A DNA stretch of 64,000 nt from an uncultured Lachnospira sp. (GTDB lineage: Bacteria; Bacillota; Clostridia; Lachnospirales; Lachnospiraceae), in assembly GCA_934359185.1 (NCBI GenBank), contig CAKRLE010000013.1, positions 7,301 to 71,300 of the forward strand, read 5' to 3'. The first letter of the stretch is position 1. Each line of letters opens with the position of its first letter. Shown here in pieces: positions 1 through 64,000 of this stretch. Both the position numbers and the translations under genes were made by a program. The notes under the pieces are model-generated. The model did no database searches and had not been told where the DNA came from. It worked only from the letters and a program-made list of their open reading frames with translations.

Positions 1-1
1 T

Positions 2-1318
2 CAGTACAAAAGCGGAATGTACCTCGGTGTACATATTCCATCAGAACACAGCAATGACGAAGAAGTTCTGTCTATCGTCTCAACATGCAGACGTACTATG
101 AAGCGTTTCAACCTGATTAATGCGGTACTGTCAATTGCAGTTACCTTATTGATTTTTTATAATCTAATTATATTTACATTTGTATACTGCTTATGGCTTA
201 TTATATACTGTGGTGGTTTACAATATCTTTTAATTGCATCACACAGAAAAATGTATGCCCTGAAGATATCAAACAACTGGATTATAGAATCACAGAAGCG
301 CAAATTATACATTGACACCAAAATAAGTGCCGACACTGGAAAGACACATGTCACATACTGGTATCACATATTATTTATAATAATCCAGACAGCACTGTTT
401 ATTCCATTTATCAGAATGAGAAACAAGGCAGACTATGAAATAATATTTATATTCTTTATAAGTTCTGTGATAGTCTCTGCTGTCGCCCTGGCATTTCACA
501 TTGCAATAGGCAGGCTTCAGAAAAATATATACAGCACAGACTCTGCACTTAATTATAAAGTTAACACCACAATTAAAAAATACGCAGGTACTGCCCTTAT
601 ACTATTAAGTGCTGTCAACACAATTGCATGGTCTTACACAGCCATTGCTACATTGATAACTGGCACTTTGATATCATCAACAATATTCGTGTATACATTT
701 ATTGAAATATTATCAGCAGGACTTCTCATCATTCCATTAATAATGGCAAGACATAAAAAAGATGAGCTGTTATCAGCTGATAATAATATTGAATATATTG
801 ATGATGATGACTACTGGAAAACAGGATTTTACTATAATCCTACTGACAGAAGGACCTTTGTCCCAGACAGGCTGCAAAGTACCAACTACTCCTTAAACTA
901 TGCCAAAAAAGGTGCATGGGTATTCACATGTACTACAGCCGCAATAATAATTGCATGCTTTATATTTATGGCAGCTGTACTTCTTCCATTCATCAATGTT
1001 CACATCGATACAGAAATAACTGACAACACATTCACAGTATCAGCAGGCGGTTACACATCTAAATTGAACATTTCGGACATAACTGATATACAGTTACTTG
1101 ACGAACTTCCAAATGACCATTTTATCAGAGTGAATGGCGGTTCTACAGATACATATGATGTCGGCATATACAAAGGCGACACATATGGCAGATGCAGATT
1201 ATATATCATGCACGATGCATCGCCAGTCATGATGATAAAGACTGATAACCAGCTCATATTCATGAACTCGCCAGAAGATGGTGTAATCAATAATCTGTAT
1301 GAACAGCTGCGCAGGTAA
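2..1318 (+). CDS. DUF5808-type multi-pass membrane protein, 5' end outside the window
   Basis: This is a membrane protein of unknown function. The frame is open from base 2, and the first in-frame ATG (17) lies only five codons in, so the true start is probably upstream. Related DUF1648/DUF5808 proteins carry another membrane helix before the GVxIP motif, seen here as GVHIP. Hydrophobic segments follow at roughly residues 36-70, 115-135, 143-165, 190-240 and 300-325 (numbered from base 17). The stretch from DDDDYWKTGFYYN to FVPDR matches the short DUF5808 signature, where a Y/W-rich turn is followed by FVP. The last 100 residues look soluble and beta-rich. The gene is convergent with the Fic gene and ends before a shared terminator. 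Family members often sit beside GntR regulators, but no partner is visible here. Confidence 0.7.
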   Translation, partial: QYKSGMYLGVHIPSEHSNDEEVLSIVSTCRRTMKRFNLINAVLSIAVTLLIFYNLIIFTFVYCLWLIIYCGGLQYLLIASHRKMYALKISNNWIIESQKRKLYIDTKISADTGKTHVTYWYHILFIIIQTALFIPFIRMRNKADYEIIFIFFISSVIVSAVALAFHIAIGRLQKNIYSTDSALNYKVNTTIKKYAGTALILLSAVNTIAWSYTAIATLITGTLISSTIFVYTFIEILSAGLLIIPLIMARHKKDELLSADNNIEYIDDDDYWKTGFYYNPTDRRTFVPDRLQSTNYSLNYAKKGAWVFTCTTAAIIIACFIFMAAVLLPFINVHIDTEITDNTFTVSAGGYTSKLNISDITDIQLLDELPNDHFIRVNGGSTDTYDVGIYKGDTYGRCRLYIMHDASPVMMIKTDNQLIFMNSPEDGVINNLYEQLRR

Positions 1319-1348
1319 ATTTATTGCAAAAAATGTGTCACAATATAA

Positions 1349-1394
1349 ACGTCCCTTTATAGTGGGTTACCAACAACACCTGCCTAAAGGGACG
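1349..1394. terminator. Bidirectional terminator between convergent genes
   Basis: ACGTCCCTTTA pairs with TAAAGGGACG across a 25-nt spacer. T-rich sequence follows on the plus side (CATTTTCATCTTTTT). It lies between the stop of the DUF5808 protein (1318) and the stop of the Fic gene (1413) and can serve both. Confidence 0.7.
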
Positions 1395-1412
1395 CTTATC
1401 ATTTTCATCTTT

Positions 1413-1883
1413 TTATAAATCCTGTGCCTTATATATAGCATATCCCTCATAATAATAACTATGGTCTATGCCCTTCATATACACTTCTCTGTCTTCTACT
1501 TTATCAGTCAGAGCCTGTTTTAAAATATATTTTATCTCAATATCCTTTATCGGACTTCTCTCCATTGCCAGAAGATAATCTTCTTTGTCAACCACACTCC
1601 AGTCTACAACCCGGTTCAGCTCTTTTTTCAGAATCAAATCCAGCCATATTCTTGTACTTCTTCCATTGCCCTCCCTGAATGGATGAGCTATATTCATCTC
1701 AACATATTTTTCAATTATCTCATCAAATGTGGACTGCGGCATCTTCTCAACATTTTCGATAGCTGCCTGCAGATACATAACCGGCGCAAATCTGAAATTG
1801 CCCTTTGCCATATTCACAGTTCTTATTTTGCCTGCAAAATCATATATTTCATCAAATAAATATTTATGAATTGCTGAAAGCAT
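1413..1883 (-). CDS. Fic/DOC family protein, N-terminally disrupted
   Basis: Fic proteins transfer AMP or other phosphate-containing groups to target proteins. The 156-residue frame has the full active-site motif [10 protein letters not shown] (residues 67-76; catalytic H67) and the flap region before it. The C-terminus holds SYYYEG (142-147), which fits the inhibitory motif [S/T]xxxE[G/N] of class III, self-inhibited Fic proteins. The frame starts abruptly at [10 protein letters not shown], which in relatives is about 45 residues into the protein. The usual N-terminus is present just upstream, but in another frame (1884-1951). No good Shine-Dalgarno precedes the ATG at 1883; the best is GGAAG 11 nt away. 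The surviving frame may be translated poorly or not at all. The Fic core is clear; activity is doubtful. Confidence 0.75.
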
Positions 1884-1951
1884 TTTAAATTTTCTTCCAT
1901 TCTGGCTAATTCTGTGGAATCTGTGATATTAAGTTTATTCTCTAAAGCCAT
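1884..1951 (-). pseudogene. Detached N-terminus of the Fic gene
   Basis: From the ATG at 1951, which has AAAGGA about 7 nt upstream, the minus strand reads [13 protein letters not shown] then ELARMEEN. This is the typical first 20 residues of this Fic subfamily. The frame then runs out of register ([10 protein letters not shown]) and stops, while the homologous text resumes at 1883 in a frame shifted by two. By comparison with the family, about 24 residues are missing between ELARMEE and LSAIHKYLF. This suggests a deletion whose length is not a multiple of three. Confidence 0.6.
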
Positions 1952-1992
1952 AACGCTTTCCTTTCTGAATATCCATTGACCTATTACATTTA

Positions 1993-2021
1993 ATTATATC
2001 ATTCCAGATTCATACTTGCAA
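1993..2021 (-). promoter_or_regulatory. Sigma-70 type promoter of the Fic gene
   Basis: TTGCAA (2021-2016), a 17-nt spacer and TATAAT (1998-1993) read leftwards into the Fic start at 1951. The -10 is a perfect match and the spacing is ideal. The -35 lies inside one copy of the direct repeat at 2015-2053. Confidence 0.6.
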
Positions 2022-2053
2022 AGATAATGTATTCAGCTTGCAAAGATAATATA
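2015..2053. repeat. Two direct repeats (CTTGCAAAGATAAT) over the Fic promoter
   Basis: CTTGCAAAGATAATGTA (2015-2031) and CTTGCAAAGATAATATA (2037-2053) are 17-bp copies, 22 bp apart, differing at one position. The left copy covers the -35 of the Fic promoter and the right copy abuts the stop of spoVAF. The two-turn spacing and location suggest a regulator binding site, possibly for an autoregulatory or antitoxin-like protein; none is encoded adjacent. Confidence 0.5.
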
Positions 2054-3469
2054 TCACTTATTCCCATGTGGAAGTCTCACTCTGAACACGGCCCTCTTTA
2101 ACTTTTCTCCATCAAATGGAATGAGTGGTGCAAGATAACTTTTGCCCGATATTGTGTTATTAAATGCAACCGCTGCAAGCCCAATCACACATCCTGCCAC
2201 AAATCCCGGCACATTAAATATTGCAGTGAGAATCAGGGTCAGCACTCTCACAAATTTCATGGCATATCCCATCTCAAAGCTTGCCTGTGAATATGTTCCA
2301 ACGGTGACAACTGCCATATAAAGCAGAGATTCTGTATTAAACCAGCCTGAACTTACCGCATATTCGCCGACAACAATACCTGCAACTATGCTCAACGGAG
2401 TTGACAGAAGCGATGGCGTGTTGACAGCCGCCATTTTAAGTCCATCAACAGACATTTCAAGTATAAGAAGCTGCCACACTATAGGTACAGTTATGTCATC
2501 GCTCACTGTGATGAATGACAGCCACTCCGGAATCCATGACGGATTATTGATAAGAAGAAGCCACACAGGCGTAAGAAGCATTGTGACAAATGTAAACACA
2601 AACCTCGACAGCCTGAGATAAGTTCCGATAACCGGCGCAAAATTATAGTCATCTGCCTCTTCCACAAGGTCGAATATAGATGTCGGAATTATCATAACTG
2701 CCGGCGAATTATCCACAAGAACAACTATATTGCCATCCAGTATTGCTGCCGCCGCTGTGTCCGGGCGCTCTGAATATTTAAACTTGGGAAACGGGCTTAT
2801 CCATCTGTGCGGCAGAAGACATTCCGCAAGGCTCTCGACATTCATAGTAAGCGACTCAACTTTCACTTTAGAAATGCGCTTTTTAATATCATCAAGCAGA
2901 CTCTTGTCAACAAGGTCACTTATATAGCACACTGCAACATCAGACCTTGAACGCTCTCCAACTGAATATATTTCCATACAGAATTTCTCATCACGTATAC
3001 GCCTTCTTAAAAGTGCCGCATTGTGAACCATTGTCTCAACAAAGCCATCTCTTGAACCTCTAAGCACCCTGTCCTTCCATGGCTCCGACACATTTCTTGC
3101 AGGATATGTCCTGCAATCAATAAGAACTGCACTCTCAAATCCATCTATAAGCATGAGTGTGACACCTGATAGAAATGCAGTAACCGCCTTTTCAACATCA
3201 TCACAGCTTTCCGCCTCTGTGTACGGCATTCCTTTCACTAAAAAGGTATCGATATCAGACAAATCTTCCGGCTTTAATGAATAAAAAAACTGCATAAGCT
3301 TCTCTATCATATCTTCCTGCACAAATCCATCCACAAAGAAAAAACCGGCTTTTCTGCCGCCGATAACGATATTTCTTGTAAGAATATCGAAATTAGCTGG
3401 CACATTAAGCCGGTTATTGATAAGGGTCAGGTTTTCATCAAGTTTATTAGAAAATTTATTATGTGACAT
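2054..3469 (-). CDS. spoVAF: Spore germination protein, SpoVAF/GerA family
   Basis: GerA/SpoVAF proteins sit in the inner membrane of the spore and take part in germinant signalling or release of the core contents. The soluble N-terminal half contains the family blocks DARTYP-like (here DCRTYPAR), RGSRDGFVET, RRRIRD, DVAVCYI and ERPDTAA. Four or five hydrophobic segments follow in the last 200 residues. At about 471 residues it has the usual length. The start is ATG 3469, because AAGGGAG lies 8 nt upstream; an in-frame TTG at 3487 overlaps that site. No GerB or GerC partner and no spoVA genes are adjacent, so it is an orphan. It resembles SpoVAF more than nutrient-receptor A subunits because of its compact N-terminus. 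Confidence 0.85.
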   Translation of the reverse strand: MSHNKFSNKLDENLTLINNRLNVPANFDILTRNIVIGGRKAGFFFVDGFVQEDMIEKLMQFFYSLKPEDLSDIDTFLVKGMPYTEAESCDDVEKAVTAFLSGVTLMLIDGFESAVLIDCRTYPARNVSEPWKDRVLRGSRDGFVETMVHNAALLRRRIRDEKFCMEIYSVGERSRSDVAVCYISDLVDKSLLDDIKKRISKVKVESLTMNVESLAECLLPHRWISPFPKFKYSERPDTAAAAILDGNIVVLVDNSPAVMIIPTSIFDLVEEADDYNFAPVIGTYLRLSRFVFTFVTMLLTPVWLLLINNPSWIPEWLSFITVSDDITVPIVWQLLILEMSVDGLKMAAVNTPSLLSTPLSIVAGIVVGEYAVSSGWFNTESLLYMAVVTVGTYSQASFEMGYAMKFVRVLTLILTAIFNVPGFVAGCVIGLAAVAFNNTISGKSYLAPLIPFDGEKLKRAVFRVRLPHGNK

Positions 3470-3557
3470 AACAGGCTCTCCCTTCAAGAAACACTTACTA
3501 TTAAAGTGTTTCCTGAAAAGATACGCTTATTCATGTCAAATCACATGGTACATTTAA

Positions 3558-5720
3558 CTACTGCAGATAGAAGTAAAATGTGCTATTCGTTCCTGAGTAG
3601 TAATCAGATCTGGAGCCGTTTCCATATATTCCTAAATCAATCTGATAGAAAGGCTTTGATGGATCAATTGTTATGCTGTTATCAAAATTATTAAGTTTAT
3701 CCTTTACCTCTTCCAGCATGCCTGACACTGATGTCATATCTTTATCATCACCATGATATGCCTTTTTGCTTTTTGACTCACCATCTTCACCATATATAGA
3801 ATCTGAGAACAAAACATCCTGTGTTGCATTAGGAATATCAATTCTATATATATTCAGCTGTACAGAATCAGCTATAATCTGTGTGAGAGAATCATTATCT
3901 ATTGAATTGATTACTATGCTTCTGGCTTTTTCAAAGTTAACTCCCTCCACCATAAGGGATTTGCTCTTTTCACTAACCATCTTCATATACATTGATGTTG
4001 TCTTGGGAATAGCTGATGTAAGAGGCACTCTTATATTCCACTCAACGCCATCTTCTATGAATTTAACTCTTAATTTATCACATACACCAGATGCCTGTCT
4101 TGCTGCCATATATGTCGTAAAGTCTGTATTTCTAATCTCTTCCTTAGCTGATTCGTATATCTTCTTAGCCTCTTTCTGGTCAAGCGGAACATCATTATTA
4201 AATCCGATATTTACTCCATTAGAGTCTGGCAGGCTAAGATATATATTCTGATACTCCTCAGACTTGCTAAGACTGCTAATTATGTCATTATACTGTTTTG
4301 AATTAACAAGGATTTTTCTATGTCTTCCAAGCAATCCATCCTTAAAATATATATCTATATCATATACCCTGACATTCTTTGAATTGTACATGTCAATTCT
4401 GCTCTTTCCCTTACAGTTATCGTATGCGTCAACAAACTTCTTAACAGATTCCTTATCATCTATTTTAAAAGAGAACAGCTTATTATTGTAATAGTCATCA
4501 TATCCTGTATAATCACTGTTAAATCTGTAATCACCAGATTCAATCTTCACATATGATATTTTATCCACATCAGGATTATATGCTTTCATTCTGACAGTAC
4601 CTATCGCAATAATACCAGTAAATACAATCGAGCATACAAAAGCTGCTGCAAATGATATGGCTGTTTTTTTCAATAACAGTGTCTTGTCACCTGTGAGCAG
4701 TTCATATACAAGCATCGCAATGAATGCCCCGATAATAACAAGTCCTACAGACATAATTGTACTTACGTTGGATATATCATTAATTGAATTTACTATTGCC
4801 ATCACAGCAAAATCGAGAATAACAAAACCAATAACAGTTCTAATTGCAAACTGTGCTTTGTTACCTACTGTCGCCTTACCTGCTATCTCACTCTTTCTTC
4901 TGTTAAAGAAATAAAAACCAGCAGCAGTATATATAACAGCAAGCACCAGTGTATAAATCATGCTGGATCTGCTAGTCAGTGTTCCTGTCAGTCCACCTGT
5001 TGTATAGGTCCTTGCTCCAAGTCCCATAACATCACCAAATACAACATTTACAAGCATATTTCTCATTTTTCCAATCACAGGGACTGTAACCGTGTGCGAT
5101 GCAAAGTCAAACATACTTTGAACTGTAAAAATCATCAACTCGCTTAACACCGCTGGAAGAAACATGATTATTCCTGAAAGACATATATTACTGATAAGAT
5201 TACCAGTAACTGAACATGCAAGCACAATAGATGCTCCACATATCAGATTACATATTATTATTCCCACAACAGTCCATACAAGCGATGAGACAGAATATAC
5301 AAAATACTCATGATATATAGCCATTGGCACTGCAACCGCCACAAATACAGCAGCGAACATAATTAACTGCCATGCTAACACTGCCGCAAGCTTTGTAAGA
5401 TACATGTTAAGCCTTGTGTATGGAAGTGAATTATAGAAATCCGAGCTGTTTCTCTTATTATTATAATTAAATGCCATAAGCATAAGTATAGGCGTTACAA
5501 CAACAAATGTAGCTATTAACACAGTAAAATCAGATATAGTAACTGATGTCGAAATACTGCTTCCTGTCTGCCTGAAATAATTCTGATTTGCTGAGCCTTC
5601 TGATATTAACGTAATAGCCGGTATTACTGCCATTATGACAGTGGCAAGTATTCCTATAATCTTTAACTGCAGGAAATTATTAATAAACAGCGGTATGCTA
5701 AACACCTTCTTATTATTCAT
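3558..5720 (-). CDS. ABC transporter permease of a GntR-controlled operon
   Basis: This is the membrane subunit of an ABC-2 type exporter. The 720-residue protein has about six N-terminal helices (residues 15-265), two or three more at 290-375, and a soluble C-terminal region of about 340 residues. The last part, rich in short charged strands, lies after the final helix and is probably extracytoplasmic. It overlaps the ATPase gene by 8 nt, so the two are translationally coupled. The order regulator, ATPase, permease matches the YtrA-type operons of Bacillus and relatives, which respond to cell-wall-active peptides. The substrate cannot be told from the sequence. The start ATG 5720 has a GGTGAAGGAAG leader. 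Confidence 0.75.
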   Translation of the reverse strand: MNNKKVFSIPLFINNFLQLKIIGILATVIMAVIPAITLISEGSANQNYFRQTGSSISTSVTISDFTVLIATFVVVTPILMLMAFNYNNKRNSSDFYNSLPYTRLNMYLTKLAAVLAWQLIMFAAVFVAVAVPMAIYHEYFVYSVSSLVWTVVGIIICNLICGASIVLACSVTGNLISNICLSGIIMFLPAVLSELMIFTVQSMFDFASHTVTVPVIGKMRNMLVNVVFGDVMGLGARTYTTGGLTGTLTSRSSMIYTLVLAVIYTAAGFYFFNRRKSEIAGKATVGNKAQFAIRTVIGFVILDFAVMAIVNSINDISNVSTIMSVGLVIIGAFIAMLVYELLTGDKTLLLKKTAISFAAAFVCSIVFTGIIAIGTVRMKAYNPDVDKISYVKIESGDYRFNSDYTGYDDYYNNKLFSFKIDDKESVKKFVDAYDNCKGKSRIDMYNSKNVRVYDIDIYFKDGLLGRHRKILVNSKQYNDIISSLSKSEEYQNIYLSLPDSNGVNIGFNNDVPLDQKEAKKIYESAKEEIRNTDFTTYMAARQASGVCDKLRVKFIEDGVEWNIRVPLTSAIPKTTSMYMKMVSEKSKSLMVEGVNFEKARSIVINSIDNDSLTQIIADSVQLNIYRIDIPNATQDVLFSDSIYGEDGESKSKKAYHGDDKDMTSVSGMLEEVKDKLNNFDNSITIDPSKPFYQIDLGIYGNGSRSDYYSGTNSTFYFYLQ

Positions 5721-6627
5721 CTTCCTTCACCTCCATCTGCTTATCAAATTCATATCCTAACGCTTCCATCTCATATGTGAATACCTCTTCTAATGTAAGT
5801 GGCAACACATCTAATACAATAGGATTCATAGCTCTGAATCTTTCAATCATCTGCTCTCTGTCACCATTAACTATCATGTTGGCAACTGAACCCATCTGAC
5901 GGTATCTTGTTATATTCATATCCCAGAATTTACTCTCATTAAATTCATGGTCAAATGCAACCTGAACCTTAAACTGTGTAGTCTTCATCTCCAATACATC
6001 ACTATCAAGCACAAGTCCGCCCTTGTGAAGCAGTGCAAGATGATCGCATATATCCTCAAGCTCTCTCAAAGAATGTGATGTAACTATAATTGTTGAATTC
6101 TTCTCTGCCACATCATCACATATAAGCTTCTTTACAAGATTTCTCATAACCGGGTCAAGTCCGTCAAATGTCTCATCAAAGAACATATACTTTGCTCTTG
6201 TTGAAAGTGTGAGAATAATCGCCGCCTGTCTTTTCATTCCCTTAGAGAAATTCGCTATATTCTTATCAGGGTCAAGCTTGAATATTCCTGTAAGCTCCTT
6301 AAATCTTTCCATATCAAAGCTGTCAATAAGCCTGGCATACATCTTCGCCATCTTATTCATGCTCGCACCTGGAAGAAAATATAAATCATCTGCAACAAAT
6401 GCTATATTACTTTTAGCCACTGGATTCTCATATACTGGTTCATCATCAATATACGCCAGCCCCGAATCAGGCTTATATATTCCGGCAAGTACTCTTAAAA
6501 ATGTAGATTTACCAGCACCATTTGATCCTACAAGACCATATACACAGCCATCCAGGATATTGCAGCTGACTTCATCCAGCGCCACAAATGAATCAAACTT
6601 CTTAGTTATGCCCGCCGCTCTAATCAT
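5713..6627 (-). CDS. ABC transporter ATP-binding protein (YtrB-like)
   Basis: This is the ATPase subunit that powers the adjacent permease. Walker A is GSNGAGKS (about residue 34-41), the signature is degenerate (FSKGMKRQ, typical of ABC-2 exporters) and Walker B runs into FFDETFDGLDP. The switch His follows in VTSHSLRELE. The last 90 residues form the C-terminal extension common in this family. It overlaps the upstream GntR gene by 8 nt and the downstream permease by 8 nt, giving a tight three-gene operon. Confidence 0.9.
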   Translation of the reverse strand: MIRAAGITKKFDSFVALDEVSCNILDGCVYGLVGSNGAGKSTFLRVLAGIYKPDSGLAYIDDEPVYENPVAKSNIAFVADDLYFLPGASMNKMAKMYARLIDSFDMERFKELTGIFKLDPDKNIANFSKGMKRQAAIILTLSTRAKYMFFDETFDGLDPVMRNLVKKLICDDVAEKNSTIIVTSHSLRELEDICDHLALLHKGGLVLDSDVLEMKTTQFKVQVAFDHEFNESKFWDMNITRYRQMGSVANMIVNGDREQMIERFRAMNPIVLDVLPLTLEEVFTYEMEALGYEFDKQMEVKEDE

Positions 6628-7030
6628 TATCTTTCACCTCTGCTCCATTATATTTTTTATTAAAACATCCATCAACTATATCAATCAGCTCCTGCTTCGA
6701 TACGCCAGCTATAACAAGCCCTGAAACCATCTCCCTGAACTCTGACAGCTTATCCTTGGCTAATACACTTGCTTTCTCCACAGCATCATCAGCAATAAAC
6801 GCTCCTTTACCTGGCACCGTGATTATAACCCCTCTTCTTTCAAGCTCCGAATATGCTTTCTGAATTGTATTCGGGTTAATCGCAAGCTGCATAGAAAGCC
6901 CTCTCACTGACGGCATCTTAGTTCCCGAAGCCATAATCTTCATAAGAACCTTCTGCTCAACCTGATTAATAACCTGTTCATAAACCGGCACTCGAGACAT
7001 CAAGTCAATTACAAACATGTTATCACTCAT
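6620..7030 (-). CDS. GntR family transcriptional regulator, YtrA subfamily
   Basis: The protein is a short (136-residue) regulator with an N-terminal winged helix-turn-helix (residues 12-78, containing MPSVRGLSMQLAINPNTIQKAYSELE in two blocks) and a small C-terminal dimerisation helix pair. This is the YtrA architecture, without a ligand-binding domain. It is the first gene of the operon and presumably represses it by binding the palindrome at 7060-7086 just downstream of the promoter. The C-terminus runs into the ATPase gene by 8 nt. The family assignment is firm; the inducing signal is unknown. Confidence 0.9.
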   Translation of the reverse strand: MSDNMFVIDLMSRVPVYEQVINQVEQKVLMKIMASGTKMPSVRGLSMQLAINPNTIQKAYSELERRGVIITVPGKGAFIADDAVEKASVLAKDKLSEFREMVSGLVIAGVSKQELIDIVDGCFNKKYNGAEVKDND

Positions 7031-7059
7031 AACATTCCCTCCGATAATATTTTTGTCAC

Positions 7060-7086
7060 AACTGTACTATGTATGTTAGCACAGTT
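7060..7086. promoter_or_regulatory. Operator of the GntR/ABC operon
   Basis: AACTGTACTA-N7-TAGCACAGTT is an inverted repeat with 9 of 10 positions symmetrical. It covers roughly +4 to +30 of the transcript from the promoter at 7096-7124, and lies 30 bp before the GntR start. Position and symmetry fit autorepression by the YtrA-type regulator. Confidence 0.7.
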
Positions 7087-7095
7087 GATATATAT

Positions 7096-7124
7096 AAAAT
7101 ATCCCCTCCTGCCATTTTTGTCAA
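7096..7124 (-). promoter_or_regulatory. Promoter of the GntR/ABC operon
   Basis: TTGACA (7124-7119), a 17-nt spacer and TATTTT (7101-7096) point left to the GntR gene. The -35 is perfect and the -10 matches four of six positions. Confidence 0.65.
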
Positions 7125-7173
7125 GAGGGAATTAAAAATTTTTATTACATAAAGCAAATCTCAAACCAGACGA

Positions 7174-7189
7174 GGTTTCGTTAGAAACC
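7174..7189. other. Small perfect hairpin abutting the long inverted repeat
   Basis: GGTTTC-GTTA-GAAACC forms a 6-bp stem with a 4-nt loop and ends exactly one base before the long inverted repeat at 7190. No T-run follows on either strand, so it is not an obvious terminator. Confidence 0.4.
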
Positions 7190-7508
7190 ATTAATTGCGT
7201 ATTTGCGCGCCCTGTGTGCGAACAGCCCCACCGCCTCACAGTCTGCAGCTTCCCTGTCTGCGTATGCTTACTTCACCTGGCGTTCTGTCGTGTTGGTCTT
7301 AGGCTGGTGTTAGACAAATGCCAATCAGAATGCTAAACGTCCAAGCGAAGCGCGTTTTTAGCATTCTGATTAAACAGGCATTGTCGTGCCAGCCTTAGAG
7401 CAACTAGACAGGTTAGACCCCGTGAAGTAAGCATACGCAGACAGGGAAGCTGCAGACTGTGAGGCGGTGGGGCTGTTTGCGCACAGAGCGCGCAAATGCG
7501 CAATTAAT
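7190..7508. repeat. 319-bp long-hairpin element with 87-nt inverted arms
   Basis: The outer arms 7190-7276 and 7422-7508 are inverted copies matching at 83 of 87 positions. Inside, 7297-7307 pairs with 7389-7399 (one mismatch), and 7323-7337 (AATCAGAATGCTAAA) pairs perfectly with 7357-7371, leaving a 19-nt tip. The arms are GC-rich (48 of 87 G or C) in an AT-rich setting. Both ends are ATTAAT, which could be a 6-bp target duplication or part of the palindrome. The right ATTAAT supplies the TAA stop of the gene at 7507. The element lies in the only large gap between the GntR operon and that gene. It has no credible ORF. It could be a MITE-like non-autonomous element, a structured RNA or a very large terminator; I cannot name a known family. 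Confidence 0.85.
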
Positions 7509-8832
7509 CTATCGTGGTGGCATTAGGATATATCCTCTTCATCCTCGCATCATCATAATGCACATCCATCCACTCCTGCCAGCTCTCTGCCGCAGGCACT
7601 TCCTTTCCACGCTCATCATATCTAATAAGTGCCATGCACGAAACCACAATATTACAACACATAAATGCAACAAGTGCCCATGTCAGCACCTTTCCAAACT
7701 TCAGAGGAATCTTTTCAATCCACGAAGAAACCGTAGGGTACAACAATTTAAACCATACAACAGCAGCTATTCCCCAGAAGAAACAGTACAGCAGATTAAT
7801 CCTTCCTCCAAGATTATACTTAAATCCACTGTAATCCCAGAAAACCTTTCCAAATACTATCTCTGTAAATACAGAGCACAGATATTCATATGCACCACCA
7901 AGTAATGTTCCTACCCAGAATAAGAACCAGTCACTCTTATCCTTGTATCTATAAAGAAGTGCTGTTACAATCGCAATCGCAAGTCCCCACACAATACTGA
8001 ATGGTCCCCATACAACACTGCTTCTGCTCATCCACACGCCTGCCGTTATGCGGCAGAATATAGTCTCTGTTATATCACCTAAAAATGCTCCTATAAAAAA
8101 CAGCATGATTATTTTATAAATATCACATCCACTTGCAAATACATTTTTATCTCTCTCCTGTACTTTGACAGCAGATGCCTCTGGATATGCCCTGTCTATT
8201 CTATGGGTTACTTTGTTATAAATCCAGTTGCCAAGCCTTTTACTGAATTTATCTATATTGTCATTGGCATTCTCTAGCCACTCCGCATTCTTTTGCTGTC
8301 CTGCATTTCTTAAATTCTTTTTTTCTTTTCCCTTAACCAGCACAAATGATGCTGCAATATCAACTGAAAGAAGTGCAATAAGTGCTATAAGTATAATGTG
8401 CATGACAAGTTTTGGCATATTGGAATATACGCTAAGAAACATATCATTGCCATATCTTACAGCCAGAAATCCAAGTGAACCTTTCACTAACGATACTGCA
8501 GCACAGATATATCCGTCAAAATTCCATTTGAAACTGCCATAATCCCACCACCGCTCATGGAAATATCTCTCAATCAGATGTCCAGCACCCCACTCAATAA
8601 CTGCCGCATATATAACAGCAAATACAAACAGCGCAATCCCAGTCATTCCCTTAAGACCTATTGACATAAGGATTGCACCGATTCCATATAAAACACAGAA
8701 TGGTCCATTCACAAGACCTCTGTTGACAAATCTTTTGTGTTTCGTTGCCCCTACACACACTTCATAAATCCATCCAAGAAATGAATATATGAAAAAGAGC
8801 CACAATAACTGATATACACTATAATTACCCAT
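7504..8832 (-). CDS. CmpB-family membrane protein (putative ABC transporter permease, PF06541 type)
   Basis: This is a 442-residue multi-pass protein with two copies of the same module. Copy one begins LWLFFIYSFLGWIYE and continues to WWDYG..KWNFDGYIC. Copy two begins KIIMLFFIGAFLGDITE and continues to FWDYSGFKYNLGGRIN. The repeated W-D-Y-x-G-x-K-(W/Y)-N pattern and the FLG(W/D) turn are typical of the family labelled ABC-transporter type IV or CmpB, whose function is not established. A hydrophilic link lies at about residues 165-235, and the last 45 residues are charged and cytoplasmic. It has its own promoter (8864-8892). The stop codon lies in the end of the long inverted repeat, so that element forms the immediate 3' untranslated region. 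Confidence 0.8.
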   Translation of the reverse strand: MGNYSVYQLLWLFFIYSFLGWIYEVCVGATKHKRFVNRGLVNGPFCVLYGIGAILMSIGLKGMTGIALFVFAVIYAAVIEWGAGHLIERYFHERWWDYGSFKWNFDGYICAAVSLVKGSLGFLAVRYGNDMFLSVYSNMPKLVMHIILIALIALLSVDIAASFVLVKGKEKKNLRNAGQQKNAEWLENANDNIDKFSKRLGNWIYNKVTHRIDRAYPEASAVKVQERDKNVFASGCDIYKIIMLFFIGAFLGDITETIFCRITAGVWMSRSSVVWGPFSIVWGLAIAIVTALLYRYKDKSDWFLFWVGTLLGGAYEYLCSVFTEIVFGKVFWDYSGFKYNLGGRINLLYCFFWGIAAVVWFKLLYPTVSSWIEKIPLKFGKVLTWALVAFMCCNIVVSCMALIRYDERGKEVPAAESWQEWMDVHYDDARMKRIYPNATTID

Positions 8833-8863
8833 TATTATTATCTCCTCTGTCCGTTATAGCACA

Positions 8864-8892
8864 TGTATACCATATTTTAGCCAGTCACGCAA
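8864..8892 (-). promoter_or_regulatory. Promoter of the CmpB-family gene
   Basis: TTGCGT (8892-8887), 17 nt, TATACA (8869-8864), pointing left, with the ATG 32 bp beyond the -10. It lies in the 80-bp gap after the BceB-like gene. Confidence 0.5.
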
Positions 8893-8912
8893 CGAATTAT
8901 AACCCGAAACTT

Positions 8913-10994
8913 CTACCTGTTCTCTTTTATTATATTTCTGCTATAGATATATGTCACGACAAAATACCCACCATATATAGCCAGCAGGAATACAAACGTC
9001 ATTCCAACCGATGCAAGCATTGCTCCCATCCCAAGCGAATCAAGTATAATTCCTATAAACTTAATTCCAAAGATAGAATGTATAATTGCAAGAATCAATG
9101 GAAATGCAAAAAATATTCCTATCTGCTTAAACAGTGCCATGTCAATCATTCTCTCATCGACACCGATTTTCCGTATCATTCCGTATCTTTCTTTATTATC
9201 CGAGCTGTCTGACAACTCTTTAAGTGCAAGAATAGCTGCACTGCTTATAAGAAAGATAATCCCAAGATACAGAGCTATAAAAGTGACCATCGCTCCAAGT
9301 CCCACACTGCTGTCTATCAGCTCCTGGCGTGTATTGAATGTAAGCCAGCTCGACTCATTATATATCTTCTCACATATATCATTAATCTGTTTATCTACCG
9401 CTTCTTTATCAGCCTTAGAAGACACGCTATAATCAGCACACATTCCCACACTTGAACACTGTGATTCATCAACAGTATTATCTGCAACAAGGATAATCCC
9501 ATTATTCATATGCTGTGCTGCAATCTGTACAAAACCATACTGACACTCATTATATCCTGCCTTTAACTTCTTTCCGTTCATTTCAATGGTTACACCATTT
9601 TTCAAAGCCATATTATACATATCTACAAAAGATTTGTAATCTGTGAGCATAATAAATTCATCATCATCAAGCTCATATGTCTTATTGCCGTAGAGCGTTG
9701 CAACTTTATTATAATCGCTTATCTTCATGACCTGACATCTATTTGTATAGATAATATTCGGATACATCTGCTGTATTCTTTCAAAGCTGCCTCCAAGGGC
9801 ATCCTTTAGTTTAACATCAGTTTCATACACACTGTAATTAACAATATCTTTTAATTTTCCTTCAACATCAAATCCATTAGCTTTAAGTGTCTCTGCGATA
9901 CTAAGCTTTGAATCCTCTAAAATTTTGTCATTCCTTTCGCTGCCGCTATCTGGCTCTGATGTACTGAACGCATCTTGTATCTGGGCATAACCTGGCTTAA
10001 AAAACTGTACGTCAACAGGTGCAGTCTCATTGATATTGCCTGACATAGAATCCTTCATTGACAATGCACCAGAAAGTACACTTATCGTAATAAACAGCAT
10101 AAGGCAGATAATTGTCGTTGAGAATACAGTTGTGTTAATCTTGCTGCAGAACTGCCTTAAAACAAAGCTGTTTATGCCCTTATAATACACACTTTTTATG
10201 CTTGAAAAAATTCTTATAAGAAGACCTGACAACGACCAGAATATAAGAAATGTCGCTATGCTTCCAAGCGCTATCGGTATACCGATTTTATCAATAGTAT
10301 TCATCTTATATACGCCTTTAGTAACCATCCAGTATGCGTATGATAAAATTCCCACAGCTATTATGAAAACTACCGTACAAAGCCATGGATTCTTCATGCT
10401 GACTTTTTCTGATTTCCTGCTGGCATTGATAAGGTCAATAATCCTGCATCTGCTTATGTTAATTGTATTAAATACCATCACAATCATATACATGATAGCA
10501 AAATAGATAAGTGTCTTAACACATGCCGGTGCTGAGAATACGAACTTGAATTTAGTCATGTCCGCTTCAAACAGATTAGCGACAAGAACGCTCATAAACT
10601 GGGATGCCACAACTCCGACAACTAATCCGACAGCTAATGAAATAATTCCTATAAGAAATGTTTCCATGAACAGAATCATTGAAATCCTGCGTTTGCCCAT
10701 TCCAAGTATCATATATGTTCCAAATTCTTTATTTCTTCTCTTTATAAGAAATCTGCTCGCATATATAATCAGGAAACCTAATATCATCGAAACGAAAACA
10801 CTCACACCTGACAGCATTTCATTCATCAAATCTATAATCTCATAGGTTGTTTCATTCACATCCATCATAACTGTCTGGCTGTCAAGTGAATTAAACACAT
10901 AGAATACTGCCACACCTAAGATAAGAGTAAAGAAATAGACGGCATAATCTTTAAAACTCTTTCCTATATTTTTAAGAGATATTTTAAAGAGCAT
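8913..10994 (-). CDS. Bce-type ABC transporter permease (FtsX family)
   Basis: This is the membrane subunit of a peptide-antibiotic detoxification transporter. The 693-residue protein has the BceB plan of ten helices: the first near residues 18-36, groups at 55-185 and 205-320, then a large extracytoplasmic domain (about 325-560) between helices 7 and 8, then three final helices with the FtsX block. BceB-type permeases bind lipid II-cycle peptides such as bacitracin or lantibiotics and also act as the sensor for the adjacent histidine kinase. It overlaps the ATPase gene by 11 nt. The peptide recognised cannot be predicted. The gene symbol is not assigned because the orthology is only to the family. 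Confidence 0.85.
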   Translation of the reverse strand: MLFKISLKNIGKSFKDYAVYFFTLILGVAVFYVFNSLDSQTVMMDVNETTYEIIDLMNEMLSGVSVFVSMILGFLIIYASRFLIKRRNKEFGTYMILGMGKRRISMILFMETFLIGIISLAVGLVVGVVASQFMSVLVANLFEADMTKFKFVFSAPACVKTLIYFAIMYMIVMVFNTINISRCRIIDLINASRKSEKVSMKNPWLCTVVFIIAVGILSYAYWMVTKGVYKMNTIDKIGIPIALGSIATFLIFWSLSGLLIRIFSSIKSVYYKGINSFVLRQFCSKINTTVFSTTIICLMLFITISVLSGALSMKDSMSGNINETAPVDVQFFKPGYAQIQDAFSTSEPDSGSERNDKILEDSKLSIAETLKANGFDVEGKLKDIVNYSVYETDVKLKDALGGSFERIQQMYPNIIYTNRCQVMKISDYNKVATLYGNKTYELDDDEFIMLTDYKSFVDMYNMALKNGVTIEMNGKKLKAGYNECQYGFVQIAAQHMNNGIILVADNTVDESQCSSVGMCADYSVSSKADKEAVDKQINDICEKIYNESSWLTFNTRQELIDSSVGLGAMVTFIALYLGIIFLISSAAILALKELSDSSDNKERYGMIRKIGVDERMIDMALFKQIGIFFAFPLILAIIHSIFGIKFIGIILDSLGMGAMLASVGMTFVFLLAIYGGYFVVTYIYSRNIIKENR

Positions 10995-11751
10995 TGTTCA
11001 GATCTCCTCCAAGAAGTGTTACAACATCAATGATTTTATCAAAAAATGCTTTGCGGGAATCACTGCCCTTGTGAATCTCGTTAAATATTTTTCCGTCCTT
11101 GATAAATATCACTCTGCCAGCATAGCTTGCTGTAAAAGCATCATGTGTAACCATAAGGATTGTCGCTCCAAGGTCGCCATTAAGATAATTAAAGCTTTCA
11201 AGAAGCATTCTTGATGACTTGGAATCAAGTGCTCCTGTTGGTTCATCTGCAAGCACCAGCTTAGGATTAGTGACAATCGCTCTTGCACTTGCAACTCTCT
11301 GCTTCTGTCCACCTGACATCTGATATGGATATTTGTTAAGCACCTCTCTTATTCCAAGCTTGGATGATATATCCTTAACCCTGACATCAATCTCTTTTGC
11401 TTTCACATTCTGTATTGAAAGTGCCAGTGCAATATTTTCATACGCTGTAAGTGTATCTAAAAGATTAAAATCCTGAAATATGAATCCAAGTTCCTCTCTT
11501 CTGAATTTATTTAATTTGTTGCCTTTAAGTCTGGTTATATCTTCACCTGCAACATATATATTGCCTGATGTCACCTTATCAAGAGTTGATATACAGTTAA
11601 GCAGTGTCGTTTTACCGGAACCACTCGCTCCCATTATCGCAACAAACTCACCATCGTCAACTTCAAATGACATGTTATCAATCGCTTTAGTAAGACTGGA
11701 TCTGTTGCCATAATACTTTTCAATTCTGTCAATTTTAAGTATTGTATCCAT
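10984..11751 (-). CDS. Bce-type ABC transporter ATP-binding protein
   Basis: The 255-residue ATPase has Walker A GASGSGKT, a Q-loop in FIFQDFNLLDTL, signature MSGGQKQRVASARAI, Walker B LVLADEPTGALD and switch MVTHD. The family (MacB/BceA) pairs with FtsX-type permeases to act on cell-envelope peptides. The start ATG has AAGGAGATGG upstream. A promoter and paired inverted repeats lie between the kinase gene and this start, so it can be induced separately from the two-component genes. Confidence 0.92.
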   Translation of the reverse strand: MDTILKIDRIEKYYGNRSSLTKAIDNMSFEVDDGEFVAIMGASGSGKTTLLNCISTLDKVTSGNIYVAGEDITRLKGNKLNKFRREELGFIFQDFNLLDTLTAYENIALALSIQNVKAKEIDVRVKDISSKLGIREVLNKYPYQMSGGQKQRVASARAIVTNPKLVLADEPTGALDSKSSRMLLESFNYLNGDLGATILMVTHDAFTASYAGRVIFIKDGKIFNEIHKGSDSRKAFFDKIIDVVTLLGGDLNNAL

Positions 11752-11829
11752 TATTCCATCTCCTTATATTTTATGTGATGTGAAATCCGGGTTCTTACAC
11801 CTCTCTGTCATTTTCCACATCATGGATAT

Positions 11830-11858
11830 ATAATAGTCTTACTTCGGCATTTTGTCGC
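11830..11858 (-). promoter_or_regulatory. Candidate inducible promoter of the Bce-type transporter
   Basis: GCGACA (11858-11853), 17 nt, TATTAT (11835-11830). The weak -35 is expected of a promoter that needs an activator. The candidate regulator boxes end about 7 bp upstream of the -35. Confidence 0.5.
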
Positions 11859-11864
11859 ATTTCC

Positions 11865-11892
11865 AATGTTACACAACATTACAAATCTGTAA
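11865..11892. promoter_or_regulatory. Candidate BceR-type response regulator boxes
   Basis: TTACA-N4-TGTAA (11879-11892) is a perfect inverted repeat of the form described for BceR-like regulators (TnACA-N4-TGTAA). AATGTT-N4-AACATT (11865-11880) is a second one overlapping it by two bases. Both lie upstream of the transporter promoter and directly after the kinase stop codon. Confidence 0.6.
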
Positions 11893-11894
11893 TA

Positions 11895-12947
11895 TTACAA
11901 TACCTGTTTAAAGAAGTCATTTTTATAGAATGTTATATTAACCTGTGTATATTCTCCCTCTTTTGATTCTAATTCAATCTTATGTCCAAGCTTATCGCAT
12001 AATTTCTTTACAATATATAATCCCATTCCTGTCGCCTTGGAATAATTCCTTCCATTCTGCCCTGTAAATGATTTATCAAATACTCTTGTAATATCCGCAT
12101 CACATATTCCAATCCCATTATCATATATACTTACGACAACGCAGCTCTTATCCTCTGTCGCTGCAATCATAATTATATTTTCCGCCTTTTCTTTATCGTG
12201 ATATTTGATACTGTTGCTCACAATCTGGTTTAATATGAATTCAAGCCATTTTGAATCGGTCATGATATCCATGCCAAGATTATCTACCTCAAGATTAATG
12301 CGGTTTTCCAATAGATAATCTTTATTCCTTATTGCCACAGCATTGACAACCTTTGAAAGACGGCATTCATTGATGATGTAATCTTTCTCAGCATTTTCAC
12401 TGCGGACATAATAAAGAATCTGCTCTATATAATTGTTTATGCGCGATAACTGTGTCGATATCTTATCAATCAGCTCTTTCTCCTGCTTTGCATTACTGTT
12501 CTGGTAATTATGCAGCATAAGCGTAAGTGAAGCCATAGGAAGCTTGATTTCATGAATCCACATTTCAACATATTCCTTGAAATCTTCCATTCCTACGCGG
12601 TACTGTTTGACATTTTCAGCCATAGAACGCTCTGTCTCATAAAGCACATTATAGAGAATCTCGCCCTCATAAAAATCTGGTTTTGACACAGTTTCAATGA
12701 CCAAGTATTTCTTATCTATTCCCTCAAGATTACTGAGTAATTCATTATAAAAGTGTTTCTTTTTATAATAGTCAATCGCAGCTATCAATATATCCGCTAT
12801 ACATTCTAACAATGCTAATGCCAGAATAAGTTCTGTCTGCACTTTAAATGCAATACATAACATAATGCTTAACACCAAAGTTACACATATGATAATAACT
12901 GTGTATATCCTGTCTTTAACATATCTTCTAAAATCAAAATGTCTCAT
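11895..12947 (-). CDS. Sensor histidine kinase, BceS-like intramembrane-sensing type
   Basis: The 350-residue kinase has two N-terminal helices (about 15-33 and 38-58) with almost no loop between them, as in intramembrane-sensing kinases that rely on the BceAB transporter as sensor. The phosphoacceptor is H132 in MWIHEIKLPMA. The N box is FILNQIVSNSIKYH, and the G boxes are DNGIGI and GMGLYIVKKL. The ATG overlaps the response regulator stop by 4 nt (ATGA). It phosphorylates the neighbouring regulator by inference from gene order. Confidence 0.9.
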   Translation of the reverse strand: MRHFDFRRYVKDRIYTVIIICVTLVLSIMLCIAFKVQTELILALALLECIADILIAAIDYYKKKHFYNELLSNLEGIDKKYLVIETVSKPDFYEGEILYNVLYETERSMAENVKQYRVGMEDFKEYVEMWIHEIKLPMASLTLMLHNYQNSNAKQEKELIDKISTQLSRINNYIEQILYYVRSENAEKDYIINECRLSKVVNAVAIRNKDYLLENRINLEVDNLGMDIMTDSKWLEFILNQIVSNSIKYHDKEKAENIIMIAATEDKSCVVVSIYDNGIGICDADITRVFDKSFTGQNGRNYSKATGMGLYIVKKLCDKLGHKIELESKEGEYTQVNITFYKNDFFKQVL

Positions 12948-13660
12948 ACGAGTATATATCCCTGTCCTTTTCTAGTCTCAATCGCATCATCATAGCCTAT
13001 ATCTTTAAGCCTTGCGCGCAGTCTGCTTATATTGACTGTAAGCGCATTGTCATTAAGATATTCTTCGTTATTCCACAGCTCTGTCATAAGCTCATCTCTT
13101 GACACGATTGTATCTTTCTTAGATAGCAGATACATAAATATTGTCATCTCATTCTTGGTAAGAAGAATCTCTTTCTCGGCAGTATCGCCAACACCTGACA
13201 TACTGCCATCTGCATTTTCTACATCACTGGTCTTATATCGTATAACACCTTTCTGCGGAAGTATCGTAAGTCCTCTGTATGTCGCATTAGTCTGTCTGCT
13301 CTCAAGTCTTTTAAATATCGCATTAATCCGAAGCAGAAGAATTGTCGGATTGTATGGCTTGGTAATGTAATCATCTGCCCCATAGCTCATAGACAGCACT
13401 TCATCTGTCTCTGAATCCCTGCTTGTCACCATAATCACCGGAATATCAGATACCTGTCTTAACTGCTGCAGCACCATCTCTCCGTTCATGTATGGGATAT
13501 TGATATCAAGAAGCACAAGGTCTGCACCTGACGATACAATTGCCTCTTTCACATTATCAAATGCTTCCAGCACATCCGCTTCATATCCTGAATTATCAAG
13601 CAGTGCCTTTAACTCGCTGCTTATGTCTTTGTCATCTTCAACTATCAATATCTTTTTCAT
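12944..13660 (-). CDS. OmpR-family response regulator, BceR-like
   Basis: The receiver domain (residues 1-115) has the acidic pair ED-D near residues 8-11, phosphoacceptor D52 (LLDINIP) and K in YITKPYNP. A winged-helix DNA-binding domain follows (about 145-238) and ends in the usual RKGQGYI. ATG 13660 is chosen because AAAGGAG lies 6 nt upstream; the longer frame to 13681 has no ribosome site. The gene leads the regulator-kinase pair and probably activates the downstream ATPase-permease genes through the boxes at 11865-11892. Confidence 0.92.
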   Translation of the reverse strand: MKKILIVEDDKDISSELKALLDNSGYEADVLEAFDNVKEAIVSSGADLVLLDINIPYMNGEMVLQQLRQVSDIPVIMVTSRDSETDEVLSMSYGADDYITKPYNPTILLLRINAIFKRLESRQTNATYRGLTILPQKGVIRYKTSDVENADGSMSGVGDTAEKEILLTKNEMTIFMYLLSKKDTIVSRDELMTELWNNEEYLNDNALTVNISRLRARLKDIGYDDAIETRKGQGYILV

Positions 13661-13684
13661 ACGAAGCTCCTTTATAAGCATTAT

Positions 13685-13744
13685 AAACCGACTCCGTCAG
13701 CACATTTGGAAGTTACCTTCACATAGTGCCAACAGAGTCGGTTT
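13685..13744 (-). terminator. Terminator of iolB
   Basis: AAACCGACTC (13685-13694) pairs with GAGTCGGTTT (13735-13744), with further pairing inside (GCAC with GTGC). It lies 10 bp after the iolB stop. On the plus strand a TTTTATTA tail follows; on the minus strand a short T-run is within the stem end. A TATAAT lying over its left foot (13685-13680) may be the -10 of the response-regulator promoter. Confidence 0.65.
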
Positions 13745-13753
13745 TATTAATTT

Positions 13754-14569
13754 CTATACCATCTTTTCTACTGCTTTTACCCATGCATGATCAGGGTCAT
13801 CACATGGTGTGAGCTGTCTGGTATCAGCGCCTGCCATAACCCAGAGATAATACACCTGATATCCCGGAGCTGCTGCCACTGGATGATAACCATTTTTAAT
13901 GGCTACACTGTCACCATTTTTAATAATATAACTTTCTCTTAAAGTCATATCATCATTATACATTACCTGAATGCCAAAGCCCTGTCCAGGATTTACCTTA
14001 AAATGATAGATTTCCTCCATGTTTACCTCAAATGGAAGATTATCTGTATCATGCTTATGTGATGGATAACTAGACCACTGTCCCGACATGCTGTAAGTCT
14101 CACCAAGTACAATTCTGTCTACCTTTCCCTCATATTTTGATGTAATAATGTCATTGACATCTCTCTGCCAGTTAAGCTTGCCTCTATGCTCTGTAGTAAC
14201 GTCATCTTTGTCTATTACAAATGCTTCATACTTCTTTCTTGCTTTTACCTTACATACACCAATTTCAAGCATAAGGCTTCCTGTTGCTGTAACTTCATAC
14301 TTAGAATCTCTTGGAACATACACTGTAACCGGCTTTCCATCAAATACGTTTCTTCTTGAACCCAGATTATCAAAATTAACACCATCTACTTTGACATTAC
14401 ATGTTCCCTGCAAGATGACTAAACCAATCTCATACTCTCCTGAATCATATTTACCGCTCTCACCTGGCTCAAGTCTTATTAAATCAAAACCTATTAAATC
14501 CAGCTCAGATTCTTTATCTACTATCTCCTGATATCCCTTATTATCATTACCTTCATAAAATCTTCTCAT
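13754..14569 (-). CDS. iolB: 5-deoxy-glucuronate isomerase (IolB family)
   Basis: IolB is a bicupin that isomerises 5-deoxy-D-glucuronate to 2-deoxy-5-keto-D-gluconate in myo-inositol breakdown. The 271-residue length is normal. The family block SGQWSSYPSHKHD holds the metal ligands (two His in HKH), followed by EEIYHF and the late GYHPVAAAPGYQVYYLWVMAG. AGGAGG lies 8 nt before the ATG. No other iol gene is nearby and it has its own promoter and terminator. As an orphan it may serve a different uronate or sugar-acid pathway. The family is certain; the substrate is inferred. Confidence 0.88.
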   Translation of the reverse strand: MRRFYEGNDNKGYQEIVDKESELDLIGFDLIRLEPGESGKYDSGEYEIGLVILQGTCNVKVDGVNFDNLGSRRNVFDGKPVTVYVPRDSKYEVTATGSLMLEIGVCKVKARKKYEAFVIDKDDVTTEHRGKLNWQRDVNDIITSKYEGKVDRIVLGETYSMSGQWSSYPSHKHDTDNLPFEVNMEEIYHFKVNPGQGFGIQVMYNDDMTLRESYIIKNGDSVAIKNGYHPVAAAPGYQVYYLWVMAGADTRQLTPCDDPDHAWVKAVEKMV

Positions 14570-14599
14570 GCGATTTTCCTCCTAGCTTTAATCAATATC

Positions 14600-14628
14600 A
14601 GAATATCGGGATTGCGTGAGGGTGTCAA
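14600..14628 (-). promoter_or_regulatory. Promoter of iolB
   Basis: TTGACA (14628-14623), 17 nt, TATTCT (14605-14600), pointing left, 30 bp before the iolB start. The -35 is a perfect match. Confidence 0.65.
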
Positions 14629-14631
14629 GAG

Positions 14632-15071
14632 TTATCGCTTATCACTTTGTTCTTTAATTTCATACCGCATATCATCCGTTGGCGGTTCTAAATTCCCCTC
14701 AAGATATGCATCTGGTAAATGTCTTTTATATACATTTGTTATAACAGTTCCGGCTGTCCTTATTCCCTAGACATTTCATTTAATATAATTCCCACATTCC
14801 TCATGTAATAACTGTATACCAGATGAACTATCAATGCAAATAATGCATTTACTACAATAATAGGCATGCACCAGACTACTCTTATTATCACAAATGTCCT
14901 GTACACATAAGCTGCAACAACATGTGGTAAAATAAATCCGATTATACAACTGCCAAATGCCACAAATAACCACATCCATGTAAAAACTCTCTTTTTCGCT
15001 TTTAAAGATATTCCATGATGCTTCTTTCGGATTATAATTAAAAATATTAATAAACATGAGGCTTCTGGCAT
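14632..15071 (-). pseudogene. Degraded small membrane-protein gene
   Basis: Between iolB and the transposase-like gene there is a 744-bp gap without an intact recognisable gene. On the minus strand a 103-codon frame (14760-15071) has two strongly hydrophobic segments with the charged start IIRKKHHGISLKAKKRVFTW, ending in ILNEMSRE. Just past its stop, another frame reads on from about 14757 to a stop at 14632 as a plausible protein tail containing YLEGNLEPPTDDMRYEI. This pattern fits one gene split by a frameshift. The ATG at 15071 lies in a hairpin stem, and no ribosome site is evident. I do not recognise the family; the two-frame gene is an inference. Confidence 0.35.
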
Positions 15072-15087
15072 AATGGTGGAAGCCTCT
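15056..15087. terminator. Possible terminator hairpin upstream of the degraded gene
   Basis: GAGGCTTC and GAAGCCTC form an 8-bp stem around a 13-nt loop. TATTTTATTCTTATA follows on the plus side and TGTTTATTAATATTTTT on the minus side. It overlaps the apparent start of the degraded membrane-protein frame, which weakens that start. Confidence 0.5.
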
Positions 15088-15222
15088 ATTTTATTCTTAT
15101 ATAATACACATTTATTTTTATTTTTTCATAACGGGTACATTATGTCGGTTATCGGGTATATTTTGCAATAAATAGATAAAATTTATAACTTTCGAATTTC
15201 AATATTACTCTCAAAATATATA

Positions 15223-15251
15223 TTGCACATTTAAAATATATATGATATATT
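15223..15251 (+). promoter_or_regulatory. Promoter of the PD-(D/E)XK gene
   Basis: TTGCAC (15223-15228), 17 nt, TATATT (15246-15251), pointing right. The -10 lies 47 bp before the first ATG at 15298. The region is very AT-rich, so this is a moderate call. Confidence 0.45.
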
Positions 15252-15297
15252 CATTATATAGTGATGCATAACTAAATATATTAAGGAGATTTCATCG

Positions 15298-15324
15298 ATG
15301 AATTGTATAATGAATGGAGAATAA
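15298..15324 (+). CDS. Eight-codon leader peptide overlapping the next start
   Basis: ATG at 15298 lies 9 nt after a perfect AAGGAG and encodes MNCIMNGE before TAA. The long frame starts at 15314 inside it, in another register, with no ribosome site of its own. The mini-ORF probably couples translation to the next gene by termination and re-initiation, limiting its expression. Confidence 0.4.
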   Translation: MNCIMNGE

Positions 15325-16381
15325 CAACAAGGATTACTACTCTGATGCTATAACCCAGATTCGCAGCAATCCACAGATGTATGAGCAGTATATAAAATTA
15401 TCATCAAATCCTTCGTGGAAAGAACGATTTGATGATTTTCTAAGAGGAACAAAGACACTTCCTCTTCTATATGATCCATTTTTCAAGGCTATATTCAATG
15501 CAGATATCCACAGAGAACGACTTTCAGAATTAATCAGTGCCATTCTTGGACAAGAAGTGAGTGTTGTTGAGGTAATACCTAACGAGGACAGTACTTACAT
15601 GGGCGCACTTATTATTATGGATATCGTGGTAAGAATGTCTGACGGAAGTCTTGCCAATATTGAAGTCCAGAAGGTTCCATATCTGTTCCCGGCTGAACGA
15701 ATATCGTGTTACTCGTCTGATCTGCTTATGAGGCAGTACACCAGACTTAAGAACGCAAGTCTTGCTAATGGAGAAAATGTATTTTCTTATAAGAATCTGC
15801 GCCATGTCCATACTATCATCTTCTATGAAAGGAGCAGCGAGAAGCTTATAAGCAGCCTTGATGAAAAATTTTACTTTCATGTCGGAAAAACCATATTTAA
15901 CACAGGCATCAATGTCGAACTTTTGCAGGACTTTCATCTTATAAACCTTGACACTTTCATCAAATACAGATATTCTGATATTATCAATGGTGATACCACA
16001 GTGACACGATATGATTATGATGAGTCTGTATACAAGAATGAACCAAGCGATGATATGAAGCAGAAAAGGCTTATGTATCTTATGCTCCTGACCACAGATA
16101 ATGTATGCGATATGGACAGACTTCTTAAGTTATACCCTCAGCTTGCTGGTATCATAAATGACATTAACGAATATATCAGCAGACCTTGGGAGGTGTTGAA
16201 TATGTTTTCAGAAGCATTACGGATATTGGATAAGAATTCAATGGATTTACTTATAGATGAGATGAAGCAGGAAGTTGATAAGGCTCATGCGGAATTAGAA
16301 GCAGAAAGAGAAAATTCTCAGGCTGAGATTGCCCGATTAAAAGCCGAGATTGCAGAACTAAAAAAGCAATCAAATTCTTGA
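15314..16381 (+). CDS. PD-(D/E)XK nuclease family transposase-like protein (Rpn/PDDEXK_2 type)
   Basis: This 355-residue protein belongs to the family annotated as putative transposase or recombination-promoting nuclease. The early block LLYDPFFKAIFN, then D103 (IMDIVV), followed 14 residues later by E117-V-Q-K120, form the nuclease core. The last 60 residues are a charged coiled coil (EQ- and K-rich, with heptads such as EIARLKAEIAELKK). The gene has its own promoter and a strong terminator and is one of the few plus-strand genes here. Flanking terminal repeats were not evident. Such genes occur in many near-identical copies in Lachnospiraceae. The frame is intact, so it may be functional. 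No SD precedes ATG 15314; see the leader peptide. Confidence 0.85.
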   Translation: MENNNKDYYSDAITQIRSNPQMYEQYIKLSSNPSWKERFDDFLRGTKTLPLLYDPFFKAIFNADIHRERLSELISAILGQEVSVVEVIPNEDSTYMGALIIMDIVVRMSDGSLANIEVQKVPYLFPAERISCYSSDLLMRQYTRLKNASLANGENVFSYKNLRHVHTIIFYERSSEKLISSLDEKFYFHVGKTIFNTGINVELLQDFHLINLDTFIKYRYSDIINGDTTVTRYDYDESVYKNEPSDDMKQKRLMYLMLLTTDNVCDMDRLLKLYPQLAGIINDINEYISRPWEVLNMFSEALRILDKNSMDLLIDEMKQEVDKAHAELEAERENSQAEIARLKAEIAELKKQSNS

Positions 16382-16416
16382 ATACAGCAATAAGCATATA
16401 ATTTAACAACGTATAA

Positions 16417-16455
16417 ACTCCCCTGACAGCATATTATCTGTCAGGGGAGTTTTTA
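16417..16455 (+). terminator. Strong intrinsic terminator after the PD-(D/E)XK gene
   Basis: ACTCCCCTGACAG pairs with CTGTCAGGGGAGT (13 bp, 8-nt loop) followed by TTTTT. The stem is perfect. Confidence 0.9.
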
Positions 16456-16476
16456 TAAAAATCACTCTCTTGCATG

Positions 16477-16520
16477 GCAATTTCTAAGCGTGGTGCTATC
16501 GCACCACACTAAGAAATTGC
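16477..16520 (-). terminator. Long hairpin immediately after nifJ
   Basis: GCAATTTCTTAGTGTGGTGC and its near complement form a stem of about 20 bp with a GATA loop and one mismatch. It begins 4 bp after the nifJ stop. The run of T is displaced (GATTTTTAT about 15 nt on), so it may stabilise the 3' end as well as terminate. Confidence 0.7.
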
Positions 16521-16523
16521 TCA

Positions 16524-19500
16524 TTACTTGTAAAGCTCAACAAGTTTAAGAAGGTGCTCATATCTATCCTTAGCAGCCTGCTCAGACTTAGCAAAGAGTT
16601 TCTCTGCTCTTTCTGGGAATGGCTTAATAAGTCTTGTGTAACGAGCCTCATTATTAAGGAATTCCTGATATGTACCATCTCCCTCTTTAGATGTAAGAGT
16701 GAATGGATTCTTGCCCTCTGCCTTGAGTGCTGGGTTGAATGAGAAGAGATTCCAGTAACCAGCCTTAACAGCCTTCTTCATCTCATCCTGGCAATGGTTC
16801 ATACCACCCTTAGCGATACCGTGAAGTTCGCAAGGTGCATAACCAATAATAAGTGATGGACCATTGTATGCTTCAGCTTCCTTGATAGCCTTAAGAGCCT
16901 GTGCTGGATTAGCACCAAGTGCGATCTGAGCAACATATACATAACCATAGCTCATAGCGATTTCAGCAAGTGACTTCTTACCGATTTCCTTACCAGCTGC
17001 AGCGAACTGACAAACCTCACCGATGTTAGAAGCCTTAGAAGCCTGTCCACCTGTATTAGAATACATCTCTGTATCGAATACCATTACGTTAACATTCTCG
17101 CCTGATGCAAGTACATGATCAAGACCACCGAAACCGATATCGTAAGCCCAGCCATCACCACCGAAGATCCATACAGACTTCTTAGCGAGGTAGTTCTTCT
17201 TAGCTAATACTTCTGGAGCTGTTGGGCAACCCTCAGCAGCAGCCTTCTCAAGTTCAGCAACTAATGCATCTGTTGCTGGTGTGTTAGCCTTAGTATCATC
17301 CTTTGTCTCGATGTACTTAGCTGCAGCAGCCTTGAAGCTCTCAGATGCCTTATCTGATGCTGCCATCTCTTCTATCTTAGCGATAGCCTGGTTACGGATA
17401 ACCTTCTGACCAAGATACATACCAAAACCATGTTCTGCATTGTCCTCAAATAATGAGTTAGACCATGCTGGTCCCTTTAATGAATCCTTGTTAACTGTAT
17501 ATGGTGATGTAGCAGCTGGACCACCCCAGATTGAAGAACAACCTGTTGCGTTAGAAATGTACATCTGCTCACCGAATAACTGAGTAATAAGTCTTGCATA
17601 TGATGTCTCTGCACATCCTGCACATGAACCTGAGAACTCAAGTAATGGCTGATTGTACTGAGAACCGATTGGTGTCTCAACAAGCGCTGGCTTAATCTCT
17701 TTCTTGCCAACATTAGCAACTAAGTAATCAAATACTGGCTGCTCTGCTGCCTGAGATTCCTGTGGAACCATCTTTAAAGCATCTCCTGCCTTAGGACAAA
17801 CAGTAACACACTCGCCACATCCCATACAATCTAATGGAGATACTGACATTGTATACTTCATAGTTGTATCTGTTGCATGCTTAGAATCAACAAGCTTAAT
17901 CTGTGATGGAGCTGCATTAACTTCATCAGCACTTAAGATAAATGGTCTGATTGTAGCATGTGAACAAACGAATGCACAGCTGTTACACTGAGCACAGCTC
18001 TCAGGATTCCACTCTGGAACCATAACTGCTGTACCACGCTTCTCATATGCAGAAGCACCTGTCTCGAACTGACCATCAGCGATATCCTTGAATGCTGATA
18101 CTGGAAGGCTGTCACCATCCATAAGTCCGATAGGATCAAGAAGTTCGTTAACCATCTTAACTGTGGCTGGACGGCCTTCTCTCTTAACTTCCTTCTTCTC
18201 ATCTGTAGCATTAGCCCAGTCAGCTGGAACTTCTACTTTATGTATAGCATCTACACCGGCATCAATAGCCTTGTAGTTCATCTCTACTACAGCATCACCC
18301 TTCTTGCTGTATGACTTCTTAGCAGCAGCTTTCATGAACTCAACAGCCTGATCGATAGGCATTACGTTAGCAAGCTTGAAGAATGCTGACTGTAAGATTG
18401 TATTAGTTCTCTTACCCATACCAATCTCAATAGCCTTATCAATAGCGTTGATTGTGTAGAGCTGGATATTGTTGTTAGCAATATATCTCTTAGCCTCTGC
18501 TGGCATATGGTGGTTAAGTTCCTCGTCTGACCACTGGCAGTTGATCATGTAGATTCCGCCTGGCTTAACGTCCTGAACCATCTTGTATCCCTTAACTACA
18601 TATGATGGGTTATGACATGCAACGAAGTCAGCCTGATTGATGTAGTATGGGCTTCTGATTGGCTTATCACCAAATCTTAAGTGGCTGATTGTGATACCAC
18701 CTGTCTTCTTAGAGTCATACTGGAAGTATGCCTGGATATACTTATCTGTATGGTCACCGATAATCTTAGTAGAGTTCTTGTTAGCACCTACTGTACCATC
18801 ACCACCGAGACCCCAGAACTTACACTCAACTGTACCAGGAGCTGAAGTGATAGGAGCTGGCTTAACCTCTGGAAGTGAAAGGTTAGTAACATCATCAACG
18901 ATACCGATAGTAAATCTGTTCTTAGGAGCATCCTTAAGGAGCTCTGTATATACAGCAAATACTGATGAAGGTGGTGTATCCTTAGAACCAAGACCATAAC
19001 GTCCACCAACAAGTGTAACATCATTCATGCCTGCTTCACGAAGTGTTGCAGCAACATCAAGGTAAAGTGGCTCACCAAGTGAACCTGGCTCCTTAGTTCT
19101 GTCTAATACTGCAATCTTCTTAGCTGTCTTAGGAATAACCTTTAAGATAGCTTCTGATGACCATGGACGGTAAAGTCTTACCTTAACAAGACCTACCTTC
19201 TCGCCCTTAGCTGTAAGGTAATCAATAACCTCTTCTGCAACATCACAGATAGAACCCATAGCGATGATTACTCTGTCAGCATCTGGAGCACCATAGTAGT
19301 TAAATAAATCATAGTTAGTACCGAGCTTGTCATTAATCTTCTTCATGTACTTCTCAACTACTGCTGGAAGAGCATCATAAACTGAGTTACATGCCTCACG
19401 ATGCTGGAAGAATACATCACCATTCTCATGAGAACCACGCATAGCTGGGTTGTTAGGATTAAGAGCATGTGCACGGAATGCTTCTACAGCATCCATTGGA

Positions 19501-20084
19501 CACATTTCCTTAAGATCTTCATAATCCCACTTCTCAATCTTCTGAATCTCGTGAGATGTACGGAAACCATCGAAGAAGTTAATAAATGGAACTTTTCCCT
19601 CTAATGCTGCAAGATGTGCAACTGGGCTTAAATCCATAACTTCCTGTGGGTTTGTCTCTGCAAGCATAGCAAAACCAGTCTGACGACAGGCATATACGTC
19701 ACTGTGGTCACCAAAAATGTTAAGTGACTGTGTAGCTACTGTACGTGCAGATACATCGAATACGCAAGGAAGCTGCTCAGCAGCAATCTTATACATATTA
19801 GGAATCATAAGAAGAAGTCCCTGTGAAGCTGTAAATGTTGTAGTTAAAGCACCTGCTGCTAATGAGCCGTGTACTGTACCTGCAGCACCAGCCTCAGACT
19901 GCATCTCTGATACTGTCACTGTGTTACCAAAAATATTCTTTCTTCCCTCTGCAGACCACTGATCCACATAATCTGCCATAGGGCTTGAAGGTGTAATTGG
20001 ATAGATACCTGCTACTTCTGTGTAGGCATACGCTACATGAGCTGCGGCTGTATTACCATCCATTGACTGTCTTTCTCTAGCCAT
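16524..20084 (-). CDS. nifJ: Pyruvate:ferredoxin (flavodoxin) oxidoreductase
   Basis: This enzyme oxidises pyruvate and CoA to acetyl-CoA and CO2 while reducing ferredoxin; it is a central step of clostridial fermentation. The single-chain 1186-residue protein has the full homodimeric domain order: N-terminal pyrimidine-binding domain with GIYPITPSSPMA, a CoA-binding region, a ferredoxin-like domain with two 4Fe-4S motifs (CAQCNSCAFVC and CMGCGECVTVC) near residues 680-760, then the TPP-binding domain with GSCAGCAE and GDGWAYDIGFGG. The proximal cluster cysteines are in the last domain. AAGGAGG lies about 11 nt before the ATG. It is monocistronic, ended by a hairpin. Codon usage looks highly biased, as expected for an abundant protein. 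Confidence 0.97.
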   Translation of the reverse strand: MARERQSMDGNTAAAHVAYAYTEVAGIYPITPSSPMADYVDQWSAEGRKNIFGNTVTVSEMQSEAGAAGTVHGSLAAGALTTTFTASQGLLLMIPNMYKIAAEQLPCVFDVSARTVATQSLNIFGDHSDVYACRQTGFAMLAETNPQEVMDLSPVAHLAALEGKVPFINFFDGFRTSHEIQKIEKWDYEDLKEMCPMDAVEAFRAHALNPNNPAMRGSHENGDVFFQHREACNSVYDALPAVVEKYMKKINDKLGTNYDLFNYYGAPDADRVIIAMGSICDVAEEVIDYLTAKGEKVGLVKVRLYRPWSSEAILKVIPKTAKKIAVLDRTKEPGSLGEPLYLDVAATLREAGMNDVTLVGGRYGLGSKDTPPSSVFAVYTELLKDAPKNRFTIGIVDDVTNLSLPEVKPAPITSAPGTVECKFWGLGGDGTVGANKNSTKIIGDHTDKYIQAYFQYDSKKTGGITISHLRFGDKPIRSPYYINQADFVACHNPSYVVKGYKMVQDVKPGGIYMINCQWSDEELNHHMPAEAKRYIANNNIQLYTINAIDKAIEIGMGKRTNTILQSAFFKLANVMPIDQAVEFMKAAAKKSYSKKGDAVVEMNYKAIDAGVDAIHKVEVPADWANATDEKKEVKREGRPATVKMVNELLDPIGLMDGDSLPVSAFKDIADGQFETGASAYEKRGTAVMVPEWNPESCAQCNSCAFVCSHATIRPFILSADEVNAAPSQIKLVDSKHATDTTMKYTMSVSPLDCMGCGECVTVCPKAGDALKMVPQESQAAEQPVFDYLVANVGKKEIKPALVETPIGSQYNQPLLEFSGSCAGCAETSYARLITQLFGEQMYISNATGCSSIWGGPAATSPYTVNKDSLKGPAWSNSLFEDNAEHGFGMYLGQKVIRNQAIAKIEEMAASDKASESFKAAAAKYIETKDDTKANTPATDALVAELEKAAAEGCPTAPEVLAKKNYLAKKSVWIFGGDGWAYDIGFGGLDHVLASGENVNVMVFDTEMYSNTGGQASKASNIGEVCQFAAAGKEIGKKSLAEIAMSYGYVYVAQIALGANPAQALKAIKEAEAYNGPSLIIGYAPCELHGIAKGGMNHCQDEMKKAVKAGYWNLFSFNPALKAEGKNPFTLTSKEGDGTYQEFLNNEARYTRLIKPFPERAEKLFAKSEQAAKDRYEHLLKLVELYK

Positions 20085-20114
20085 TAATATAAGTCCTCCT
20101 TAGATTAAATATAT

Positions 20115-20130
20115 GAGATTACATAATCTC
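20115..20130. promoter_or_regulatory. Perfect inverted repeat in the nifJ leader
   Basis: GAGATTA-CA-TAATCTC is a 16-bp perfect dyad ending 15 bp upstream of the nifJ ribosome site. It could be an operator or a small leader hairpin. No regulator is linked. Confidence 0.4.
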
Positions 20131-20250
20131 TGCTATTAATTATTTTAGTATCTTTTACGCCAAAAGTAAAGCTGATATTTGACAAAAGATTTTCAGATGT
20201 AAGAATTATTGCAAACCATATAATAATTGTATAAATATTCATACAATAAA

Positions 20251-20291
20251 GCTCTGACACTGCCATACTTATTGTATAGCAATGCCAGAGC
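20251..20291 (-). terminator. Terminator of the amt-PII gene
   Basis: On the minus strand GCTCTGGCATTGCTATAC pairs with GTATGGCAGTGTCAGAGC through a 5-nt loop with few mismatches, followed by TTTATTG. It is 84 bp beyond the stop. Confidence 0.75.
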
Positions 20292-20374
20292 CTGTTAATA
20301 AAGGGATACATTTATATCATAGCGATAAGCCATAATACCTGGAATAATATTACCATTAATATTGATATCTTTGA

Positions 20375-22120
20375 TTAATCATCTGCACCCTGGAGAGCAT
20401 CATAACCTGTCTCACCAGTACGAACCTTAACAACATCCTCAACATCATAGATAAATATCTTGCCATCACCGATGTGTCCTGTGTAAAGAGCCTTTCTGGC
20501 TGCGTTAATAACATCCATTGGAGATACCTTAGATATAACCATCTCAACCTGAATCTTAGGAAGAAGCTGCATTTCCATCTGGACTCCACGATAATACTCA
20601 GGAGCACCTTTCTGTGTACCACATCCGAGAACCTGTGTAACTGTCATACCTGTTACACCGATATCGTTCATAGCCTTCTTTAACTTCTCGAATCTCTCCT
20701 GCTTCATAAGAATCTCAACCTTAGTAATCTTCTTATCATCAGAACCAGCAGACTTCTGTACTACTGCAGGAACTGCATCTTCCATCTTGGCTGTACCAAC
20801 TGTCTCGAAATCTGATGCATCAAATGTAAGGTCTGTTGTAGATACTTCAAATCCAGCATAAGCTGATGTAAGACCATGTTCTGTGATATCAAGTCCCTTG
20901 ATTTCCTCTTCTCTGCTTGCACGAAGACCAATTGTAGCCTTGATAACAAGGAAAAGAATTGTTATTGTCACTGCTGTCCATGCTGCTACTGATACAAAGC
21001 CAAGTAACTGAAGTCCTAAAAGTTCAAATCCACCACCGTAGAATAAACCTTTAATCTCCTCACCTGCTACATTGGCAATTGAATATTCTGGAGCTGATGG
21101 AGTTGCAAATAAACCTACTGCAAGTGTTCCCCAGATACCATTCATCATATGTACTGCTACAGCACCAACCGGGTCATCAATATGTAACTTATAATCAAGA
21201 AGCCATACACCAAATACTACTAAAAGACCTGCTACAATACCTATACAGATAGAACCAAATGCATCTGTTACATCACAAGAAGCTGTGATAGCTACAAGAC
21301 CTGCTAATGAAGCATTTAAGCACATTGAAACATCAGGCTTGCCATACTTAATCCATGTAAATATCATACATGTAACAGTTGCTACTGCTGGCGCAATTGT
21401 TGTTGTAACAAATATTGAGCCTAACTGGTCAACAGATGTTGCAGCTGCACCATTAAATCCATACCAGCCTAACCAGAGAATGAATACACCTAATGCTCCA
21501 ATAGGAATATTGTGTCCTGGGAATGCGTTAACCTTAATAACTTTGCCGCTTGAATCTTTTTCAAACTTACCAATTCTAGGTCCTAATATCTTGGCACCAA
21601 TAAGTGCTGATATACCACCAACCATATGAATTGCACAAGATCCAGCGAAATCATGGAATCCAAGCTGTGATAACCAGCCGCCGCCCCATATCCAGTGAGC
21701 TTCAATTGGATATATAAGTGCTGATATTACAGCTGAATAAACACAGTAAGATAAGAACTTTGTTCTCTCTGCCATAGCTCCTGATACGATAGTAGCTGTT
21801 GTTGCACAGAATACTAAGTTAAATACGAAGCTTGACCAGTCAAAATCTGCATAAGCTGTAAAGATATCAAATCCTGGCTTACCAATAAGACCTGCTAAAT
21901 CTTCACCTAAAAGTAAACTGAAACCTATAAGTATGAACATTACTGTACCAATACAAAAGTCCATAAGGTTTTTCATAATAATGTTACCTGAGTTCTTTGC
22001 TCTTGTGAAACCAGTTTCAACCATTGCGAAACCAGCCTGCATCCAGAATACCAGAGCGGCACCGATAAGGAACCAGACTCCAAATACTTCTGCGTCAACT
22101 GCTGTAAGAATTTCTTCCAT
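20375..22120 (-). CDS. amt: Ammonium transporter with fused C-terminal PII regulatory domain
   Basis: Residues 1-410 are an Amt/Mep channel with eleven helices. The twin-His pore and signature are recognisable in DFAGSCAIHMVGGISALIG and in the late HMMNGIWG. After a linker of about 50 residues, 463-581 form a complete GlnK/PII protein: KVEILMKQERFEKLKKAMN, a T-loop in GCGTQKGAPEYYRGVQ, and the B-loop region GHIGDGKIFIYDVEDVVKVRTGE. In most bacteria GlnK is a separate trimer that plugs Amt when nitrogen is plentiful; here sensor and channel are one chain. ATG 22120 has AGGAGG 8 nt upstream. The leader carries a terminator-like hairpin (22186-22219). No separate glnK is adjacent. Confidence 0.93.
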   Translation of the reverse strand: MEEILTAVDAEVFGVWFLIGAALVFWMQAGFAMVETGFTRAKNSGNIIMKNLMDFCIGTVMFILIGFSLLLGEDLAGLIGKPGFDIFTAYADFDWSSFVFNLVFCATTATIVSGAMAERTKFLSYCVYSAVISALIYPIEAHWIWGGGWLSQLGFHDFAGSCAIHMVGGISALIGAKILGPRIGKFEKDSSGKVIKVNAFPGHNIPIGALGVFILWLGWYGFNGAAATSVDQLGSIFVTTTIAPAVATVTCMIFTWIKYGKPDVSMCLNASLAGLVAITASCDVTDAFGSICIGIVAGLLVVFGVWLLDYKLHIDDPVGAVAVHMMNGIWGTLAVGLFATPSAPEYSIANVAGEEIKGLFYGGGFELLGLQLLGFVSVAAWTAVTITILFLVIKATIGLRASREEEIKGLDITEHGLTSAYAGFEVSTTDLTFDASDFETVGTAKMEDAVPAVVQKSAGSDDKKITKVEILMKQERFEKLKKAMNDIGVTGMTVTQVLGCGTQKGAPEYYRGVQMEMQLLPKIQVEMVISKVSPMDVINAARKALYTGHIGDGKIFIYDVEDVVKVRTGETGYDALQGADD

Positions 22121-22185
22121 AAATCCTTCCTCCTGTTTTCATTTCTTTCTTAATTAAATAAAAGCATTAATCATATACGCAAAAT

Positions 22186-22219
22186 AGGCGTGCAACCATT
22201 TACCTATGGTTGCACGCCT
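22186..22219. promoter_or_regulatory. Hairpin in the amt leader, possible attenuator
   Basis: AGGCGTGCAACCAT and ATGGTTGCACGCCT form a perfect 14-bp stem with a 6-nt loop. It lies 66 bp before the amt start and is followed on that strand by ATTTTGCG. Being upstream of both divergent genes it has no gene to terminate except as a leader attenuator of amt. On the plus strand it could instead insulate the AraC-type promoter. Confidence 0.5.
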
Positions 22220-22245
22220 TTGTGCTTTGCTTTATTTAATTTATG

Positions 22246-22274
22246 TTGACATTATACATCATGAATTATATAAT
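22246..22274 (+). promoter_or_regulatory. Perfect-consensus promoter of the AraC-type gene
   Basis: TTGACA (22246-22251), 17 nt, TATAAT (22269-22274). Every position matches the sigma-70/sigma-A consensus. It leaves a leader of about 105 nt. The opposite strand carries TATAAT at 22256-22251, a candidate -10 for amt, so the two promoters overlap. Confidence 0.7.
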
Positions 22275-22385
22275 TATTGAATAAATCGGACATGTTTTAT
22301 AATTTTCTAAAATTTCTTTAATATTTATTTTATAAAACTTACCCACATGCCTTTTATACGTAATATACGAAAGGAGCTTTAAGCC

Positions 22386-23195
22386 ATGAAATCAAACATT
22401 TCAACAATACAGCCATACATACATATCACATTCAGGGATGTTCCTGAAAAGGAGCTTACAACTCCATGCAGAATGCATATATACGATGCATGTTCTAAGA
22501 ACCTGCATGGTATGTCTGTTCCTGATTCATTAAGCGTAATACCTTCTGCTGGATGCGTATGGATAATTGCATACAATTCACCAGCACAGTCACGTTTTAT
22601 ATGCATAGGAAGCCAGTCAGAAAAAACAGATGTAGACATAAGCGGCTATGACAATTATTTCATAGCTGTATTTGATGATGACGCAGTATATTTTAATAAA
22701 GGAGCTTCTGATACACTTACTCCTGCTGCCATTGCAGACAGAATCATTGATTTCAAACCAGATAAAACATGTCCTGAATATGATTTCTTAACAGAAATTG
22801 CTGACATTGATAATTTTGATGACAAATGCAAAGCTTTTAATGAATATCTCTCATCAAGCAAACGCCGTTATATATCAGGCAAAGAGGTTGCCAATATGCG
22901 TTCTGTCATACTTAATGCAGACGGTGACTGTTCTGTTAATACGTTATCTGAGATAACAGGGTATTCATGCAGGCATATTAACAGGCTTTTCAACGCATCA
23001 TATGGTTTCGGTCCTAAGGATTTGTGCAAACGTCTTAGATTCCAGCATGCCCTCAATGAGATTTTTACAGACTGCAGCCGTCAGAATTCTGAATTTATCC
23101 AGAACATAGGCTACTCCGACCAGGCACATTTCCAGCGTGAATTCAAATCCTTCATGGGCGAGACACCTAAACAGTTCATCCACAGGATAAAATAA
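22386..23195 (+). CDS. AraC-family transcriptional regulator
   Basis: The C-terminal 100 residues hold two helix-turn-helix motifs of the AraC type: one around DCSVNTLSEITGYSCRHINRLFN and, after a linker helix, FIQNIGYSDQAHFQREFKSFMGETPKQF. The N-terminal 160 residues resemble the small-ligand cupin-like domains seen in several clostridial AraC proteins but have no clear sensor motif. AAAGGAG lies 9 nt before the ATG. It is divergent from amt and could regulate it, but this is only inferred from position. It ends 18 bp from the convergent hemW gene. Confidence 0.85.
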   Translation: MKSNISTIQPYIHITFRDVPEKELTTPCRMHIYDACSKNLHGMSVPDSLSVIPSAGCVWIIAYNSPAQSRFICIGSQSEKTDVDISGYDNYFIAVFDDDAVYFNKGASDTLTPAAIADRIIDFKPDKTCPEYDFLTEIADIDNFDDKCKAFNEYLSSSKRRYISGKEVANMRSVILNADGDCSVNTLSEITGYSCRHINRLFNASYGFGPKDLCKRLRFQHALNEIFTDCSRQNSEFIQNIGYSDQAHFQREFKSFMGETPKQFIHRIK

Positions 23196-23213
23196 CACAG
23201 CTTCCATACTGCC

Positions 23214-24365
23214 TCACAGCATGAAATCAGCCATAACTGTATTGCTTATATCAATTCCACGTTCTGTAAGCCTTAAACTTACACCGCCGCCCTCATTGAT
23301 ATACTCACAGAGCAGTCCGTTATGGCAGTTGTTTTCTATCTCTTTTGCATAAATGCTTTTAATATCGCACCCGAATATCTTCTGAAACTCGTCATATGAT
23401 ACGCCATCCATCTTTCTAAGCCCAAGAAACATGAATTCTTCCATCATATCATTAGATGTTTCTTTATGCCTTTCGCACGCCTGTCCCGGAATTTCCTCCG
23501 CAGCGCACCTGATATACTCCTTCATATCTGCCGTATTAGTATAACGGTATCCCTTATAATATCCAGATGCACCAAGCCCCGTTCCTATATAATCTGTCAA
23601 TTCCCAGTACGAACAGTTATGACGCGACTCAAATCCCGGTCTGGCATAATTAGATATCTCATATCTTTTATATCCCATTCTGGTAAGATAATCTAATGTC
23701 CCATGATACATTTCACGCTCAACATCCTCATCTGGCAGCTCTGGATAATGTGATAGATTATCATAAAGCTGTGTGCCTTCTTCCACTATCAGACTGTATG
23801 CTGATATATGCTCCGGATTCAGAGATACAGCTTTTGCCAGCCCTTCCATATAGGAATCCATTCCCTGTCCTGGAAGCGCCGCCATCATATCTATATTAAT
23901 ATTGTTAAATCCCGCCTCTCTTGCACACATAAAACTTTCAACAAACTTCTCATATGTATGTATTCTTCCAAGAAGTTTAAGTGTTGCATTATCAGTTGAC
24001 TGTAACCCAAAACTTATCCTGTTAATGCCACTGTCAATGTATATTCTCGCTTTTGTCCTGGTAAGTGTTTCCGGGTTGCACTCTATCGTCACCTCTGCAT
24101 TATCTGCAAACCGGAATTTGTCATGCAGCGCGTCCATCACAGCTGCAATATGCCTCTCATCTATGCATGACGGCGTACCGCCTCCGATAAATACAGATGC
24201 CACAGGGCGGTTATCTGGTTCAAGGCTTTTTATTTCATTAACAAGTGCTGCGATATATTTCTTTTTGGTATCCTCATCACTGGCATATGACAGAAAATCG
24301 CAGTAATTGCATTTTTTCACACAAAAAGGGATGTGGACATACACCCCAAAAACATCTGGATTCAT
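23214..24365 (-). CDS. hemW: Radical SAM heme chaperone HemW (formerly HemN-like)
   Basis: The radical SAM motif is CVKKCNYCDF (C-x3-C-x2-C-x-F), diagnostic of HemW rather than true coproporphyrinogen dehydrogenase. Other family blocks are SVFIGGGTPS, ECNPE and GLGASGY. The 383-residue length is usual. HemW binds heme and inserts it into target proteins. ATG 24365 is preferred because AAGGGG lies 7 nt upstream; the GTG six bases earlier is too close to that site. The gene follows lepA by 18 bp, a very common pairing in Firmicutes. Confidence 0.92.
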   Translation of the reverse strand: MNPDVFGVYVHIPFCVKKCNYCDFLSYASDEDTKKKYIAALVNEIKSLEPDNRPVASVFIGGGTPSCIDERHIAAVMDALHDKFRFADNAEVTIECNPETLTRTKARIYIDSGINRISFGLQSTDNATLKLLGRIHTYEKFVESFMCAREAGFNNINIDMMAALPGQGMDSYMEGLAKAVSLNPEHISAYSLIVEEGTQLYDNLSHYPELPDEDVEREMYHGTLDYLTRMGYKRYEISNYARPGFESRHNCSYWELTDYIGTGLGASGYYKGYRYTNTADMKEYIRCAAEEIPGQACERHKETSNDMMEEFMFLGLRKMDGVSYDEFQKIFGCDIKSIYAKEIENNCHNGLLCEYINEGGGVSLRLTERGIDISNTVMADFML

Positions 24366-24383
24366 ATACACACCCCTTAATCT

Positions 24384-26198
24384 TTATTCTTCATCAAGTT
24401 TTAATACGCTCATGAATGCCTTCTGAGGAATCTCTACATTGCCAATCTGACGCATACGCTTCTTTCCCTCTTTCTGCTTCTCAAGAAGCTTCTTTTTACG
24501 GGAAATATCGCCGCCATAACATTTTGCAAGGACATCCTTACGAAGTGCCTTAACCGTCTCTCTTGCTATAACGCGGCTTCCGATAGCGGCCTGGATAGGA
24601 ATCTCAAACTGCTGTCTAGGAATCTCAGATTTGAGCTTCTCGCACATCTTACGTCCTCTCTCCTCTGCACTGCCTGCAAATACGATGAACGAAAGTGCAT
24701 CAACCTCTTCCTTGTTAATAAGAATATCAAGCTTACAGAGATTAGATTTCTCATACCCCTTCATCTCATAATCGAATGATGCATAGCCTCTTGAACGTGA
24801 TTTAAGTGCATCAAAGAAATCATATATAATCTCATTAAGCGGCAGGTCATATTTTAACAATGCCCTGGTCTGCTCTATATATTCCATTCCATTGTATATG
24901 CCTCGTCTTTCCTGGCATAACTTCATTATAGGACCGACAAACTCTGTTGTTACCATAATCTCAGCACTTACCATAGGTTCTTCCATATATGCAATCTCAG
25001 ATGGATCTGGCATATTCGATGGATTCGTAAGGTCTATGACCTCTCCATTAGTCTTATGAACCTTATATATAACACCCGGAGCAGTTGTCACAAGATCGAG
25101 ATTATATTCTCTCTCTAATCTTTCCTGTATAATCTCAAGGTGCAATAATCCCAGAAAACCACATCTGAATCCAAAACCTAATGCAATTGAAGTCTCTGGC
25201 TCAAACTGGAGTGAAGCATCATTGAGCTGGAGCTTTTCCAATGCATCACGTAAATCCTGGTACTTTGAACCATCTGCCGGATAAAGGCCACAGTAAACCA
25301 TAGGATTAACCTTTTTATAACCTGGAAGTGGTTCTGCACATGGACGCATATCATCGGTTATAGTATCACCAACTCTTGTATCTGATACATTTTTAATACT
25401 TGCTGTAACATAGCCAACCATTCCTGCGCTTAATTCATCGCAAGGAATAAACTGTCCAGCTCCGAAATAGCCAACTTCAACAGCTTCCTCGACAGCACCA
25501 GTTGCCATCATACGGATTTTAGTACCTTTCTTAACTGTACCCTCTACAACTCTGCAGAATACTATAACACCCTTATACGCATCATAAAGTGAGTCAAATA
25601 TAAGTGCTGATAAAGGTGCCTCTGGATCTCCTGTTGGCGCTGGAATCTTTTCAACGATTTTTTCAAGAACCTGGTCGATATTGATACCATTTTTGGCGCT
25701 TATCAGTGGTGCATCCTGTGCCTCTATGCCAATCACGTCCTCTATCTCTTCAATAACTCTCTGTGGTTCAGCACTTGGAAGGTCTATCTTATTAATAACA
25801 GGAAACACATCAAGGTCGTGGTCAAGTGCAAGGTATACATTAGCAAGAGTCTGTGCCTCTATGCCCTGTGCTGCATCTACAACAAGGATTGCTCCATCAC
25901 AGGCTGCAAGTGCTCTTGAAACCTCATAATTAAAGTCAACATGTCCCGGTGTGTCAATAAGGTTAAATATATATTCCTGTCCATCACTGGCTCTATATAC
26001 AGTTCTTACAGTCTGTGCCTTGATTGTTATTCCACGCTCTCTCTCAAGATCCATGTTATCAAGCACCTGCTCCTGCATCTCACGGCTTGTAAGAAGCCCT
26101 GTCTTTTCTATAATTCTGTCAGCAAGTGTAGACTTGCCATGGTCAATATGAGCTATTATACAAAAATTTCTGATATTCTTCTGGTTAATCTTAGCCAT
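24384..26198 (-). CDS. lepA: Elongation factor 4 (LepA)
   Basis: LepA is a ribosomal GTPase that helps at stalled or misassembled ribosomes. G1 is [10 protein letters not shown]3 is DTPGHVDF and G4 is NKIDLP. The C-terminal LepA-specific domain ends [10 protein letters not shown]. The 604-residue length fits. ATG 26198 is used; GAGGAAT is upstream. It is followed by hemW in what looks like one operon and preceded closely (10 bp) by the amidase-fold gene. Confidence 0.97.
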
Positions 26199-26208
26199 CA
26201 ATTATTCC

Positions 26209-27036
26209 TCATTTCTTTTCTTTAAAGTATGTCACTATTCCCTGCGCTATCTTAGATGCCACTTCCGAATCATTATTCTTTAGAAGTGATGCATCCTCTT
26301 TGTTGCTTATAAATCCTAACTGTATAACAAGGCTGGCACATTTGGACCTGGAATTAACATAATAATTCTCATCAGCATTAGTAACTGTACCATATTTAAC
26401 GCCTCTGTTCCTTATACCAGTTATCGTTGACATGCTCTTTCCTATAGCGTCTGCCGCCGATACTGAATTGGCTGGTTTCTTGTTGTTAACCCATAGTTCA
26501 AATCCACTTACCGCAGTATTCTGTGCTGAATTCAGTCTCAGGGAAACAAGCAGATCTGATTGTGATTTGTCACATACAGAAACTCTTGCTTCATTGGCAA
26601 CTGTTTTATCTGAGTCCCTTGTAAGGACAACTTTGATGCCCCTCTGCTCAAGTTCGCTTTTAAGCTTCAAGGCAACAGCAAGCGTGACATTTTTCTCTGT
26701 AAGCCCATTAGCACTTGCACCAGAATCACTTCCACCAAGTGCCGGGTCTATACAGACTGTATAACTCCTGCCAAGCGTTTCTGCCTGTGTGACAGCTGAC
26801 GTACTTGTGTTTTCCTGCCTGCTTTTTACTGTAGCTGACGTACTTGCAGCACTTGTTTCCTGCTGTGGGATATTATTAATTTTATTATTTTTTAGAAATG
26901 CAGACAGATCATAGCCATTATAATCAGCATATACCATTAATCCAAATGCAGCTATTGCTAACAATGTAATAACAGCTATAAAGTTATCTAATCTGAATGG
27001 TTTCTTTGAAGGCTGTTTTGAATTCCTGTTCTTCAA
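26209..27036 (-). CDS. Amidase_3-fold protein with lost zinc and catalytic residues (pseudoenzyme)
   Basis: The 275-residue protein has a cytoplasmic start, one membrane helix (about 19-37), a Ser/Thr-rich linker and an N-acetylmuramoyl-L-alanine amidase domain (93-272) of the CwlD/LytC type. The fold motifs are plain but key residues differ. The zinc His of DPGHGG is Leu (DPALGG, L100); the second zinc His of SIHANS is Arg (SLRLNS, R167); the catalytic Glu of VELGF is Gln (VIQLGF, Q239). Only E114 of TEKNV remains. It is therefore very unlikely to cleave peptidoglycan and may bind wall or regulate another amidase. Start is TTG 27036 with AGGAGG 6-7 nt upstream. It follows sigE by 79 bp, so a role in sporulation is possible but unproven. 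Confidence 0.8.
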   Translation of the reverse strand: MKNRNSKQPSKKPFRLDNFIAVITLLAIAAFGLMVYADYNGYDLSAFLKNNKINNIPQQETSAASTSATVKSRQENTSTSAVTQAETLGRSYTVCIDPALGGSDSGASANGLTEKNVTLAVALKLKSELEQRGIKVVLTRDSDKTVANEARVSVCDKSQSDLLVSLRLNSAQNTAVSGFELWVNNKKPANSVSAADAIGKSMSTITGIRNRGVKYGTVTNADENYYVNSRSKCASLVIQLGFISNKEDASLLKNNDSEVASKIAQGIVTYFKEKK

Positions 27037-27115
27037 TTCAATCCTCCTAAGTTTTGCTTAACATATCTATTTTCTATAAGCCAGGCAAAAATGTCAATAC
27101 CAATTCGATATTTGT

Positions 27116-27856
27116 TTATGAATTCTTTACCATTTCCTTCTTTAATCTTCTGATTATCTTCTTTTCAAGTCTCGATATGTACGACTGTGATATGCCAAGC
27201 AGATCGGCAACCTCTTTCTGTGTCATTTCCTCGCCATCAGAACTTGTAAGTCCGTATCTTAAATCAACTATTTTTCTTTCCCTGTCAGACAGCTTTGCTA
27301 TTGCACTGTTTAATATCTTCCTCTCCGCCTCATTTTCTATATCTTTATATATAACATCCTCATCTGTTCCTAATATATCAGACAATAAAAGCTCATTTCC
27401 ATCCCAGTCAACATTGAGAGGTTCATCAATCGAAACCTCTGCCTTAGTTTTGTTATTTCTTCTAAGATACATAAGAATTTCATTCTCAATACACCTTGAT
27501 GCATATGTTGCAAGCTTGATATTTTTATCAGGCTTGTATGAGTTAATAGCCTTTATAAGTCCTATTGTTCCTATTGAAATAAGGTCTTCGACACCCACTC
27601 CTGTATTATCAAATCTTTTTGCTATATACACTACAAGCCTTAAATTATGTTCTATCAGGCATTTCCTGGCGTCACCCTGATTATCTGTTGCAAGCTCCTT
27701 TATAACTCTTGCTTCTTCATCTGCCGCAAGTGGTGCCGGCAGCACCTCTGAACCGCCTATATAATGTACATCTGGCTGTGAGATTGTAAATAAACTTTTA
27801 AATCCCGGTACCACCTTAAACTGAAATCTATCCTCTACTGCTACCTTTAATACCAT
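27116..27856 (-). CDS. sigE: RNA polymerase sigma-E factor (mother cell)
   Basis: SigE drives the first mother-cell programme of sporulation. The 246-residue protein has an N-terminal pro-sequence (about residues 1-35), then region 2 with [20 protein letters not shown] split by [14 protein letters not shown] and [17 protein letters not shown], then region 4 with [21 protein letters not shown]. The match is specific: [17 protein letters not shown] is characteristic of SigE. The pro-sequence is removed by SpoIIGA, encoded just upstream with a 2-bp gap. The start ATG has GGGAGA upstream. Confidence 0.95.
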
Positions 27857-27858
27857 AA

Positions 27859-28683
27859 CTATTGTCTCCCATTTTTTATTAATAACGGATTTACCAGCAT
27901 GTCATAATCATCCCCATGTGATATGACATTTTCGCTGATTCCTACCAGAACATCTTTTAGATTTATTTCGATACTGCTGTTGTATATTCGGAACGTTTCG
28001 GCTGTAAACACTTGTATCACACTATTCTCACAGCCAACTGAACTTATGGGAATATAGTGTACTTTTTCCTTCTGACCTATATATATGTTGTCAGGAACAG
28101 CATTTTTATCTATAACACATACCGGCTTGCCATTATATGGATCTGTGAGATGATTTCCGGTATCAACCAGCCCTCTCACCGTAAAGCGTCTGCCTGCAGC
28201 ACCAATATCCACTTTTACCATATACTCTCTTATCTGCATAATCTTCACAACAGCCTGCGCGCATATTTTAATAATAGCTGCTGCGACAATCACATATGCC
28301 AGAAGTTCCGGACGTGATAATATCCTTTGTCCAATAAACCTTCCCATGCCTGTATATGACACAAGCATATGGACAGCCCCTGCAAGAGTAAATGTTATAA
28401 CGTAAAGAATAACTGTTCCTTTAATATTTCTTTTAGGATTATATGTACCACTGATAATCATAATCATCAGGAAGCTGACTACCAGATATGTACATATATG
28501 AAAAATGTTTCTGACGGTTCCTGTGCTTATCTGTACAATGACAGCCCACAGTGCTCCTAAAGTGGCTGAAAGAAAAATCTTTGAGTATGAAGCAGCATAC
28601 CCACAGACCTTATCCGTGTAATAAAGCACTATGTAATCCATAAACAGATTAAGCAGGAAAAAAACGTCAAGATATACAACGAT
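27859..28683 (-). CDS. spoIIGA: Sigma-E processing peptidase SpoIIGA, apparent AUC start
   Basis: SpoIIGA is a membrane aspartic protease that activates pro-sigma-E. It has five helices in the first 145 residues, then a soluble domain with [10 protein letters not shown], the single DTG active site of this dimeric retropepsin-like enzyme. The usual annotation would begin at ATG 28641, but the frame continues 14 codons upstream with the conserved family start ([13 protein letters not shown] then MDYIVL). An in-frame TAG lies just beyond. The only codon in the right place is ATC (28683), 9 nt after GGAGG, so initiation is probably at AUC, giving 274 residues. If AUC is not used, the protein would lose half of its first helix. 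Confidence 0.85.
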
Positions 28684-28750
28684 TGTCTATCGCCTCCCTC
28701 TCTATCAGAACATCCTGTTGTTGTCATTACCATTGCTGACAACATGATGT

Positions 28751-28785
28751 ATTATAGACAGGTCGTGATAAGAAATTTGTCGCAA
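28751..28785 (-). promoter_or_regulatory. Candidate Spo0A-controlled promoter of spoIIGA-sigE
   Basis: A perfect -10 TATAAT (28756-28751) lies 68 bp before spoIIGA. TGTCGCA (28779-28785) is one mismatch from the 0A box TGTCGAA and ends 22 bp upstream of the -10, as in the spoIIG promoter of Bacillus, which has an unusual spacing and needs Spo0A. Confidence 0.5.
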
Positions 28786-28810
28786 AGAGAGGATAGAAAA
28801 ATTTTATTTA

Positions 28811-28845
28811 GAAAAAAATGCCCCGCCAGTTACCTGACGGGGCAT
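28811..28845 (-). terminator. Terminator of ftsZ
   Basis: GCCCCGTCAG-GTAA-CTGGCGGGGC followed by ATTTTTTT on the minus strand, 20 bp after the ftsZ stop. It separates the division genes from spoIIGA-sigE. Confidence 0.9.
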
Positions 28846-28863
28846 ATAAAAATTATTAAATTA

Positions 28864-30072
28864 TTATCTACGATTCTTCTGAAGGAATGTTGGTATATTA
28901 ATTCCCTTTTCAACCTTACTGCTTGTAATCTCACCAGGAGTCTTAAGACCTGGAACTGGCTCTTCTGAAGCATATGAAGGTGTAATTGATGCTGCTGCCG
29001 GCTGAACAGGTGCTGTAGATGCCTGTCCACCTGAATATGAATATGTAGGCTTAGCTGCTGGTCTTACACCTGATGCAACTCTTGTCTGTGCAGAAAATCC
29101 TGCCATTGCATTGTTAACATTAGTGTCCTCAAGACCTGTAGCGATAACTGTAATAGATGCGAAATCTGTAACTGAATCATCATATACAGCACCGAAGATA
29201 ATATTAGTATCATCCCCTGTAAGCTCTCTTACATAATCTGCCGCATCATTAGCTTCCATAAGTGAAACATCACCAGAAATATTAATGATGACATCTGTTG
29301 CATTATTAATAGTTGTCTCAAGAAGCGGACTCTCAACAGCAATCTTAACAGCCTCAAGAGCTTTATCATCACCTGTTGCTGAACCGATACCGATATGGGC
29401 AACACCCTTATCCTGCATAACAGTCTTAACATCGGCAAAATCAAGGTTGATATCACCAGGATTATTGATAAGGTCTGTGATACCCTGAACGGACTGCTGA
29501 AGAACTTCATCAGCTTTCTTCAATGCCTCTGGCATAGTTGTTCTTCTGTCTACTATCTCTAAAAGCTTATCATTAGGGATAACGATAAGTGTGTCTACGC
29601 TCTCCTTAAGTCTCTCTATTCCTGAAAGGGCATTATTCATACGTGTCTTAGCCTCAAATCTGAAAGGCTTGGTAACAACACCAACTGTAAGAATCCCCAT
29701 CTCCTTAGATACCTTAGCAACAACAGGAGCTGCACCAGTTCCTGTTCCACCACCCATACCACAGGTAACAAATACCATATCTGCACCCTTGATGGCCTGT
29801 GTAATCTCTTCTATGCTTTCCTCTGCTGCCTTCTCTCCAACTTCTGGATTGGCACCTGCGCCCAGTCCCTTAGTCAGTTTCTCACCAATCTGAATAGCTA
29901 CAGGAGCTTTACATAACTGCAATGCCTGTCCATCTGTATTAATCCCGATGAACTCTACTCCTCCAACATTCTCATCTATCATTCTGTTAACTGCGTTGTT
30001 TCCAGCTCCACCAACGCCCACTACTATTATCTTTGCTGATGACCCTGAGTCATTTGTCATAATTTCTAACAA
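28864..30072 (-). CDS. ftsZ: Cell division protein FtsZ
   Basis: FtsZ polymerises into the division ring. The GTPase motif [12 protein letters not shown] and the T7 region NLDFADVK are clear. The variable linker (about 315-385) precedes the conserved C-terminal peptide [12 protein letters not shown], which binds partners such as SepF or FtsA. The start is TTG 30072, giving MLEIMTND, because AAAGGAGG lies 8 nt upstream. The family in Lachnospiraceae begins MLEIKTNE. The GTG at 30096 is upstream of the ribosome site. No ftsA is adjacent, so SepF elsewhere may be the membrane anchor. Confidence 0.96.
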
Positions 30073-30141
30073 GGGAACTGCCTCCTTTTTTTGCACTACT
30101 AAATATAATATAAAATTTACAGTAAAATATCAATATGTTTT

Positions 30142-30891
30142 TCAATTTTCTTTCTTAAATATGACTGATGAATTATTGCCATTATACTCTGAAAGATACA
30201 ATGTACCATTCATCCCTTCAAGGCTGTCCTCCATCTGCTTTAACACAAATAACTTTTCTGTGCAGTCCTCCACACTTCCAAGTTCTATTTTAACATCATC
30301 CATATATAATGTGACATTATAAGATGAATCGAAATATATCTTATCTATACCAAGCTGATACTTATCAAACGCCTGTGTAAGATCAAGAATATTACCAAAT
30401 ACAGACATATTATCAATCTCAAGCTTTGAATTAAGGACTATGCTTTTAAATTCGAGTCCTTCTATCTGTGGAACACCTTCATACTTCAAAGATGAGCTCT
30501 CTACAACTGTACCATCCTTATCAAAGTACATGTTGCAGCCCATATAGCTTATATACCCGACTATCGGCTTCTCATACACTGTAACTGTCAGTTTGTCAGG
30601 CCATGTCACATCCACATCATATTTCTGTACAAATGCTATCTGCTTATCTTTCTTTCCAAACAGCATATAAAACAGTATGTTAGGATTGTCGCCGCCAAAT
30701 ATGACATTATTGAGTTCTCCCGGCGCATAGTGGGTTCCACCTATATACTCTATAGATACAGCCCTGAATACATATGCACTTACACCTGCAAACGCTGCCA
30801 CAACAACAATCAGTATGATAATAAGGCGCTTTAATATTTTCTTTTTATGTGCATTTCTGTCAAGCTTTGTACCAATACCACCCATATTCAC
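30142..30891 (-). CDS. ftsQ: Cell division protein FtsQ/DivIB
   Basis: This bitopic protein has a short basic cytoplasmic tail, one helix (about residues 22-44) and an extracytoplasmic POTRA domain (about 46-115, starting VSIEYIGGTHYAPGE). A beta domain follows. It stabilises the FtsL-DivIC-FtsI complex. Starts at TTG 30894, GTG 30891 and ATG 30885 are possible. AAAGG is 5 nt before GTG, so that is preferred. The gap to the SEDS gene upstream is 8 bp and to ftsZ downstream about 70 bp. Confidence 0.85.
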   Translation of the reverse strand: MNMGGIGTKLDRNAHKKKILKRLIIILIVVVAAFAGVSAYVFRAVSIEYIGGTHYAPGELNNVIFGGDNPNILFYMLFGKKDKQIAFVQKYDVDVTWPDKLTVTVYEKPIVGYISYMGCNMYFDKDGTVVESSSLKYEGVPQIEGLEFKSIVLNSKLEIDNMSVFGNILDLTQAFDKYQLGIDKIYFDSSYNVTLYMDDVKIELGSVEDCTEKLFVLKQMEDSLEGMNGTLYLSEYNGNNSSVIFKKEN

Positions 30892-30899
30892 CAACGCCT

Positions 30900-32054
30900 T
30901 TACATCTCAAGTTTAATCTGGCCAGACACATTCATAACAATCCCAACCTCTGCAAGCAGTACTACTGCCGACGAACCGCCATAACTTATAAACGGAAGCG
31001 AGACACCTGTATTAGGAATAATATTGGTAACAACGGCTATATTAAGCACAACCTGTATTGCTATATGTGCAAACACACCTGCTGCCAGAAGCGTTCCAAA
31101 TAAATCTGGTGCATTCTGTGCTATATGCGCTATTCTCCACAGCATAACAACAAATACAAGAATAATGCACACCGCTCCAAATAATCCAAGCTCCTCACAT
31201 ATAATAGAAAATATCATATCATTCTGGGACTCTGGTATGTATCCAAGCTTCTGAAGGCTCTTTCCTAATCCTTTTCCAAACAAACCGCCTGAACCAATGG
31301 CATATAATGCCTGCACAGTCTGATAACCTTTGCCAGTAATGTATTTTTCAGGATCTACCCACACAAGTATTCTGTTAAGACGGAAACTTCCTGTCATCTT
31401 ATTAGAATTAATCATGCCTGACACCCATGTATACAGACCAACAAAACCCGCAACAGCAGCCGCTCCTAATGCTGCAAATATCTTATATCCTGGATATGCC
31501 ACAAATATCATGACAAACCCTATTGCAAATATAATAAGCGCACTGCTCATGTTATTAGATATTATAAATACTGCAACTCCCTGTATTCCTGCCGAAATCA
31601 TAAAGATTATAAATGCATTTTTAAGCTTGCGGACCTGCTTGCCATATCCACATACAAGAGCTGCAATCAGAACAATGACTGCGAACTTAGACACGTCGGC
31701 TGGCTGCACGCCACCAAACACAGGGAATCTTATCCATCGCTTGGCGCCATTAGCACTGCTTCCAAACGGAATAAGTGCAAACACAAGTCCTAATGCAAAT
31801 ATATACAGGACTAATGCATATTTCTGCCAGATATGGTAATCAAATCTGTATGCCATATACATAGCAACAAATCCAACTATTGTAGATAAAAGCTGCTTGA
31901 CAAAATAAGATGCTGCATTGCCACTCTCCATCTGTGCAGTATATGAACTTGTACTATATATCATCACCAGTCCAAAGCCAACCAGAAATATAGTCACAAA
32001 TAAAAGACTGTAATCAAAATATCTCTCTTTTGGCTTTTTAACTCTTTTTGCCAT
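30900..32054 (-). CDS. ftsW: SEDS-family peptidoglycan polymerase (FtsW/SpoVE type)
   Basis: SEDS proteins polymerise lipid II and work with a class B PBP. The 384-residue protein has ten helices and the family blocks GVQPADVSKFAVI, KLGYIPESQNDMIFSII-like and PNTGVSLPFISYGGSS. Its place between murD and ftsQ fits FtsW or the sporulation paralogue SpoVE; the sequence alone does not separate them. It probably pairs with one of the two PBPs upstream. Confidence 0.9.
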   Translation of the reverse strand: MAKRVKKPKERYFDYSLLFVTIFLVGFGLVMIYSTSSYTAQMESGNAASYFVKQLLSTIVGFVAMYMAYRFDYHIWQKYALVLYIFALGLVFALIPFGSSANGAKRWIRFPVFGGVQPADVSKFAVIVLIAALVCGYGKQVRKLKNAFIIFMISAGIQGVAVFIISNNMSSALIIFAIGFVMIFVAYPGYKIFAALGAAAVAGFVGLYTWVSGMINSNKMTGSFRLNRILVWVDPEKYITGKGYQTVQALYAIGSGGLFGKGLGKSLQKLGYIPESQNDMIFSIICEELGLFGAVCIILVFVVMLWRIAHIAQNAPDLFGTLLAAGVFAHIAIQVVLNIAVVTNIIPNTGVSLPFISYGGSSAVVLLAEVGIVMNVSGQIKLEM

Positions 32055-32069
32055 ATAAAACCCCTATTA

Positions 32070-33425
32070 TTAAAGTTTGTTAACAAAATCCTTGAACATT
32101 CTTCCACGCTGCTCATATGATTCAAACATATCCCAGCTTGCACACGCAGGAGATAAAAGGACTGCATCACCTGGTCTGGCGTTATCAGCACATATCTTTA
32201 CAACCTCTTCCAGCGAATCTGCAAACACATAATTCTTAAATCCATATTTATCTGCTGTCTTTGCTATCTTAGGTGCTGTAACCCCCATAAGGACAAGCAT
32301 CTTAACCATCGGATTAAACGCTTTCACATATTCATCAAACTCTGAGCCCTTATCGTATCCTCCACCAATAAGAATTGTTGGACGCGACATCGCCTTGATT
32401 GCCTTGATTGCTGCATCGGGATTAGTTCCCTTGGAATCATTGTAATATACAACATCATTCTTGGTTGCAACATATTCAATTCTATGTTCTACTGCTTTGA
32501 ATCTCTTAATCTCATGAAGCATTATGTCCTCTGGAACACCTGCTGCTTTAGTAATATCTATTGCAGCGCATACATTTTCATAGTTATGCTCACCTATCAG
32601 ATTCATATCATGCACATTCATAAGAACTTTGTCTGTGCTTCCATCATAATAGTGTATGTTTTCATCTTCTACATACGCACCCTTAGGTGGTCTCTGCCTG
32701 CTTGAGAACCATACAACATCTGCCTTGCACTCATTAAGTCCGAACTCTCTTAACACATCATCCTCATAATTAAGGACACATACCTGGTCTTTAGTCTGGT
32801 TCATGCTTATATCCTCTTTAGTCCTGATATAACATTCCATGGTATGGTGTCTGTTAAGATGGTCTGGTGTTATGTTAAGTATAGCACTGACAAGCGGCTT
32901 GAACTCGTGTATAGTTTCTAACTGGAAACTGCTTATCTCTGCTACAGTATATGAATCATCTGTTGTTTTTGACACTTCTGTTGTGTATGGATTACCAATA
33001 TTGCCAACAACAAATGTATTATCCTTCCATGCTTTCATAATCTGTCCTGTAAGCGCTGTTGTTGTAGTCTTTCCATTAGTTCCTGTTATTGCAAGAAGTG
33101 TCCCCTTATCAAAATGATATGCAAGCTCTATCTCTCCCCATACAGGAATACCTGCGTTCTTAAAATTAAGGACAAGTTCGCTGTCAATTGGAACTCCAGG
33201 GCTTATGACAAGCAGATCATATTCCTTCTCACTTCCCTGTGGATAACTTCCAACATACACTTCCATTACAGGCATACCCACTTTTGCTTTAATATCCTCT
33301 GGTTTTAATTTATCATTGCCATCATAAAGCACAACGTCTGCATTTTCCTGTATCAAAAGCTTAGCTGCACCAATTCCGCTTATTCCAGTACCTGCTATGA
33401 ATACTTTTTTCCCTTCAAATTCCAT
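32070..33425 (-). CDS. murD: UDP-N-acetylmuramoylalanine-D-glutamate ligase
   Basis: MurD adds D-Glu to UDP-MurNAc-L-Ala in the cytoplasm. The Rossmann start is FIAGTGISGIGAAKLL, the ATP loop is ITGTNGKTTTTAL and the late block is NDSKGTNPDAA. The 451-residue length is usual. GGAGG is 7 nt before the ATG. It follows the PBP genes directly, where mraY would normally lie between them. Confidence 0.96.
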   Translation of the reverse strand: MEFEGKKVFIAGTGISGIGAAKLLIQENADVVLYDGNDKLKPEDIKAKVGMPVMEVYVGSYPQGSEKEYDLLVISPGVPIDSELVLNFKNAGIPVWGEIELAYHFDKGTLLAITGTNGKTTTTALTGQIMKAWKDNTFVVGNIGNPYTTEVSKTTDDSYTVAEISSFQLETIHEFKPLVSAILNITPDHLNRHHTMECYIRTKEDISMNQTKDQVCVLNYEDDVLREFGLNECKADVVWFSSRQRPPKGAYVEDENIHYYDGSTDKVLMNVHDMNLIGEHNYENVCAAIDITKAAGVPEDIMLHEIKRFKAVEHRIEYVATKNDVVYYNDSKGTNPDAAIKAIKAMSRPTILIGGGYDKGSEFDEYVKAFNPMVKMLVLMGVTAPKIAKTADKYGFKNYVFADSLEEVVKICADNARPGDAVLLSPACASWDMFESYEQRGRMFKDFVNKL

Positions 33426-33506
33426 AATCCATCCTCCGTGTTACGACTGCATTATCGCGCAATATGCGTCAATCGTATATCTTTTAATTTTACTATCATT
33501 CATATA

Positions 33507-35225
33507 TTATTTCAAGGTATATGGCAGTACATTTTCAAAGAGTTCTCTTATAACAGGAGCTGCTATCGTTCCGCCATAATATGCCCCGACCGGCTCATCA
33601 ATAAGGCACATCGCCATAATCTGCGGGTCATCAACGCTTGAAAATCCTATAAAGCTTGCAATGTATCTGCCAGAACCTCTTGGAAGCTTCTGTGACGTGG
33701 CAGTCTTTCCTCCAATGGAAAATCCTTCTATATAAGCTTTACTGCCTCCACCTTTTTCCACAACCTGCCCAAGTATATCCCTCATTACATCACTAGTATG
33801 TTTATCGATTGCATCAGACTGTATACTGTATGTAAATTCATTAACAGTTTCATTATTATTGTCAACCGTCTTTACAGCAAAATGTGGTGTAACAAGATTC
33901 CCGCCATTAACAATTGCTGCTGCCGCTCTTATCATCTGCATGGGCGTTATCTGGAATGACTGCCCGAACGACATTGTAGCAAGCTCTACCTCGCCAACTT
34001 TTTCCTGCTTATGTATAATTGTTGAAGCTTCTCCTGCTATATCTATGCCTGTTTTAGACAAAAGCCCAAGTTTTCCCATATATTTATAAAATGATGATAC
34101 ACCTACTCTTCTTCCCCACTCAATAAATGCAGGATTACATGAATTCATAACCGTTTCAGTAAAAGTCTGGCTGCCATGTCCTGTTGTCTTATGACATCTT
34201 ATCGTCCTGTCAGCCACAACTGTCCTTCCACCGCATGAATAGTGGTCGTTAAGCGTACACACGCCTGTCTCCAGCGCTGCCGCCGCAGTTACCATCTTGA
34301 AAATCGAGCCCGGTTCATATGTATCATTGATGCAGAAGTTTCTCCATCTGGCATTGAGAATATTCATATCTGTCTCACCTGAATATGGGTCATTCAGATC
34401 ATATTCAGGTGTATTTACCATTGCAAGTATCTCGCCATCGGACGGATTCATCACAATTATAGATACACTTTTTGCCTGGCATGACAACATTGTTTTTTCA
34501 GCAAGCTGTGTTGCATAGCTCTGAATGTTATAATCCAATGACAGAACAAGATTATCGCCCTTATCAGGCTCATCTCTCATCTCCTGATACTCATCAAGCT
34601 CAATCCCCCATGCGTCTGTCACTGTAAGTATCCTGCCTGATTCGCCCGAAAGCTGTTCATCATACTTAGCCTCTATCCCTAATATTCCCTGATTATCTGC
34701 ACCTGTAAATCCTATCACCTTGGACGCAAGGCTTCCATATGGATAATACCTTTTATAATCCTCATCAACTTTGACACCTGGATAATTGTAATTCCTTATC
34801 CTGTCCCCAGTCTCCTTGTCTACATTAGATTTAACCTTCTCTATAGACGATACTTTTTCAACCCTTTTCCGCGCAGTCTGCTCATCTATAGCAAGTTCTC
34901 TGACAAGCATCTGTATGACGCCTTCAGCATCTTCAATCTGGCTGTGAATCACAGACACTGTACATACTGTGCGGCTTGAAGCAAGCACAACACCATTTCT
35001 GTCTAATATCTGGCCACGCATCGCCTTAATGCTTCGTTGACGCTCATGCAGATCAGAAGCCTTATTTGAATAATATTCTGACTGGCATACCATAAGTACG
35101 CACAGCCTAACAATAAGAACCACTGATGCCGCCACAACGCACATAGCAGCAGCGAACATTTTCTTTCGATGCCTCATATACGGCATTCTGTTAGTTGTGT
35201 TAAACTTTAATACATTTTTATTCAT
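33507..35225 (-). CDS. Class B penicillin-binding protein with KTA in place of KTG
   Basis: This is a transpeptidase that cross-links peptidoglycan. It has one N-terminal helix (about 23-47), a PBP dimer domain (60-210) and a transpeptidase domain (230-570). The active serine motif is SIFK (307-310), the second motif is SCN (362-364), but the third is GGKTATSQ (K507-T508-A509), not KTG. Gly to Ala beside the oxyanion strand may change turnover or beta-lactam affinity. There is no C-terminal PASTA domain. It is the second of two tandem PBPs, so one may serve vegetative division and the other sporulation (SpoVD) or outgrowth. The assignment of roles is not possible from sequence. Confidence 0.9.
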   Translation of the reverse strand: MNKNVLKFNTTNRMPYMRHRKKMFAAAMCVVAASVVLIVRLCVLMVCQSEYYSNKASDLHERQRSIKAMRGQILDRNGVVLASSRTVCTVSVIHSQIEDAEGVIQMLVRELAIDEQTARKRVEKVSSIEKVKSNVDKETGDRIRNYNYPGVKVDEDYKRYYPYGSLASKVIGFTGADNQGILGIEAKYDEQLSGESGRILTVTDAWGIELDEYQEMRDEPDKGDNLVLSLDYNIQSYATQLAEKTMLSCQAKSVSIIVMNPSDGEILAMVNTPEYDLNDPYSGETDMNILNARWRNFCINDTYEPGSIFKMVTAAAALETGVCTLNDHYSCGGRTVVADRTIRCHKTTGHGSQTFTETVMNSCNPAFIEWGRRVGVSSFYKYMGKLGLLSKTGIDIAGEASTIIHKQEKVGEVELATMSFGQSFQITPMQMIRAAAAIVNGGNLVTPHFAVKTVDNNNETVNEFTYSIQSDAIDKHTSDVMRDILGQVVEKGGGSKAYIEGFSIGGKTATSQKLPRGSGRYIASFIGFSSVDDPQIMAMCLIDEPVGAYYGGTIAAPVIRELFENVLPYTLK

Positions 35226-35281
35226 AAAAATCCGAAAAGCAGCTGATTATAATATAATATTAGCCGCCTTCCGGATATATG

Positions 35282-37174
35282 TTAATTATTCTCTGGAACC
35301 TGTACAGTTGACTCTACAGGACTGTCAGATGTATCCTGTGGTTCCTCTGATATATCTTTGTATATATTAAGATATGGAAGTATTTCCTCATATATGTCAT
35401 GTGTAAGATTAAGTGCATCATTAGTAGAACCACCTGTTCCATTAGTTCCATATGGTTCATCAATAACAATATACAACACAATCTGAGGATCATTCATAGG
35501 CGCGCATCCTATATATGAAACAACCCATTTATTCTCCGAACGTGGCTGCTTCTGGGCTGTACCCGTCTTACCACCAATTGAATATCCGGTAACACCAGCC
35601 TTCTTAACTAATCCGTTATCAACCGCATTCTTAAGATATTTTCTCATAAGTTCAGATGTCTTTTTTGTTACAGTATATCTTACAAGTGTAGGCTCTATAT
35701 TCTTAACAACCTCACCTGTACTCTTTTCTATCCTCTTCACAACATGTGGCTGGTAATAGCTTCCACCATTGACTACAGATGAAAATGCTGCAGCCATCTG
35801 AATCATATTAACATTAAGATTCTGGCCGAATGAGTTACAGGCTGCATCAAGCACTGTCATATCAGAACCCTTTATAAGACCCGCTTCTTCTCCAGGAAGG
35901 TCAATTCCTGTTTTGCTTCCAAATCCAAGCTGTATCTGATAAGCTGCCATCTTCTTGCCTCCAAGTCTGGATGAAAGCTGTATCATGGCAGGGTTACATG
36001 ACTGCGCAAGTGCATCTGCAAGCGTGATTATTCCATGGCTGCCTTTACTTGACGATACATGGCACTTAATCTTCTCACCGCTTACCTCCTCATACCCTTT
36101 ACAGTTAAACGTATCTCCATCAAACGTAACGCCTTCCTCTAATGCTTCTGCTTCCGTGAATACTTTAAATGTCGAACCTGGCTCATATATATTCGAAACA
36201 CAGTAATTATTCCATAGTGCATACATAGCATTAGTCATATCAACATCTGACATGCCGCTTAATTCTTCTGTCGTATATATCTTAGTCAAATCCCTTGGAT
36301 TATTAAGGTCAAACGATGGGTAATTTACCATTGCAAGAATCTCACCTGAATTTGGATCCATAGCAATAACTGCTGTAGATTTAGAAGGCCGTTCTGCATT
36401 AAGTGCTGCCACTTTCTGCTCTATTACCGACTGCACTTTATAATCAATAGTTGTGACTATATTATTGCCATCCACTGCCTTCTTTTCATTAGTCTGGACT
36501 TCAAGATTCTCACCGACATAGCTGTATGCCATTCCATCCGTTCCTGAAAGCTCATCATTATAATAACTTTCAAGACCTAACTCGCCACCATTAGCTGCAC
36601 TTGCAAAGCCTATAACATCGCATGCAAGTGTATTAAACGGATACTTTCTTATATAGCTGTTCTCAAACCACACGCCTTTAATATCTGGATTATTCTTGGT
36701 ATCTGCCACCATATCCTGAAATTCTTTAATCTGGTCAGATGTAAGTTCCTTTAACAGTTTTTCATACTGACTGTTTGGCTTAGACGCAAGAATTGATTCA
36801 AGATCCGACCTGTTAAGCCCGAAGCACCGCACCAATGCACTCAGTGTAGGCTCCTTATACTTTGAATCAGAAAGTACTGTCTTGGGGTCAAGTATAAGAT
36901 TATACACTTTCTCACTATACGCAAGGATTGTTCCATTCTTATCCTGAATCTGGCCTCTCTTATATGGAATAGTTGTAGAGGTATATGTCTGATGATCCAG
37001 CACTATCTTTGAGTAAGTTTCGCCCGACGTATAATTAATATGTATAATACGTGCTATTATGCCTAAAAAACACACAACAAATACAAAAAAAGCAACGCCA
37101 ACCTTTTTTTGTGTAACTCTCAGCATTGCTTTTTTCTCTCGTAATTTTTTTCTTTTAATATCTTCGCTATTCAT
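35282..37174 (-). CDS. Class B penicillin-binding protein (FtsI/SpoVD type)
   Basis: The 630-residue protein has a basic cytoplasmic start, one helix (about 27-47), a dimer domain with YKRGQIQDKNG and a transpeptidase domain with STFK (334-337), SCN (392-394) and KTGT (536-539), all canonical. The tail after 600 is acidic and Ser/Pro-rich; there is no PASTA domain. It lies directly after the ftsL-like gene, the usual place of ftsI. Compared with its downstream paralogue it keeps the standard third motif. Confidence 0.92.
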   Translation of the reverse strand: MNSEDIKRKKLREKKAMLRVTQKKVGVAFFVFVVCFLGIIARIIHINYTSGETYSKIVLDHQTYTSTTIPYKRGQIQDKNGTILAYSEKVYNLILDPKTVLSDSKYKEPTLSALVRCFGLNRSDLESILASKPNSQYEKLLKELTSDQIKEFQDMVADTKNNPDIKGVWFENSYIRKYPFNTLACDVIGFASAANGGELGLESYYNDELSGTDGMAYSYVGENLEVQTNEKKAVDGNNIVTTIDYKVQSVIEQKVAALNAERPSKSTAVIAMDPNSGEILAMVNYPSFDLNNPRDLTKIYTTEELSGMSDVDMTNAMYALWNNYCVSNIYEPGSTFKVFTEAEALEEGVTFDGDTFNCKGYEEVSGEKIKCHVSSSKGSHGIITLADALAQSCNPAMIQLSSRLGGKKMAAYQIQLGFGSKTGIDLPGEEAGLIKGSDMTVLDAACNSFGQNLNVNMIQMAAAFSSVVNGGSYYQPHVVKRIEKSTGEVVKNIEPTLVRYTVTKKTSELMRKYLKNAVDNGLVKKAGVTGYSIGGKTGTAQKQPRSENKWVVSYIGCAPMNDPQIVLYIVIDEPYGTNGTGGSTNDALNLTHDIYEEILPYLNIYKDISEEPQDTSDSPVESTVQVPENN

Positions 37175-37195
37175 AATCAGTTTCCTTATCTGTGA

Positions 37196-37729
37196 TTACC
37201 TGGCAGATGGAATATCCTTATACTGCTTAACATATTCACTTGTAGCAGAATCATATGTAATAACCTGGTTTCTGTCAGGATATATCATACCAAGTTCATT
37301 AACTGCTGTGTCAAATATAAGCTCATAATCAATACTGGTATTGATTTCGACCTCTCTCTCATCATTCTCATTAGTTATCTCGTTAAGCTTTGTCTGTAAC
37401 TGTGTAACAGTATTCTGATTACCCTGGACTGCTGACTGGATATTAAGATACTGTACGCACATAATAAATATAGTAACTACTATAGCAGATACGCCAAGTG
37501 TATACAGGAAATTAACCTTATTAGCCCTGCGGATTCTCCTGTTATTTAAACGTTCCTGTCTTAAAGCTTCTTCATCTCTTCTTACAGGTGCTTTTTTTCT
37601 TGCAGGAGCAGCCTTTTTTGCTGGTGCTGCCTGTGATTCCTGCTGTGGTACAGAGACCGCATTGCCATACACATATGGATTAGTATTTCTTGTCATCATC
37701 GCCTTGTTAAAATCAATACTACTAGCCAT
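37196..37729 (-). CDS. ftsL: FtsL/DivIC-like division protein
   Basis: This small bitopic protein lies in the usual ftsL place between rsmH and the PBP. It has a cytoplasmic part of about 85 residues rich in Ala, Lys and Arg (AAPAKKAAPARKKAPVRRDEE in blocks), one helix (about 92-112) and an extracytoplasmic coiled coil (about 115-155) with NQNTVTQLQTKLNEI. FtsL partners DivIC and DivIB. ATG 37729 (MASSIDF) is preferred because GGGGGAGG precedes it by 10 nt. The sequence is poorly conserved in the family, so the call rests on architecture and position. Confidence 0.75.
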   Translation of the reverse strand: MASSIDFNKAMMTRNTNPYVYGNAVSVPQQESQAAPAKKAAPARKKAPVRRDEEALRQERLNNRRIRRANKVNFLYTLGVSAIVVTIFIMCVQYLNIQSAVQGNQNTVTQLQTKLNEITNENDEREVEINTSIDYELIFDTAVNELGMIYPDRNQVITYDSATSEYVKQYKDIPSAR

Positions 37730-37751
37730 CCTTTGGCGTCCTCCCCCTACA

Positions 37752-38687
37752 TTATATTTTCTCAAAGACTCTTAATTTAGAACTCTTTGATCTTTTGTTC
37801 TCATTAAGCTCCTCCTCTGATGGAAGAACTGGCTTTCTTGTGATAACCTTCCCCTTAGAAACCTTGCCACATACGCACACCGGAAAATCTGGTGGGCATG
37901 TACATGGATTCTCATTATTCTTAAATCGTGTCTTAACAATCCTGTCTTCCAATGAATGGAATGTTATGATACATATCCTGCCTTTTGGATTAAGCCTGTC
38001 TATCATCATGTCTATAGAATTCTCAAGCACATCAAGTTCATGGTTAAGCTCAATTCTTATCGCCTGATAAGTTTTCTTAGATGGATGTCCTCCTACTGCA
38101 CGGCACTTCATAGGAATTGCAGCCTTGATTATCTCATTGAGCTGGAATGTTGTTGTTATCTCTTCATTCTGCCTTGCCGTAACTATATGCTTGGCAATGT
38201 TCTTGGCGAACTTATCCTCACCATAATCTCTTATAATTCTATAAAGGTCATATTCACTATAACCATTAATAATATCTTTTGCTGTGAGTGTCTGTCTCTG
38301 ATCCATGCGCATATCAAGAGGTGCATCTGCTTTATATGTGAAGCCCCTCTCTGCTGTATCAAGCTGGTATGACGACACACCCAGATCCAGTATTATTCCG
38401 TCAACTTTATCAATTCCAAGTTCATCAAGTACGAGATTCATATTGCAGTAATTATTTCTTACTATTGTCACTCTTGATGAAAATTCCTGCAGTCTCTCTG
38501 TTGCTGCCCTGATAGCATCCTCATCCTGATCAATTCCTATAAGTCTTCCATTATCTGAAAGTCTCTTTGCAATCTCATATGAATGGCCACCTCCGCCGAG
38601 TGTTCCATCAACATATATACCATCAGGTTTAATATTAAGATTGTCTATTGTCTCATCCAGTAAAACTGACTTATGTCTGAATTCCAT
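37752..38687 (-). CDS. rsmH: 16S rRNA m4C1402 methyltransferase RsmH
   Basis: RsmH methylates N4 of C1402 in the 16S rRNA P site. It has the SAM motif [14 protein letters not shown] near residue 26, [12 protein letters not shown], and the late [16 protein letters not shown]. The 311-residue length is usual. A pair of CxC motifs ([13 protein letters not shown]) before the C-terminus is common in Firmicutes. It follows mraZ by 28 bp. Confidence 0.96.
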
Positions 38688-38715
38688 ACCATCACCCCTT
38701 ATCAGATATCAAAAT

Positions 38716-39153
38716 CTATATACTGAATCCAAGGTTCTCCATGTTCTCAGCAACTTCATCCATATCAGTATCGTACGTATTAACTGACTCTTCCCAGACC
38801 TCTTTACTCCATATCTCAATCCGGCTTGCGACTCCAACTAATACCACATCTTTCTCAAGCTTTGCAAATTCCCTTAATACCTGTGGTAAAAGTATTCTTC
38901 CCTGTTTATCTACTTCACAGGCTGCTGCTCCAGCCAGGAAGAATCTTGTAAATTGTCTGGCGTTCTTGTTGGTAAGTGGGAGAGTCCTTAACTTCTCTTC
39001 AAAAGCGTTCCATTCGGAATTGGAATACACAAACAAGCATCCATCAAGGCCTTTAGTCACTACGAATTCGTCACCAAGTGCCTCACGAAATTTAGCTGGA
39101 ACAATCAGACGCCCTTTAGCGTCAATGGTATGATTGTATTCACCCATAAACAT
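38716..39153 (-). CDS. mraZ: Transcriptional regulator MraZ
   Basis: MraZ is a double-AbrB-fold DNA-binding protein that regulates its own division and wall operon. Both DxxxR motifs are present: DAKGRLIVP near residue 12 and DKQGRILLP near 88. ATG 39153 is chosen because GGAGG lies 9 nt upstream and the sequence then begins [11 protein letters not shown]. Four direct repeats that fit MraZ boxes lie just upstream (39171-39210). Confidence 0.95.
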
Positions 39154-39170
39154 AAATTTCGTCCTCCATC

Positions 39171-39210
39171 TACCACTTTCAACCACTTGCTACCACTTTC
39201 AACCACTTTA
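39171..39210 (-). promoter_or_regulatory. Four tandem MraZ boxes
   Basis: On the minus strand AAAGTGGTTG, AAAGTGGTAG, CAAGTGGTTG and AAAGTGGTAG repeat at exactly 10-bp intervals, with the core AAGTGG in each. This is the AAAGTGG-N3 form described for MraZ operators. They lie at about +1 to +40 of the transcript, so bound MraZ would block the promoter. Confidence 0.8.
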
Positions 39211-39216
39211 GTGTCA

Positions 39217-39245
39217 ATTTTATACTTATTTAATATAAATTTCAA
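39217..39245 (-). promoter_or_regulatory. Promoter of the mraZ operon
   Basis: TTGAAA (39245-39240), 17 nt, TAAAAT (39222-39217), pointing left to mraZ. The MraZ boxes begin 6 bp downstream. Confidence 0.6.
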
Positions 39246-39265
39246 CCCTTTTTTGCAAAAAAATA

Positions 39266-39303
39266 ATGGGCAGAAGCCAGATTTTATCTAGCTTCCGCCC
39301 ATT
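39266..39303 (-). terminator. Terminator of ychF
   Basis: GGGCGGAAGCTAGAT and its near complement ATCTGGCTTCTGCCC, separated by a short A-rich loop and followed by ATTATTTTTTT on the minus strand. It separates the ychF unit from the mraZ operon. Confidence 0.8.
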
Positions 39304-39352
39304 TATACACCATGTAGTGCTGCATGGTACTAGTACCACATTATGTAGGTTA

Positions 39353-40450
39353 TTATACATTAAATCTGAATAAAATTACATCGCCATCTTTAACAACGTA
39401 ATCTTTACCTTCCATTCTTACTAATCCCTTCTCTTTAGCGGCATTGTAAGAACCACAGTCAAGTAAATCCTGATAATAGACAACCTCAGCTTTGATGAAT
39501 CCTCTCTCGAAATCACTATGGATTTTACCAGCTGCCTGAGGGGCTTTAGTACCCTTAGTAATTGTCCATGCTCTTGTCTCTGTCTCACCTGCTGTAAGGT
39601 AACTTATAAGTCCAAGAAGTGAATAGCTCGCTGATATAAGCTTATCAAGACCTGATGAGCTGATTCCAAGATCTTCTAAGAACATCTTCTTCTCGTCATC
39701 ATCCAGTTCAGATATCTCCTGCTCAATCTGTGCACAGATAACGAATACGCCACAGTGCTCCTTCTCTGCGAACTCTCTTACCGCTGCTACATATTTATTG
39801 TCAGCACCATCATCTGCGAGGTCATCCTCTGTAACATTAGCTGCAAATATAACAGGCTTAGCTGTAAGAAGGTTATACTCCTTCATAAGTGCCTCTTCAT
39901 CTTCATCTGCAAGCTCAAAATTCTTTGCAAGATTGCCTGCCTCAAGATATGCTATAAGTCTCTCAAGAAGGTCAACTTCCTTTGCAATATCCTTATTGTT
40001 ATATGCTGCCTTTTTCTGCTTTGCAAGTCTTCTCTCAAGGACTTCCATATCAGAGAATATAAGCTCAAGATTAATTGTCTCTATGTCACGGAGTGGGTCA
40101 ATATTTCCCTCTACATGAACTATGTTAGTATTCTCAAAACATCTTACAACATGTACGATTGCATCAACTTCTCTGATGTTAGCAAGGAACTGGTTGCCAA
40201 GTCCTTCACCCTTGGATGCTCCCTTTACAAGTCCTGCTATATCAACGAACTCGATAACCGCTGGTGTTATCTTAGCTGAATTATATAATGCAGCAAGCTT
40301 GTCAAGTCTCTCATCTGGTACTGTAACAACGCCGACATTAGGGTCGATTGTACAGAATGGATAGTTTGCTGACTCCGCTCCTGCCTTAGTAAGTGAATTA
40401 AATAATGTGCTCTTTCCTACGTTAGGAAGACCAACGATACCGAGTTTCAT
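39353..40450 (-). CDS. ychF: Ribosome-binding ATPase YchF
   Basis: YchF (OLA1) is an Obg-family protein that prefers ATP and binds ribosomes; it is linked to redox stress. G1 is [10 protein letters not shown]3 is [17 protein letters not shown], and the NKxD-equivalent is shifted (ANV region), as in the family. The C-terminal TGS domain covers about residues 280-365. ATG 40450 (MKLGIVG) is used because AAAGGAGA precedes it; the frame extends 26 codons upstream without a ribosome site. Confidence 0.95.
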
Positions 40451-40545
40451 ATCTTTATCTCCTTTATATCCATGTATTGTTCTGATAACATAATTTAGTA
40501 TTATACTACACGAGTACTCTAATCTCAATCTAAAAATGTATCCTG

Positions 40546-41202
40546 CTAAATTGTACTCATAACGCCCTTAAAATCAGATACATTCTCTGCCGCATCACCG
40601 CCAAATATAGCTGAACCTGCAACTATTACATTGGCACCGGCTTCAAGCACTGACAGCAGATTATCGACATTGATTCCACCATCAACCTCTATATCGAAGT
40701 TAAGTCCTAATTCATCTCTTAACTTCTTAACCTCTCTTAATTTATCAAGAGAACTTACTATGAACTTCTGTCCGCCGAATCCCGGATTAACGCTCATGAC
40801 AAGTACCATATCTACCATATGCATATATGGCTTGATTGCAGATACCGGTGTGTCCGGATTAAGTGTTATTCCAGCTTTAACTCCTGCTGCCTTAATCTTT
40901 TCGATAGTTGCCACAACGTCAGAACATGCCTCAACATGAACAGTTATTATATCTGCCCCGGTCTTAACAAATTCATCTATATACCTTATAGGCTCATTAA
41001 TCATAAGATGTACATCAAATACCTTATCTGTCACCTTTCTGACAGACTTTATCACTGGCATTCCAAAAGAAATACTTGGAACAAATAATCCATCCATAAC
41101 ATCTACATGAACATATTCTGCCCCTGCTTCATCTATTGTTTTGATTTCTTCTCCAAGTCTTGCAAAATCTGCAGACAATATAGAAGGTGATAAAATGTTC
41201 AT
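40546..41202 (-). CDS. rpe: Ribulose-phosphate 3-epimerase
   Basis: This TIM-barrel enzyme interconverts ribulose 5-phosphate and xylulose 5-phosphate. Motifs are LSADFARLGEEI, HVDVMDGLFVP, MSVNPGFGGQKF and EVDGGIN, with metal ligands in the HVDVMDG and HLMI segments. The 218-residue length is usual. It begins 2 bp after rsgA, closing the priA-to-rpe operon. Confidence 0.96.
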   Translation of the reverse strand: MNILSPSILSADFARLGEEIKTIDEAGAEYVHVDVMDGLFVPSISFGMPVIKSVRKVTDKVFDVHLMINEPIRYIDEFVKTGADIITVHVEACSDVVATIEKIKAAGVKAGITLNPDTPVSAIKPYMHMVDMVLVMSVNPGFGGQKFIVSSLDKLREVKKLRDELGLNFDIEVDGGINVDNLLSVLEAGANVIVAGSAIFGGDAAENVSDFKGVMSTI

Positions 41203-41204
41203 CT

Positions 41205-42083
41205 CTAATACTTTACCTTTCTTTTCAATTCATCATAAAGACATATATAACTGTCATATCTTTCTTTGCTTATAGTACCATCACTCACCGCCTGCTTAAC
41301 TGCACAGTCAGGTTCATTGACATGCACACATCCGTTAAATCTGCACGTTCCCTCATACTCTGTAAACTCTGGCACATAAAATCTTAATTCCTGCGCTTCA
41401 ACATCTGGCAGGATAAGTGATGTAAATCCTGGTGTGTCACATACATATGAATCCTCACACATACAGAATATCTCTGAATGTCTTGTTGTATGCCTTCCTC
41501 TTCCTATACGGCTCACGTCACCAGTCTCCATTTTAGATTCTTCCAGAAGATAATTAGTTAGTGACGACTTACCTACGCCTGATGGTCCTGCAAGAATTGT
41601 TGTCTTTCCTTTAAGAACAGCTTTTACTTCTTCAAGTCCGCTCTGGTCAAGTGTACTTGAAAACATAATCCGGCATCCACACCCGGCATATATATTCCTT
41701 ATACGCTCACACTCTGCATCATCCACAAGGTCAGACTTGTTAAACAATATTATAGTTGGAACGCTCTGATAATCCATCATAATAAGGAATCTGTCTAAAA
41801 GATTAAGATTAGGCTGTGGATTTGCGATTGAAAATACAACAAGTGCCTGGTCAACATTGGCTGCTGCCGGTCTTATAAGTTCATTTTTTCTTGGAAGTAT
41901 ATCTGTAATATTGCCAGTTTTCTCTTCTTCATCCAGAACCTCTATAACAACATCATCACCAACCAGTGGCTTTACCTGATTCTTTCTGAATATTCCCTTG
42001 GCTTTACACTCATATACACCAAGGGAATCAACATAGACATAATAAAATCCTGCAATTCCCTTGATTATCTTACCCTTGCTCAT
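41205..42083 (-). CDS. rsgA: Small ribosomal subunit biogenesis GTPase RsgA
   Basis: RsgA is a circularly permuted GTPase that checks late 30S assembly. After an OB-fold start, the motif order is G4 (LFNKSDL), G1 (LAGPSGVGKSSLTN), G3 (DTPGF), as expected of the permutation. The C-terminal zinc knuckle is CRFNGCVHVNEPDC. The gene follows the PASTA kinase by 31 bp and precedes rpe by 2 bp; all share the strand. Confidence 0.95.
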   Translation of the reverse strand: MSKGKIIKGIAGFYYVYVDSLGVYECKAKGIFRKNQVKPLVGDDVVIEVLDEEEKTGNITDILPRKNELIRPAAANVDQALVVFSIANPQPNLNLLDRFLIMMDYQSVPTIILFNKSDLVDDAECERIRNIYAGCGCRIMFSSTLDQSGLEEVKAVLKGKTTILAGPSGVGKSSLTNYLLEESKMETGDVSRIGRGRHTTRHSEIFCMCEDSYVCDTPGFTSLILPDVEAQELRFYVPEFTEYEGTCRFNGCVHVNEPDCAVKQAVSDGTISKERYDSYICLYDELKRKVKY

Positions 42084-42114
42084 ATATCAGTCTCCATATT
42101 GCAAGTTCATAGTA

Positions 42115-44169
42115 TTAATTATTAGTGCTCTTAGTTGTTGCACTGTTAGAAGCTTTAGTTGTACCTGATGTCGAAGAAGTCGTCGCTTGTGTTGAACTTG
42201 AGTTACCTGATTTCTTTACATTAATTGTAACTGTAGCTCCCGCTGCAACCTTATCTCCTGCCTTTACAGACTGTCCGAATACATATCCTTCTTTTACATT
42301 GCCTGCTGATGACTGGTATGACACCTTACAGTTGATTCCAAGCTCTGTAAGCTTAGCCTTGGCATCTGCCTCTGTAAGTCCGACAACATTAGGAACTGTA
42401 GCTGATTTAGCCTCTTCCTTTCCCTCACTTACTGTTATAGTAACAGTAGCACCAGGAGTAGTTGCACTTGATGCAGATGGAGACTGGCTTATAACCTTTC
42501 CTGCCTCAACAGTATCACTATATGATTTCTTGACACTTACCTTAAATCCGGCTGACTCTATTGCATTAGATGCCTCAACCTGATCAATTCCAATAACATT
42601 AGGTACTGTAACACTGTCAGGACCAGAACTTATTGAAAGCGTTATTGTTGTATTCTTATTAACCTTAGTTCCTGCCGTTGTTCCCTGTGATATAATTTTG
42701 CCCTCAGGTATTGTTGATGATGCCTGCTTAACTGCTTTATATCCAAGGTTAACTGCATTAAGAGCCTCTTTTGCTTCTTCCTCTGTCTTGCCAACAAGAC
42801 TAGGAACTGTTACTTTGTCCTTATCCTTATCTGATGACTGTGCTGTTGCCTTAGTTGTTGAAACTGCTGTTGTAGTCTCCTGCTCTGTTCCTGAACCAAA
42901 TCCACCACCTGCAAATAACTTCACAGCAACTGCAACTGTTATGATAACAATAAGAGCAACTATACCTATTCCGATATACATAATAGCCTTATCAAGCTTA
43001 TCATTGCCCTCGTCATCTATATCATCATCATCAAACTCATCAAACTCATCATCATCATCATCATCAAGAAGCTCATCATCTGGCTCTCTTCTTCTCTTAG
43101 ATTTAGATGCAGGCTTTGGTCTGCCTGTGTCATCATCATCGTCCTCTATCAGAAGGCTGCTCAATTCCTGATCTGCCTTGTCGTCCGCTACTTTATCTAT
43201 AACATCTTCCTTTACTGGTGCTACAGGACGTACCATCTTTCTTGAAGATACATCTTTGACATCAACTTCCTCTACAGCAAGCTCATGTGCCTGATTATCA
43301 GATGCATTCCTGCCATATGAAGGTGCCATTGAAACAAAATCTTCATCTGGCATTACAAGTGATTTCTTAAGATCTGTTATCAGATCTGATGCATTCTGAT
43401 ATCTTCTCTCTGTCTTTTTCTGGGCACACTTTAATATTATTTTGTCAATGCTTATAGGAACACCGTCAACTATAGATGATGGCGCTGGAATATCATCCTG
43501 TATATGCTGTACAGCAACAGAAACTGTTGAATCACCATCAAACGGTACTGTACCTGTTATCATTTCAAACAATGTTATACCAAATGAATATATATCACTT
43601 CTTTCATCTGAATAACCGCCTCTTGCCTGCTCCGGACTGATATAATGTACAGAACCCATTGCCGCAGATGAATTAATTGTACTTGAAGATGCTGCCTTGG
43701 CAATGCCAAAATCAGTAACCTTTACCTTTCCATCCTTAGATATAATAATATTCTGTGGCTTAATGTCTCTGTGGACAATATGATGGCTGTGGGCTGCTTC
43801 CATACCCTTTGCAACCTGTATAGCTATGCTGACAGCTTCTTTATATGGAATTCTGCCACGCTTTTCAATATATCTTTTGAGAGTAATCCCCTCTACCAGC
43901 TCCATAACGATATAATAGATCCCATCTTCATCACCAACATCATACACATTAACAATATTAGGGTGTGTGAGTCCCGCTGCTGACTGTGCTTCTGCACGGA
44001 ACTTGGATACAAATGTCTTATCCTCGCTAAATTCTTTCTTTAAGACCTTGATAGCTACATATCTGTTAAGCTTATGGCATTTTGCCTTGTATACGTCAGA
44101 CATTCCGCCAGTGCCAATCTGTTCTAATATTTCATATCTATCAGCCAAAAACATTCCTTTTCTTAACAT
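42115..44169 (-). CDS. prkC: PASTA-domain Ser/Thr protein kinase (PrkC/PknB type)
   Basis: This membrane kinase senses muropeptides or lipid II and phosphorylates wall, division and translation proteins. The kinase domain is residues 10-265: glycine loop GTGGMSDVYKAK, catalytic HRDIKPQN (D135) and DFG (153-155). A long linker (270-395) has three acidic stretches with runs of Asp. One helix (about 394-420) follows, then three PASTA repeats (about 452-515, 518-583, 590-650) and a Ser/Thr-rich tail. ATG 44169 (MLRKGMF) fits the family start; a frame from 44190 exists. The partner phosphatase gene is directly upstream. Confidence 0.94.
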   Translation of the reverse strand: MLRKGMFLADRYEILEQIGTGGMSDVYKAKCHKLNRYVAIKVLKKEFSEDKTFVSKFRAEAQSAAGLTHPNIVNVYDVGDEDGIYYIVMELVEGITLKRYIEKRGRIPYKEAVSIAIQVAKGMEAAHSHHIVHRDIKPQNIIISKDGKVKVTDFGIAKAASSSTINSSAAMGSVHYISPEQARGGYSDERSDIYSFGITLFEMITGTVPFDGDSTVSVAVQHIQDDIPAPSSIVDGVPISIDKIILKCAQKKTERRYQNASDLITDLKKSLVMPDEDFVSMAPSYGRNASDNQAHELAVEEVDVKDVSSRKMVRPVAPVKEDVIDKVADDKADQELSSLLIEDDDDDTGRPKPASKSKRRREPDDELLDDDDDDEFDEFDDDDIDDEGNDKLDKAIMYIGIGIVALIVIITVAVAVKLFAGGGFGSGTEQETTTAVSTTKATAQSSDKDKDKVTVPSLVGKTEEEAKEALNAVNLGYKAVKQASSTIPEGKIISQGTTAGTKVNKNTTITLSISSGPDSVTVPNVIGIDQVEASNAIESAGFKVSVKKSYSDTVEAGKVISQSPSASSATTPGATVTITVSEGKEEAKSATVPNVVGLTEADAKAKLTELGINCKVSYQSSAGNVKEGYVFGQSVKAGDKVAAGATVTINVKKSGNSSSTQATTSSTSGTTKASNSATTKSTNN
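43013..43140 (-). repeat. GAT-rich microsatellite coding the Asp runs of the kinase linker
   Basis: The coding strand carries repeated GAT/GAC triplets (plus strand: CATCATCATC runs), giving runs of up to six Asp separated by EF, DE and LL. Triplet repeats in frame can change length without frameshift. Confidence 0.6.
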
Positions 44170-44211
44170 ATTTAAAATAACCCTTTCCATCTATGAATAA
44201 CAACAATCCTG

Positions 44212-44931
44212 TCACTGTTTAACGATAACTACTGATATATTATCTTTACCACCATTATCATTAGCCGTGCTGATAAGTATTCTGGCAGCCTCCTCTATAT
44301 CAGGATTTGATTTCACTATCTGTAGAATCTGCTCGTCATCTACCATATTAGATAATCCATCTGAACACATAAGTACTATATCGTCAGGCTTTAGTTCTAC
44401 CGAGAACATCTCAGCCTCAACGTGGCGTTCCCCGCCTATCGCCCTTGTTATTATATTTTTTCTTGTGTCAATTCTGGCATCAGCCCTGTCAAGCTGGCCA
44501 CTGATAACCATCTCTTCTACTAAAGAATGATCCCTTGTTATCTGTATTATATCATCACCGATAATGTACAATCTGCTGTCACCCACATTAGCAACCTTTA
44601 GTACATTATTGAATATCGTTGCAACTACAAGAGTTGTTCCCATTCCCGCGTAATCTTCTGACTCAGCAGCCTTATTGATTACCTCTTCATTCGCTTTGAT
44701 AATCGTATCGTTGATAAGCGTTATATAATCCCTTCCATTTGATTTTGACAACTGGCTTGTAACACTGTCAACTGTAAGACGCGAAGCTATATCTCCAGCC
44801 TTATGTCCTCCCATTCCATCTGCCACTATGAACAGGTTAGGAAGACTTCCAATAGGTTCAACACTGCTATACACACAATCCTGATTAATCTCTCTTATTC
44901 TGCCTACATCCGTAGCCGCAACCGCTCTCAT
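44212..44931 (-). CDS. prpC: PP2C-family Ser/Thr phosphatase (PrpC/Stp type)
   Basis: This metal-dependent phosphatase reverses phosphorylation by the adjacent kinase. Motifs: N-terminal VGRIREINQDCVY, VADGMGGHKAGD, GMGTTLV, VGDSRLY, the late MCSDGLSNMV and the terminal GGKDNISVVIV, supplying the metal-binding Asp residues. The length (239) is typical of the bacterial type. It lies 10 bp after rlmN and 42 bp before the kinase. Confidence 0.94.
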   Translation of the reverse strand: MRAVAATDVGRIREINQDCVYSSVEPIGSLPNLFIVADGMGGHKAGDIASRLTVDSVTSQLSKSNGRDYITLINDTIIKANEEVINKAAESEDYAGMGTTLVVATIFNNVLKVANVGDSRLYIIGDDIIQITRDHSLVEEMVISGQLDRADARIDTRKNIITRAIGGERHVEAEMFSVELKPDDIVLMCSDGLSNMVDDEQILQIVKSNPDIEEAARILISTANDNGGKDNISVVIVKQ

Positions 44932-44941
44932 TATTCCTCCA

Positions 44942-46015
44942 CTAAGTTAAATCTGCATCAACATTATCGATGTAGTTCTTTCTTAATTGTCCACAGGCAC
45001 CATCAATATCCCTGCCCATTTCCCTTCTAATAGTAACATTAATTCCACATTTTTCAAGCTTATTTTTAAATTCAGCTATCGCTCTGTGCTCTGACTGCTC
45101 GTAATCTCTCTCCTTAATCGGATTAACTGGAATAAGGTTGACATGGCAGTTCATGCCTCTTAGCAGCTTGACAAGCATGTCAGCGCATTCTTTTGTATCA
45201 TTAACACCTTTTACAAGGCTGTACTCAAATGAAATTCTTCTGCCAGTTTTTTCTATATAATACCTGCACGCATCCATTATCTCACTGATTGAATACTTGT
45301 TAGCTATCGGCATCATCGTCTTTCTGAGTTCATCCTCTGGCGCATGAAGCGAGATTGCAAGTGTAATCTGCAGATTATTATCAGCCAGTTCATATATCTT
45401 AGGCACAAGCCCGCATGTTGACACTGTTATATTGCGCTGGCTTATATTAAGTCCCTTCTCACTGTTAAGAAGATGAATGAATTTGATAACATTGTCATAG
45501 TTATCCATAGGTTCTCCTGAACCCATAATAACTACATTAGATACTCTCTCACCTGAAATGCTCTGAATCCTGTATATCTGGTCAAGCATTTCTGACGGAT
45601 TAAGGCTTCTGACGCATCCATCAAGTGTTGATGCACAGAATCTGCATCCCATCTTACAGCCAACCTGTGATGATATACACACAGAATTGCCATGATGGTA
45701 TTTCATAAGAACACTCTCTATAAGATTGCCATCATACAGCTCAAACAGGTACTTGGACGTGCCATCAAGCTGTGAGGTCTGCACCCTTATCGGTTTTAAA
45801 GCTGTAAGTATTGTCTTTTCTTTAAGGACAGCGCGCAGATCTGCCGGTATATTCGTACACTCATCATAATCCGTAACAAGCTTCTGGTGAAGCCACTGAT
45901 ATAGCTGCGCCGCCCTGAATTTTTTGCCGCCTAAGGATACAATATACTCTTCAAGCTGCGAATATGACAGTGATTTGATGTCACATAGATTATTTAACTG
46001 TTCGTAACTGCTCAT
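44942..46015 (-). CDS. rlmN: 23S rRNA/tRNA m2A methyltransferase RlmN
   Basis: RlmN is a radical SAM enzyme that methylates C2 of A2503 in 23S rRNA and A37 of some tRNAs. The cluster motif is CKMGCRFC (C-x3-C-x2-C). The resolving Cys is in GACGQLRKN near the C-terminus, and the GSGEPMDNYDNV block is present. The 357-residue length is usual. GAGAGGACAG precedes the ATG. Confidence 0.95.
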   Translation of the reverse strand: MSSYEQLNNLCDIKSLSYSQLEEYIVSLGGKKFRAAQLYQWLHQKLVTDYDECTNIPADLRAVLKEKTILTALKPIRVQTSQLDGTSKYLFELYDGNLIESVLMKYHHGNSVCISSQVGCKMGCRFCASTLDGCVRSLNPSEMLDQIYRIQSISGERVSNVVIMGSGEPMDNYDNVIKFIHLLNSEKGLNISQRNITVSTCGLVPKIYELADNNLQITLAISLHAPEDELRKTMMPIANKYSISEIMDACRYYIEKTGRRISFEYSLVKGVNDTKECADMLVKLLRGMNCHVNLIPVNPIKERDYEQSEHRAIAEFKNKLEKCGINVTIRREMGRDIDGACGQLRKNYIDNVDADLT

Positions 46016-46028
46016 ATCTGTCCTCTCA

Positions 46029-47354
46029 TCATACTCTTCTTAATCTTGCAATGAAAAATCCGTCATTGCCAAGGTCACCTGGAGCTATATTAATCATGTC
46101 TGTAATAAGTTCATATGGATAATTGGAAGTAAACCATTCCACATTATCCTGATTTTCAGCCCTGTCCACTGTACAGGTACTGTATATAAGAACGCCTCCC
46201 TCTTTGACATAAGAAGAAACCGTTGAGAGTATCTGTCTTTGCAGCTCTGCCAGTGACTGGACTGACTCTTTAGTAACATTGTATCTTATGTCTGGCTTAC
46301 GTCCCATTATTCCAAGACCAGAACAAGGAAGGTCTGCTATAACAACATCATATCCACCGACAGCCATCTCGTCTGTCACTGTCGCATCCCATACCTTTGT
46401 CGTCACATTTGTAATTCCAAGTCTTGCTATATTATCATCAATAAGTGACGTCTTGGCTTCACTTACATCTCTTGAATCAACGCTTCCATCTGCCGCTATG
46501 AGTGCTGCATTAAGTGACTTTCCACCTGGAGCTGCACATACATCAAGACACCTGGCTGACTTGCCTATAACATCACCCGCCGCAAGCATGGAGCTTATAT
46601 CCTGAACCCAGAAAAATCCCCTGTTAAATGTATCAAGTGATTCAAGATAATCATATCCTTCTATTGCAAGTGCATACTCTGGTATATCATGCGCAGAATC
46701 AGTTATTATATCCTTTGCATATCTGGCATTAACATTTTCTTTAGAAAGCATATCAATAAGCTGTTCAGGTGTAACCTTTCCAGTATTACATCTTATAAAT
46801 GTATATTTGTCATGTGATATTGCTTTAAGCATTGACTCCGTCTTATCTGTTCCATATTCTTTCTGCCACATTTCTACAATCCACTGTGGCATGGAATACG
46901 TAACACTAAGATATGTTAAAGGATCTGACTGTGAATCAGGATATGCTGTACTGTCAATATTTCTTGAAATATTCCTAAGCACTCCATTGACAAAACCTTT
47001 AAGTGTCCTGAATCCCTTCTTCTCCGCAAGCTTTACAGACTCATTGCACGCAGCACTGACTGGAACCTTATTCATATATTTAAGCTGATAAACGCCCATT
47101 CTTAATATACATCTGATAACAGGTTTCTGCTTTGATACCTTGGTTGTTGAAAACTGGTCTATTATATAATCCAGCTCAATCTTATGCTCTATAACACCAA
47201 GTGACAGCCTTGATATAAAGCTTCTGTCCTGCTTATCAAGATACTGGTATTTTTTCAGCGCATTTCCAATTACAAGATGGCTCAGCTGTCCCTTTTCAAC
47301 TTCCATAAGAATCTCAAGAACAATCATTCTAAGATTAACTTTAGTCTCTGTCAC
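46029..47354 (-). CDS. rsmB: 16S rRNA m5C967 methyltransferase RsmB
   Basis: RsmB (Sun) has an N-terminal NusB-like RNA-binding domain (about 1-135) and a C-terminal SAM methyltransferase. SAM motif I is LDVCAAPGGKSL, and the catalytic cysteines are in LPCSGLG and STCTVDRAENQDNV. The start is GTG 47354, with GGAGG 8 nt upstream. This overlaps the zinc peptidase stop by 14 nt, so translation is probably coupled. Confidence 0.93.
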   Translation of the reverse strand: MTETKVNLRMIVLEILMEVEKGQLSHLVIGNALKKYQYLDKQDRSFISRLSLGVIEHKIELDYIIDQFSTTKVSKQKPVIRCILRMGVYQLKYMNKVPVSAACNESVKLAEKKGFRTLKGFVNGVLRNISRNIDSTAYPDSQSDPLTYLSVTYSMPQWIVEMWQKEYGTDKTESMLKAISHDKYTFIRCNTGKVTPEQLIDMLSKENVNARYAKDIITDSAHDIPEYALAIEGYDYLESLDTFNRGFFWVQDISSMLAAGDVIGKSARCLDVCAAPGGKSLNAALIAADGSVDSRDVSEAKTSLIDDNIARLGITNVTTKVWDATVTDEMAVGGYDVVIADLPCSGLGIMGRKPDIRYNVTKESVQSLAELQRQILSTVSSYVKEGGVLIYSTCTVDRAENQDNVEWFTSNYPYELITDMINIAPGDLGNDGFFIARLRRV

Positions 47355-48057
47355 TCTTGTTTCCTCCAAAGAGAATTATAAGTCTTAAAAGCTGTAAAAT
47401 TGCAGCAGCTGCTGATGCTACATATGTCAGGGCTGCCGCCGATAATACCTTTCTTGTTCCGCCTATTTCCCTGCCATCGAGTATTCCCTGGGCTTCAAGC
47501 TGCTCAAGCGCTCTTGATGATGCGTTAAACTCGACAGGAAGTGTTACAAGCTGGAATAATACAGCTAATGAGAACATTAATATTCCTATAGTTATAAGTG
47601 TATGGTTGTAGCTTAAAATAAGTCCAAGTATGATAAATACCCATGATAACTGCGAACCAATATTAGCCACCGGAACAAGTGCTGACCTGAATGTCAGTGG
47701 AACATATCCAACATCATGCTGTATAGCATGTCCGCACTCATGCGCAGCAACACCTACTGCTGCTACAGAAGTTTTATTATAAACTGTCTCTGAGAGATTA
47801 ACTGTCTTAGTTCTTGGATCGTAATGGTCTGTAAGGCTTCCTGAAACTCTCTGCACTGTAACATCATTGATTCCATTGGCACGCAGAATTATCTCTGCCG
47901 CCTGTGCACCTGTTATTCCTCTTGCACCTGCAACTCTTGAATAACGTGAAAATGTTGACTTGACAAGTCCCTGTGCTATAAGCGAAATAATCGCAGCAAT
48001 AATTATAAGTATATAAGTAGGATCTATTCCATATCCATAATAATATCCGTATCCCAT
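47341..48057 (-). CDS. Neutral zinc metallopeptidase, YugP family
   Basis: This is a membrane-bound putative peptidase of the Zn_peptidase_2 family. After a Tyr/Gly-rich start (MGYGYYYGYG) comes one helix (about 17-34). The motif HECGH (VAAHECGHAIQHD) lies near residue 113, and more hydrophobic segments follow at about 128-175 and 205-235. ATG 48057 has GGAGG 5 nt upstream. The function is not established. It lies between fmt and rsmB as in many Clostridia. Confidence 0.88.
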   Translation of the reverse strand: MGYGYYYGYGIDPTYILIIIAAIISLIAQGLVKSTFSRYSRVAGARGITGAQAAEIILRANGINDVTVQRVSGSLTDHYDPRTKTVNLSETVYNKTSVAAVGVAAHECGHAIQHDVGYVPLTFRSALVPVANIGSQLSWVFIILGLILSYNHTLITIGILMFSLAVLFQLVTLPVEFNASSRALEQLEAQGILDGREIGGTRKVLSAAALTYVASAAAAILQLLRLIILFGGNKSDRD

Positions 48058-48097
48058 AACAGCCTCCATTTCTGCATTACAATAGCATTCACTGTAA

Positions 48098-49027
48098 TCA
48101 GCCTAATTTTTCATTATCTTTAACAGAATATCCTCTTAAGAAATCTGCTGTCTTCATTCGTTTCTTTCCCTCAAGCTGGAGTTCATTAATAACGAGATAC
48201 CCTCCATCACATTTCACCTTGAAATATGTCTTCTTGTCGGTAACCACACTTCCGCACTCTTTATCATCATCTACTGCTTCAACTGAGGCATCCCATATCT
48301 TAAGGAGCTTTCCCTCAATATGTGTAAATGCACTTGGCCAAGGATTAAGTCCTCTCACCATCCGTTCAAGCACTTCTGGCTTCTTGGTAAAATCAAGAAG
48401 TCCAAATGATTTATTTAACATCTTTACATATGTCGCCTCATTTTCATCCTGCTTAACTGGATGAAGCTCTCCGCTCTCAGCCTTCTTTAATGTTTCAACT
48501 AAAAGCTTTGCTCCTACAACACTTAATCTGTCAAATAGGCTTCCACCTGTCTCTTTTTCATCCAGCTTTACCTTTGCAGTTTCTAAGATATCACCTGTAT
48601 CAAGTCCCTCATCCATCTGCATTGTTGTAACACCTGAATACTCACAGCCGTCAAGAACTGCCCACTGGATAGGTGACGCTCCTCTGTACTTAGGAAGAAG
48701 TGATGCATGGACATTGATACATCCATACTCAGGCATGTGTAAAATCGAATCTGGAAGGAGCTGTCCGAATGCCACTACAACAATGACATCAGGATTATAT
48801 GTCCTAAGTTCCTCCACAAAGCTTTCCTCTCTTGCTTTAACTGGCTGCAGCACTGTCAGTCCATGCTTAATTGCGCATTCCTTCACTGCAGACATAGACA
48901 TTGCGCCGCCGCGTCCCTTTGGTTTATCCGGCTGTGTAACAACAGCCACAACTTCATGTCCTGCCTCTACTATAGCTTCAAGCGTTCCAACTGCAAAGTC
49001 AGGAGTTCCCATAAATACAACTCTCAT
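48098..49027 (-). CDS. fmt: Methionyl-tRNA formyltransferase
   Basis: Fmt formylates initiator Met-tRNA using 10-formyl-THF. Catalytic blocks are NVHASLLPKYRGASPIQWA (N, H and the later D in TTMQMDEGLDTGD). The first beta strand is VVFMGTPDFAVG, and the C-terminal OB domain is after about 205. The 309-residue length is usual. It lies 3 bp after def; formylated Met is the substrate that Def later trims. The formate ligase at 53271 feeds the same cofactor pool. Confidence 0.96.
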   Translation of the reverse strand: MRVVFMGTPDFAVGTLEAIVEAGHEVVAVVTQPDKPKGRGGAMSMSAVKECAIKHGLTVLQPVKAREESFVEELRTYNPDVIVVVAFGQLLPDSILHMPEYGCINVHASLLPKYRGASPIQWAVLDGCEYSGVTTMQMDEGLDTGDILETAKVKLDEKETGGSLFDRLSVVGAKLLVETLKKAESGELHPVKQDENEATYVKMLNKSFGLLDFTKKPEVLERMVRGLNPWPSAFTHIEGKLLKIWDASVEAVDDDKECGSVVTDKKTYFKVKCDGGYLVINELQLEGKKRMKTADFLRGYSVKDNEKLG

Positions 49028-49030
49028 ATT

Positions 49031-49498
49031 CTACTCTTCCTGTTCTACATCCATTAATTCACCTTCAACCTTATCAACATAAAGGATTCCGTTAAGGTGG
49101 TCTATCTCATGGCAGAGGCATCTTGCAAGGAGCTCCTCTCCCTCAATTATATATTCTTCAAAGTTTTCATCTAATGCTTTAACTTTAGCATAATCAGGTC
49201 TTGTCACAACACCAACCTTGCCTGGCACTGAAAGGCAGCCCTCATTGCCAGTCTGGCTTCCGCTTGTCTCAAGTATCTCAGGATTGATAAGTACAAGAGG
49301 CTGATCGCCACAATCTATAACAACTATTCTCTTTCTTATTCCCACCTGCGGAGCTGCAAGACCTACACCATTAGCTGCATACATCGTATCAAACATATCG
49401 TCTATAAGCTCCGTTATCTTAGGTGTAAGCTCTGTTACCTCCTTCGCAGTCTTTGTAAGAATCTCATCTCCAATTTCTCTGATATTTCTGATTGCCAT
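49031..49498 (-). CDS. def: Peptide deformylase
   Basis: Def removes the formyl group from nascent proteins. The three motifs are present: [17 protein letters not shown] (metal Cys) and CHEIDHLNG (metal His pair and catalytic Glu). ATG 49498 (MAIRNIR) has GGAGG 5 nt upstream. At about 155 residues it is of the short (type 1) form. Confidence 0.96.
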
Positions 49499-49529
49499 TG
49501 TAACCTCCATTCATATGCATATGTAATAA

Positions 49530-51752
49530 CTAATTAAAATCATACTGCACTAAAATATTATCATATTTTTTATTATCTTTTATATATTCTTCCACAGCAT
49601 CCTTAAATCTTATAAGCTTATCATATTCTGGTGATTTAATACATAGAATCTGTGAATATATATCTTTGACCTTGTATACCGGTGCAGGAACCGGTCCCGC
49701 CACTGCTGCCATATTATCCTTATTACATGCATATTTTATACTCCATGCCTTAATATCATCACATGCTGCTTCAAGCTTTTCACTATCTTTTAATGAAAAT
49801 GCTATTCTTAACATATTCTGAATTGGCGGATATCCAAGCAGGCTTCGGTATTCTATCTCTTCTGAATAAAATGTATTATAATCATTTGCTGCAGCAGTTA
49901 CAATACTATAATGTTCCGGTGTATAACTCTGTATAACAACCTCACCTGCCTTGCCAGCCCTTCCTGCTCTTCCAGAAGCCTGTACAAGAAGCTGGTAAGT
50001 TCTTTCAGCAGATGCATAATCATTGCCATAAAGTGACATATCTGCAGCAAGAATCCCCACAAGTGTTACATCAGGGAAATCATGCCCTTTTACTATCATC
50101 TGTGTTCCAACGAGAATATCTGCTTCATGATTGGCAAAGCTCGACAGTATCTTTTCATGTCCACCTTTCCCCTGTGTAGTATCCATATCCATCCTGAGCA
50201 CCTTTGCAGATGTGAATTCCTGATTTAATATCTGTTCAATCTGTTCGGTCCCTGCCCTGAAGCCTGATACATACTTAGACCCACACTTTGGACATATCCT
50301 GACAGCTGGCTCTTCATAACCACAGTAATGGCATACCATTCTTCCATTCTTGTGGTATGTAAGTGACACATCACAATGCGGGCATTTGAATACATGTCCA
50401 CACGACCTGCACGATACAAATCCTGCAAAGCCACGTTTATTTAAAAACAGCATTATCTGCTCTTTTTTTCTTAACCTGTCCTCCATAAGTTCTCTTAATT
50501 TTCTTGAAAATATGGAACGGTTGCCTGATTTCAACTCATCTCTTAAATCGACTGTATACACTGTAGGCATAACAGCCCCCGCCGCTCTTTTTTCAAGTTC
50601 AAGAAGCTTATATTTTCCTGTAGCAGCCATATAGAAGCTCTCAACTGATGGTGTTGCAGAACCAAGCACAACAGAAGCATTCATTGTTTCAGCTATATGA
50701 ATCGCTGTACGTCTTGCGTGATACCTTGGCGAACGCTCTGATTTATAACTGCCCTCATGCTCCTCATCTATGACTATAAGCCCTATATCTGAAAATGGTG
50801 TGAACAATGCTGACCTTGGCCCGATTATTATATTAATCCCACCATTCATTGCTCTCTCAAACTGGTCATATCTCTCGCCCTTGGACATTCTTGAATTAAT
50901 GATTGAAACTGAATCACCAAATCTTTTATAGAATCTCTGTACTGTCTGATATGTCAGGGAAATCTCAGGAATAAGTACTATTACCTGCTTTCCCATAGCC
51001 ACAACATGTTCTATCATCTCCATATAGCACAGTGTTTTTCCGCTTCCAGTCACACCATACAACAGATATATCTTTCTTATGTTATTATCATAGTCCTCTA
51101 TAAATGTATCAACCGCCCTTTTCTGTGCCTCATCAAGAGTAAATCTGTAATCCCCCTCTGAATGTCCTGTATTGATAGGATTGCGGTATACATTATCTGA
51201 TATAATCTTAATTATTCCAGCTTCCTCAAGGCTTTTTATCGTCTGTGCAGAAATATTAAGTTTAGTTTTAACAATATCAGATTCTATTATTTTATCATCT
51301 TTTAAAGCCTCAAGCAGCCTCAGCCTCGCCTTGGCGTTGCCCTTGCGGTTCTTTTCAATTGCCTCTTCAAGCTGTGCATCATCCACATTAAGTGCAATGC
51401 TTTTCTTCTCAATATTCTTTACTTTATCTTTAACCGGAAGTACAGTTTTAAGAGCCTGATTCATGGTAGAACCAAATTCATGCTTCATCCAGAAAGCAAG
51501 ACGTATCATTCTCTCAATTGCAGGAACACTATGTCCATCAATGCTGTCGATATATTTTATCCTGCCAGCATCAAACGATGGCTCATTAGTTATGTTAACT
51601 ACATAGCCAGATATAAGCCTGTTGCCTTGACCAAATGGAGCAAACACTCTTGTTCCTATAGTTATCTGACCTTCAAGCTGTGCCGGTATGGCATATTGAA
51701 ATGTCTTATCAAGTTTGTCATAAGATATATCTACAATTATATCTGCGTACAT
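49530..51752 (-). CDS. priA: Primosomal replication restart helicase PriA
   Basis: PriA reloads the replisome at stalled forks. After the N-terminal DNA-binding domain, the helicase core has Walker A GVTGSGKTLCYMEMI, DEEH (VIDEEHEGSYK) and motif III GSATPSVES. A zinc-binding block of eight Cys follows, starting CRSCGHVFKCPHC and continuing CHYCGYEE, CPKCGS. Motif VI is QASGRAGRAGKAG. The 740-residue length is normal. Its ATG overlaps the murE stop by one base (TAATG), so the two are translationally coupled. Confidence 0.96.
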   Translation of the reverse strand: MYADIIVDISYDKLDKTFQYAIPAQLEGQITIGTRVFAPFGQGNRLISGYVVNITNEPSFDAGRIKYIDSIDGHSVPAIERMIRLAFWMKHEFGSTMNQALKTVLPVKDKVKNIEKKSIALNVDDAQLEEAIEKNRKGNAKARLRLLEALKDDKIIESDIVKTKLNISAQTIKSLEEAGIIKIISDNVYRNPINTGHSEGDYRFTLDEAQKRAVDTFIEDYDNNIRKIYLLYGVTGSGKTLCYMEMIEHVVAMGKQVIVLIPEISLTYQTVQRFYKRFGDSVSIINSRMSKGERYDQFERAMNGGINIIIGPRSALFTPFSDIGLIVIDEEHEGSYKSERSPRYHARRTAIHIAETMNASVVLGSATPSVESFYMAATGKYKLLELEKRAAGAVMPTVYTVDLRDELKSGNRSIFSRKLRELMEDRLRKKEQIMLFLNKRGFAGFVSCRSCGHVFKCPHCDVSLTYHKNGRMVCHYCGYEEPAVRICPKCGSKYVSGFRAGTEQIEQILNQEFTSAKVLRMDMDTTQGKGGHEKILSSFANHEADILVGTQMIVKGHDFPDVTLVGILAADMSLYGNDYASAERTYQLLVQASGRAGRAGKAGEVVIQSYTPEHYSIVTAAANDYNTFYSEEIEYRSLLGYPPIQNMLRIAFSLKDSEKLEAACDDIKAWSIKYACNKDNMAAVAGPVPAPVYKVKDIYSQILCIKSPEYDKLIRFKDAVEEYIKDNKKYDNILVQYDFN

Positions 51753-53245
51753 TAAATAAGCCCCTCTACGCCTTCTTCCTTTAACTCTTTAACTGCATCA
51801 GCCACAAGAGTTCTCTCGTCCATCGGATATCTTACGCCATTGATTTCCTGATAATCTTCATGTCCTTTACCAGCCACAATTATAATATCCCCAGGTTCAC
51901 CATTCTTAATAGCATATTTGATAGCCTCTGCCCTGTCTGTAATCTTAACATACTTACCACCTGTCTTTACAAGTGATGACTCTATATCAGCGATAATATC
52001 CTCTGGATTCTCATATCGCGGATTATCAGATGTAATAATCGTAAAGTCTGCAAGTTCACCTGATATCTTGCCCATATCATACCTTCTGTCTTTAGACCTG
52101 TTGCCACCGCATCCAAACAGACAAACAAGTCTGTGAGGCTTATACTGTCTTAAATCTTCAAGTATACTCTTTAATGCCATCGCATTGTGGGCGTAATCTA
52201 TCATAAGTGAAAAATCCTCTGAAACCTTCACAAGTTCCATTCTTCCCTTTACCTTAACTGATAAAAGTGCTTCTTTAAGATGATTAATCTCAACATTAAA
52301 ATGTCTTGTAACCGCTATTGCACACAATGAATTATATACTGTGAATAATCCTGGAAGATGTACCTCCACATCAAAATCACACAATCCATTACATTTATAT
52401 GTAAGACCAATCTTACCTCTCTGATGGAAAAGATTGATATCAGAAGCATACAGGTCGTTAGTACTTTTAAGTCCAAATCTTTCGACATTACATGTGCTGT
52501 TCTTTAATATATCCTCGACATGTTCATCATCGCCATTAACTATTCCAAGCCTGCACTGTCTGAAAAGCCTTGATTTACATTCCATGTAATCCTCAAAGCT
52601 GTCATGCTCATTAGGACCTACATGGTCAAGTGCAAGATTAGTAAACACACCTATATCAAACATAATTCCTGCAGTACGATCTAACTTAAGTCCCTGTGAT
52701 GAAACTTCCATAACAACAGCCTTACATCCAGCCTCTACCATTCTGGCAAAGCTTTCGTGAATCTGGATTGACTCCGGTGTTGTATTCTTTGCAGGAACAG
52801 ATGTATCTCCTATGATTGTCTCTATAGTACCTATAAGTCCAGTCTTGATACCACAACTCTCTAATACATTCTTAATCATGTATGTAGTTGTAGTCTTTCC
52901 TTTAGTTCCTGTTATTCCGATAGTGAAAAGCTTCTCTGCCGGATTGCCATAGTAAACAGCCGAAACAAGAGCGAGTGCGAGTCTGGTATTGTCAGCACGC
53001 AAAACAACGCAGCCCTCTTTAATGTCAGATAAATTAATATCATCCTCAACAATCAAAGCCTTAGCACCATTTTCTATTGCGGCTGGTATGAACTTATGTC
53101 CATCACTCATAGCACCTTTGATTGCTATGAATAGTCCGCCTTCCGTTACTTTTCTTGAATCTGATGTTACCCCTGTTATCTCTACGTCTGTAGTACCAGA
53201 TAAAACTGTGTATTCAACTTTTGAAACTAATTCCTGCAACTTCAT
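51752..53245 (-). CDS. murE: UDP-MurNAc-tripeptide ligase MurE
   Basis: MurE adds the third stem-peptide residue. The ATP motif is GITGTKGKTTTTYMI, the carbamylated-Lys region is present (MECKSRLF), and the motif at the substrate pocket is DNPR (SDNPRYENPEDI), characteristic of enzymes adding meso-diaminopimelate rather than Lys. It is separated from the dcw cluster by more than 12 kb and coupled with priA. The 497-residue length is usual. Confidence 0.95.
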   Translation of the reverse strand: MKLQELVSKVEYTVLSGTTDVEITGVTSDSRKVTEGGLFIAIKGAMSDGHKFIPAAIENGAKALIVEDDINLSDIKEGCVVLRADNTRLALALVSAVYYGNPAEKLFTIGITGTKGKTTTTYMIKNVLESCGIKTGLIGTIETIIGDTSVPAKNTTPESIQIHESFARMVEAGCKAVVMEVSSQGLKLDRTAGIMFDIGVFTNLALDHVGPNEHDSFEDYMECKSRLFRQCRLGIVNGDDEHVEDILKNSTCNVERFGLKSTNDLYASDINLFHQRGKIGLTYKCNGLCDFDVEVHLPGLFTVYNSLCAIAVTRHFNVEINHLKEALLSVKVKGRMELVKVSEDFSLMIDYAHNAMALKSILEDLRQYKPHRLVCLFGCGGNRSKDRRYDMGKISGELADFTIITSDNPRYENPEDIIADIESSLVKTGGKYVKITDRAEAIKYAIKNGEPGDIIIVAGKGHEDYQEINGVRYPMDERTLVADAVKELKEEGVEGLI

Positions 53246-53270
53246 AACATCTGCTCCTTATTATAATAAG

Positions 53271-54950
53271 TTAGAATAATCCTGTAATAACACTTGCATT
53301 CTCATCAAAGTCAATTCTTTCAGCCGCTGGTGACTTAGGAAGTCCCGGCATAGTAAGTACCTTTCCTGTTAGTACTACAACAAATCCGGCACCAGCATTG
53401 ACATACACCTCTCTTACATTGACATCAAAGCCTTCTGGTCTGCCAAGAAGTGCTGGATTGTCTGATAAAGAATACTGTGTCTTAGCCATACATACCGGCA
53501 TGCCGCCAAATCCCATTTCTTCTATATGTTCTAGCTCTTTCTTAGCTGCATCACTGTATGACACGCTTCCAGCACCATATATCTTTTTAGCTATTGTCTC
53601 TATCTTATCTGTGAGTGAAAGTTCATTATCATATAATGGCTTATACTCTGATTTCTTGTTCTCAAGTGTATCAATCACCTTCTGTGCAAGCTCCTGACCG
53701 CCTTCTCCACCTTTTTCCCATACGTTGGCAAGTGCGAATTCACATCCTAAGTTCTCACAATGTTCCTTGATAAAGTTGTACTCTGCCTCTGTGTCAGTTA
53801 CAAATGCATTGAGTGTAACTACAACTGGTACTCCGAACTGCTTCATATTCTCAATATGCTTATCAAGGTTAACAATTCCTTTCTTGACAGCTTCAAGATT
53901 TTCTTCCTTTAACTGATCCTTAGGAACACCTCCGTTATATTTAAGTGCTCTTACTGTTGCAACTATAACAACTGCATCTGGCTTCATTCCACCAAGACGG
54001 CATGTGATGTCCATAAACTTCTCTGCACCAAGGTCTGCACCAAAGCCAGCCTCTGTAACAGCATAATCTCCAAGTTTCATGGCAAGCTTAGTTGCTCTTA
54101 TTGAATTACAGCCGTGTGCAATATTAGCAAATGGACCACCATGTACAAGAACTGGTGTATTCTCAAGTGTCTGGATCATATTAGGGTGAATTGCATCCTT
54201 CAAAAGAGCTGCCATCGCACCTACTGCCTTAATATCTGCAGCAGTAACCGGGGCACCATCATAATTATATGCAACAATTATCTTACCAAGTCTTTTCTTT
54301 AAATCTGCCATATCATCAGCAAGGCATAAAATAGCCATAATCTCTGATGCAACAGTAATTATAAAATGGTCTTCTCTTACAACACCATCTGTCTTATTAC
54401 CCATTCCAATGATGATATTTCTAAGAGCTCTGTCGTTCATATCAAGACATCTCTTCCACACAACTCTCTTAGTATCAATTCTTAACGCATTGCCCTGCAT
54501 TATATGGTTATCAAGCATTGCGGCTAAAAGATTGTTAGCTGAAGTTATTGCATGGAAATCCCCTGTAAAATGAAGATTAAGGTCTTCCATAGGTACAGCC
54601 TGTGCATATCCACCGCCTGCTGCACCACCTTTGATACCAAAGCATGGTCCCAGTGATGGCTCTCTTAATGCCACAACTGCATTCTTTCCCATCTTGCAAA
54701 GGCTCTCTGTAAGTCCGATACTTATAGTAGTCTTGCCCTCACCTGCTGGTGTAGGATTGATAGCTGTAACAAGAATAAGCTTGCCATCTTCCTTGTTTTC
54801 CAATCTCTTGAACACATCATCAGATATTTTTGCCTTGTACTTTCCGTACATCTCGATATCATCAGCATTTAATCCAACCTTTGCTGCTATATCTGCAATA
54901 TTTAACATATCCGCTTCCTGTGCAATCTCAATATCGCTCTTTACTTCCAT
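53271..54950 (-). CDS. fhs: Formate-tetrahydrofolate ligase
   Basis: Fhs makes 10-formyl-THF from formate, ATP and THF, feeding purine and formyl-Met synthesis and, in acetogens, the Wood-Ljungdahl methyl branch. The ATP loop is [15 protein letters not shown]; other blocks are [22 protein letters not shown] in segments and [12 protein letters not shown]. The 559-residue length is usual. AAAGGAG is 8 nt before the ATG. It is the first gene after ftsK/spoIIIE with only 68 bp between. Confidence 0.97.
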
Positions 54951-55018
54951 GAGAACATCTCCTTTGTCTTATATAAAATTAAATGTAGTTTTAACTTTTT
55001 AAAATCTGGTTATCCAGT

Positions 55019-57787
55019 TTAATCAGGATTATTCTTAAGAAATTCTTCAAACTCCTCATTAGTCATAAGAATCTTTCTTGGCTTGGTTCCAACCTCCGGA
55101 CCTACAACTCCTGCATCAGCAAGCTGATCCATGATTCTTCCTGCCCTGTTAAATCCAACCTTGAAATATCTTTGAAGCATTCCTATTGAACCTTTTTCCT
55201 TCTCAATAACAAATCTTCCTGCATCTGCAAATAATGAATCTCTATCCTGCTCATTTTCTTTGCCAGCCACATTGGACTCCATTGATGTTATTGAATTAGT
55301 AACTTCCTCGTCATATACAACTTCCTCAGTCATATTAGCTTTAAGGAAATCAACTACCCTTCCAACTTCCTCATCTGATACGAATGCACCCTGAACTCGT
55401 ACAGGCTTAGGATAGCCTGATGGGAAGAACAGCATATCACCTTTACCGAGAAGCTTCTCAGCACCATTCATATCTATTATAGTTCTTGAATCAACACCCG
55501 ATGATACAGAAAATGCTATTCTTGAAGGAATATTAGCTTTAATTATACCTGTAATTACATTAACTGATGGACGCTGTGTAGCAATTACAAGATGTATTCC
55601 TGCTGCTCTGGCAAGCTGTGCAAGACGACATATAGCATCTTCAACCTCGCCTGGAGCTACCATCATCAGATCTGCAAGCTCATCAATAATTATAACTATC
55701 TGAGGCATCTTTGCCGGTGGCTGCCCACCATCTGGCATCTGCATCTTTGCAACCTTGGCATTATATCCTTTCAGATCCCTTACATTCATCTGTGCAAACT
55801 TCTTATAACGCATTGTCATCTCTGACACTGCCCAGTTAAGCGCACCCGATGCCTTCTTAGGGTCTGTTACAACCGGTGTAAGAAGATGAGGTATGCCATT
55901 ATATACACTAAGCTCAACAACCTTAGGGTCAACCATGATTAACTTAACATCATCAGGATGAGCTTTATACAGGATACTCATAATAATTGTGTTGATACAT
56001 ACTGATTTACCCGATCCAGTAGCGCCTGCTATAAGCAGATGAGGCATCTTGGCAATATCTGCAACTATAGTCTTTCCAGCTATATCCTTACCAGCCGCAA
56101 ATGCAATTGCAGATGGGGCATTCTTAAATGTGTCTGACTCGATAAGCTCCCTGAAATGTACACTTCCCGGCTCCTTATTAGGAACCTCTATACCAATAGC
56201 TGCCTTGCCTGGAATCGGTGCCTCAATTCTGATATCAGAAGCTGCCAGATTAAGCTTTATATCATCTGATAATGATACTATCTTACTGACCTTAACGCCC
56301 TGCTCTGGCTGCAGTTCATACCTTGTTACAGATGGTCCACAGCTTATATCTGTGATAGTAACCTTGACACCAAAATTCTGTAATGTCTGTGCAAGCCTTA
56401 TAGCTGTATCATGATTTTCCAATGCCTGATTGCCGTTCTTCCTGCCATTGCCTGCTGTAAGAAGCTCAATAGGCGGAAATACATATGTATCATGTGAGCT
56501 GGCAGTAGAATCAGTATTCTTTTCCAGCTGGACATCTGTCGTCTGGTTATCTGTCACCTGGCTAATTTCTTGAATATGCTCTGTCTGTGTTAAGTTATTA
56601 TCAGATTCTTCTGGTTCATAACTTATATCATTATATTCTGATACATTTTCTGTTAATTCAGTGATCGTGACATCTGATTCTTCCTCGGCAATATTGATAT
56701 CTTGTGCATCTTGAGGCTGTATCTGCTGCATTTCCTGTTTAAATACATTCTCAACAACTGGCTCATTCTCGATCACAACATCTGGCTCATATATATCTTT
56801 AGAATAATGATCCGTTATGTCAATGTCCCTACTGACATCAGATATTATCTCTTTAATATCAACACTGTTAGGTGCAGCATTCTCCCTTGGAAGCTCTGTG
56901 TCAAGTGTTACACCTCTCGCCTTGCGGCTCATACGCTCCCTGGCTCTCTGTTCCTTCTGGATAAGAATCTCCTGTTCCTTTTTAAGTCGTTCCTTATTGC
57001 GAAGCTCCTTCTCACGCTTACGCCGCATAAGATACTCCTCTTCTGATTCTGTATCATACTCCTCGTGAATAGCGTGCTTCATAGCCGCCCTGTCACTTGC
57101 ATGTTCCTTATATATATCATAATCCTGTCTTGCAGCCTTTATCATTCTTGAGCCGCCTGTTTTTAATCCCATAAGACCACTTATAAATGATCTCTCAGTT
57201 ATTATGATTATACATATGACTGCCAGTATCAGTAAAACCACTATAGTTCCCACTGTTCCAAGCGGAGACATTATCTTGCACAATAATCCTCCAAGAAGTC
57301 CGCCACCTGTCTTTTCATCTGCGCATGTCTCAAACATTTCTCCAAGTGACGAATACGCAATAGATGGCTTATCCATAATTCTCATAATGCCAGCAGCAAG
57401 AACTATAACCAGTGCATATACTGCTGTTGACTTTACTCTTGCTACCGCAAGCATGTCCTTATTTGACACCATGAATATCAATGTAACAGCCAGTATGATT
57501 GGAAATATATATTCTATAATTCCAATCATGCCAAACATAAACCATTTAATCCATGCTCCAATACTGCCTGCAAGATTAAAATTACTAAGCAGTAATACAA
57601 GCGAACATGCAATAGCTAAAAGAATAACTATCTCATCCTTTAAAGGATTGGCAACAACTTTCTTACGTTTCTTTGATGTTGTTCTGCCAGACGTGCTTCT
57701 GCCTGATGATGAAGACCTTGCCGTTGTCGTCGTTCGTTTTTTAGATTTATTATTATTGGCTTTAGTAGAATTACCTGTTCCTGCCAA
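55019..57787 (-). CDS. ftsK: DNA translocase FtsK/SpoIIIE
   Basis: This septal ATPase pumps chromosomal DNA at division, or into the forespore. The 922-residue chain has a basic Ser/Thr start (1-45), four helices (about 52-197), a charged coiled-coil (245-295), an acidic low-complexity linker to about 430, and a motor domain with Walker A GATGSGKS (588-595), Walker [12 protein letters not shown] and the C-terminal winged-helix gamma domain (about 860-922) that reads KOPS-like or SRS sites. The start is TTG 57787 with GGAGGAG upstream. It could serve as SpoIIIE as sporulation genes are present. Confidence 0.95.
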
Positions 57788-57822
57788 AATTAACTCCTCC
57801 GTTTCATTGCATAAGAATCAGA

Positions 57823-59460
57823 TTAATCCTCATCATCTGATGCATTATCTGCGAATCCCTGACGTTTTCTCGCCATCTCATCACTCTCAAGATATTCATC
57901 ATAAGTTGTAATCTTGTCAATAAGCTGTCCACTTGGAACTATCTCCATAATACGGTTAGCTGTTGTCTGTATAAACTGATGATCGTGTGATGTAAATAAT
58001 GCAACACCAGGGAACTTAATAAGAGCATTATTAAGCGCTGTGATTGATTCCATATCAAGATGGTTAGTAGGGTCATCAAATACTAATACATTAGCTCCCA
58101 TAATCATCATCTTGGATATCAGACATCTAACCTTCTCTCCACCTGATAATACCTTAACTTTCTTAACTCCATCCTCACCTGCAAAAAGCATTCTTCCAAG
58201 GAATCCACGTACATATGTTGGGTCTGGGTCTGGTGAGTACTGTGTAAGCCATTCAACAATAGTATCCTCTCTGTTGAACTCTGCGGCACTATCCTTAGGG
58301 AAATAAGCCATAGATGTTGTAACACCCCATTTAAATTCACCCTCATCTGGCTCAATCTCACCTGCTAATATTCTGAACAGTGTTGTTGTTGCAAGCTCAT
58401 TAGAACCTACAAATGCAATCTTATCATCATGGTTAACAATAAATGAAATATTATCAAGTACCTTAACGCCATCAATTGTCTTAGATATACCATTAACTGA
58501 CAATACCTCATTACCAATTTCTCTTGATGGCCTAAAATCAATATATGGATACTTTCTGCTTGAAGGACGTATTTCATCAAGCTCAATCTTCTCCAAAGCT
58601 CTCTTTCTTGATGTAGCCTGCTTAGACTTAGAAGCATTGGCAGAGAATCTCTGGATGAACTCCTGTAACTCCTTAATCTTTTCTTCCTTCTTCTTGTTAG
58701 CTTCCTTCATCTGCTTGATAAGAAGCTGGCTTGACTCATACCAGAAATCATAGTTACCAGCATAAAGCTGAATCTTGGCATAATCAATATCTGCAATCTG
58801 TGTACATACCTTATTAAGGAAGTATCTGTCATGTGATACAACAATTACTGTATTCTCAAAATTGATAAGGAATTCCTCAAGCCATGCAATAGCATCAAGG
58901 TCTAAATGGTTAGTAGGCTCATCTAATAAAAGAATATCTGGATTACCAAATAATGCCTTTGCAAGAAGTACCTTAACCTTCTCACTACCATTAAGCTCTG
59001 ACATCATCTTATAATGAAGATCTGTCTCAACCCCAAGTCCGTTAAGAAGCTGCGCAGCATCTGATTCCGCTTCCCATCCGTTCATATCAGCAAATTCAGC
59101 TTCAAGCTCACTTGCCTTTATTCCATCCTCATCAGTAAAATCTTCCTTGGCATATATAGCGTCTTTTTCCTTCATAATCTCATAAAGACGTTCATTACCA
59201 CGTATAACAGTGTCAAGAACAACACAGTCATCGTATTTAAAGTGATCCTGCTCAAGGAAAGAAAGTCTCTGGCCAGGTGTAATAGTCACGTCTCCCTTAC
59301 TTGGCTCAATCTGTCCTGTAAGTATCTTTAAAAATGTAGACTTACCAGCACCATTGGCACCGATAAGACCATAACAGTTCCCCTCTGTAAATTTAATATT
59401 AACATCCTCGAACAAGGCCTTCTTACCAATTCTAAGTGTTACATTATTAGCGCTAATCAT
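57823..59460 (-). CDS. ABC-F family ATPase
   Basis: ABC-F proteins have two ABC domains and no membrane part; they act on the ribosome in translation or antibiotic protection. Domain one has GANGAGKST and LLLDEPTNHLDLDA, with a degenerate signature (LNGSEKVKV). Domain two has GSNELATTT in place of the usual Walker A (a divergent loop) and the canonical LSGGEKVRCL with FDDPTNHLDMES. The linker between (about 245-300) is basic and rich in K, E and Q. The divergent second P-loop resembles YbiT/YkpA-type members. GGAGGAAG precedes the ATG. A resistance role cannot be claimed. Confidence 0.88.
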   Translation of the reverse strand: MISANNVTLRIGKKALFEDVNIKFTEGNCYGLIGANGAGKSTFLKILTGQIEPSKGDVTITPGQRLSFLEQDHFKYDDCVVLDTVIRGNERLYEIMKEKDAIYAKEDFTDEDGIKASELEAEFADMNGWEAESDAAQLLNGLGVETDLHYKMMSELNGSEKVKVLLAKALFGNPDILLLDEPTNHLDLDAIAWLEEFLINFENTVIVVSHDRYFLNKVCTQIADIDYAKIQLYAGNYDFWYESSQLLIKQMKEANKKKEEKIKELQEFIQRFSANASKSKQATSRKRALEKIELDEIRPSSRKYPYIDFRPSREIGNEVLSVNGISKTIDGVKVLDNISFIVNHDDKIAFVGSNELATTTLFRILAGEIEPDEGEFKWGVTTSMAYFPKDSAAEFNREDTIVEWLTQYSPDPDPTYVRGFLGRMLFAGEDGVKKVKVLSGGEKVRCLISKMMIMGANVLVFDDPTNHLDMESITALNNALIKFPGVALFTSHDHQFIQTTANRIMEIVPSGQLIDKITTYDEYLESDEMARKRQGFADNASDDED

Positions 59461-59545
59461 TAAATTCTTCCTCCAATTAAAATTTCTGTTTTTGGATTTA
59501 ACATAATCTCATTAATTATACTACATTTCAACTGGAAAAGTAAAC

Positions 59546-60382
59546 CTAATGATATACAAGTTTAGCAACATCTAAAATTCCCCATGCACAGGCATTTCTG
59601 TACTCACTCTTTTTTATTGCACTGTCATGTATCTTGAGCTTGACTTTACCCGGTGTCAATTCTGGCTTTCTGTTTAAAAGTCTTATAACTGCACCAGTCA
59701 CAATCGGAGCTGCCATTGAAGTACCGCTTTTAGTCACATATTTTCCCTGGACATTGCTGCATGCTATGATATTCGTACCTGTAACAAGTACTTCTGGTTT
59801 AACGATACAATCTTTTGTAGGTCCCCTGCCCGATTTAAACCTTATATCGTCAAATGCTCCTACAGTTATAACTTTCCTGCTTATCCCTGGAATAGTTATA
59901 CTTCCTGGCGCAGGACCATTATTGCCAGCTGCTGCAACAACTACTAATCCATTATCCCACAACTTATCAATTCCATTTACAAGCCTGTCGTAACTTTCCA
60001 TATTTTCTTTATTCAATTTAAGCACAGAGCCAAACGATATATTAACAACTCTTATATTAAATCTTTTTTTATTCTCTATAAGCCAGTCCACTCCATCTAA
60101 AACATCAGAAATTCTGCCATTGCCATTCTCATCAAGCACCTTGACTGCTATGATTCCCGCAGATGATGCAATTCCCCTGTACTTTCCATTGGATGACAGA
60201 CCACTCCCTGCTATAATACCAGCCACATGTGTTCCATGACCACTATCGTCATATACAACATTTTTGCCATTAACAAAATCCCTGAATGCTATAATCCTGT
60301 TATCAAAGTCTCTATGCCTGAAAATCCCCGTATCAAGAACTGCTGCATTAACTTTGGGTAATACACTTTCCACTATAGCCAT
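59546..60382 (-). CDS. Intracellular S8 subtilisin-like serine protease
   Basis: The catalytic triad is complete: D17 (AAVLDTGI), H49 (DSGHGTHVAG) and S222 (SGTSMAAP), with the oxyanion Asn in AAAGNNGPAPGS. There is no signal peptide, propeptide or membrane segment in the 278 residues, and the chain starts just before the Asp motif. It is probably cytoplasmic, like the ISP group, though it lacks their inhibitory N-terminal extension. It is monocistronic and divergent from arcC. Confidence 0.88.
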   Translation of the reverse strand: MAIVESVLPKVNAAVLDTGIFRHRDFDNRIIAFRDFVNGKNVVYDDSGHGTHVAGIIAGSGLSSNGKYRGIASSAGIIAVKVLDENGNGRISDVLDGVDWLIENKKRFNIRVVNISFGSVLKLNKENMESYDRLVNGIDKLWDNGLVVVAAAGNNGPAPGSITIPGISRKVITVGAFDDIRFKSGRGPTKDCIVKPEVLVTGTNIIACSNVQGKYVTKSGTSMAAPIVTGAVIRLLNRKPELTPGKVKLKIHDSAIKKSEYRNACAWGILDVAKLVYH

Positions 60383-60444
60383 AATTTTATTCCTTCATTG
60401 ATTTTCTGGGTCTTATACATTATAATATTATTAATAATTGTCTC

Positions 60445-60461
60445 ACACTTAGCACAAGTGT
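60445..60461. promoter_or_regulatory. Inverted repeat between the protease and arcC
   Basis: ACACTT-AGCAC-AAGTGT is a short perfect dyad in the 164-bp divergent spacer. It may be an operator for either gene. No regulator is linked, so this is tentative. Confidence 0.3.
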
Positions 60462-60546
60462 CTGACTTCTATCATCATTATATGCAGCAGGGCATAATAC
60501 GTGCTGCACAATAAAATGTCTAACAATAGGCGGAATGGAGTTTCTT

Positions 60547-61485
60547 ATGGAAAATAAAAGAATTGTCGTTGCTCTCGGAAGGAATGCATTCGGAGAGACT
60601 TTCCCAGAACAGCAGGCTAATGTTAAAAAAGCCGCTCTTGCTATCGCAGATTTAGTAGAAGCAAAATATCAGGTTGTAATTACTCACAGTAACGGACCTC
60701 AGGTTGGAATGATTCAGACAGCCATGACTGAATTTGCAAGACTTAATCCTGATAATCGTACCGTTGCACCTATGTCAGTATGTGGTGCCATGAGTGAGGG
60801 CTACATTGGATATGATCTTCAGAACGCTATAAGAGAAGAACTTCTTAACAGAGGAATCTACAAGACTGTTTCAACTATAATAACACAGGTAAGAGTAGAT
60901 CCTTTTGATAGCGCATTCAGCGAACCAACTAAGATTATTGGTCGTTTTATGACTAAAGAAGAGGCAGATGCAGAAGAAGAAAAAGGAAACCATGTCATTG
61001 AAGAAGAACCTGGTAAATTCAGAAGAATTATAGCAGCTCCTATGCCAATAGATATATATGAAATTGATGCTGTCAAAGCTTTACTTGATGCAGACCAGGT
61101 TGTTATTGCTGCTGGTGGAGGAGGTATTCCTGTATTACAGCAGGGTACACACCTTAAAGGAGCAAGTGCTATCATTGAGAAGGATTACACAGCAGCTAAG
61201 CTTGCTGAACTTGTCGGCGCAAGCACGCTTTTATTCCTTACTGGATATGACCAGCTTACTATTGGAAAAGGCACTGCTGATGAAAAAGCATTTGATAGAA
61301 TTTCAGCTGCTGACCTTCATGAGTATATCAAGAACGGACATTTCCCAGCTGTGACAACTTTCCCTAAGGTTGATGCTTCTATCAGATTCGTAACAGCAGA
61401 TTCCGACAGAAAGGCTGTTATCGCTAATCTTGACAAGGCTATGACAAGTCTTGAAGGTAAGACAGGTACTACAATCACAGCATAA
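60547..61485 (+). CDS. arcC: Carbamate kinase
   Basis: ArcC makes ATP from carbamoyl phosphate, the last step of arginine deiminase or related fermentations. Motifs are VVALGRNAFG, THSNGPQVGM, VVIAAGGGGIPV and the late ATP-site region with IEKDYTAAKLAELV. The 312-residue length is usual. ATG 60547 is chosen because GGAG lies 6 nt upstream. No arcA or arcB is in the window; the kinase may serve agmatine, citrulline or purine-derived carbamoyl phosphate instead. Confidence 0.94.
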   Translation: MENKRIVVALGRNAFGETFPEQQANVKKAALAIADLVEAKYQVVITHSNGPQVGMIQTAMTEFARLNPDNRTVAPMSVCGAMSEGYIGYDLQNAIREELLNRGIYKTVSTIITQVRVDPFDSAFSEPTKIIGRFMTKEEADAEEEKGNHVIEEEPGKFRRIIAAPMPIDIYEIDAVKALLDADQVVIAAGGGGIPVLQQGTHLKGASAIIEKDYTAAKLAELVGASTLLFLTGYDQLTIGKGTADEKAFDRISAADLHEYIKNGHFPAVTTFPKVDASIRFVTADSDRKAVIANLDKAMTSLEGKTGTTITA

Positions 61486-61513
61486 TATATAATTTTCACA
61501 CAATAAAATCTAA

Positions 61514-61568
61514 GATAATAGTAAAGGCAGGAGAATTTAATTCCAAATCTCCTGCCTTTACTATTATC
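61514..61568. terminator. Bidirectional terminator with a 21-bp perfect stem
   Basis: The arms 61514-61534 and 61548-61568 are exact complements (core AAAGGCAGGAGA / TCTCCTGCCTTT) around a 13-nt loop. It lies between convergent arcC and the small membrane-protein gene and can serve both. Confidence 0.85.
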
Positions 61569-61574
61569 TCTTCT

Positions 61575-61781
61575 TTACTGTCCAGAATTCTGCTCGTCAT
61601 ACATTGACTGCAATTCCTGCTGCTGCTGATACATTGATGAATTTACATCTGCCACAAATGATGACAATGCAATCAGGGCAACCGCTAGTATAACCATAAC
61701 TATAAGCGGCAGAATAGGATTAACCTTCTTTTTACCATTTTTTCCACTATTACTGAAATTACTACTATTAATAACTGGCAT
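61575..61781 (-). CDS. Small single-helix membrane protein, unknown
   Basis: The 68-residue product has a polar, Ser/Asn/Lys-rich start (SSNFSNSGKNGKKK), one strong helix (about 22-44, ILPLIVMVILAVALIALS) and a Gln-rich tail. Positive charge before the helix predicts an inside N-terminus. GAGAGGTGTAG precedes the ATG. It begins 2 bp after the HD-domain gene, so they are probably one operon. I do not recognise a family. Confidence 0.65.
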   Translation of the reverse strand: MPVINSSNFSNSGKNGKKKVNPILPLIVMVILAVALIALSSFVADVNSSMYQQQQELQSMYDEQNSGQ

Positions 61782-61783
61782 AT

Positions 61784-62284
61784 CTACACCTCTCTAATAT
61801 AATTACTCTTTAATATGCTTAATCCACCTACAGTCTTAAATATCTTATCAGCAAATGCTTTGACTGCCTCTTTGCTAAGCCCATCCTCATCTGCATTGAC
61901 TAAGAAATCTGCCTCAACGAGTATCTGATAATCAAGTCCTTCAATTGAATCATATGTATGATGATGTCCTATAAGAAACTTTACACGCTCTATAAACTCT
62001 TCATCATAACAGCCAATTTTCCTAAGAATCTCCTCTGCTACAGCTGGTCCTTCTATCTCCTGATATTTTCCGGCACTTGAATTATACTTCTGCTCAGAAA
62101 TCTTGATTCCTATGTCATGGAGAACTGCTGTTGTCTCAAGAATCTCAAGTGTTCTCTCATCCAGTCCTTCCAGCTCTCCTAATGTCTTGCTATATCCATA
62201 CACTTTCAGAAAATGATTAATTCTTCTGACATCTCCATCAAAATAATCAATCGCTGATTTAATAATAATTCCTATCTGTGCCAT
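61784..62284 (-). CDS. HD-domain hydrolase
   Basis: The 166-residue protein has the HD signature: an early His (INHFLKVY), HD in AVLHDIGIK, His pair in IGHHHTYDSI and a late Asp in VEADFLVN. These are the metal ligands of HD phosphohydrolases. The substrate is unknown. It lies between two small unknown genes and may be co-transcribed with both. Confidence 0.85.
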   Translation of the reverse strand: MAQIGIIIKSAIDYFDGDVRRINHFLKVYGYSKTLGELEGLDERTLEILETTAVLHDIGIKISEQKYNSSAGKYQEIEGPAVAEEILRKIGCYDEEFIERVKFLIGHHHTYDSIEGLDYQILVEADFLVNADEDGLSKEAVKAFADKIFKTVGGLSILKSNYIREV

Positions 62285-62300
62285 GCCAGCCTCCTGATAT

Positions 62301-62525
62301 TTAAGTTAAATCCTTTAAACCATCTAACAGTTCAAGGTCAGACTGTTGTACTTTAATATTAGTAGTAACCTTGTCCATTCCCGGCTTAGTAACACTTATC
62401 TCTATAACAGACCCCTCTGGTATTCCTGCTCCAAAAATGTCTCTTAAAAATGCTACAAACTTTGGATGTGTACCCTGAAAACGTCCCATCGCCTGTTTAA
62501 TCTTGAATAATGATGCTGGATTCAT
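62301..62525 (-). CDS. Small conserved-looking protein, unknown
   Basis: The 74-residue product (MNPASLFKIKQAMG to the end) is predicted soluble, with helix, then strand (EGSVIEISVTKPG), then helix. ATG 62525 has AAAGGAG 5 nt upstream; an in-frame ATG five codons earlier lies upstream of the ribosome site. It precedes the HD-domain gene by 16 bp. I do not recognise a named family. Confidence 0.7.
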   Translation of the reverse strand: MNPASLFKIKQAMGRFQGTHPKFVAFLRDIFGAGIPEGSVIEISVTKPGMDKVTTNIKVQQSDLELLDGLKDLT

Positions 62526-62572
62526 AAAAACTCCTTTCAATACAAACTAACTAACTAAGTGTCACTATAGTA

Positions 62573-63721
62573 TCATATTTTAAAAACATTAACAAATAAA
62601 ATTAATATTATAAGAAACATCAAATTATAAACTGTAAATAAACTTATATACCTGCCTTTGCTGCAGCCTTTCTCACGTATTATATATTTAAATGAGATAA
62701 GGCTTGCCATTGATGCTATAAGTGTTCCAAGTCCACCTATATTCGTCCCTAAAATAAGCATTTTTATATTGTCTGTAAATCCTGTAAGAAGAATAGCCGC
62801 AGGCACATTACTCATAATCTGGCTTCCTGCTATTGCTGTATACATTTCTCTTCCATTAATAACACTAGCGAGAAAATCACTGAATGCTCCTACTCTTCCG
62901 ACATTGCCAATAAATATAAATAACGCAGTAAATGTAAACAACAGTGGGTAGTCTACTTTATATAAGACTTTCCTGTCAAAAATCACTATCATTAATATAA
63001 CAACTATTAATGTAACCTGTACAGGAACTACTCTTGCTACTGTAAGCAGACACAATAAAAACAGCATCGTATACATAACAAATAATTTTCTGCTATATTC
63101 TTTATCATTCAAATCTATCTTAAAATCAATGCCATCGTCAAAGTCCGATTTCCTATCTGTAATAAATGATTTAACAAAAATCCATAGGATTATTACAACT
63201 AATGACACAAAGCTTAATGGCAGCATAAGCTCTAAAAATTCTGTGAGACTCATTCCTGACAGTGTGAAAAGATACAGGTTCTGAGGATTTCCTATTGTTG
63301 TCAGCATACTTCCAAGATTTGCCGCAATTGTCTGCATTATCACAACTGTTATAAGCCAGCAGCTTCTCACTTTATCAGGTAACATATTAAAAACTGTAAT
63401 TGTAAGCGGAATAAATGTAATTAAAGACACATCATTAGTAATAAGCATACTTCCAAAGAAACACAGCATAACAAGAATCATAACGAGGCTGTTGATATTC
63501 TTACATCTGGCAACCAATGCATGGGCAATTGTTTCAAACACACCCATCTGCTTAACCCCCTCCATAACTGCCATCAGCGAAAATAATATAGCAAGCGTTC
63601 TGTAATCGATATACCCTATATACTCTTTATCAGGTGATATTACAAACATAGACAATACAGCAAGAATAACTGATATTGACAGAACTATGTCTTTCTTTAA
63701 AATATTATTGATTCTATTCAC
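62573..63721 (-). CDS. SLC13/ArsB-like ion transporter
   Basis: The 382-residue permease has about ten helices. Family blocks are an inner SMLITNDVSLITFIPL (the first helix hairpin with NDV), ANLGSMLTTIGNPQN and, in the second half, SNVPAAILL with the late NIGGLGTLIAS. These motifs fit the ion transporter superfamily that includes ArsB, NhaD and citrate carriers. Substrate is not predicted. Start is GTG 63721 with AGGAG 9 nt upstream. It lies after the tRNA terminator. Confidence 0.8.
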   Translation of the reverse strand: MNRINNILKKDIVLSISVILAVLSMFVISPDKEYIGYIDYRTLAILFSLMAVMEGVKQMGVFETIAHALVARCKNINSLVMILVMLCFFGSMLITNDVSLITFIPLTITVFNMLPDKVRSCWLITVVIMQTIAANLGSMLTTIGNPQNLYLFTLSGMSLTEFLELMLPLSFVSLVVIILWIFVKSFITDRKSDFDDGIDFKIDLNDKEYSRKLFVMYTMLFLLCLLTVARVVPVQVTLIVVILMIVIFDRKVLYKVDYPLLFTFTALFIFIGNVGRVGAFSDFLASVINGREMYTAIAGSQIMSNVPAAILLTGFTDNIKMLILGTNIGGLGTLIASMASLISFKYIIREKGCSKGRYISLFTVYNLMFLIILILFVNVFKI

Positions 63722-63759
63722 GCTCTAATCTCCTGCATTCTAAGTATTTACACAAAAAA

Positions 63760-63797
63760 ACACAAGAAATATAGCTTACCTAGCTAAATTCTTGCGT
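63760..63797 (-). terminator. Terminator after tRNA-Trp
   Basis: CGCAAGAATTTAGCT pairs imperfectly with AGCTATATTTCTTGTG across a short loop, followed by TTTTTTTG on the minus strand. It is 14 bp after the tRNA end. Confidence 0.75.
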
Positions 63798-63811
63798 CAT
63801 AAAATAAAAAA

Positions 63812-63882
63812 CAGGGGTGGCAGGAATCGAACCCGCGGCAAAGGTTTTGGAGACCCCTATGATACCATTTCACCACACCCCT
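63812..63882 (-). tRNA. trnW: tRNA-Trp (anticodon CCA)
   Basis: The 71-nt cloverleaf has acceptor AGGGGTG / CACCCCT, D stem GTGA / TCAT, anticodon stem GGGGT / ACCTT around CTCCAAA (anticodon CCA, U33 present), variable TGCC, and T arm GCGGG-TTCGATT-CCTGC. The discriminator is G, as expected for Trp. CCA is not encoded. Two G-U pairs lie in the anticodon stem. Confidence 0.96.
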
Positions 63883-63936
63883 ATATCCAACCCAATGGGT
63901 TGTAAACATATTATTATCTAATCAAGTCTGATTCCT

Positions 63937-64000
63937 TCAAAACTTCATACCAAATTCTTCATCCGTTATATATGTCATCCTGTTATAACATATCCTCTGT
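63937..64000 (-). CDS. Possible C-terminal end of a gene running off the right edge
   Basis: On the minus strand only one frame is open from the window edge, reading about 20 codons that end TDEEFGMKF before TGA at 63937. The other two frames stop within ten codons. It is too short to identify and could be chance. Confidence 0.3.
   Translation of the reverse strand, partial: QRICYNRMTYITDEEFGMKF

Follow-up and report, generated by a model that had tools for sequence, protein, structure and literature searches.

Within the window (the whole 64-kb stretch of DNA that was analysed), a long palindromic element, hereafter called a rod, lies between a gene for a PF06541 (CmpB-type) membrane protein and a gene for a GntR-family regulator (Table 1). 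Its two arms of 87 nt each are 95% complementary and 145 nt apart, and the spacer between them is also palindromic, with a perfect inner stem of 15 bp (7323–7337/7357–7371) whose halves are separated by 19 nt. Alignment of the 319 bp with their own reverse complement gave 80% over the whole length, and the predicted RNA fold of positions 7150–7550 reaches -264 kcal/mol, compared with a mean of -122 for shuffled sequences (z -25.6; 0 of 100 shuffles as low). The inverted arms, the nested stem with its 19-nt tip and the folding of all 319 bp into a single rod are thus as the original prediction described them, and the same holds for the GC-richness relative to the surroundings (52% for the whole element, 39% for the window) and for the absence of a convincing ORF, since the longest stop-free run covers 168 of the 319 nt. 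Of the 17 inverted repeats in a listing for the window, none is longer than this rod, and neither that listing nor self-alignment revealed a second copy within the 64 kb. Two other features of the window may be mentioned here: a gene at 15314–16381 whose product has a transposase domain of the PD-(D/E)XK nuclease family (PF12784), and a 25-bp inverted repeat with arms 7 nt apart at 61513–61569, which is possibly a two-way terminator.

The right arm covers the last 5 bases of the PF06541 gene, a point absent from the original prediction, and the rod therefore starts at the stop codon, while the promoter region of the GntR-ABC operon lies on its other side. Between the rod and that promoter region, a short inverted repeat GGTTTC-GTTA-GAAACC is found at 7174–7189, inside the stretch that lacks a clear counterpart in relatives. 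An invertible promoter was considered and rejected: promoter prediction identified no promoter-like site between the arms, and the spacer is itself palindromic.

Table 1. Features of the hairpin locus (positions in the window)
Feature	Position	Strand	Remarks
GntR-family regulator gene	6620–7030	-	rod's other flank; promoter-like site 7124–7096
Stretch of ~60 nt without clear counterpart in two relatives	7131–7189		by eye
Whole rod element	7190–7508	+	sense strand of the core; both flanking genes lie antisense to it; oriented with models R1 and R2
Left (5') arm	7190–7276	+	self-complementarity
Stretch aligned full length to core model R1	7265–7436	+	37.0 bits (unfiltered); other strand best 10.7
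CTTAG	7298–7302	+	opposite CTTAG 7394–7398 with T-T mismatch; R1 cores similar; by eye
Best match to tip model R2 in window 1–30000	7316–7379	+	20.1 bits (unfiltered), next 12.3
Tip motif ACGTCCAAGCGAAGCGCGTTTTT, divergent CTGTYTGAGCGNAGCGAGTTTTG	7337–7359	+	6/23 mismatches
One-sided bulge AAACA	7372–7376	+	about the position of the AAATAA bulge in R1 cores; by eye
CTTAG, 3' partner of 7298–7302	7394–7398	+	by eye
Right (3') arm	7422–7508	+	5-base overlap with 3' end of cmpB-like gene
PF06541 (CmpB-type) membrane protein gene	7504–8832	-	stop codon adjoins the rod

Loci of relatives were collected by a contig scan that used an alignment of the neighbouring protein, in which 80 of at least 473 confirmed loci were kept. 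Among the matches listed, two loci from uncultured Eubacterium MAGs (L001 and L002) preserve the order of the PF06541 gene followed by the GntR gene and have the promoter region in common with the window (81 and 85% identity), and at the place of the rod they contain merely a few tens of AT-rich bases. The comparison of empty sites suggested in the original prediction thus yields two syntenic relatives without the rod, which implies either a gain in the window's lineage or a loss in theirs. The sequence ATTAAT that flanks the rod on both sides is part of the arms, and the relatives are too diverged there for a comparison of target duplications. The genome that contains L001 (G001) and a second genome (G002) are the nearest of those examined; PriA identity is 75% in G001, with 64% as the next best value among 397 genomes of the family.

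Searches with the hairpin DNA itself returned no match at E ≤ 0.001 in the 397 family genomes, nor did the hairpin part of the query in the 22 genomes of the genus group; plasmids and phages gave merely short matches at chance level, and viral contigs contained no exact arm or inner-stem pattern. At a relaxed limit (E 0.1), short matches appeared in 33 of the 397 family genomes (best E 0.0012), including G186, which was later found to carry the same tip variant as the window rod. Rfam searches of the window, six loci of G001/G002 and six further loci produced no family match, with tRNAs alone reaching the gathering score. When all the collected loci were screened for long palindromes, others came to light, with unrelated arms.

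In about 0.8 Mb of G001 we found some twenty palindromes of 146–651 nt, the longest of which covers two adjacent rods. Most of them have a core of about 150 nt in common (it is missing from L142 11366–11511, L155 18004–18180 and L160 8598–8759), and some contain the core sequence twice per arm; the arms are mostly dissimilar between copies, with a subgroup that shares 27–40 nt adjoining the core. A core model (R1), built from 18 rod cores of G001 and G002, identified 41 copies in G001 and 15 in G002 (sense strand, rows above 130 bits) and none in the remaining 20 of the genus group's 22 genomes. G001, with a genome of ~2.5 Mb, therefore bears at least 41 such palindromes; their median length is 335 nt and their GC content 45% versus 38.5%. 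The existence of these 41 and 15 similar rods, together with the two rod-free syntenic relatives, speaks for the reading of the hairpin as an element, which the original prediction had put forward. A search for the origin of the arms outside rods (16 arms; ~0.8 Mb of G001 covered) gave a single weak match of 32 nt (E 0.02). A C-rich stretch such as CAATCCCCAACTACCCC precedes many G001 rods (in the last 20 nt, C 28% versus G 16%), and the same genome contains two short palindromes of equal length and score 8 kb apart (L173 9448–9533 and 17614–17699).

The rods occupy a characteristic position behind genes. According to simple ORF calls, made without annotation, and with rod ends taken from self-alignment or folding, 37 of the 41 G001 cores are followed downstream by an antisense gene, and for 32 of 41 the downstream gene ends no more than 80 nt away, the gap being between -20 and +40 nt in 29 of the 37 antisense cases; random intergenic points in rod-free loci give chance values of 0.50 for antisense and 0.19–0.38 for an end within 80 nt. 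Rods fetched by their tip (see below) behave similarly, with an antisense gene in 24 of the 28 for which a downstream gene was called and an end within 100 nt in 18 (duplicates removed). Convergent neighbours can bear one rod each, in opposite orientation (L142, L165 and, at 10 kb, L145). The window rod obeys this rule: its core lies on the plus strand, the PF06541 gene on the minus strand, and the gap is -5.

Outside G001 and G002 it is the tip that identifies the class. With stricter filters, R1 found matches in three of the 397 family genomes (G001, G102 and G134), and the apex CTGTYTGAGC-n-GCGAGTTT is nearly all that the new rods have in common with those of G001. This tip, composed of CTGTYTGAGC, a short variable stem-loop and GCGAGTTT, is conserved across genera: the pattern is present in 25 of 290 Lachnospiraceae genomes, with up to 35 occurrences per genome (reversed control: 0). 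Of 31 distinct tip occurrences, 30 stand at the apex of a rod with 25 or more pairs; the 31 are the 33 listed minus L365, which repeats two L344 rods, they include one G001 rod (L353) that is also in the 41-rod placement set, and the fetched loci cover part of the places matched by the pattern. Both rods of L043 carry the tip motif. In IMG/VR viral contigs, 13 of 36 tip occurrences have at least 20 of 40 flanking bases paired across the motif, and the other 23 have at most 15. In an alignment of 40 of 41 reference tips (A4), themselves a chosen part of the tips collected, the ten pairs of the tip-adjacent stem are formed in 79% of cells, compared with 40% after shuffling and 36–50% with slid structures, while the counts of varying pairs and of pair types were no different from shuffles. 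A GNA triloop occurs in 13 of 41 distinct tip strings, which is suggestive only of a DNA mini-hairpin of the GNA-triloop type at the tip.

The window rod very probably belongs to this tip-motif class. It is a near-perfect rod of 319 nt with 132 pairs enclosing the tip, which is present at the apex (7337–7359) in a divergent form, and it adjoins the stop codon of the PF06541 gene (gap -5) with the tip strand antisense to it. With filters off, R1 aligned it over its full length at 37.0 bits on the plus strand, compared with at best 10.7 bits on the minus strand, and other rods tried reached at most 24.4 bits; the rods of L043 do not provide clean controls for R1, since they carry the tip. A tip model (R2), built from 40 tips with the window excluded, ranked the rod tip first in positions 1–30000 of the 64 kb (filters off, 20.1 bits, E-value 0.0025, which is rough; next 12.3 bits). 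The strand chosen by both models is the one predicted by the gene rule. With default filters R1 and R2 both miss the window rod, and R2 also misses the G186 rod L098, which has the same tip variant; for G001 members with a deviating apex R2 gave 15–24 bits and missed one of six cores. At 6/23 mismatches the window apex is the best of ~128,000 positions in the window, but random windows reach equal motif scores (best 5–7 mismatches), so that the bare motif is no better than random and its position at the rod apex alone is telling. A part of the window tip, GTCCAAGCGAAGCGCGTTT, occurs exactly at two places in G186, both of them in rods: in one (L368) a called gene ends antisense inside the edge of the rod, and the other is L367.

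The orthologous rods of G001 and G002 reveal how members of the class change. At 14 of the 15 G002 rod loci one flank matches the G001 DNA searched, and eight pairs were compared, with flank identities of ~94–99.7% in seven and of 94% and 82% in L211/L283. In L197/L230 the rods are 98.6% identical. At five sites (L201/L232, L209/L141, L211/L283, L213/L261 and L223/L259) the arms differ on both sides and each rod still folds on itself, with 79–84% identity where the sequences can be aligned; the agreement of the outer arms varies and is clearest in L209/L141 (38–39 nt). At the remaining two (L207/L254 and L215/L155) the G001 arms are kept and the core is mostly or wholly gone, as if a deletion had occurred between short direct repeats. 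In the latter pair, L155 18004–18180 (without the core) and L215 982–1377 (with the core) represent the same locus with flanks 99% identical, and the core of L155 was apparently removed by deletion between GCGT repeats. Across seven of these rod pairs, the base pairs retained with both partners altered number 0, 11, 0, 8, 8, 8 and 10, and the broken ones 1, 17, 6, 18, 15, 16 and 15; these counts do not settle the coupling of the arms, because the alignments are poor in the replaced parts, and the self-folding of each rod despite differing arms is the better evidence for it. The original prediction had named arms that diverge freely in relatives as an argument against an element or RNA; this applies in part, as orthologous arms indeed change fast, yet each rod continues to fold on itself. 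No empty site was found for any R1 rod between G001 and G002, and hence transposition was not caught in the act. In one of the above pairs (L261 3450–3894, orthologue of L213 1375–1811), the ends of the rod reach 47 and 41 nt into a pair of convergent genes at their called 3' ends, so that one coding end is the inverted copy of the other.

We suggest, with a probability of roughly 0.58, that the window rod belongs, as a divergent member, to a class of giant non-coding hairpins that are dispersed in genomes, and in which a factor reads the tip and template switching rewrites the arms. A trans-acting factor would recognise the tip as a DNA hairpin and place or copy the element at the 3' ends of genes; one arm would be copied onto the other by template switching during replication, which would keep the arms complementary by producing paired changes in one step; and the tip and inner loops would escape this copying because they are under selection. 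According to PMC8794818, a single template-switching event is able to make or mend a stem. A rod at the 3' end of a gene may, as a guess, stop or insulate transcription, and we regard a role of the rods at gene ends as terminators or insulators as a plausible prediction. More tentatively, the rods could be regarded as a widespread kind of selfish or domesticated DNA hairpin with a tip of ~20 nt, read as a folded single strand by a factor that would install and rewrite giant palindromes antisense behind individual genes.

The paired changes in the core could also be ascribed to a structured non-coding RNA or 3'-UTR element, in which the core strand or a read-through mRNA would fold and be bound or processed, with selection for pairing; we consider this unlikely, even though the covariation is strong. 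In an alignment of the core (A3: 18 of 21 pattern matches, after removal of three spurious ones), 96.5% of cells are paired and 27 of 63 core pairs have changed on both sides; the both-side-changed cells number 101 versus 36 in shuffles (0 of 500 shuffles as high), and with slid structures the paired fraction drops to 36–44%. This signal does not count as independent evidence, because the copies are related, but it agrees with an RNA, as do the pairing of the tip-adjacent stem, three G-U-rich core columns on one strand, the higher fold stability of the core strand relative to its complement (19 of 22 rods in one set, 26 of 38 in another), and the retention of the tip motif across genera. On the other hand, G-U pairs counted over whole rods have no strand bias (120 versus 128 in 22 rods; 165 versus 150 in the 38 listed, which include three repeats, namely L365 twice and L301 = L341), no Rfam match was obtained, very closely related genomes differ by replaced arms and lost cores, and according to PMC8794818 paired changes arise by template switching as well. 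Since selection on an RNA should favour G-U pairs on one strand, we infer arm-to-arm template switching from their equal numbers on both. Of the large structured RNA envisaged in the original prediction, the compensated changes are well borne out, and the expected strand bias and a match in Rfam are missing. Covariation by itself, it should be cautioned, is no proof of RNA.

A transposon origin in the form of a MITE, i.e. a short non-autonomous element with conserved terminal inverted repeats on which an IS transposase acts, is very unlikely. The copies are dispersed and the window site is rod-free in two relatives, as a MITE would require, and a separate rod family in G418 (5 pattern matches) has some ends that are MITE-like by eye. 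Nonetheless, the conserved part of the rods is the core and tip, not the termini; by eye the outer ends differ from copy to copy, and neither a shared end sequence nor a target duplication of constant form was seen; and Y1_Tnp, the transposase family searched, was not found in two carriers. The original prediction of a MITE-like element with the same ends, moved by a transposase, hence finds no support. Neither Y1 transposase nor reverse transcriptase (Y1_Tnp, RVT_1) was found in G001 and G002, although these MAGs may be incomplete, and Y1 transposase is present in 13 of the genus group's 22 genomes. The G418 rods are multicopy, with loops TTTTTAATGGAA..GGAATGTT that agree and stems that differ, and one of them (L127) has the ends GTTACAGTTCACA/TGTGAACAGTAAC, MITE-like by eye. 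As a key to the window rod, the G418 rods (L126, L127, L129 and L130) were rejected, as the exact tip is absent and they have no consistent placement at 3' ends. The least credible alternative is an oversized intrinsic terminator grown by template switching without a mobile step: the position directly after stop codons would suit it, and perfect stems can form in one template-switching event (PMC8794818), but the presence of a conserved core of 150 nt at 41 sites of a single genome requires dispersal, no terminator is called at the window rod (the sequence after it on the minus strand is GGTTTCTAACG), and by base composition the 5' edges of rods lack the A-rich tract expected if the strand of the gene had a T-tract.

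In bacteria, long palindromes with near-perfect arms are generally regarded as unstable. If the reading of the rods as selfish or domesticated hairpins is true, there are bacteria that bear and renew tens of 200–600-bp palindromes per genome, contrary to this view. With at least 41 rods in a genome of ~2.5 Mb, the upkeep and rewriting of palindromes by arm-to-arm template switching becomes testable, and so does the question of what puts hairpins behind genes when neither a Y1 transposase nor a reverse transcriptase is found; the conserved tip offers a handle for finding its reader protein.

Such a class appears to have been without description so far: none was found in the open-licence PMC literature, which cannot prove novelty. 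Integron attC sites are hairpins of conserved structure and variable sequence at the 3' ends of genes, in fixed orientation, with a variable tip and conserved base ends. The rods resemble them in placement and structure, but the conservation is reversed, as it is the tip that the rods keep. Near-perfect arms with paired changes, like those of the rods, are described for palindromes maintained by template switching (PMC8794818) and for those of nematomorph mitochondria (PMC6649704), and in the accessible parts of these papers we found no dispersed bacterial family with a common tip. Palindromic candidate RNAs from the human microbiome, most of them predicted terminators, are likewise palindromic and come from human-associated bacteria, but the four described in the accessible part of PMC8040213 are 80–132 bp long, belong mostly or wholly to Bacteroidetes, and are presented there without a conserved tip combined with variable arms. 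A further likeness is to REPs, BIMEs and REPINs. REPs are palindromic, extragenic and present in many copies, which mostly lie behind genes, in the gaps between ORFs that converge or follow in tandem; the unit of 20–40 bp is tagged by GTAG or CGTC on one side (PMC3733652). The rods are also palindromic, extragenic, multicopy and downstream of genes, but compared with REPs as portrayed there they are 113–623 nt long, conserve the tip, vary in the arms and are mostly antisense to the neighbouring gene. In contrast to the 20–40 nt GTAG/CGTC unit expected of a REPIN from the same source, the window rod has the foot ATTAATTGCG and a length of 319 nt, and RAYT (Y1 transposase) was detected in 0 of the 2 richest rod carriers, which as MAGs may be incomplete. 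Although the rods thus lack defining features of REPs/REPINs and of MITEs, their place and shape lead us to include them in the broad kind of repetitive extragenic palindromes.
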